Origin: Cyanobacteriota bacterium
GTDB taxonomy: Bacteria; Acidobacteriota; Vicinamibacteria; Vicinamibacterales; UBA2999
Length of the DNA stretch: 33,119 nucleotides
Direction of reading: 5' to 3'
Assembly (NCBI GenBank): GCA_019752015.1
Contig: JAIEMQ010000073.1
Coordinates: 1-33,119 of the forward strand
Each line of letters opens with the position of its first letter. Positions within the stretch are counted from its first letter, which is position 1. The notes under the pieces were generated by a model, which was given only the letters and a program-made list of their open reading frames with translations, ran no database searches and was not told where the DNA came from. Below, piece by piece: positions 1-33,119 of the stretch. The position numbers were made by a program, and so were the translations under genes.

Positions 1-678
1 CGGGGCCGGTTCGGCCGTGCGCTCCGGCATCGGCGCCGGTTCCGCGGGCGGCGTCGCGAGGGCGCCCACCTGCTCGCGCTGCGGCGCCGTCTGCGGCTGC
101 TCGGTCTGCACCTGCGCCGTCTGCGTTTCGGTCGTCGTCGCGGTCCGCGCCGAGGCGTCCGTGCTCACCGCGGCTTCAACGCCTGTAGAGTCAACGCGCG
201 TCAGATCCGACGACTCCTCTTCGGTCTTGGTCGTCAGGACCGGCTGGCCGGTGGCCTTCGCCAGCTGCGTGGCCTTGTCGCGCGGCCAGATGAATTCGTG
301 GCCGACGGTGTTGCCCGGGTAGAACCAGATCTTGATCGCGTTCGAAGCGGCCACGCCGTTGGCGGCGGGCGTCTCGAGGAAGCGGACCTGCGGATCGTCC
401 GACGGGCGATCGTTCGAGTAGTACGGAATCGCCATCAGCGTCGCGAGCAGCTGCTTGCGATCCTGGCTCATGACCTTGACGATGTGACGGTTGCTGTCGC
501 TGTCCATCAACTGGAAGAAATACGTGCCCGCGGGCAGCGTCGTCTTCGGCAACTCAACCGCCTGGCTGAACGTGAAGAACGTGTCCTGGTTGCGGGGGCC
601 CTGCGCGCCCGCGTTGACTGCCATGGTCATCATCGCTGCCGTCATGCATGCGAGGGCGACCTTACGAATCGAATTCAT
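1..678 (-). CDS. Secreted protein of unknown function, partial (C-terminus beyond left edge)
   Basis: The reading frame stays open from the ATG at 678 to base 1 with no stop, so at least 226 residues are encoded and the C-terminus is missing. The start is well supported: a GGAGGAGG Shine-Dalgarno lies just upstream of ATG. Residues 1-26 look like a Sec signal peptide ending NAGAQ. A small beta-rich domain follows (about 27-125, with FSQAVELPKTTLPAGTYFF and later IKIWFYPGN), then a low-complexity tail rich in T, Q, E, P and A after about residue 145. I recognise the layout as common in Acidobacteriota exported proteins, but I cannot assign a function. The Pro/Gln-rich end suggests a linker to a further domain or a disordered tail. 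The next gene on this strand lies upstream, 234 bp away. Confidence 0.75.
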   Translation of the reverse strand, partial: MNSIRKVALACMTAAMMTMAVNAGAQGPRNQDTFFTFSQAVELPKTTLPAGTYFFQLMDSDSNRHIVKVMSQDRKQLLATLMAIPYYSNDRPSDDPQVRFLETPAANGVAASNAIKIWFYPGNTVGHEFIWPRDKATQLAKATGQPVLTTKTEEESSDLTRVDSTGVEAAVSTDASARTATTTETQTAQVQTEQPQTAPQREQVGALATPPAEPAPMPERTAEPAP

Positions 679-860
679 TTATCCTCCTCCTCGGCGCACG
701 CATGTGCTGCGCATTAAAGAGCCGAGTGCTTTCGCGAATCGATAGAGCAACAACGCGGCCAACGCGCGTGCGCCGGCGCGAGAGGAGAAAACGGCAGGAA
801 TGAGGATGATCTGATGCAGGCGCGAGGCCAGAATGAGTAGGCCGCGCGCAACTGGACAGT

Positions 861-894
861 ACACGCGCGGCACGATGCTGACGGCCGCGCGTGT
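861..894 (-). terminator. Stem-loop downstream of the 913-1368 gene
   Basis: An 11-bp perfect inverted repeat (861-871 paired with 884-894, arm ACACGCGCGGC) with a 12-nt loop lies 19 bp past the stop of the minus-strand gene ending at 913. No U-tract follows on that strand, so it is a weak candidate for an intrinsic terminator or a 3' end-stabilising hairpin. The rest of 679-912 holds only a possible -10 (TTTAAT on the minus strand, 718-713) for the left-edge gene. Confidence 0.35.
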
Positions 895-912
895 TAACGA
901 CGAGTTATTTTT

Positions 913-1368
913 TCACGGCATGCGCTGCGTATCGTCGAAGTTCAATACAGTCGCGGTCTTCGCGCCGGGCGTCACCGGGCTGGGCGCGCCATCTTTGCCC
1001 ATCAGGATGGCGATCGGCGATCCGGCCGGCGGCGGCGCGTCGCCCATCATCGAACCCGATTCGTCGAACGCCACGGCGATGTAGACCTTGTCGCCGGCGA
1101 CGTTCTCGAACACCGCGTCCGCGCCGTTCTTGTCGAGCGACAGTTGATCGATCGGCATCGCCCCCGGCCCGATGTTCGGCGTGTCGAACAACCACACCCA
1201 CAGCTTGTGCGACGAGTCGACTGTGCCCTTGCCCTTGTAAGTCACGGTCACCTTCACGGCGCCGGCGGTCACGTGAGTGGCGATCGGCGCGGCGTTCAGG
1301 CGTCCGCCTGGCTGCGCGAATACGGCGGTCAGCAGGACTGCCAACGCAACGGTCAGAGCGTTCTTCAT
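913..1368 (-). CDS. Small secreted protein of unknown function
   Basis: It encodes 151 residues. The open frame extends further upstream, but ATG at 1368 is preferred because AAAGGAGA sits directly upstream and a clear signal peptide starts there (MKNALTVALAVLLTAVFA, cleavage near GRLNAA). The mature part is a single beta-sandwich-like domain containing VKVTVTYKGKGTVDSSHKLWVWLFDTP and KVYIAVAFDESG. This resembles secreted domains that describe small carbohydrate-like or transthyretin-like folds, but I do not recognise a named family and assign no function. It sits between the HAD gene and the left-edge secreted gene, all on the minus strand, separated from each by hairpin-containing gaps, so it is probably its own transcription unit. 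Confidence 0.7.
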   Translation of the reverse strand: MKNALTVALAVLLTAVFAQPGGRLNAAPIATHVTAGAVKVTVTYKGKGTVDSSHKLWVWLFDTPNIGPGAMPIDQLSLDKNGADAVFENVAGDKVYIAVAFDESGSMMGDAPPPAGSPIAILMGKDGAPSPVTPGAKTATVLNFDDTQRMP

Positions 1369-1421
1369 TGGGTCTCCTTTATGGCGCGAACTGTCTGGGT
1401 GAGACGAAAACTCGACCGAAA

Positions 1422-1446
1422 CCGTTCGCGGCGAAACAGCGAACGG
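1422..1446 (-). terminator. Probable intrinsic terminator of the HAD gene
   Basis: An 8-bp perfect inverted repeat (CCGTTCGC at 1422-1429, GCGAACGG at 1439-1446) with a 9-nt loop lies 44 bp beyond the HAD stop on the minus strand. It is followed on that strand by TTTCGG and then a TTTTC run. The stem is strong but the T-tract is interrupted. Confidence 0.45.
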
Positions 1447-1489
1447 CACGCTTGGCGGCCCGAGCGGCAGGATCGGCGGACCCGCCGGA

Positions 1490-2143
1490 TTACTGGAGAT
1501 ATTCCTCGAAATCGCAGCAGACGTAGGTGGGCGGGGGCTGCAACTGCTCGAAATGCGAGGCCTGAAAGCTGGTGGTCAACGCGACGACGCGCATGCCGGC
1601 GGCGTGAGCCGCTTCAATGCCCACCGGCGCATCCTCGAAGACCAGACAATCCGCCGGCTCCACGCCGAGCCGGCGCGCGGCTTCGATAAAGACGTCCGGC
1701 GCCGGTTTGCCACGGGCCACCTCGTCGCCGCGCACGATGATTGGAAACGCGCCGGCGAGCCCGAGCTCCGCCAGCGTGTGCGCGACATTCAACTGCGGCG
1801 CCGATGTGGCGAGCGCGGTCGGGATCTGATCGTGTGTGAGCTGATTGATCAGGCGATGCAGCCCGTTCATCGGCGCGAGACGGCCCCGGGACAACTCCCG
1901 ATACAGCCCTTCCTTCTCGCGCTCGTAGGCGAGCCATTCATCGCGCGGCACGTCGCGCTTGAAGAGGATTGGAAAGATCTCGCTGTTGCGGCGGCCGTCG
2001 AGCCGCGCCCGATCGTCCTGCGTCAGCGCCGGCAGCCCGTGGCGCTCGGCGAACACCGCGAACGCCTCGGCGTGCAGGTGCATGTTGTCGACGATGGTGC
2101 CGTCGATGTCGAAGATCACGGCCTTCGGCTGCAGCGATGACAT
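1490..2143 (-). CDS. HAD-superfamily phosphatase / phosphatase-mutase, beta-phosphoglucomutase-like
   Basis: This 217-residue protein has all four HAD motifs: I FDIDGT with nucleophile D12 and acid/base D14; II LATSAP (T113/S114); III K146 in GKPAPD; IV VFEDAPVG with E170/D171 for Mg2+. A helical cap lies between motifs I and II (about 20-95), typical of subfamily IA sugar-phosphate phosphatases and beta-phosphoglucomutases. Cytoplasmic. The frame is open upstream, but the ATG at 2143 begins just before motif I, as expected for the family, and GAGAGA precedes it. It is divergent from the amidinotransferase with 37 bp between starts, so shared regulation is likely. Substrate cannot be read from sequence; a sugar or cyclitol phosphate would fit the neighbouring island (inference). 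Confidence 0.85.
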   Translation of the reverse strand: MSSLQPKAVIFDIDGTIVDNMHLHAEAFAVFAERHGLPALTQDDRARLDGRRNSEIFPILFKRDVPRDEWLAYEREKEGLYRELSRGRLAPMNGLHRLINQLTHDQIPTALATSAPQLNVAHTLAELGLAGAFPIIVRGDEVARGKPAPDVFIEAARRLGVEPADCLVFEDAPVGIEAAHAAGMRVVALTTSFQASHFEQLQPPPTYVCCDFEEYLQ

Positions 2144-2155
2144 CTCTCTCAATAC

Positions 2156-2161
2156 TATAAT
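2156..2161 (+). promoter_or_regulatory. TATAAT -10-like element in the HAD/amidinotransferase divergent gap
   Basis: A perfect TATAAT lies in the 37-bp gap between the divergent starts, 19 bp before the proposed GTG of the amidinotransferase. This would give a very short or nearly absent 5' leader. No convincing -35 is seen because that stretch is inside the HAD coding region. Confidence 0.35.
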
Positions 2162-2180
2162 CAGCGGGGCCCGTGTCCAG

Positions 2181-3197
2181 GTGATCATTCGCAGCCACAA
2201 TGAATGGGGGCGATTGCGCTCCGTGATCGTCGGGCGCGCCGACCACGCGCGCGTGCCCGGCGACGACCTCAGCCTGCGCGCCATCAACTTCGCCGGCGCG
2301 TCGCCACCGCCGATCGCCGCCGGGCCGTACCCCGCCCGCGTCATTGTCGAAGCCAACGAGGATTTGGAAACGCTCTGTGCCGTGCTGCGCGACGCTGGCG
2401 TGACGGTATACCGCCCCGAGCCGCCCCGCACCGAGCTCGTCCACGGCAACGGCCACTGGGTGAGCGACGGCTATTACGCCTACTGCCCGCGCGACGGCCT
2501 GCTGGTGGTCGGCGGCACGATCATCGAAGCCCCGATGGTCTTGCGCGCGCGCTACACGGATGCGTTTCCATACCGCGGCCTGCTGCAGGCGGCCATGCTC
2601 GACGGTGCGCGGTGGATCGCGGCACCAAAGCCGCAGCTGCTCGACGACGGCTACGACCAGCACGCCGGCCGCGACCACAAGAGCCTGAGAGACCTCGAGC
2701 CGGTCTTCGACGCCGCCAACGTGCTCCGCGCCGATCGCGATCTGCTCTATCTCGAGAGCAACAGCGGCAACGCGCTCGGGGCGCGCTGGCTGCAGACCAC
2801 GCTTGGCTACGAGTATCGCGTGCACGTGCTGCGCGGCCTCTACAGCTACATGCATCTCGACAGCACGATCAGCCTGCTGCGTCCCGGCGTCGCGTTGCTC
2901 AATCCAAGCCGCGTCACCGAGCGCAATTTGCCGGCCTTCTTCAGCGGATGGCGCCTGCTCTGGTGTCCGGAGCCGGTCGATATCGGGTTTCACGGACCCT
3001 ATCAGCACGCCAGCCCGTGGGTGGGCATGAACCTGCTGATGCTCGACGAGTCCACGGCGTTCGTCGAGCGCACGCAGGCGCCGCTGATTCGCCTGCTCGA
3101 AGCCGAGGGCTTCGAGGTGATACCGGTACCTGTGCGGCACGCGCGCACGCTCGCCGGCGCCGTTCACTGCGTTACGCTGGATCTCCACCGGGACTGA
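2181..3197 (+). CDS. Amidinotransferase (AGAT / StrB family)
   Basis: The 338-residue protein belongs to the guanidino-group modifying superfamily: amidinotransferases move the amidino group of L-arginine to an amine via a Cys-amidino intermediate. It matches human glycine amidinotransferase along its length: SHNEWGRLRSVIVGRADHARVP at the N-terminus, EPVFDAANVLR with D177, YMHLDST with H225, SPWVGMNLLMLDE, and AVHCVTLDLHR with catalytic C330. The triad spacing equals that of AGAT and streptomycin StrB. An arginine deiminase is unlikely given this signature. The start chosen is GTG 2181, because homologues begin just before SHNEW and the open frame upstream is the antisense of the HAD gene; no good Shine-Dalgarno is seen. 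The acceptor amine is unknown. A DegT aminotransferase and glycosyltransferases nearby suggest an amino-sugar or amino-cyclitol acceptor (inference). The 3' end overlaps the convergent glycosyltransferase by 26 bp. Confidence 0.88.
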   Translation: MIIRSHNEWGRLRSVIVGRADHARVPGDDLSLRAINFAGASPPPIAAGPYPARVIVEANEDLETLCAVLRDAGVTVYRPEPPRTELVHGNGHWVSDGYYAYCPRDGLLVVGGTIIEAPMVLRARYTDAFPYRGLLQAAMLDGARWIAAPKPQLLDDGYDQHAGRDHKSLRDLEPVFDAANVLRADRDLLYLESNSGNALGARWLQTTLGYEYRVHVLRGLYSYMHLDSTISLLRPGVALLNPSRVTERNLPAFFSGWRLLWCPEPVDIGFHGPYQHASPWVGMNLLMLDESTAFVERTQAPLIRLLEAEGFEVIPVPVRHARTLAGAVHCVTLDLHRD

Positions 3198-4092
3198 GAC
3201 GCTCGAGCGCGACGACCGCCCGCGCGAGCGCCGTGCGCGCGCTGAACCCGGCCTCGCGCCGCACGCGCGCCAGCAGCGTGTCCGGGTGCGCCACGGAGGC
3301 CGGGGCGGCCTCGCCGGGGCCCCAGGCCGGCGTCAGGCGCGACAGATCCAGATTCGGATAGTCGGCCAGGAACGCGCGCTCCCCGCTCTCGGCGTGCTCG
3401 CGCACCAACCGGCTCGTCGCCGACGCCAACCGCGTCCGATACGCGCCATACCACTGGTGCCACGCAATCGGCGTCTCGCCGCCGGTGAGCACGTTGCCGA
3501 GACCATACCGGGGCGCGTGGTACGGGCGCAGGTAATGGTGCCGCGCCAGCCGCTGACCGATGCCGTAGTCGAAATCGAAATGGTATGCGCCACGCGACGG
3601 TCTGCCAAAAATCCCGCGCAGGCCGTGCCGCGCCGCGAACATCTGCCAGTCGAAGATCAGGAAGTTCGACGCCGTGCAGCCGGGCGCATACCGCAGCCAG
3701 CCATTCGCGCCGGGCGCGGCCGCCGCCGCTGCCGCCCGCGGCAGCCGGACCTGCTCCTCGACACCGGCCAGGTCAAAGGCATCGTCAGCCAGGCGCGAGA
3801 TCAGGCCGTCGATCGAGGCCAGCAGCACGACGTCATGATCGGCAATGCAAACGAACCGCGACTCGCACCGCTGCAGCAGTCGCAGGTAGGCATCGGTGTA
3901 GCTGCAATCTTCAACCCATGCGCGCACCGCAAAATCGCGGCGATACCCCGACATCTCACCGGCATCGTGGCCGCGCTTGGACACCAGGATCGGCGCCTGC
4001 GGATGGAAGCGACGGATCGATGCCAGGTGGGCACGCATCATGTCCGCACCAGACCAGTATGGCGTCAGGAAAGAGATCGCCGCCGTGTCCAT
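3172..4092 (-). CDS. Putative GT-A glycosyltransferase
   Basis: The protein has 306 residues. It opens with a Rossmann-like strand (AAISFLTPYWSGADMMRAHLASIRRFHP) and carries IADHDVVLL at 83-91, where D85-H-D87 fits the DxD metal/nucleotide-sugar motif of GT-A enzymes. No membrane segment. An alanine tract (120-127) looks like a variable loop. The C-terminal 60 residues are Arg/Ala-rich and less conserved in appearance. The start is ATG 4092, overlapping the upstream GT2 gene by 28 bp, which indicates translational coupling; the longer open frame is that gene read in another frame. It resembles GT-A proteins annotated only as hypothetical or GT2-like, so donor and acceptor are unknown. Likely cytoplasmic, acting on the same glycan as its neighbours (inference). 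Confidence 0.65.
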   Translation of the reverse strand: MDTAAISFLTPYWSGADMMRAHLASIRRFHPQAPILVSKRGHDAGEMSGYRRDFAVRAWVEDCSYTDAYLRLLQRCESRFVCIADHDVVLLASIDGLISRLADDAFDLAGVEEQVRLPRAAAAAAAPGANGWLRYAPGCTASNFLIFDWQMFAARHGLRGIFGRPSRGAYHFDFDYGIGQRLARHHYLRPYHAPRYGLGNVLTGGETPIAWHQWYGAYRTRLASATSRLVREHAESGERAFLADYPNLDLSRLTPAWGPGEAAPASVAHPDTLLARVRREAGFSARTALARAVVALERLSPGGDPA

Positions 4093-5057
4093 TTGCGGAT
4101 GAACCACCCCGGAACAAGCCAGTAGAACGCCCACCACGGGTGCATGCGCAGGCCTTCCCAGATGAACCGCCAGGCGTCGCCCTGCGCGAAGATCAGGCGC
4201 CGAACCCCGAACCCGAACAACACTCCGGCGCCTTCGCGGGTGGCGCGCGCGTCGATGTCGGGAAACCGCGCCTGGTAGGGCCGCACAATCCGCACGCACT
4301 CCCACACGAACTCGTCGCCGTTCTTGACCGACTTGCAGGCATCGTGATGTCGAATCACCGCCAGCGGGTGATCCACCGGCACCAGGCGGGTGTGCGCGAG
4401 AAAGCGCAGGGTGTAGTCGTAGTCCATCAGGTAGTGCAGCGTTTCATCCACGGCGCCGACCGCTTCGGCATGAGGCGCCGGAAAGAACATGCCCGGCCCG
4501 CCGTGATGGTAAGTGTTCCACCACTGCGCATACCCGTGCTGATCGTGTGCGACCGGGCGATGGATCTCGTGCCCGGCCCGGCCTTCGACGGTGCGGATGA
4601 CGTCGCCGGCGATGATCGTTCCCGGCGAGCGCAGCGCCGCGCGCGCCACCGCCTCGAGCGCGCCGGGCAGCAGGTAATCATCGGTGTCGACGTGCGCGAA
4701 CAGCGCGCCCGTGACGCGCGCCATGCCCTTGTTCAGCGCGTGGGACTGGCCGCGATCGGGTTCGGAAACGAAGTACGAAAACCACTCGCGGTATCGCGCC
4801 AGCACCCTGTGCGCCGCGGCGTCACTGCCGCCGTCGATGACGATCAACTCCACGTCGGGATAGCCTTGCAGCAACACCGAGCGCAGCATCTGCTCGATGT
4901 AGGCCGGATGGTTCAGCGAGGCGACCACGATGCTGATCCGCGGCCACCCGCGGCCGTCGCCAGCCGCCGCCGGCAGCGGCGGCGTCTCGACCGTCCACGG
5001 CCAGCCGGTCAACGCCTCCGCGGGCGCCGGCAACGCGTTGAGGCGCGGACAACGCAT
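4065..5057 (-). CDS. Glycosyltransferase family 2
   Basis: The 330-residue protein is a canonical GT2 inverting enzyme: ISIVVASLNHPAYIEQMLRSVLLQGYPDVELIVIDGGSDA (about 41-80), SEPDRGQSHALNKGM (98-112), the metal-binding HVDTDDYLLPGAL with D124-T-D126-D127, and a family-typical MDYDYTLRF acceptor-region motif. The last 30 residues are aromatic and basic (PWWAFYWLVPGWFIRKW), suggesting interfacial membrane attachment near a lipid-linked acceptor. ATG at 5057 is preceded by a 33-bp divergent gap to the fucosyltransferase-like gene, containing TATTATA. It is the first gene of a two-gene minus-strand unit with the 3172-4092 glycosyltransferase. The sugar transferred is not predictable. Confidence 0.87.
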   Translation of the reverse strand: MRCPRLNALPAPAEALTGWPWTVETPPLPAAAGDGRGWPRISIVVASLNHPAYIEQMLRSVLLQGYPDVELIVIDGGSDAAAHRVLARYREWFSYFVSEPDRGQSHALNKGMARVTGALFAHVDTDDYLLPGALEAVARAALRSPGTIIAGDVIRTVEGRAGHEIHRPVAHDQHGYAQWWNTYHHGGPGMFFPAPHAEAVGAVDETLHYLMDYDYTLRFLAHTRLVPVDHPLAVIRHHDACKSVKNGDEFVWECVRIVRPYQARFPDIDARATREGAGVLFGFGVRRLIFAQGDAWRFIWEGLRMHPWWAFYWLVPGWFIRKWTRRRSLS

Positions 5058-5090
5058 CCGGTATTATACGGTCCGCCTTCGAGAGCGATC

Positions 5091-6017
5091 GTGAAGCACA
5101 TTTTGTCCGGCGTGATGCGGCGCGCGGGCCGCCGCGCACGCGGGACATGGCGTGATGGCCGGGCCCGCACACTGATCGCTGCTGCCCGACTGACCCGGGC
5201 CACCCGGCTCGCGATGGTCGGCGCCGGTGTCGCGGCTCCCGAAATCATGATCGTCGAATGCCGAAAGGGCCCTGACGTCTCCGGGTTGTTCTCCGAAGTT
5301 GCCGCCGTGATCGGCGCGCTCGATCATTTCGACCGCTGGCGCGGACGCTACGCCGGGATCCGCGTCAATTTCGATGATGGGCTGTACTACGATGGCTCGG
5401 TGGGCCCGAACTGGTGGACTTACTATTTCGAGCCGATCGACGTCGGCGAGGCGGCGGCGCCGGCCCGCGTCGTCGATCCGCACTATCACGACCTGTGCGC
5501 CTATCGCGTCGAGCGCTCGATGCCGCGGCCGCGGGCCGCGGCACTGGTGCAGCGCTTCGTGCGGCCCGCTCCCCACGTGCTCCACATCGCCGCGGCCGTG
5601 ATGCAGGCAGAATGGGCGGGCCGGCATGTCGTGGGCGTGCACTATCGCGGCACCGACAAGTGGGAGGACGCGCCCCGGGTGCCGTACGCCGCCGCCGCCA
5701 GCGCGATTGACGAAGCCGCCGGCAGCGCTCGCGATTGGCTGGTCTTCGTCGCCACCGACGAACAGCCCTTCCTCGAATACATCAGGGCGCGGTTCCCCGG
5801 CCGTGTCTGCGCGCGGCCGATGTTCCGTGCCACCGATGGCCGCCCGATCGACGTGACGAATGACGACGGCAACTATCAAAAAGGGCTCGACGCCGTCGTC
5901 GACTGCGTGCTGCTGTCCCGAACCAATGCGCTGGTGCGAACCGCATCGAACCTGAGCCTGTGCGCATCGTTCTTCAACCCCATGCTGCCGCAGCGCCTGT
6001 TGAACCGCGAACGATGA
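5091..6017 (+). CDS. Fucosyltransferase-like GT-B protein (HYRGTDK motif), copy A
   Basis: The 308-residue protein carries VGVHYRGTDKW (H184-K190), which matches the motif I region (HxRxTDK) of GT23/O-fucosyltransferase-type GT-B enzymes that bind GDP-fucose. VFVATDEQPFLEYIRARF and DCVLLSRTNALVRTASNLSLCASFFNP in the C-terminal half fit the remaining nucleotide-sugar site. N-terminal landmarks SGLFSEVAAVIGALDHF and GPNWWTYYFEPI are shared with the next gene. The start is taken as GTG 5091 (GAGAG upstream); ATG 5115 is an alternative. The open frame runs far upstream only as antisense of other genes. It is the first gene of a three-gene plus-strand unit coupled by ATGA overlaps. Donor specificity is inferred from the motif and from the Fcl-like gene at 9075-10031. 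Confidence 0.7.
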   Translation: MKHILSGVMRRAGRRARGTWRDGRARTLIAAARLTRATRLAMVGAGVAAPEIMIVECRKGPDVSGLFSEVAAVIGALDHFDRWRGRYAGIRVNFDDGLYYDGSVGPNWWTYYFEPIDVGEAAAPARVVDPHYHDLCAYRVERSMPRPRAAALVQRFVRPAPHVLHIAAAVMQAEWAGRHVVGVHYRGTDKWEDAPRVPYAAAASAIDEAAGSARDWLVFVATDEQPFLEYIRARFPGRVCARPMFRATDGRPIDVTNDDGNYQKGLDAVVDCVLLSRTNALVRTASNLSLCASFFNPMLPQRLLNRER

Positions 6018-6916
6018 CGGCACCCGCCTTGCTGGAGATGGCGGCCCGTCGCGCGGCCTGGTATTCACGCATCGCGCTGGGCGAAGCGCACATCCAGCTC
6101 AAGCGCGCGTGGGCCGCGGGCGGCGCGCCGCTGCCTGCCAGGACGCTGACGCTCGATTGCGCCGGCGGCAATGACGCCTCCGGCCTGTTTTCCGAGGCGG
6201 CAGCGGTCATCGGGTGCCTGGAGCACTACCTTCGCCACCCGTCGCTGTACGCGGGGATGCGAGTGGATTTTCACACCCACGGCCTGTATTACGACTGCGC
6301 GAGAGGGCCGAACTGGTGGGAGTATTATTTCGAGCCGATCGCGCTCGGCGAATGCCGCGCGGCGGCATTGGCCGTGCCCGACTGGCAACACGATGCGTTT
6401 GCCGAACGCGTCGAGCTGGCGATGCCGCGGCGCACCGCGGCCGGCCTCGTTCGCCGCCATATGCGGCCTGCCGCCGTAATCCGCCAACGGGTTGATGCCG
6501 TCTGGCGCTCGATCGCCGACGGCACGACAGTGATCGGCGTGCATTACCGCGGCACCGACAAGTGGGAAGGCGCGCGGCCGGTGCCCTACGACACGGTGAT
6601 CCGCGAGGTGGAGCGCGTGGCGCAGCAGCTCGGTGACGGGTGGCGCGTGTTTCTCGCCACCGACGAGCAGTCGTGCGTCACCAGGTTCAGCGCCGCGCTC
6701 GAGCGCCGTCTCGTGCGGCTCGAGATCGAACGATCCGGTGACGGCACTCCTTTGCACACGCGCCCGCGCCAGGGTGCACAGCACGGAGAGGACGCGATCA
6801 CCGACTGCCTGCTGCTGACGCGCTGCCACCACCTGGTTCGGACCGACTCCGACCCCGGTCTCTTTGCGACGTTCTTCAATCCGGATCTTCCTGTCACGCT
6901 ACTGTCCACGCCATGA
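6014..6916 (+). CDS. Fucosyltransferase-like GT-B protein, tandem paralogue B
   Basis: The 300-residue protein is clearly paralogous to the preceding one: ASGLFSEAAAVIGCLEHY, GPNWWEYYFEPIALGE, VIGVHYRGTDKWEGARPVPYD (H177-K183), VFLATDEQSC and DCLLLTRCHHLVRTDSDPGLFATFFNP. The ATG overlaps the TGA of copy A (ATGA), so translation is coupled; the residues ahead of this ATG in the open frame are antisense-like extension. Divergence is greatest between the ATDEQ motif and the C-terminal motif, where acceptor or donor recognition may differ. Two sequential transfers in the same glycan is the simplest reading (inference). Probably cytoplasmic; no signal peptide or membrane segment. Confidence 0.7.
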   Translation: MTAPALLEMAARRAAWYSRIALGEAHIQLKRAWAAGGAPLPARTLTLDCAGGNDASGLFSEAAAVIGCLEHYLRHPSLYAGMRVDFHTHGLYYDCARGPNWWEYYFEPIALGECRAAALAVPDWQHDAFAERVELAMPRRTAAGLVRRHMRPAAVIRQRVDAVWRSIADGTTVIGVHYRGTDKWEGARPVPYDTVIREVERVAQQLGDGWRVFLATDEQSCVTRFSAALERRLVRLEIERSGDGTPLHTRPRQGAQHGEDAITDCLLLTRCHHLVRTDSDPGLFATFFNPDLPVTLLSTP

Positions 6917-8067
6917 CTCGATTGCGCACGTCTTTTCACGTTGCCGCCAATACCGCGCTTCTCATTGTCGTCCTGCAGGCCGGCGCCTATCTTGCGCTGG
7001 CGGTTTACGACACCATCATGCCGGCTCTCGCCGCCGCCCCGATGACGGAGGCCGTGAAGGCGAACTACCGGCACCTGAGCGACGCCGAGTTCGCCGACCT
7101 GCGTGCGGCGACGCGCCGGCTCCGCTTTCGGTTCGAGCCGGGAATCGGGCTGCTCCATGCACCAATCACGTCCCGTTTCGTCAACGTCGACCGGCACGGT
7201 ATTCGATCCAACGACGGCGCCGGCCGTCCGATTGCCAGGCTGGACGGCGCGCTCTGGTTCCTGGGCGGCAGCACCGCATTCGGCGACAGCATCGCCGACC
7301 ATGAAACGATCCCCGCGCAGCTCGAGCGGCAGACCGGCCGCATCACGATCAACCTCGGGGTGCCGGGCTACTCGAGCTCCCGCGAGAACGTGCTGATGTC
7401 GCACTACCTGCGGCTGGGATATCGGCCCTCGCTGGTGGTATTCCTCGACGGCATCAACGAGAGCTGCGAACCGGAACCCTATCAGCGGGAGATGCGCGAG
7501 CTGTTCGCGCGCGCGCAGCAGGAGTACGTCTGGGACGCCGGCGGACCGCTGCGGCAGTTGCTGGTGCGGGCCGGGCGCAAGGCGCGGAAGATCGCGGGCG
7601 CCTATCGGGCCGACGAAGACGCCCAGACGCTGGAGTGTACGCGTGATGGGCGGCAGAATTCTCTTGCCGAGATTCACCAGCGCATCCTGGGCGAGCGCGC
7701 CGCCCTGTGTGCGGCTTACGGCGTGGATTGCCGGACCCTCGTGCAGCCATTTGCCGGCACGCACGGGCCGTCCTCCGACCTCCCCGGCGCGTTCATGAAC
7801 GGCGACGGAAAAGACCTCCGGGATCTGTATTACCACCTCGAATCCGGATGGCGTTCTGCGGGCGCGGTGTTCGTGACCGACGCGCTCGACGGCTTCCGCG
7901 GACATCCATTCGTCGACGAGGTGCATTACAGCGCCGAGGCCAGCCGCACCATCGCCGCGACGATCGCGGCACGGATCGGACTATCGGGCGCGCATGAACG
8001 CGCGCAGGGCATCGCAAACGCGATCGATGTCGGCGTCGCTGAGGTGAAGCGACGACGGCAGCCATAA
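6913..8067 (+). CDS. Membrane-anchored SGNH/GDSL hydrolase
   Basis: The 384-residue protein starts at ATG 6913, overlapping the previous TGA. One N-terminal membrane segment (about 11-34) would place the enzyme on the outer face of the inner membrane. SGNH blocks are present: I FLGGSTAFGD with nucleophile S120; II NLGVPGYSS (148-156); III FLDGINES with N182; V DEVHYSAEA with D335 and H338. The family includes esterases and O-acyltransferase-linked hydrolases that add or remove acyl groups on polysaccharides, which suits the glycan island. The substrate is not known. The catalytic domain ends near 7980; the last 29 residues are encoded in DNA that is also the 3' end of the convergent aminotransferase gene, an 87-bp overlap. 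Confidence 0.82.
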   Translation: MTRLRTSFHVAANTALLIVVLQAGAYLALAVYDTIMPALAAAPMTEAVKANYRHLSDAEFADLRAATRRLRFRFEPGIGLLHAPITSRFVNVDRHGIRSNDGAGRPIARLDGALWFLGGSTAFGDSIADHETIPAQLERQTGRITINLGVPGYSSSRENVLMSHYLRLGYRPSLVVFLDGINESCEPEPYQREMRELFARAQQEYVWDAGGPLRQLLVRAGRKARKIAGAYRADEDAQTLECTRDGRQNSLAEIHQRILGERAALCAAYGVDCRTLVQPFAGTHGPSSDLPGAFMNGDGKDLRDLYYHLESGWRSAGAVFVTDALDGFRGHPFVDEVHYSAEASRTIAATIAARIGLSGAHERAQGIANAIDVGVAEVKRRRQP

Positions 8068-9057
8068 GCCGCGGGCCGAGACCTGCTCGGCGACCGGGTG
8101 CCGTTCGGCCCGGGCGAAGGCGGGGGCCGCATGGAGCGGCGGATAAAAGGGACGGCTGCCCAGGCCGTGCCCGTGCAGGTGCGCGATGAGCGCGGCCCTG
8201 ACGGCGGCGTCGACCAACACGTCGACAAACCACGGCGTGGTCGTGTCGAGGTTGGTCTCGACCAGCTCGGCGCCGGCGACCTCCGCCAGTTGCGCTCGAT
8301 AGCGCGCGAAGATGGCTCGCTTGCGCGCGACGATCCGCGGGAGCCGCTGCATCTGCGAGGTTCCGATCACGGCCTGCAGATCGGTGAACTTGAGGTTCCA
8401 TCCGACGGTCTGATAGCGGTCGTTGCCACCCGAGACCCGTCCGAAGTCGCGCAGCAGGCGCATCGTGTGGTGCAGGGACTCGTCGTTGGTGAGCACGGCG
8501 CCGCCCTGCCCGGTCGTCACGATCTTCTGCGAGCTGAACGACAGGCAGCCGGCGTCGCCGAGTGTCCCGAGGTGCCGGCCCTCCGCGAACGAGCCCAGGG
8601 CCTGCGCCGCATCCTCGATGACGCGTACGCCGGCTGCGCGGCACCGGCTGATGAATGCCGGCAGATCAGCCGGCGCGCGGCCATTGAGCGACACGGCCAT
8701 GACGGCTTTCGTCCGGCCAGTGATCCGCCGTTCGCATGCCGCGAGATCCAGGCACAGGGTGCCAGGCTCGATGTCGACGAACGCCACCGACGCGCCAGTC
8801 AACAGCACCGCGGTCGCGCTAGCAGCCATCGTCAGGTCCGGGACGAGCACCTCGTCGCCGGGCCCGATGCCCATTCCCTTCAGTGCCAGGAACAACGCCA
8901 GCGTCCCGCTCGGGGCCGCCACGCAGTAGCGAGCGCCCGTGTACTCGCCCAGCATGGCTTCGAAGGTACGGGTCTCGCGGAACTCGGTCAGCCAGCCGCC
9001 CGATTGCAGATACACCGCCACCGCCTGCATGTCTGCCGGCGTGATCAGCGGTTCCAT
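7981..9057 (-). CDS. DegT/DnrJ/EryC1/StrS-family PLP aminotransferase
   Basis: The 358-residue protein is a sugar aminotransferase of fold type I. Landmarks: GGWLTEFRETRTFE near the N-terminus, CVAAPSGTLALFLALKGMGIGPGDEVLVPDLT (phosphate-binding region), VIEDAAQALGS with D149 for the PLP nitrogen, LSFSSQKIVTTGQGGAV with Schiff-base K178, and WNLKFTDLQAVIG. Members transfer an amino group from Glu or Gln to keto-sugars or, in StrS/StsC types, keto-inositols. ATG 9057 fits the family N-terminus; a GTG at 9114 in the same frame would add 19 residues and overlap the upstream SDR gene by 40 bp. No clear Shine-Dalgarno at either. It is the last gene of a GT2-SDR-aminotransferase minus-strand unit. 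Together with the amidinotransferase it suggests amine formation followed by guanidination (inference). Confidence 0.85.
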   Translation of the reverse strand: MEPLITPADMQAVAVYLQSGGWLTEFRETRTFEAMLGEYTGARYCVAAPSGTLALFLALKGMGIGPGDEVLVPDLTMAASATAVLLTGASVAFVDIEPGTLCLDLAACERRITGRTKAVMAVSLNGRAPADLPAFISRCRAAGVRVIEDAAQALGSFAEGRHLGTLGDAGCLSFSSQKIVTTGQGGAVLTNDESLHHTMRLLRDFGRVSGGNDRYQTVGWNLKFTDLQAVIGTSQMQRLPRIVARKRAIFARYRAQLAEVAGAELVETNLDTTTPWFVDVLVDAAVRAALIAHLHGHGLGSRPFYPPLHAAPAFARAERHPVAEQVSARGLWLPSSLHLSDADIDRVCDALRAFMRAR

Positions 9058-9074
9058 CTGGTGCAGGTACGCGG

Positions 9075-10031
9075 TCACGGCGCCGCCGAAGACGGGAGTG
9101 ACTGACGGAACCACTCGATCGTGGCGCGCAAACCGTCTTCAAGGGACACGTGCGGGCTGAAGTCGAGCCATTCGCGCGCGCGCCGCGATGAGGCGACGCG
9201 GCGGGGACCGCCGCCGGGCTTGCTGCGATCGAAGGTAATGCGGCGCGTGAATCCGCACAGCCGCGCGATCGTCGCGACCAGTTCTGCTACCGACACTTCC
9301 GTACCCGACGAGATGTTGACCACGGCCGGCCCGGTCAGCCGTTCGGCGGCTCGGACGATGCCTTCGGCGAGGTCGTCGACGAACAGAAAGTCGCGCGTGG
9401 CCGAGCCATCTCCCCACACGACGAGATCCTCGTCGCGGAAACACTTCGCGATCGTCGCCGGGATGACGTGTGCCTGCGCGCCGTGGAAGTGATCATGCGG
9501 TCCGTACGCGTTCGCACCCAGCACGGTGGCGGCATCGAGCGCGTATTCGCGATGATACAGGTCGGCGAGGTCGATCAGCTGCCGCTTCGCCAACGCAATG
9601 CCCAGGTAGCCGTCGTCGACGTGGCCATCGCGAACCTGGGCTTCGTCGAACGGCGCGACGGCGCGGGCCGGGTAGGCCAGCAAGTTGCCGACCGATACCA
9701 CCCGTTCGACCGCGGCGAGACGCGCCGCCTCGAACAGGTGCGTGTTGATCAACGTGCAGTCCCGGAATTGCGAGGCCGGGCGGCTCCGGCTGAAGACGAC
9801 ATTGCCGGTGGGCGCCGCGAGATGAATCACGATTGAACAGCCGCGGACGGCCTGCTCGCAGTTGGACGCAATGCGCAGATCGCAGTTGCGCGATCGCGGA
9901 ATCACGATGTCGGCGGCACGGAGACCGCGACGGGCAAGCGCCGCCGCCACGGCGCGGCCGACAAAGCCCGCCCCGCCGGTCACCAGGATCCGCCGCCCCG
10001 ACCAGAACCCGTTCACGCGCGTGGAGTGCAA
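9075..10031 (-). CDS. GDP-L-fucose synthase-like extended SDR with altered catalytic motifs
   Basis: The 318-residue protein has the NAD(P) motif ILVTGGAGFVG (15-25) and strong GDP-fucose synthase (Fcl/WcaG) signatures: NAYGPHDHFHGAQAHVIPA including the equivalent of the conserved His, VVWGDGSATRDFLFVDDLAEGI, and DRSKPGGGPRRVASSRRAREWL. The active site departs from the family. The usual GSSC/GTVC-YP segment reads VGNLLAYP, losing the Ser/Thr and Cys. The YxxxK motif is replaced by Y142-LGIALA-K149, which is either a missing Tyr or a three-residue insertion. Activity may be lost or changed. The start is TTG 10031 (weak GAGCGGA upstream); GTG 10016 is an alternative. It lies 13 bp after the upstream GT2 gene. 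It may make a 6-deoxy GDP-sugar for the fucosyltransferase-like pair (inference); no GDP-mannose dehydratase is in the window. Confidence 0.75.
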   Translation of the reverse strand: MHSTRVNGFWSGRRILVTGGAGFVGRAVAAALARRGLRAADIVIPRSRNCDLRIASNCEQAVRGCSIVIHLAAPTGNVVFSRSRPASQFRDCTLINTHLFEAARLAAVERVVSVGNLLAYPARAVAPFDEAQVRDGHVDDGYLGIALAKRQLIDLADLYHREYALDAATVLGANAYGPHDHFHGAQAHVIPATIAKCFRDEDLVVWGDGSATRDFLFVDDLAEGIVRAAERLTGPAVVNISSGTEVSVAELVATIARLCGFTRRITFDRSKPGGGPRRVASSRRAREWLDFSPHVSLEDGLRATIEWFRQSLPSSAAP

Positions 10032-10044
10032 CAGTCCGCTCGCG

Positions 10045-11001
10045 CTATCGCAACTGCACTGTGCGGGGGAGCGGTGTGGAGAGCGGCCCGTGCGACGACC
10101 ACGAGCGGCGCGCCAGCCAGAAGCGGCGACAGCCTTCGGCCACGCTCCGCCATCGTTCGGCGATCGACAGCGCGGGCCAGGGCTGCCACCCGCGTCGTCC
10201 GCCGAGCCGCCTGACGAGCGCGTGCCAGGCGAGGCGGCCGACGGCCGGCCGATAGGCTGGAAACTGTGTCGCGATGAACAGGAAGTAGGCGGTCGACGAT
10301 CGCAGATCGCGGCAGCGCCGTTCCCGCCGCGCGCGCCGGTCGAACGGCGACGGATGACGAACCACCGCTGCAGGGGTGTGGACGACTCGATATCCGTCCG
10401 CGATCAACGAGGCGAACGCGACGTGCTCGTCGCCGCCATCGATCAGCTGGCCGCGGCCGATCCGCTCGTCGAACCGTACCGCATCAGTCAGCAGCCGGCG
10501 GCGAAAGGCCATGGTATTGCCGTCGCCGATGCCGCCGAAACAGGCCCGTGTGAACCAGTCGGCGGTGGTGCGGTCGACCGTCGCCCGGCGCCGGACCGCA
10601 CTCTCGGGCGCCTCGCTCTCCGTCATCTCGAGCGAGTCGCCCACGGCGTGCATGTAGCGGGTGCGGCCGACCGCCGCGCCAACCTGCGGATCGGCGAATT
10701 CGCAGACCAGCGCCTCGAGCCACCCCGGCTCCGCGATCGCATCGTCGTCGATATACGCGACGAGGTGGCCGCTGGCCGCCCGTGCGCCGAGGTTGCGCGC
10801 GCGCGTCAATCCCGCCTGGGGTTCGCGAATGTAGGCCGCGCCGTACGCGCGGCACACCATCGCAGCGTCGGTGCCGGTGCCATTGTCGACAATGAGGAGA
10901 TCGAACGGTGCACACCGTTGCCGCTGCAGCGCCTGCAAACAGCGCTCGAGTTCACGCGGCCGATCGCGGGTGCAGACGATAACGGTGACCGATGGATCCA
11001 T
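10045..11001 (-). CDS. Glycosyltransferase family 2
   Basis: The 318-residue protein has the GT2 N-terminal domain: SVTVIVCTRDRPRELERCLQALQRQ, LLIVDNGTGTDAAM, AGLTRARNLGARAASGHLVAYIDDDAIAEPGWLEAL with the metal-binding D85-D86-D87, and a downstream acceptor-site segment (GDGNTMAFRRRLL). The C-terminal 90 residues are Arg/Trp-rich with an amphipathic look, consistent with membrane association. ATG 11001 is chosen over the TTG nine bases upstream because MDPSVTVIV is the usual family start. It is the first gene of the GT2-SDR-aminotransferase unit and begins 45 bp after the end of the giant Ig-repeat gene on the same strand. Sugar specificity is unknown. Confidence 0.85.
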   Translation of the reverse strand: MDPSVTVIVCTRDRPRELERCLQALQRQRCAPFDLLIVDNGTGTDAAMVCRAYGAAYIREPQAGLTRARNLGARAASGHLVAYIDDDAIAEPGWLEALVCEFADPQVGAAVGRTRYMHAVGDSLEMTESEAPESAVRRRATVDRTTADWFTRACFGGIGDGNTMAFRRRLLTDAVRFDERIGRGQLIDGGDEHVAFASLIADGYRVVHTPAAVVRHPSPFDRRARRERRCRDLRSSTAYFLFIATQFPAYRPAVGRLAWHALVRRLGGRRGWQPWPALSIAERWRSVAEGCRRFWLARRSWSSHGPLSTPLPRTVQLR

Positions 11002-11046
11002 TACGGCCAACCGGAGTGTAGCGAATCCGGGCCGTGGCGTCCAGCC

Positions 11047-14000
11047 TCAGTGGTGCCGGCAGCGCGTGTGGTTACCACGGCGGTGATCGCGATCGCGGCC
11101 GTCGTTGTCGCGGCCGTGATCGTGGCCGCGATCGCCGCAGTCATCAGCATCGTCATCACCGTGATCATCACCGTGGTCTTTGGAGTCGCCCTTCGAGCTC
11201 ACGGTGACGGTGACGACCGCGGTATCGGAGCCCGCCGCATTCGTCACCCTGTAGGTAAACGTGAACGTGCCGGTGTTCGATGTCGCCTGGTAGGTGATCG
11301 TCCCGTTGCTGTTGACGGTCACGGTGCCCTTCGACGGCTGGCTGACGATGCTGAGCGCGGACGCGCCGTGGACCACGTCGTTGGCCTGCACCGCGATCGC
11401 AACCTGGCCGTTCTTGGCCACCGGCGCGGCGTCGTCATTCGCGACCGGCGGCGGCGGCGTCACCAGCGCGCCCGTGATCGAGTTCCAGCGGCCGGGGCCC
11501 AGCACCGGCGCCTTGCTTTGATCGTGCGGCACGCCGACGGTGACGGTGCCGGAGCACGACGCGCCCTTCGAGTCGGTGGCGGTGAACGCAATGATATAGA
11601 AGCGGCCGTCGCCGTTGCCGGAGCGCTCGGCGCGGACCCACGCCTTGGCGCCGGTCGAATCAGTGCCGGCATCCTGGCCGGTGTGGCCGTCGCCCGTCGA
11701 ATCGCCCGGCTCGTCCTGCAGGATCGACGTGAACTTGATCTTCGGCGTGCCGCCGTCGGGATCGGTCACGCCACCGATGGTGATGTAGATCTCCTTGTGA
11801 TTCGGCGGCCACAGCAGGGCCGGCGTCGCCGCCGCGGCGGTGCAAACAGGCGGACGGTTCGAGGGCGTCACGGTCACGCTGACCTTCGCCGTCGACGTCG
11901 CCGTGCCGTCGCTGACCGTGTAGTTGAACGTCGCGAGTCCGCTGAACGTCGTCGACGTCGCCGTATACGTGATCGTGCCGGCGGCGGCGTTGATCACCGC
12001 GATGCCGCTGTTCGGCACGGTGACGCCAACGATCGTCAGCGCGTCGCCGTCGGCGTCGCTGTCGTTGGCGCGGACGTTGATCGTGACCGACTGTCCCTGC
12101 ACCACGGTCGCGCTGTCATCCACGGCCTGCGGCGCGCGGTTGACGTCGTTCACCGTCAGCGTGAACGTTTCTTCGTCGAACAACGCGCCGGGATCGGTCG
12201 CACGCACCTGCACCGTGTAGGTGGCCGCGACGTTGTAACCGAGTGTGCCGACAATGTTGCCCGCGGAGTTGATCGACAAGCCGGTGGGCAGGCCGCTCGC
12301 GGTCCACGTCAGCGTGTCGCCATCGGGATCAGATGCGCTCACCTGCAGCGAGACGGTCGCACCTTCATTGAGCGGCTGCGTGCCCGGGTTCAGGACATTC
12401 GGGGCGCGGTTCGCCGGATTGACCGTCCACGTAAAGGTTCGCAGCAGCGAGATTGAGCCCGATACGACATCGGCGACGCCGACATTGACTTGATGGATGC
12501 CCACTGACTCCGGCCCAAGCGTCCCGGTGATCATTCCGGTGGCGGTGTTGAGCGTCAGCCCGAGCGGCAGGCCGTTGATGCTGAAGTCGAGCGTGTCGCC
12601 GTCGGGATCGCTGGCGGACACCTGATAGTTCACGACGTCGCCGACACGATTGGTCTGGTTGACGGGCGCCAGCGTCGGCGCGCGGTTGGTGTTGAGCACC
12701 GTCCACGTGAAGTTGCCGTTGACCGACGCCGTACCGTCGGACACGGTGACCGTCACGTTGTAGACGCCGGCGGCGTCGTAAGCAAACGAGCCGGTCAACG
12801 CGCCGCTCGAGCTCGTGCTCACGCCTGTCGGCAGTCCGGTGACGTTGGTGAATGTCACGGGAGAGCCATCCGGGTCGGAGGCAAACGCGCTGAGCGTCAC
12901 GCCCGCGCCAAGCACCTCACCCTCGACATAGACGCGATTCGGAATCGTGACGACCGGCGGACGATTCGTCGGGGTGATTGTCCAGTTGAACGTGACCGCG
13001 CGAACCGGCGTGTTGACCCGATCGTCCACAGTGACCGTGATCGCGTAAGGACCGGCAGCGGCGGCGCCAAAGGCCACCGTACCGCCGATCAGACCGGTGT
13101 TCGGGTCGATCGAGAGACCAGCGGGCAGGCCGCCGGCGAGGAAGGTCAGCGCATCCCCCTCGGCGTCGCTGACCGCAATCTGCAGCGAAACGGCCTCGCC
13201 CTCGGCAGCCGACTGCGGACCCGGGTTGGTGATATCGGGTGGCAGATTGGCATCGAGCACCGCGACCTTGAAGCCGAAGTGCGTGGCGAGCTTGGCGCCC
13301 GGGAAGATCCGCGTGTTGCACGGCGGCCCGGCAGTCGTGTCCTGACACTCGGCCAGCGCGACGTTGATTTCGTATTCGCTGTCTGCGTCCATCGGAAACG
13401 TCCCGGTGATCAATCCGGTCGCGGGATCAATCGCCAGCGGCAGGTCCTGCAGGGTGTTGACGCCACGGCCGTTGAGGGTGAACACCGACGGATCGCCATC
13501 AGGATCGGCGCCGGTGATTTGGAACGAAAATGGCTGCCCCTGCGTGATGGAGAGACCGGCGACGGCGGGATTCGTAATCAGCGGCTCGCGGTTGATGTGA
13601 TTGATGGTCCAGACAAACGAGACGCTCGACGTCGCGCTGCCGGCATGTTCGGTGACGGTGACGTTGTAAACGCCGGTCGCCAGGACCGCGTCGGCCGAGT
13701 ACGGCTGCACCGCATCGAACGACACCACGCCGGCGAACTGACCGGTCGTGCTCGAGAAGGTCACGCCGGCCGGCAGACCGTCGACGCTGTAAGTAAAGCC
13801 GGTGCCTTCCGGATCGCCGACACGGAACTCGACGGCAACGTTCTCATTGGTGCCGCGGTTGACGACGACCCTGCTCCTGATAGTCAGCGTCTGCCATGCG
13901 GACCAGATGCCGTTGCCGTCGCGCACGCGGTACGTCAGCGTGGTGCGGCCCGCCTGCGGTATCGACACCGTGGTGTCCGCGCCGGTCACCACGCCATCGA

Positions 14001-15684
14001 ACGCGACGGCGACCGGCGCGTCGCCCGAATCCGTTGCGCCATCGAGCTTGTACTCGATGGTCTGAATGCCGTTGTCGTCCTGCGCTTCGATCAGGACCGC
14101 GAGCGTCTCGCCTTCACGCACCGGCGTCCAACCCGAAAGCTGCGCGGGGATGTTCTGGGTCGCGGTGATCATCGACGGATCGGTTTCCGCCGCGCAATTG
14201 CCAGTGAAAATTTTCTCGGCGCGCATCAGGACGTCGGTCGTGTCCGTCGCGGCCGCCCCCGCGACCATGTCAAGATCTCCGGCCGACGAGGGCGCGGTGA
14301 GCGAGTAGGTGTAGGTAATCACCTGGCCGGCGTTGAGCGTCAGTGAGGACGGAGCGGGCGTGGGCACGCCAGGCGCGGCAGTGCCGTCGATCGTCAACTG
14401 CGGGTTCACGCCGGTCACCGCTGCAAGTCCAGCGGGCACCGTGAGACTGAAACGCACCTTGTAATCGGCGCCCCTGCACACCGAATCGATGACGAGGTCC
14501 GTCGTCGCGTCCAGGACCTGGAGATTGAAAGTCGCCAGACGCGGCCGCTGCAGAATGACGACGCGCGGCTGCGCAAAGTCGGTCACCGCAAGCCGGCCCG
14601 ACGCGGCGTCGAACCCGATCGAGATCAACTCAATGGCGGGCGTCGGCGCGAGAAAGGCCTCGATCACGGTCTCGAGTTGCAACCCGTCGATCACACCGTC
14701 GGAATCAGCGTCGGCCGGCCGATAGACCTTGATGCGCCGGTTGTAGGTGTCGTTGACGAAGAGGCGGCCGCTCGTGCCCGTCGCATCGGGCCAGAACACC
14801 ATCCCCCACGGCTCGTTGAAGTCCGTCGTCGAGCCATCGACGTCCGGCGTCCCGAACGTGAAGAGATGCCGAAAGCCGGAATCGTACGCGTGGAGGCGTT
14901 CCGTCTTGAGATCGAGGGTGTAGAGGTTGCCGGCCGGATCGAACGTCACGCCGAACATCGATTCGGGCACCGGGACGAGCAGATCGGATTCCGTGCCGGT
15001 CAGTACGCGGGTCGGTGACGCGAGGTACTCGCCGGCCGACGGCGTGAACGTGGCGGACGTGCCGAGGAACGCGAGCGCACCGCTGTTGAGGTCGCCCAAT
15101 TGCTCCTGCTCGGACCACGCGGCGGCGAACGATCCCGACAGGCTCAGCGTCAACGCGGTGCTGTTGAAAATGAACTTCGCGCCGGCCGACATCGCGACCT
15201 GGCCGATTGAAATCTGCAACGGATCAGGCGGTAACGACGCCGGCCGCTCCAATCTGAGCGTGAAGAGGTACGCGCCGCCGGTCGTGAACGCAGCAATGCG
15301 GTTGGACGTGGCATCCGAGACCAGCAACGCCTTGACGTCCGTCCCGTTGACACCGATCACCGTGGCCGTGAGTTGATTGGGCACGAGCCCCGCCACCGCT
15401 GAAAGGGGAAAGGTTAAGTCCGCAATGCCGTCGGTGCCGTAATCGATAATCTTGTTGTTCGCGGAATCCGCGACGAACAGGGCGCCGTCGACGAAAGCGA
15501 CGCCGGCGGGCGACACGTTGCCGCTTGGGACGATCTCATTGCGCACACCCCACAGCTCCCCGTCGAACGACGGATCGAAGGTGCTGAGTTGTCCGGAAAC
15601 GACCGTGGTGATCGCGACAGCGATCGCGAGCACGGACAACACACCACGGACCTGAGGCATGAACCGGGGGAACGTCATTCTCAT
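11047..15684 (-). CDS. Giant secreted NHL / Ig-cadherin-repeat protein with Asp/His-rich tail
   Basis: The protein has 1545 residues. A signal peptide (about 1-31) is followed by an NHL-like beta-propeller region (about 35-385, repeated GVAFVDGALFVADSANNKI-type blades) and two Ig-like segments (about 390-620). Then come at least five cadherin/He_PIG-type repeats to about 1180, each with DPDGD calcium-type turns, GLPxGLS and an NRxP linker. Big_9-like domains (VANDDAAPVAKNG, VVQGQSVTINVRANDSDADGD) and a WPPNHK domain come next. The last 50 residues (from about 1496) are almost all D, H, G, R and N, with two Cys. Such proteins are extracellular adhesins or matrix proteins; the DPDGD turns imply Ca2+ binding. 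No LPXTG, PEP-CTERM or T9SS signal is seen. ATG 15684 is used; ATG 15678 is equally possible. A promoter candidate lies at 15789-15817. Confidence 0.85.
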   Translation of the reverse strand: MRMTFPRFMPQVRGVLSVLAIAVAITTVVSGQLSTFDPSFDGELWGVRNEIVPSGNVSPAGVAFVDGALFVADSANNKIIDYGTDGIADLTFPLSAVAGLVPNQLTATVIGVNGTDVKALLVSDATSNRIAAFTTGGAYLFTLRLERPASLPPDPLQISIGQVAMSAGAKFIFNSTALTLSLSGSFAAAWSEQEQLGDLNSGALAFLGTSATFTPSAGEYLASPTRVLTGTESDLLVPVPESMFGVTFDPAGNLYTLDLKTERLHAYDSGFRHLFTFGTPDVDGSTTDFNEPWGMVFWPDATGTSGRLFVNDTYNRRIKVYRPADADSDGVIDGLQLETVIEAFLAPTPAIELISIGFDAASGRLAVTDFAQPRVVILQRPRLATFNLQVLDATTDLVIDSVCRGADYKVRFSLTVPAGLAAVTGVNPQLTIDGTAAPGVPTPAPSSLTLNAGQVITYTYSLTAPSSAGDLDMVAGAAATDTTDVLMRAEKIFTGNCAAETDPSMITATQNIPAQLSGWTPVREGETLAVLIEAQDDNGIQTIEYKLDGATDSGDAPVAVAFDGVVTGADTTVSIPQAGRTTLTYRVRDGNGIWSAWQTLTIRSRVVVNRGTNENVAVEFRVGDPEGTGFTYSVDGLPAGVTFSSTTGQFAGVVSFDAVQPYSADAVLATGVYNVTVTEHAGSATSSVSFVWTINHINREPLITNPAVAGLSITQGQPFSFQITGADPDGDPSVFTLNGRGVNTLQDLPLAIDPATGLITGTFPMDADSEYEINVALAECQDTTAGPPCNTRIFPGAKLATHFGFKVAVLDANLPPDITNPGPQSAAEGEAVSLQIAVSDAEGDALTFLAGGLPAGLSIDPNTGLIGGTVAFGAAAAGPYAITVTVDDRVNTPVRAVTFNWTITPTNRPPVVTIPNRVYVEGEVLGAGVTLSAFASDPDGSPVTFTNVTGLPTGVSTSSSGALTGSFAYDAAGVYNVTVTVSDGTASVNGNFTWTVLNTNRAPTLAPVNQTNRVGDVVNYQVSASDPDGDTLDFSINGLPLGLTLNTATGMITGTLGPESVGIHQVNVGVADVVSGSISLLRTFTWTVNPANRAPNVLNPGTQPLNEGATVSLQVSASDPDGDTLTWTASGLPTGLSINSAGNIVGTLGYNVAATYTVQVRATDPGALFDEETFTLTVNDVNRAPQAVDDSATVVQGQSVTINVRANDSDADGDALTIVGVTVPNSGIAVINAAAGTITYTATSTTFSGLATFNYTVSDGTATSTAKVSVTVTPSNRPPVCTAAAATPALLWPPNHKEIYITIGGVTDPDGGTPKIKFTSILQDEPGDSTGDGHTGQDAGTDSTGAKAWVRAERSGNGDGRFYIIAFTATDSKGASCSGTVTVGVPHDQSKAPVLGPGRWNSITGALVTPPPPVANDDAAPVAKNGQVAIAVQANDVVHGASALSIVSQPSKGTVTVNSNGTITYQATSNTGTFTFTYRVTNAAGSDTAVVTVTVSSKGDSKDHGDDHGDDDADDCGDRGHDHGRDNDGRDRDHRRGNHTRCRHH

Positions 15685-15960
15685 TCGTAGCAGCTGAACT
15701 TGTTAAAAGCGCCGAACAACAGAAGCGCGGCGGGCTATTTCAGAAAACAGCGCACGCCGCAGCCAAAGTGTCCTAAAGAGTCATGCAAAGTATTGCCCGT
15801 AAAGGCCGTTCGGTCAAGCGCGAAAGAGTGAAGGGACGCTGATTGCACTGCAAAAATGGGCCCAAACAGAACATCAAGGCCCAGTGCGGGCTAAGAATGT
15901 TGACTAACTGTTGTCTCTAAACGGTTTATGTTGTGTATTAAAGACGTCCAATCGATCGTT
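15685..15960. other. AT-richer intergenic region with dyads, upstream of the giant gene
   Basis: This 276-bp gap has no supportable gene and is visibly less GC-rich than its surroundings. It contains TGGGCCCA at about 15857-15864. A nested dyad lies at about 15870-15902, with outer arms AACAT/ATGTT and inner arms GCCC/GGGC. A sigma-70-like promoter candidate for the minus strand is annotated separately. The nested dyad could be a 3' hairpin of the lipoprotein gene ending at 15961 or an operator for the giant gene. Confidence 0.5.
15789..15817 (-). promoter_or_regulatory. Sigma-70-like promoter candidate for the giant Ig-repeat gene
   Basis: On the minus strand, TTGACC (15817-15812; 5 of 6 to consensus) and AATACT (15794-15789; 4 of 6) are separated by exactly 17 bp. 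Transcription would start near 15782, giving a leader of about 100 nt before ATG 15684. Confidence 0.4.
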
Positions 15961-16362
15961 CTACGGCTCCATCACGACGAACGCGGCGCGGCCAGAATCG
16001 GCGATTACGCGGCCGCCTTTGAGGCCGACGATTCGCCAGAAGTACGTGCCCGGCTCGATGCGCACCTCTTTCGGCCACGGCACCGAGGTCGTCTTGATGC
16101 CTTCCTGATCGAAGAGGGGGATCTCGATTTCGTTTTCCACGCTGACCGCGTAGCTGTCGACGCCCGCGGCCTCCGTCCATTCGAGCTTTGTCGGCAAGGG
16201 GCCGACGAAGTCGCGACGCGGCGTGACGTGCTCGATGCGGATGTTCTGGATCAGCGCCACCTCGGCCGCCGGCGCGGCTGGCTCGGGCGCGGTCTCGCGC
16301 GGCGCGCACGCGAGGCTGATCAACGCGAACAGCAAGATTAAATCAGAGCGGAATATTGCCAT
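15961..16362 (-). CDS. Small lipoprotein with Fn3-like domain
   Basis: The 133-residue protein begins with a lipoprotein signal ending LISLACA (lipobox Cys19), then a Pro/Ala/Glu linker. One beta-sandwich domain follows, whose [21 protein letters not shown] and [13 protein letters not shown] segments read as fibronectin-III-like. It is likely anchored in the outer or inner membrane facing the periplasm. ATG 16362 overlaps the end of the carboxyltransferase gene by 20 bp, which suggests it is the last gene of the hslV-to-lipoprotein operon. No specific function is recognised. Confidence 0.75.
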
Positions 16363-17884
16363 GCTTCTTCGGTGGGTTCTTGTCGCGTTTGTGGTCGAGC
16401 GTCGCGAGCGCCTGCACGAGCTTGCCGCGCGTCGCGCGCGGCAAAATCACTTCGTCCACGTAGCCGCGCTCGGCCGCGACATACGGGCTGGCGAACCGCT
16501 CGCGGAACTCGGCGATCTTTTCGGCGCGCATCGCCGCGGGATCGGCGGCCTTCTCGATGTCGCGGCGATAGAGAATATTGACCGCGCCCTCGGCGCCCAT
16601 CACCGCGATCTCGGCGCTCGGCCAGGCGTAGTTGAAGTCGGTGCGGATGTGCTTGCTGGCCATGACGCAGTAGGCGCCGCCGTAAGCCTTACGGGTGATC
16701 ACCGTGATCTTCGGCACGGTGGCTTCCGCGAATGCATAGAGCAGCTTCGCGCCGTGGCGGATGATGCCGCCGTATTCCTGCACCGTGCCGGGGAGAAATC
16801 CAGGCACATCCTCGAACGTGACGAGCGGAATGCTGAACGCATCGCAAAAGCGGACGAAGCGCGCGCCTTTCACCGAGGCGTTGATGTCGAGCGTGCCGGC
16901 GAGGTACGCAGGCTGATTGGCGACAATCCCGACCGGACGGCCGCCGAGGCGCGCGAAGCCGACGATGATGTTCCGCGCGTAATGCTGCTGGACCTCGAGG
17001 AAATAGCCTTCGTCGGCGATCGTATGAATCAGGTCCAGCATGTCGTAGGGCTGGTTCGGCGACGCCGGCACGAGCGTATCGAGGCTGTCGTCTTCGCGGT
17101 CGAGCGGATCGGCGGTCGGCGTGCGCGGCGGATCGTCGAGGTTGTTGTCGGGCATGAACGACAGCAGCTCGCGGATCAGCGCAATGCACTCGGCGTCGTT
17201 CTCGACGGCAAAGTGCGCCACGCCGCTCTTTTCGTTGTGTGTCATCGCGCCGCCGAGATCTTCCATCGACACGTCTTCATGGGTGACGGTCTTGATGACG
17301 TCGGGCCCGGTGATGAACATGTAGCTCGACTGCTTCACCATCACGATGAAGTCGGTGATCGCCGGCGAGTACACCGCGCCGCCGGCGCAGGGCCCCATGA
17401 TCGCGGAGATCTGCGGCACCACTCCCGACGCCAGCGTATTGCGAAGAAAAATATCGGAGTAGCCGCCGAGCGAGACCACGCCTTCCTGGATGCGCGCGCC
17501 GCCTGAATCGTTCAATCCGACGATCGGCGCGCCGTTGCGCGTCGCCATGTCCATCACCTTGCAGATCTTCGCCGCGTTGGTCTCGGAGAGCGAGCCGCCG
17601 AACACCGTGAAGTCCTGCGCGAAGGCGTAGACGACACGGCCGTGGATGCGGCCATGGCCGCTGACGACGCCGTCGCCGGGGATGATCTGCTGATCCATCC
17701 CGAAGTCCTGGCAACGGTGCGTCACGAGCTTGTCGACCTCCTCGAACGTGCCGGCGTCGAACAGCCGCGTCATGCGCTCGCGCGCGGTCAGCTTGCCCTG
17801 CGCGTGCTGCTTCTTCAGGCGCTCCTCGCCGCCGCCAAGCTCGGCGAGCCGCTCACGCTCCTTGAGCCGTTCGATCGGATCCAT
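16343..17884 (-). CDS. pccB: Acyl-CoA carboxyltransferase beta subunit (propionyl/methylmalonyl-CoA type)
   Basis: At 513 residues this is the usual PccB/MmdA length. It contains the two crotonase-fold carboxyltransferase halves: the acyl-CoA-side motifs [20 protein letters not shown] and [27 protein letters not shown], and the carboxybiotin-side [50 protein letters not shown]. It transfers CO2 from carboxybiotin to propionyl-CoA or a related acyl-CoA in branched-chain amino acid, odd-chain fatty acid and propionate catabolism. The biotin carboxylase/carrier subunit is not in the window. The start ATG 17884 forms TGATG with the preceding gene's stop, so translation is coupled; the longer open frame is out-of-frame noise. 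PccB, MmdA and AccD-like members cannot be fully separated by reading alone. Confidence 0.9.
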
Positions 17885-18642
17885 CAGCCGGCGACGCAGG
17901 GATTCGACAATGTGCCGACGCCTTCGACTTTGATCTCGATGCGATCGCCCGGCTTGAGCGTGCCCACCCCGGACGGCGTGCCGGTGGTGATCACGTCGCC
18001 AGGATTCAGCGTCATGAAGCGCGAGACGTGCTCGATGAGATACGGCACCGGGAAGATCAGCTCGCGCGTGTTGGAGTGGTGACGGCGCTCGCCGTTCACC
18101 CAGCCTTCGACATCGAGCGCGGATGTGTCGAGGCCGGCGGCAATGCATGGTCCGATCGGACAGAACGTGTCGAACCCCTTCGCCCGTGAATATTGCACGT
18201 CGCTCGCCTGCAGCTCGCGCGCCGTGACGTCGTTGAGGCAGGTAACCCCGAGCACGTAGTTCAACGCGTCCGCCGCCTTGACCTGCGACGCGCGCTTGCC
18301 GATCACGACCGCCATTTCGGCTTCATGCTCGATGCGGCCCGCCCACGACGGAATCCTGATTTCATCCTCCGGGCCAATCACGCTGCTCCGCGGCTTGAGG
18401 AACACCAGCGGCTCGGCGGGCAGTTTCTTGTTCATCTCCGCCGCGTGATCCTTGTAGTTCAAGCCGATGCACACGACGATCGACGGCATGACCGGCGCCT
18501 GGAACTTGTGCTCGCCGGCCGGGACCGGATCGCCGAGCTCATACTTTCCAAACAGCTCGCCCTTGAGCCAATGCAACTTGCGGTCGCGTTCAATGGCGGG
18601 CCGTCCGCCCATCCCCTGCTTGATCTTATAAATGCGATCCAT
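17884..18642 (-). CDS. Fumarylacetoacetate hydrolase (FAH) family protein
   Basis: The 252-residue protein has the FAH-family C-terminal domain: [15 protein letters not shown] (56-70), [27 protein letters not shown] with metal-binding E107/E109, [14 protein letters not shown] with D138, [12 protein letters not shown], and the closing [19 protein letters not shown]. Members are Mg2+-dependent hydrolases, decarboxylases or isomerases of diketo acids (fumarylpyruvate, oxaloacetate, HpcE-type substrates). The short length and the LNYxDHAxE motif point to the fumarylpyruvate hydrolase / oxaloacetate decarboxylase-like branch; the exact substrate is unknown. ATG 18642 has GAGGG upstream; GTG 18651 is a nearby alternative. 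The gene begins 5 bp after the Fn3 lipoprotein stop and overlaps pccB by one base. Confidence 0.87.
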
Positions 18643-18647
18643 GTCCC

Positions 18648-19981
18648 TCACTGGCGCGCCGTCTCTTCGGCACGATTTGATTGCGGACTGCGATTGCCGG
18701 CGCGATCGACCGCGACGACGGCATAAACATAACGAGTGCCGGCACGAACCGATTCGTCACGATATGACGTCACGGTCACGGGCTCCGGCGTAACCGGCTG
18801 AAGTGTGTCACCTGGCGCTTCGCCGCGCAACACAACGTAGCCGGCCAGATCGGCTTCGCCGTTGGCGTCCCAGATCAGATTGATCACCCCGGCGCCGGCA
18901 ATGGCGGCGAGCGAGCGCGGCGCGGCCGGCGCGAAGGTGTCTTTCGGCGTGATGCAGGTGCGGGGCGATGCGGGTCCGATCACCGACGCCCCGGACACCA
19001 CGTCCACGGGACGCACCTCGAAACACCGCTCGGTACCGAACGTCACACCCTTGAGCACGAACTCGGCACCGGCGATTGGCGCGGCGGTCAGCGCCGGCGG
19101 CACTTTGATGGCGTAAGGATCGTCCGCGACTGGTGTTGGTAATGGGGTGACGTCGTAGACGTGATACGTCGTCGCCTCGCTGTTGAAGCCCAGCGACTTT
19201 GCCGTCAGCGGCGCCAGCAGCTTCGGTGTGGTGTTCGACGGCGACGTGCCGGCTCCGACGGGTGGCTTCATCGAAGGCGGCAACAGGAACGTGGCCGTGC
19301 GCGCATCGGCCGGGGGCGTCCATGAGATCGTCAACTCCGTCGCGGTGTTGGTGATCGACGGCGCGCCCGGCGCCGAGCTACCCCCCTCGAGCGGCACCGA
19401 AACCGGCGTCGACGGCGCGCTGTCGCGGCCGCGCGGGCTTTTTGCAATGACGAAGTAATGACGCCGCGGCAATTCGGTCGGCGCCGGCGCGACGAGCGGA
19501 CCGAACGGCTCGCGCGGCTCTTCGGGCGTCGCCGCGTTCACCGGCTTTTCAACAGGCAGCTCCACCGCGACACGCGTTTCAGGCGTCAGCGTTTCCTTCA
19601 CCGCAACGGTGGTGCCTCGATCGACACCGGGAGGCAGTGGCAATGGTGGTGGAGGCGATCCGTTCGCCGGGACTGGTGGCACTGGAAGGATGGGCCGCAC
19701 CGGCAGCGTCGCGATCAGCGTGGCGACGTCGCGCTGCTCGTCGGTGGCAGGCGGCTTCGCGGACGTGACGGCGTAGATCTCGACGGCGCCGATATCGGCC
19801 GGCTGCTGTCCGTCGGCATTCGTTTCCGGGACCTTGAACGTGAGATAAACATCGTTGCCGATGCGCTGCGGCGTGACGGCGGTCACCAGTGCCGGCACGC
19901 GCACGAACGGCGCGAGCGGAGGTCCTTTCCTGCCACAGCCTACGCCGGCGGCGATGATCGCCAGCACATATAGCGGTCGCA

Positions 19982-19982
<1 letters not shown>
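18648..19982 (-). CDS. Proline-rich lipoprotein with Fn3-like domains
   Basis: The 444-residue protein starts with a lipobox signal (IIAAGVGC, Cys16) followed by GRKGPPLAP, the residue pattern seen just after the lipidated Cys in LptM/YifL-like lipoproteins. The similarity ends there, since LptM is only about 60-70 residues. A beta domain (about 30-95) contains VYLTFKVP; a Pro-rich stretch (about 98-118) follows, then a large Fn3-like region with SITNTATELTISWTPP, and a final Fn3 domain (about 350-440) with LIWDANGEADLAGYVVLRGE and YVYAVVAVDRAGNRSP. Probably an envelope-anchored scaffold. Its ATG overlaps the hslU stop (TGATG). No enzymatic motif is seen. Confidence 0.8.
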
Positions 19983-21357
<1,375 letters not shown>

Positions 21358-21358
<1 letters not shown>

Positions 21359-21894
21359 CACAGTTCTTCGATCGTCAAATTGGCGTTGGTGTAAATGCAG
21401 ATCTCGGAGGCGATCGTCATCGCGTGCTGCGCGATCTCGCGCGGCGAGAGCGCGGTGTGACGCGACAGCGCCTGGGCCGCGGCCTGCGCGAACGGGCCGC
21501 CCGAGCCAATGCCGATGATGCCGTCATCAGGCTCGATCAGATCGCCGGTGCCCGACAGCAGGAACATCGATCGCTTGTCGAGGACGACCAGCATGGCTTC
21601 GAGACGCCGCAGCGCGCGATCGGTGCGCCAGTCCTTGGCGAGCTCGACCGCCGAGCGCTCGAGATTGCCGCGATACTGCTCCAGCTTCGATTCGAACCGC
21701 GCGAACAGCGCAAACGAATCCGCCGCGGATCCCGCGAAGCCGGCGAGGATGTTGTCGTTGTACAGGCGCCGGATCTTGCGCGCCCCCTGCTTGACCACCG
21801 TGTTGCCAAGGGTCACCTGGCCGTCGCCGGCCAGCACCGCGCGATCGTCCCGGCGTACGGCCAGGATGGTGGTCGCGTGGAACGTGGAGTCCAT
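21358..21894 (-). CDS. hslV: ATP-dependent protease proteolytic subunit HslV
   Basis: The protein is an N-terminal-nucleophile threonine peptidase. Cleavage of a short propeptide exposes the Thr of [25 protein letters not shown]; later landmarks are [59 protein letters not shown] and the C-terminal [16 protein letters not shown]. Two hexameric rings form the degradation chamber capped by HslU. ATG 21894 gives a 7-residue propeptide; ATG 21912 in the same frame would give 13, and neither has a strong ribosome binding site. It is the first gene of the minus-strand operon and diverges from the PEGA-domain gene. Confidence 0.96.
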
Positions 21895-21977
21895 CCCCGT
21901 AGTGTGTCTCATGCCTGCCGCTGTGTGCTAGTCTGGACATACCAACGCCGCGTTGCCAGCGCCCCGTAGGAGTACGT

Positions 21978-22883
21978 ATGACTCTCCGTGTCGTTGCGAT
22001 TCCCCTCTTCGCGGCGATCTGCCTTGCCTCACCAGTCCTTTCGAGCGGCGAACAAGCAAAGAAAGGCCGTGGCTACAGTCCGCGCGGAGGCGGCGGTGGC
22101 GAGACCGCGACGCGATCGGGCGGCGGCGATTCCAATCGCGGCAGCGGCACCAGCAGCCGCCGCAGCGGCGATGGCGCTCGCACCGCCAGCACCAACAATC
22201 GTCCTTCCGAGCGCCGCGCCAGCCGGCCCGCCGAGCCTCGTCCCACGAGCGATCGCACGGTCGCCGGGGAACGCTACGCGGTGCCACGCAACAGCGGCGC
22301 CATCGTCAACACCGCGCCGCGCAATGCGACGCGGCGCGACGTCCGCGGGAATGACGATCGCAACGCGTACTACCGCGTCGTTCGCAACGACTGGCCGCGC
22401 ATCAACGTCAACATCGGCGGCCGCGGTCACTACGCCCCGGTGCACTACGACTACTGGGCCCGCCGCTATTACCGTTGGAGCCCGATCGGCTACGCGCCGT
22501 GGTCGCTGATCTACGGATCGATCGGCTTTCCGAACTACGGCTTCTACGGCGGCATCGGCCCGAGCCCGTTCTACTACGGCTACAACGGCTCTGGATATAA
22601 CTACGGCTCACCGTACGGGGGCGGGTATCCGGCCTACGCGTATCCGCATATCGCCGGCAGTGTGCGCTTGAAGATCCGGCCGCGCGACGCGCAGGTCTTC
22701 GTGGACGGTTACTACGCGGGGCTCGTCGACGACTTCGACGGCGTGTTCCAGTCGTTGAAGCTCGAAGCCGGCGGACACAAAATCGAAATCCGCATGCCCG
22801 GCTTTGAAGATCTCACGATCGACGTGAGCGTGCAGCCGGGACGCACGATTACGCTGGAAGAGTTCCTCCAGCCGCGACCGTAG
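21978..22883 (+). CDS. Secreted PEGA-domain protein with Gly/Tyr-rich middle
   Basis: The 301-residue protein starts at ATG 21978 with TAGGAG seven bases upstream. A signal peptide (about 1-24) leads into a basic, Ser/Gly/Arg-rich disordered segment (about 26-110), a Tyr-rich middle (about 125-215, repeated YG, YY, GYNYGSPYGGGYP) and a C-terminal PEGA domain (about 220-300). PEGA domains are small surface-layer-type beta folds; the segment SVRLKIRPRDAQVFVDGYYAGLVDDFDG and EAGGHKIEIRMPGFEDLTIDVSVQPGRTITLEE are diagnostic. Located in the envelope or exterior. A Gly/Tyr-rich tract of this kind may self-associate (inference). It stands alone, divergent from hslV and convergent with the permease 18 bp downstream. 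Confidence 0.82.
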   Translation: MTLRVVAIPLFAAICLASPVLSSGEQAKKGRGYSPRGGGGGETATRSGGGDSNRGSGTSSRRSGDGARTASTNNRPSERRASRPAEPRPTSDRTVAGERYAVPRNSGAIVNTAPRNATRRDVRGNDDRNAYYRVVRNDWPRINVNIGGRGHYAPVHYDYWARRYYRWSPIGYAPWSLIYGSIGFPNYGFYGGIGPSPFYYGYNGSGYNYGSPYGGGYPAYAYPHIAGSVRLKIRPRDAQVFVDGYYAGLVDDFDGVFQSLKLEAGGHKIEIRMPGFEDLTIDVSVQPGRTITLEEFLQPRP

Positions 22884-22901
22884 GAAGTGCAGAGTTGACT
22901 C

Positions 22902-24302
22902 TTAACTCTTCTTCTTCGCCGCGAAGAAGAAGTAGACCGGCAAGCCCAGCGCGATGACCAGGAGTCCCCACCCCGACGGGCCGACCGGCTGCCCGTTCAT
23001 CGTCGTTTTGACGAGATCGGTGTAGAGCGCGTTCGCAAGGATGACGAAGCAGGCGGCGCAGAAGATCGCGGGCGCAACCGGATAGCCGATCGCCTTGAAC
23101 GGACGCGGTGCATTCGGCTCGCGCCGCCGCAGCACGAACAGCGCGAACACCGCGATGCCGAGGAACAGCGTGATCGAGAACCCGGTGTAGGTGGCCAGCG
23201 CGTTGCCGCTGCCGCTCAGGATCAGGAGCGAGACCCAGATCGTCTGCGCGATGATCGAGAACGCCGGAGTCTTGTAGGCGGGATGCACCTTCGAAGCCGC
23301 GTCGAGAAACACACCGTCGCGCGCCATCGCAAAATAGACGCGCGGTCCGGCAAACGTCATCGCGCTGTTGCTGGCCATCAGGCTGACGATCGACACGATG
23401 CCCATCACGTGACCCGCGCCCGAGCCGAGCAGCCGATCGGCGACGACGTCCAGCACGCTGCCCTGCAATGCCGCCAGCTCGGTAATCGAAAACACAAACA
23501 GATAGAGCAGGTTGATCCCGAAATACACCGCGATCACCGCCAGCGTGCCGATCGCCAGCGAGCGAGGCAGGTTGCGGCCCGGCTCGCGGATTTCTTCGGC
23601 CACGTAGGCCGAGGCGTTCCATCCCGAATACGCCAGCATCACCGGGATGAACGCGAAGAGCCAGTTGGTGGCGGTCACGCCGCCGCCCGTCGTCGTGACG
23701 TTCGACAACGCGCCGGTGCCGAACGCGAAACCCGCCAGCACGAACAGCATGAAGGCGGTGATCTTCGCCGCGGCGAGAATGTTCATCGTCACGCGTCCGG
23801 GACCAACACCGATGATGTGGACAATCGCCAGCAGCCAGATCGATGCGAGCGCCACCAGCGTGTGCGTGGAAAATACCAGCGGCAGGTACGGCAGCGTGAT
23901 GGTGAAGAGCGGCGTCTGGTTGTCGACGCCCGGTATGAAGCGCGCGAGGTAGATCGGAATGAAGAAGCAGTTCGCCGCGATCGCGCCGGAAAAGCCGGCG
24001 ACGAACGATGTCCAGCCGGTCAGAAATGCGGCGACGCGGCCGTACGCCGCGTCGAGATAGACGTACTCGCCGCCCGCCTTCGGCCGCAGCGTCGCGAGCT
24101 CCGCGTAGGCCATGGCGCCGGCGAACGCCAGCGCGCCGCCAGCCACCCACAAGCCGAGATACAGCCACGGGTTCGGGACGAGGCCGGCCATGAACGGCGG
24201 CATGAACAGGATCGTGCCGCCAATGACGTTGGAGACGATGATCGCCGCGCCATCGAGCGGACCGAGGCGGCGATCGAGAGTGGACTGGGCCGGGCTCGAC
24301 AT
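22902..24302 (-). CDS. APC-family amino acid permease
   Basis: The 466-residue protein has about 12 hydrophobic segments. It opens with LGPLDGAAIIVSNVIGGTILFMPP, the discontinuous first helix of APC transporters (GGTIL matching the G-S/T-G unwound region). AGAMAYAELATLRPKAGGEYVYLDAAYG is the TM2-TM3 consensus and YSGWNASAYVAEEIREPGRNLPRSL the TM6 consensus. These resemble the LAT/basic and neutral amino acid branch. Likely an inner-membrane proton- or exchange-coupled amino acid transporter; the substrate is not determined. ATG 24302 starts 17 bp after the stop of the upstream lipoprotein gene on the same strand, so co-transcription is possible. The extreme C-terminus reads FFFAAKKKS and is encoded by a perfect hairpin. 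Confidence 0.9.
   Translation of the reverse strand: MSSPAQSTLDRRLGPLDGAAIIVSNVIGGTILFMPPFMAGLVPNPWLYLGLWVAGGALAFAGAMAYAELATLRPKAGGEYVYLDAAYGRVAAFLTGWTSFVAGFSGAIAANCFFIPIYLARFIPGVDNQTPLFTITLPYLPLVFSTHTLVALASIWLLAIVHIIGVGPGRVTMNILAAAKITAFMLFVLAGFAFGTGALSNVTTTGGGVTATNWLFAFIPVMLAYSGWNASAYVAEEIREPGRNLPRSLAIGTLAVIAVYFGINLLYLFVFSITELAALQGSVLDVVADRLLGSGAGHVMGIVSIVSLMASNSAMTFAGPRVYFAMARDGVFLDAASKVHPAYKTPAFSIIAQTIWVSLLILSGSGNALATYTGFSITLFLGIAVFALFVLRRREPNAPRPFKAIGYPVAPAIFCAACFVILANALYTDLVKTTMNGQPVGPSGWGLLVIALGLPVYFFFAAKKKS
22908..22932. terminator. Bidirectional hairpin between convergent genes
   Basis: A perfect 11-bp inverted repeat (22908-22918 with 22922-22932, arm CTTCTTCTTCG, 3-nt loop CCG) lies inside the last codons of the permease and 25 bp past the PEGA gene stop. 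A smaller dyad (AGAGTT 22891-22896 with AACTCT 22904-22909) precedes it. As RNA it folds from either strand, so it could end transcription or block read-through for the PEGA gene and reduce antisense into the permease. There is no classical T-tract. Confidence 0.4.
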
Positions 24303-24319
24303 CGCCCCGGATTATATTT

Positions 24320-24832
24320 CTAGCGCGTAGTCGATTGACGCTGAATCAGCTGACGCTCAATCGGATACTCGGCCAGCTTCGCCAGCACCTTCGATCCCTG
24401 CTTGAGATAGATCTCGACCTTGGCGTCAACGAACTGCGAGTTTTGCAGCATCTGCATGCGCGGCTGATCGCCGGTGTAGCCCAGCGTCGAGCGCATCACC
24501 AGCGTGTCGGTCTCGGCGCCCGCGGGCAGCGGCTTCTGGCGCGGAACCGCCCAGCCGAAATACTCGCCCCACATCTCCTGCTCGCCGACGCGGCGGAAGA
24601 TCGCGTTGATCTGGATCGAGCTGAGCTCCTTGCCGGACTTGTTGCGCAGCTTCATCGAGACGCTGGGCACCAGCTTGTTCTTGCCGCCCTCGACAATCCC
24701 GTCGTCGTACCAGCCGGTGACGACGTCGAGCGGCTCGAGTGACGCGACGGCATCAACAGAGGCGCCGCAGCTGATTGAGAACAGCGCCGCGAACGTGACG
24801 AGGCTGAACGCGGCAGCGCGAAGGCGAGTCAT
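24320..24832 (-). CDS. Lipoprotein of unknown function
   Basis: The 170-residue protein has a lipobox at FSISC (Cys22) after a hydrophobic signal. One beta-rich domain follows with a pattern of strands (VSMKLRNKSGKELSSIQINAIFRRVGEQEMWGEYFGWA, then KVEIYLKQGSKVLAKLAEYPIE) that resembles FxLYD-like or LEA-type immunoglobulin-like domains of envelope lipoproteins. That fold assignment is only suggestive. ATG 24832. It lies between the permease and a secreted-protein gene on the same strand, with a 51-bp gap upstream that holds a short heptad repeat. Confidence 0.75.
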   Translation of the reverse strand: MTRLRAAAFSLVTFAALFSISCGASVDAVASLEPLDVVTGWYDDGIVEGGKNKLVPSVSMKLRNKSGKELSSIQINAIFRRVGEQEMWGEYFGWAVPRQKPLPAGAETDTLVMRSTLGYTGDQPRMQMLQNSQFVDAKVEIYLKQGSKVLAKLAEYPIERQLIQRQSTTR

Positions 24833-24859
24833 ACGCCTGTCTTAGACACCGTTTGAAGC

Positions 24860-24894
24860 ATCTCGGATCTCAGATCTCGGATTTCAGAATTGGG
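24860..24894. repeat. Heptad tandem repeat spanning a stop codon
   Basis: Five consecutive 7-bp units are seen on the plus strand: ATCTCGG, ATCTCAG, ATCTCGG, ATTTCAG, AATTGGG. The last two are degenerate. The minus-strand gene's TGA (24886-24884) lies within the fourth unit, so the array begins in coding sequence and continues into the gap. Confidence 0.75.
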
Positions 24895-25816
24895 TGACCT
24901 GGACCCGCTTGCGGACCTCATCCCGATCGATACGGCCGGCGCGGTAGGCCTGCAGATCGCTGCCCTTGATCCGGTAGATCATCGTCACCACTTCCTCGAG
25001 CGGATCCTGCGGCGCGAGCGTATCGCGGCCCTCGTCATCGCGCGCCGCGACCGTCAGCCACTGCTCCGCCGGAATGTTCATCGGCGTGCTGTAGTCGATC
25101 ATCGCGTCCACGAGCGCGCGCGTCACGGCTTCGGTGTAAGCGCGATTCGGATCCTTCGCCCACACGCTGTCCGCGGGCGGCAGCGGGGCGGGCCGCGGCG
25201 TCGCGAGGCCGGTCGCCGCGGCGGCGCCGACCGCCGGGTTCGCTGACGATTCGGCTACGACCATGCCGGGCTGCATTTGCTGCGCGCGCTGGACGGCTTG
25301 CGCCGGCATCTGGCGTTCGAGCTGGCGGACGGATTTTTCGAGCGACGCGCGCGTCGCCGGATCGGTGATGCCCTGCATGTACTTGCGGATCTCGCTGACC
25401 GCCAGCTGGTTGGCGACGTCGTTCTGGTCGACCATGGTCTGCAGGACCCACGCCATGCTCTGGCGCATCATCGGCACGCGCACGTCGAAGAACACGCCGT
25501 AGCTGTCGAGATGCACGCCGCGGGCGCGCGCCTCGCCTTCGAGCATGAACACGCCGGGCATGACCTCGAGGATCTGGCGATTGAGCTGCTTGGCGCCGTA
25601 ATCGACCGCGCGCGCGAGCGCGCCTTCCATCACGTAGATGTGATGGCGCATTTCCGCCATGTTGATCGCCGGCGCGGGGGCCGGCGTCGCCGGCGGCGTC
25701 GTCTGCGCCTGAATCTGTTGCTCCGGCGCGGGTGGCGGCGCGGCGTCCTGCGCGGCAACGGGCGCCGCGACCGCAGTCGCGACCAGGACAATCGACGTGG
25801 TGATCAGCTTCTTCAT
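24884..25816 (-). CDS. Secreted protein of unknown function in the sigma/anti-sigma operon
   Basis: The 310-residue protein begins with a signal peptide (MKKLITTSIVLVATAVAAPVAAQ), then a Pro/Ala/Gln-rich linker to about residue 52. A helical, charged body follows: HHIYVMEGALARAVDYGAKQLNRQILEVMPGVFMLEGEARARGVHLDSYGVFFDVRVP, and later YTEAVTRALVDAMIDYSTPMNIPAEQWLTVAARDDEG. I have a general impression of such proteins following ECF sigma/anti-sigma pairs in Acidobacteriota but know no function. The start is ATG 25816, 11 bp after the anti-sigma stop; the open frame upstream is a shadow of the anti-sigma gene. It may be the periplasmic output or signal partner of the anti-sigma factor (inference). 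The stop codon lies inside a heptad repeat. Confidence 0.75.
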   Translation of the reverse strand: MKKLITTSIVLVATAVAAPVAAQDAAPPPAPEQQIQAQTTPPATPAPAPAINMAEMRHHIYVMEGALARAVDYGAKQLNRQILEVMPGVFMLEGEARARGVHLDSYGVFFDVRVPMMRQSMAWVLQTMVDQNDVANQLAVSEIRKYMQGITDPATRASLEKSVRQLERQMPAQAVQRAQQMQPGMVVAESSANPAVGAAAATGLATPRPAPLPPADSVWAKDPNRAYTEAVTRALVDAMIDYSTPMNIPAEQWLTVAARDDEGRDTLAPQDPLEEVVTMIYRIKGSDLQAYRAGRIDRDEVRKRVQVTQF

Positions 25817-25827
25817 GGAAGACGAAC

Positions 25828-26589
25828 CTACGGTTGGGGCGTCGCGGAGACGCGAATCAGATTGTTGATGGTCTGGCGCTGCCGCTGCAGCTGGTCCTCG
25901 TAGTTCACCATGCCGCGGCCGATGTTCTGCAGGTCGGCGCGCCGCTGCATGTTCATGTCGCGCGTGAACTCCACGAAGCGCATCGCGAGCTCGCGCTCGT
26001 TGCGCTGTTCGCTCGCGGCGATCAGCTGCTGCACGCGCCGGATCGTCGCCTCGTCGACGGTCGTGCGCGCGGCGGCGCGCGTGTCCTGTTCTCGCGTCGA
26101 TCGGATCTCCTCGCGCAGCTTCTGCTCGAGCGCGGCCAGCTGCACTTTCAATTCGTCGCTCGTCCCTGCGACTCGCGGTCCGTTCGCCTCGCCAACGGCG
26201 GGCGCGCTGACGGCCGGCGTCATCCATCCGGTGCTCACCGAAAACCCTTCCGCGGTCGAGGTGACGCGCAGATTGGCGATGCCGGCGCCGGCGGCCAGCA
26301 CGAGGATCGCGGCCGCGGCCTGCGCCCAGGCCGGCACCGCGGTCCACCAGCGCGCCGGACGCAGCACGTTGGACGCCGGCAGCTGCGACTTCTTGACGAT
26401 CGTGAAGTCGAGCTCGACGTCGGGCGGCACCCACAGCCCGATGTCGGAGCGCACGTCGCCGAGCGCGGTCACTTCCGCCGCGCACGCGTGGCACGACGCG
26501 AGATGCGCGTCGACCGCCTGGCGCGTGTCGTGATCGATCTCGCCATAGACGTACGAGATCAACGTTTGCTTGTCATCACATCTGAACAT
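25828..26589 (-). CDS. Membrane-spanning zf-HC2 anti-sigma factor
   Basis: The 253-residue protein has an N-terminal zinc-finger anti-sigma domain (RCDDKQTLISYVYGEIDHDTRQAVDAHLASCHACAAEV) with the HxxxCxxC metal site. A single membrane helix follows (about 87-105, AQAAAAILVLAAGAGIA), then a long extracytoplasmic coiled coil (about 145-235, LKVQLAALEQKLREEIRSTRE and beyond). It should hold the ECF sigma factor at the inner membrane until a periplasmic signal releases it. ATG 26589 is chosen because the zinc-finger starts there; a TTG 18 bases upstream is in frame but inferior. The gene follows the sigma gene across a 97-bp gap largely made of heptad repeats, which is unusual for a pair normally found overlapping. 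Confidence 0.87.
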   Translation of the reverse strand: MFRCDDKQTLISYVYGEIDHDTRQAVDAHLASCHACAAEVTALGDVRSDIGLWVPPDVELDFTIVKKSQLPASNVLRPARWWTAVPAWAQAAAAILVLAAGAGIANLRVTSTAEGFSVSTGWMTPAVSAPAVGEANGPRVAGTSDELKVQLAALEQKLREEIRSTREQDTRAAARTTVDEATIRRVQQLIAASEQRNERELAMRFVEFTRDMNMQRRADLQNIGRGMVNYEDQLQRQRQTINNLIRVSATPQP

Positions 26590-26612
26590 GGCATCGCTCT
26601 TCGTCAATCTGC

Positions 26613-26697
26613 AATCTCACTTCTCACTTCTCACTTCTCACTTCTCACTTCTTACTTCTTACTTCTTACTTCTTACTTCTTACTTCTTACTTCTTAA
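26613..26697. repeat. Heptad tandem repeat array between sigma and anti-sigma genes
   Basis: On the plus strand: a partial unit, four TTCTCAC copies (26621-26648), six TTCTTAC copies (26649-26690) and a final TTCTTAA (26691-26697). The sigma gene stop (TAA on the minus strand, 26689-26687) is supplied by the sixth TTCTTAC copy. Because 7 is not a multiple of 3, the TAA in successive units closes all three minus-strand frames. The two unit types form separate homogeneous blocks, a sign of recent slippage expansion. Confidence 0.92.
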
Positions 26698-27271
26698 ATT
26701 CTTCCCTGGTCATCCCCTGGCTCTCCAGGTGACGCCGCAACACCGTCAGGCCCTGATAGAGGCGCGTCTTCACGGTACTCAACGGGCAGCCCTGCAAGTC
26801 GGCGATCTCCTGGAACGTCAGGCCGTGATACTCCTTCAACACGATCGCGGTGCGCTGCTCCTCGGGCAGCAGCTTCATGCCGGCCGCGACAATGCGGCTC
26901 ATTTCGTGCCGCGCGACCAGATCCTCGATCGATTCGACCGGCCCTTGTTCCGCGGCGAGCTCCGCGACGTCGACGCCTTCGGGCATGTCGACGACCGGCG
27001 TGCGCTTCTTCCGCCGGATCCAGTCACGGCACAGGTTCAGCGCAATCCGGTACAGCCACGAGGAGAACTTCGCCTGTCCCTTGAATCCCGGAAGTGCCCG
27101 AAAGGCCCGGAGGAAGGTTTCCTGGGCGACGTCCCGCGCGTCCTCGTCGCGGCCAATGACCCGGTACGCCAGGGCATAGATCGGCCGTTCCCAGCGCAAA
27201 ACGAGCTGGTTGAAGCTATCTACGTCGCCATCCATGGACCTGGCGACGAGTTCCTCGTCGGTCGCAACCAT
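26687..27271 (-). CDS. ECF (sigma-70 family) RNA polymerase sigma factor, RpoE-like
   Basis: The 194-residue protein has region 2 (DEELVARSMDGDVDSFNQLVLRWERPIYALAYRVIGRDEDARDVAQETFLRAFRALPGF, then FSSWLYRIALNLCRDWIRRKKR) and region 4 (LPEEQRTAIVLKEYHGLTFQEIADLQGCPLSTVKTRLYQGLTVLRRHLE), with no region 3, as in ECF factors. It directs polymerase to stress-type promoters when released by the zf-HC2 anti-sigma factor downstream. ATG 27271. The last three codons (FKK) and the stop lie at or within the edge of the heptad array, so array changes could alter the C-terminal residues. It is divergent from the HTH-receiver gene across 180 bp; no confident ECF autoregulatory promoter is seen there. Confidence 0.95.
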   Translation of the reverse strand: MVATDEELVARSMDGDVDSFNQLVLRWERPIYALAYRVIGRDEDARDVAQETFLRAFRALPGFKGQAKFSSWLYRIALNLCRDWIRRKKRTPVVDMPEGVDVAELAAEQGPVESIEDLVARHEMSRIVAAGMKLLPEEQRTAIVLKEYHGLTFQEIADLQGCPLSTVKTRLYQGLTVLRRHLESQGMTREEFKK

Positions 27272-27451
27272 GCGATCTGTTTTCGCGAACTGCGGCTCGC
27301 TTATTGTCTAAGACTCCGGCACGCCCCTGAAAGTCGGCCTGTCCCGCCCGCCGCCGGGCACAAACGCTGCCGCCGGCGAGGCGAAGCAACAGTGCAAGTG
27401 CGCGCAGCCTCGCCAGCCGATGGGGTAAGATACCGGTTTCAGAGATACTTA

Positions 27452-28054
27452 GTGGGCGTGAACTTTCCAAACGACGAAATCTTCCTGACGACAGAAGAAG
27501 TCCTGGAATACCTCCAGGTCAACCTTCGGACGGTCTACCGGCTGATCAAGGCCGGGAAGATTCCGGCGGTTCGGGTCGGCCGGCAATGGCGGTTCCGGAA
27601 GCGGGACATCGACGCGTGGCTGGACACGCAGCGCCCGCGCGGGGAGCGTGCGCCGGCAGCCGCGGTCGCCGATCGGCCCCTGGCCCGCGACGGCCGCAGC
27701 CGCGTGCTCGTCGTGGACGACGAATCCAGCATTCGAGAACTCCTGCAAAAAACCCTGGCCCTTGCCGAGTATGACGTCGATACGGCGCCGGACGGCCGCG
27801 CCGCGCTCGAGCGCCTGCGTCTCGGCAACTACGATCTGCTGATCGCCGATCTGAAGATGCCGGGTATGGACGGATTGACGTTGATCCGCGAAGCGAAGCG
27901 CCTCAAGGCGGATCTGCCTGTAATCATCATCACCGGCTTCTCCACCGAGTCGAGCGCCATCGAAGCCGTCAATCTCGGCGTCGCGGGATATCTGACCAAG
28001 CCGTTCCGCGTGCCGCAGGTCCTCGCCGCCGCCGCTCGCGCGCTCGGCGAATAG
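27452..28054 (+). CDS. HTH (excisionase/MerR-like) - receiver fusion response regulator
   Basis: The protein has about 200 residues. The N-terminal domain (about 10-58: FLTTEEVLEYLQVNLRTVYRLIKAGKIPAVRVGRQWRFRKRDIDAWL) is the excisionase-type winged HTH (helix_turn_helix_17 style). A short Ala/Arg linker leads to a CheY-like receiver (about 84-200): D89/D90 acid pocket, phospho-acceptor D133 in LIADLKMPGMDG, Thr in IIITGF, and Lys in YLTKPF. DNA binding placed before the receiver is the reverse of the common REC-HTH order. Start: GTG 27452 (AGAGA upstream) or GTG 27458; the frame upstream is antisense of the sigma gene. No partner kinase adjoins it; the NtrB-like kinase at 30378 is the nearest candidate. 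Confidence 0.87.
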   Translation: MGVNFPNDEIFLTTEEVLEYLQVNLRTVYRLIKAGKIPAVRVGRQWRFRKRDIDAWLDTQRPRGERAPAAAVADRPLARDGRSRVLVVDDESSIRELLQKTLALAEYDVDTAPDGRAALERLRLGNYDLLIADLKMPGMDGLTLIREAKRLKADLPVIIITGFSTESSAIEAVNLGVAGYLTKPFRVPQVLAAAARALGE

Positions 28055-28059
28055 ATCCA

Positions 28060-28269
28060 TCCACAGATTTACCGATTACACAGATGGCCGCTTGCGGCGG
28101 CGAACGCTCGCGGCGTCGCTCCGCGACGCGTCCGCAACGAAGCAACGCAAGAATGAGTCACCGCAGTTCTCCTGACTCATTCTTGCGGTGCTTCGTTGCG
28201 GACGTCAGGCCGGCCGGAGGCCGGCCAGCGAGCGTCGGTCAATCTGTGGAATCGGTCCAATCTGTGGAT
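28060..28269. repeat. Long imperfect palindromic element with terminal inverted repeats
   Basis: The whole gap between the HTH-receiver and ABC-F genes reads as one imperfect palindrome. The terminal arms (about 28060-28086 and 28242-28269) share, in inverted order, ATCTGTGGAT and AATCGGT. The core is a 32-bp hairpin with one mismatch (28129-28160 with 28173-28204, loop 12 nt, AAGAATGAGTCA next to the loop). Between terminal arms and core lie further imperfectly matching GC-rich segments (GCTCGC, CTCCG), with GGCCGGCC twice at 28208-28226. No ORF of merit is inside. This is the form of a non-autonomous MITE/REP-like intergenic repeat. It ends 15 bp before the ABC-F start and may act as a 3' terminator for the receiver gene. 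Confidence 0.75.
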
Positions 28270-28283
28270 AAAGTTTTTTAGCC

Positions 28284-30278
<1,995 letters not shown>

Positions 30279-30291
30279 TTCGATTACAATT

Positions 30292-30321
30292 TTGTCATCG
30301 GCCCTTTGCCTAGGGCATAAT
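30292..30321 (+). promoter_or_regulatory. Sigma-70-like promoter of the histidine kinase gene
   Basis: TTGTCA (30292-30297, 5 of 6) and CATAAT (30316-30321, 5 of 6) are 18 bp apart, giving a start near 30328. The spacer contains GCCCT...AGGGC (30301-30316), and the -10 is the left half of a perfect dyad CATAAT-CCAA-ATTATG (30316-30331). The overlap of promoter elements with dyads suggests an operator. Confidence 0.5.
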
Positions 30322-30337
30322 CCAAATTATGTAATCG

Positions 30338-30363
30338 CAACGACTTAGAGCGTTAAGTCGTTG
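30338..30363. promoter_or_regulatory. Perfect 10-bp dyad upstream of the histidine kinase
   Basis: CAACGACTTA (30338-30347) and TAAGTCGTTG (30354-30363) are perfect inverted repeats around a 6-nt centre. It lies about 10 bp downstream of the predicted transcription start, so it could be an operator or a leader-RNA hairpin just ahead of the start codon at 30378. Confidence 0.5.
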
Positions 30364-30377
30364 TGGCCGTAAGGGGC

Positions 30378-31562
30378 ATGGGCTTTGCTCAACCCGGCTC
30401 GGCAACAATGCTGATGGCCAAAACTGCTGGGCACTCCACGGGGCAACTGGACGTGTTTTTCCGCCACATGGTGGGAAACATGCGCAATGGCGTGCTGGCC
30501 ATCGACCGCCAGGGCGGGGTCGTGCTCCTGAACGACGAAGCCCGCAGACTCTTTCATGTGAAGCCCGGAGCCGTTGAAGGACGGTCCTTCGGGGACGTCC
30601 TCCACGAGCATCCGGACATCGTCCGCGTGCTCGGCGGCGCGTTCGAATTGAAGTCGCTGCCCAACCGCGCCGAGCTGCGCCTCAAGTCCACCGACACCGT
30701 GATCGGCTACACGCTGTCGCTCGTTCGCGACGACCACGGCGAGCCGGTGGGCGCGGCGCTGTTCTTCAAGGACCTCACCCACGTCGAGCAGATTGAGGAG
30801 CGCGAGCGCCTGCGCGATCGGCTCGCGGCGGTCGGCGAAATGGCCGCGGTGATGGCGCACGAAATCAAGAACCCGCTGGCCGGCATCGAGGTGCTCGCCG
30901 GTTTGCTGCGTCGCAAGGTCCCGGACAACGCCGAAGCACAGGGGCTCGTCAAGGACATCATCAACGAAGCGAAAATGGCGAACGCGATCGTGCAGGAAGT
31001 GCTCGCGTTCGTGCGTCCGGTGCGGTTGCAGGTCGATCGCACGTCGCTCAGCGAAGCGGTCGGCAGCGCCGTCTCGCTCGCCGACGGCAAGGCGACGCGC
31101 GGCAGCATTCTGGTTGACGTGATCGTGCCGCGCGATTTGCCGTCGCTCGGCGCCGATCAACATCAGCTGACGCAAGTCTTCGCCAACCTGCTGATCAACG
31201 CCTACGAAGCGCTCGAGGGACGCGGCCGCATCGAAGTGTCGGCGCGGCTTGCCAAGACCGCGTCCGACGGCGCGCTGCTGCCCGACGGACATCAGCCGGT
31301 GCCCACCGTCGTCGTGGACGTTTCCGATGACGGGCCGGGCATGCCGGCCGACATCGCGGAAAAGATCTTCAATCCGTTTTTCACGACCAAGGCGCAAGGC
31401 TCGGGGCTCGGCCTCGCGATCGTCCGCAAGATCGTGGACGCGCACGACGGCCGCATCGACATGACGACGCAGGACGGACGCGGCACGCGGTTCCGCGTCA
31501 CGCTGCCGGTTGAACCACATAAGCAGCCGGCCATCAGGCCGACTGGGCAACACGGAAGTTGA
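30378..31562 (+). CDS. PAS-domain sensor histidine kinase (NtrB-like)
   Basis: The protein has about 394 residues with no membrane segment, so it is a cytoplasmic sensor. A PAS-like domain (about 25-130: MRNGVLAIDRQGGVVLLNDEARRLFHVKPGAVEG and GAALFFKDLTHVEQIEE) precedes a HisKA dimerisation domain with H161 in MAHEIKNPLAGI. The HATPase domain follows: N-box NLLINAYEAL, G1 DDGPGMP, F-box FFTTK, G2 GSGLGLAIVRK. This matches NtrB/AtoS-type kinases paired with sigma-54 activators, and such an activator follows directly. Start alternatives are GTG 30363, ATG 30378 and ATG 30408; 30378 is a compromise, as AAGGGG lies too close for certainty. The stop (TGA 31560-31562) runs into a heptad repeat tract. 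Confidence 0.92.
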   Translation: MGFAQPGSATMLMAKTAGHSTGQLDVFFRHMVGNMRNGVLAIDRQGGVVLLNDEARRLFHVKPGAVEGRSFGDVLHEHPDIVRVLGGAFELKSLPNRAELRLKSTDTVIGYTLSLVRDDHGEPVGAALFFKDLTHVEQIEERERLRDRLAAVGEMAAVMAHEIKNPLAGIEVLAGLLRRKVPDNAEAQGLVKDIINEAKMANAIVQEVLAFVRPVRLQVDRTSLSEAVGSAVSLADGKATRGSILVDVIVPRDLPSLGADQHQLTQVFANLLINAYEALEGRGRIEVSARLAKTASDGALLPDGHQPVPTVVVDVSDDGPGMPADIAEKIFNPFFTTKAQGSGLGLAIVRKIVDAHDGRIDMTTQDGRGTRFRVTLPVEPHKQPAIRPTGQHGS

Positions 31563-31611
31563 TCGGGACCGGGGATCCGGGATCGGGGATCCGGGGATCA
31601 GGGATCAGGGC
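31561..31611. repeat. GC-rich heptad-like tandem repeat between kinase and regulator
   Basis: Directly after, and overlapping, the kinase stop codon lies a run of units of mostly 7 bp built on ATC(C/G/A)GGG: 31575-31581, 31582-31588, one 8-bp unit at 31589-31596, then ATCAGGG at 31597-31603 and 31604-31610. It fills most of the gap to the NtrC start, so slippage would change intercistronic spacing. Confidence 0.75.
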
Positions 31612-31626
31612 AAAAGGGATTCGAGG

Positions 31627-33025
<1,399 letters not shown>

Positions 33026-33030
<5 letters not shown>

Positions 33031-33055
33031 TCCTAGTCCTAGTCCTAGTCCCAGT
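33026..33055. repeat. Hexad tandem repeat at the NtrC-like stop codon
   Basis: Four perfect CCTAGT units (33026-33049) and one CCCAGT (33050-33055). The gene's TAG stop is the TAG of the first unit. The remaining bases to the window end hold only a weak GCGTTT/AAACGC dyad (33062-33092) and no supportable gene. Confidence 0.85.
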
Positions 33056-33119
33056 ACAAGCGCGTTTGCGGCTCGGCGTGTAAACGAAACGCTCGAAATG
33101 CCCGTACCTCATAGCAGAG

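Follow-up and report, generated by a model that had tools for sequence, protein, structure and literature searches.

A palindromic intergenic element with inverted iteron ends and its putative link to genes of the GxxExxY family

Introduction

Homing endonuclease genes form small elements that center on a nuclease gene and do without a classical transposase or a target-site duplication. Several other described systems share part of their features with the element analyzed here. Bacterial MITEs, in the parts of the source that we draw on (PMC10969869), are likewise short and gene-less, have inverted ends that are common to gene-carrying elements, and are dispersed over intergenic sites. The REP/REPIN repeats with their RAYTs and the TIR-flanked tyrosine transposases (sections of PMC3733652) are similar in that small palindromes are found mostly downstream of genes, while the flanking ends of the gene family are also scattered alone and vary between the genes. 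The intervening sequences of 23S rRNA with an S23 ORF, described as selfish elements in the passages used of PMC4990558, resemble it as small, selfish-looking units with one short gene and terminal inverted repeats that form a long stem. Finally, the TAACTGA repeats of Beggiatoaceae (part of PMC4679880) consist of iterated short intergenic units, occur sporadically across phyla and have been discussed for their possible mobility.

The window analyzed in this study (the whole stretch of DNA, 33,119 nucleotides) is found on contig C51 of a genome of 5.92 Mb in 82 contigs (G000). It contains a palindrome that we consider, on the basis of sequence comparisons, rather probably a non-autonomous mobile element with ends recognized in trans by GxxExxY. 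The latter is a protein family of sparse distribution, often present in multiple copies, that is named from its motif only.

The palindrome in the window

A sequence-only reading had described a nested palindrome with a near-perfect core hairpin and no coding capacity, and on these points it holds. The palindrome is 211 bp long (28059-28269), lies in the gap that separates two protein genes and is itself gene-less; its core pairs at 31 of 32 positions (28129-28204). Folding of a 251-nt stretch around it gives -153.5 kcal/mol versus -90.7 (sd 5.0) for shuffles (z = -12.5), with 0 of 200 shuffles equally low. The upstream neighbor is a response-regulator-like gene (the name is a reading of the translation) with a TAG stop at 28052-28054, and the palindrome starts 4 bp past this stop codon. 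The parts are the following.

28059-28269, no strand: whole element, inverted iteron arrays enclosing a three-hairpin module, no gene (sequence, genome search, fold)
28059-28085, no strand: left iteron array, three units of ~9 bp with a diverged middle unit (read; the array recurs in other copies)
28104-28111, no strand: outer stem of the module, left arm ACGCTCGC (folds)
28113-28129, no strand: small hairpin H1, stem 7 bp, loop TCC (fold and structural descriptor)
28129-28204, no strand: core hairpin, 31/32 pairs, loop 12 nt (structural descriptor)
28208-28226, no strand: small hairpin H3, stem 8 bp, loop GGA (fold and structural descriptor)
28228-28235, no strand: outer stem of the module, right arm GCGAGCGT (folds)
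28241-28269, no strand: right iteron array, the left array inverted (read; TRF repeat at 28235-28268)
28274-28279, + strand: T-run 3' of the hairpin, possible terminator use (read)
28284-30278, + strand: ABC-F-like gene with ATG at 28284, the downstream neighbor, outside the element (name read from the translation)

The iteron array consists of 9-bp tandem units, AATCTGTGG, AATCGGTCC and AATCTGTGG(AT), mirrored at the left end; in other copies, most ends have two or three clear units. The terminal motif had been read as occurring three times with AATCGGT spacers. The exact 10-mer ATCTGTGGAT is present once on the + strand (28260-28269) and once inverted (28059-28068); at 28242, where the third occurrence would lie, the sequence reads ATCTGTGGAA, and the ‘spacer’ AATCGGT is a diverged unit of the 9-bp array. 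Read-through termination at the T-run (28274-28279) is a possible side effect of the element.

TRF also reports an almost perfect array of heptamers (TCTTACT/TCTCACT, 11.7 copies) at 26615-26696, at the 3' end of a sigma-factor-like gene, with 7-bp units resembling the S23-class ends treated below. More 6-7-bp tandem arrays occur at or near gene ends (CGGGATC at 31561-31610, CCTAGT at 33026-33055, ATCTCAG at 24860-24888), and the window may thus hold several solo iteron arrays.

A gene-less family in the same genome

A DNA search of G000 with the palindrome returned 52 match rows at E <= 1, many of which are short ends, and the iteron pattern with up to two mismatches matched 80 times versus 18 for the reversed pattern. 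By reading the fetched places, we counted 18 gene-less elements with paired inverted arrays of the window type, located on contigs C51 (the window), C11, C61, C10, C27 (two), C3, C6, C2, C30, C40, C28, C12, C22 (two), C9, C13 (near 49.0 kb) and C45, the last with CACCGATT units. Three further elements with window-class ends carry a GxxExxY gene. No array pair was found in the portion read of L064, L066, L067 and L069, and no array cluster in the iteron scan of L031, L032, L070 and L071; L072 has an array pair of another class (GGCCACAGAAGGCGCAGAAAG). The genome-wide search for other intergenic copies proposed by the sequence-only reading thus shows that the palindrome is not single-copy, and the argument against mobility that this reading would have drawn from a single copy falls away because 18 gene-less copies are present.

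The window element is short and gene-less, has inverted ends and exists in several dispersed copies, as expected of a MITE. The earlier suggestion of a dispersed, MITE-like non-coding family is borne out by these copies together with the variable slot occupancy in relatives described below. No target-site duplication of the window copy was found by reading. Mechanical ORFs served to measure the distance to neighboring genes for 19 elements (16 of the 18, the GxxExxY element of C13 and two elements of C1). In 13 of them an edge is no more than 13 bp away from a start or stop codon (overlaps of up to 12 bp included), and the near codon is a stop in 10 of these 13.

Some loci are composite. At L021, L029 and L063 a second iteron type (CGCAGAG / CTCTGCG) occurs both within the CACAGATT element and next to it, at opposite sides, a layout resembling two interleaved or nested elements. 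Three loci of genome G064 (L233, L234 and L244) are short iteron elements with a common interior, within a repeat whose similarity extends past the iterons. When 400 kb of contig C1 were screened for 8-11-bp arrays irrespective of sequence, 2 pairs in inverted and 1 in direct orientation were obtained, which is no census.

The three-hairpin module

According to reading and folding, 13 of the 18 gene-less elements contain the same module: an outer stem, a small hairpin, a core stem of ~30 bp with a 12-18-nt loop, a second small hairpin and again the outer stem. The structural descriptor recovers all three hairpins in 9 of the 13, lacks one small hairpin in L018 and L024, and misses L021 and L028, which have bulges in their cores. 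The module is also located within three GxxExxY elements (L074, L075 (twice) and L077). The descriptor scan covered 400 kb of contig C1 and found two long cores there, both being modules between CACGAAG-type inverted iterons. Elements of more than one iteron class therefore carry the module.

The core arms are 97.0% paired with their own partner versus 49.5% with those from other copies (bulges shorten the arms of L021, L028 and L077 in this comparison). The pair-by-pair comparison was limited to L017, L018 and L074 (the window arm is shifted by one pair). Between any two of these copies, 4 positions have changed in both arms with the base pair preserved, and 1-4 have changed in one arm alone. 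Both selection on the structure and DNA-level palindrome correction would explain the kept pairing. The mispair bias (26 G-T versus 10 A-C) was left unused as a test of RNA selection since the arm finder favors G-T. With Rfam 15, none of the 18 loci reaches a gathering score; the 9 matches at E up to 0.5 are all sub-threshold.

The loops of the small hairpins H1 and H3 contain GNA or its complement TNC in 26 out of 29 cases among the modules of G000. Loops of the C(GNA)G form have exceptional stability in single-stranded DNA and would suit a DNA-hairpin intermediate.

GxxExxY genes and their flanking arrays

G000 encodes seven GxxExxY genes, and all seven were read as lying between inverted arrays of 8-11-bp units. 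These units differ between the seven elements and agree between the two ends of each. The iteron class of the window is present at three of them (L075, L077 and L078). The ends of the window element are inverted CRC-R/G-A-type units, the same class as in the GxxExxY elements of this genome, with diverged middle units in the window. The copy on C13 (L022, L075) has two modules with the GxxExxY ORF between them. In its frame (~71.0-71.4 kb) an in-frame start codon is seemingly missing, and this gene may be a decayed copy.

GxxExxY corresponds to TIGR04256 and to Pfam PDDEXK_3, a PD-(D/E)XK nuclease family. The assignment was checked on 4 proteins, and the PDDEXK_3 profile matches 43 out of 43. 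Among these 43 proteins D74, E84 and Q98 are invariant and K86 is present in at least 90% (numbering of the L078 protein). The AlphaFold model of the L078 protein (mean pLDDT 90.0, pTM 0.83) gave nothing at E <= 0.001 in Foldseek (best 1.2e-3). The nearest structure among the Foldseek candidates is SSO0001 (Z 9.7, rmsd 4.3, 102 aligned, 14% identity), and the Holliday-junction resolvase Hjc scores Z 6.8; such likeness of a predicted fold is no proof of function. A PDB sequence search with GxxExxY gave no match, and neither did PHROG for three of the proteins, while PADLOC reports weak Cas4 matches for three of four.

A scan across species genomes confirmed at least 564 GxxExxY relatives, the best 80 of which were retained; the tree set represents 17 named phyla. 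Testable loci, with at least 300 bp on both sides, number 77. Under a strict detector, arrays of two or more units flank the gene on both sides in the expected orientation in 47 of these 77 (5/77 in the wrong orientation, 6/300 in the genomic control), and arrays of three or more units in 32 (2/77 and 0/300, respectively). The remaining 30 loci fail the strict test, which we count against a role of GxxExxY; in the flank alignment several of them show other or imperfect units and some show nothing. Likewise counted against it is a simpler flank test, in which 22 of the 77 loci exceed the 99th percentile of mismatched flanks.

The iteron class was readable for 72 out of 84 proteins, three of 87 being excluded without an open frame of 90 aa (class T 45, G 15, E 7, K 5). 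On a quick protein tree (118 columns, many open forks), iteron class changes 10 times versus a shuffled mean of 25.1, with 0 of 200 shuffles as low. Classes T, G and E cluster; class K does not and is counted against the explanation. The nearest protein from another phylum shares the iteron class in 58 of 69 cases, a number reached by 0 of 500 label shuffles within phyla (mean 41.5, maximum 54). By these patterns, iteron ends and GxxExxY protein travel together, even across phyla.

We aligned the ends of 20 more GxxExxY loci from eight genomes of another genus (seven species and one of a sister genus). Most were read as having matched arrays of yet other units; at L279, L283 and L286 the end alignments are not iteron arrays, and L280 and L282 have short ones only. 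The ~45-50-bp end of one GxxExxY element (L277) matches many other places in the genomes of the G131 genus, some on both strands at one spot; solo ends are therefore common in this genus. A target-site duplication was not detectable across 47 GxxExxY loci (mean 2.32 versus 2.43 for mismatched flanks), which also counts against the explanation. Insertion into terminator hairpins was considered and rejected: inverted identity does extend beyond the iterons at L123, L136, L155 and L177, but the excess is mostly in the nearest 4-8 bp. Viral contigs gave 3 pattern matches, none confirmed, and phages gave no match. Eight plasmid records match, of which three were read: L272 has clear inverted arrays, L274 loosely similar inverted stretches and L273 none of the class.

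Array distribution in the phylum

The phylum sample comprises 149 genomes of at least 90% completeness, 59 of which encode GxxExxY and 78 S23. Exact CAGATT-class arrays are found in 7 genomes, all with GxxExxY (reversed control 0/149), and CRCRRAG-class arrays are present three or more times in 32 genomes, again all with GxxExxY. At one or more matches, 43 out of 52 genomes encode the protein; the other nine have one or two matches and are counted against the association. The reversed CRCRRAG pattern is positive in G018 (1), G174 (26) and G181 (13). For the union of both classes (CAGATT, or three or more CRCRRAG), 35 out of 35 genomes from 16 families encode GxxExxY, or 33 out of 33 without G174 and G181; the Fisher tests of this co-occurrence ignore phylogeny. 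CRCRRAG arrays outnumber the GxxExxY genes by more than two to one in 24 genomes, with 35 arrays in G087 and 38 in G103, each with one gene.

Sorted by gene content, arrays occur in 0/34 genomes with S23 only, 7/15 with GxxExxY only, 28/44 with both and 0/56 with neither. S23 genes do not explain the array distribution. Counted against the GxxExxY explanation are 24 genomes with GxxExxY and without either array class in number, such as G139 with 28 genes and none.

Slot occupancy in relatives

For the window slot, 60 genomes were searched, the best 30 loci fetched and 23 measured (our own included), with gaps read from the DNA. In this look for empty-site orthologues, which had been proposed earlier, the slot is near-empty in 10 of 14 measured relatives outside the genus (0-20 bp; 52-182 bp in the other four) and filled in all 8 congeners, by 43-216 bp of other sequence. 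These fillings were read as inverted units such as GGGGCTTAG or GGGCTTGAG in L093, L095, L096 and L099, and as GC-rich hairpin arrays in L094, L097, L098 and L100. The species compared are too distant to reveal one clean insertion of the window copy, which is counted against the explanation.

A second slot, probed with a GxxExxY element, was followed in the genus of G131 (41 genomes searched, 30 loci (L295-L324), 28 with both flanks). By reading, 5 of the 28 loci contain the GxxExxY element, 10 GTCAGCT heptamers, 5 GTCTGGA heptamers with GC hairpins and 6 CCAAGACA-type elements (four gaps of 116-118 bp, two of 810-814 bp). Two are near-empty, L314 and L305, where the left flank aligns less far. 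The longer CCAAGACA elements have an ORF of 232 codons, which in L301 matches HNH (PF01844, E 1.8e-5). Across species, four different inverted-iteron families are thus found at this slot, most elements being gene-less, and unrelated inverted-iteron elements therefore use one place behind one stop codon. Mobility of the element family is, as judged from these sequences, well supported.

S23 genes between inverted arrays

Similar architecture surrounds S23 genes. Among 12 S23-family matches in G000 (8 over the cut-off), L081, L084, L085, L087 and L088 have inverted flank scores of 34.5-50.5, above all mismatched controls (maximum 32.5); L080 and L086 score 22-25, L090 17, and L082, L083, L089 and L091 at most 11.5. 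For the phylum S23 (PF05635) loci L325-L354, 27 of the 30 fetched have full flanks, and their mean is 24.3 versus 10.6 for 702 mismatched pairs. Fourteen of the 27 exceed the 99th percentile (22.5), with units of mostly 7-8 bp. A score of 342.5 for one mismatched pair is probably explained by L330 and L332 being almost identical loci with opposite orientations.

A possible mechanism and its alternatives

In the mechanism that we propose, members of the family have arrays of about three 9-bp iterons, inverted to each other, at their two ends. Fuller members have GxxExxY as a single gene between the arrays, and gene-less members keep the ends, here around a three-hairpin module. GxxExxY produced elsewhere in the genome would recognize the iterons and cut or nick the element ends, perhaps as hairpins or cruciforms, after which the element would be copied or moved to another intergenic gap, often directly behind a stop codon. 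Repair-coupled copying after the cut, or hairpin or single-stranded intermediates, are candidate routes without a target-site duplication. We infer GxxExxY as the enzyme, the iterons as its binding sites and the chemistry. In favor of this explanation we count the dispersed family, the common ends, the co-inheritance of iteron class and protein clade, the co-occurrence of arrays with the gene, the variable slots, and the conserved nuclease residues and confidently modeled fold of the protein.

The main doubt on GxxExxY as the enzyme is that the same architecture exists around a non-nuclease. As S23, which is no nuclease, and HNH genes also sit between similar arrays, a shared external mobilizer is possible. 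The elements would then be mobile with GxxExxY, S23 and HNH as passengers or accessories, and a shared host or trans-acting system, such as repair- or replication-coupled hairpin copying, would move them. We regard this as unlikely, yet as an alternative of some weight: the architecture, and at one slot even the insertion place, is common to unrelated genes, and the missing target-site duplication fits it as well. Against it, CAGATT and CRCRRAG arrays track GxxExxY and not S23 (0/34 of the S23-only versus 7/15 of the GxxExxY-only genomes), and iteron class follows the GxxExxY clade. This tracking also weakens a different explanation, an RNA-level device (terminator, RNase III site or mRNA stabilizer) that spreads mainly by ordinary recombination and in which RNA selection keeps the pairing. 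The pairing kept despite sequence divergence, the edges within 13 bp of a stop codon in 10 of the 19 measured elements and the T-run 3' of the hairpin are in its favor; DNA-level palindrome correction could equally keep the pairing, the slot is near-empty or otherwise filled in relatives, and the 18 loci gave no Rfam match at gathering score. We hold such a device to be improbable. A large regulatory RNA hairpin had also been said to fit by the sequence-only reading; in fixed form it finds no support here as the main explanation, and its single-copy version is contradicted by the dispersed copies.

That reading had also suggested mobilization by a RAYT/Y1 transposase. The genome has 13 Y1_Tnp matches, the small GC hairpins look REP-like, and a short CACCGATTAA-iteron element is located ~0.9 kb from one Y1 locus (L015). 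None of the 8 Y1 loci examined out of these 13 is bounded by the window iterons or the three-hairpin module, however, and other inverted ends are present at 5 of them (scores 24.5-30 versus at most 20.0 when mismatched). That a RAYT/Y1 transposase of this genome moves the element as a REPIN-like repeat is therefore highly improbable. If GxxExxY does act on the iterons as we propose, it would gain a testable role, namely recognition of the repeat arrays on either side of its own gene, which these genomes also contain at scattered places, in some cases dozens of times.

Comparison with known systems

The occurrence of inverted iteron ends around GxxExxY in many phyla points to a class of tiny mobile elements, widespread and apparently without a published description, to which this nuclease would belong. 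None of six iteron strings was found in the papers searched, a scope that mostly excludes subscription journals and preprints, and the top listings on GxxExxY, S23 and related families contain no description of such an element, which does not prove its absence from print. In the part seen of PMC8934634, GxxExxY is mentioned in an unrelated context.

A broader idea, which we find conceivable while leaning slightly against it, is an undescribed superfamily of minimal inverted-iteron elements. Each class would have its own iterons and one small protein (GxxExxY with 9-11 bp, HNH with ~9 bp, the four-helix S23 with 7-8 bp), gene-less hairpin derivatives would be moved in trans to places behind stop codons, classes would compete for slots, and the S23 of rRNA intervening sequences would form one branch. 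If GxxExxY has the role proposed above, there would be a nuclease-based, non-transposase route to mobile palindromic repeats, which would account for a class of intergenic hairpins and tie the S23 gene found in rRNA intervening sequences to elements of this kind.

The known systems differ from the window element in specific ways. Compared with MITEs as treated in the available parts of PMC10969869, the ends here are 9-bp iteron arrays, the associated protein is a PD-(D/E)XK nuclease and not a known transposase, and there is no target-site duplication. REP/REPIN sequences are 20-40-bp palindromes tagged with GTAG or CGTC at one end; the window element as a whole measures 211 bp and has iteron ends, and its small GC hairpins look REP-like. 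GxxExxY is also an enzyme family unrelated to those in the sections used of PMC3733652, its ends are iteron arrays, and the examined Y1 genes have other ends. The TAACTGA repeats, as far as the consulted part of PMC4679880 goes, are mainly direct and not inverted pairs, and a nuclease association is not seen there. In contrast to the S23 intervening sequences of the passages cited from PMC4990558, the window element lies between protein genes, not within a 23S rRNA gene, and has no S23; the S23 genes of the phylum are nevertheless found between inverted 7-8-bp arrays. Homing endonuclease genes likewise center on a nuclease gene, but gene-less copies are present here at many different sites, and classical site-specific homing alone is insufficient to account for them.
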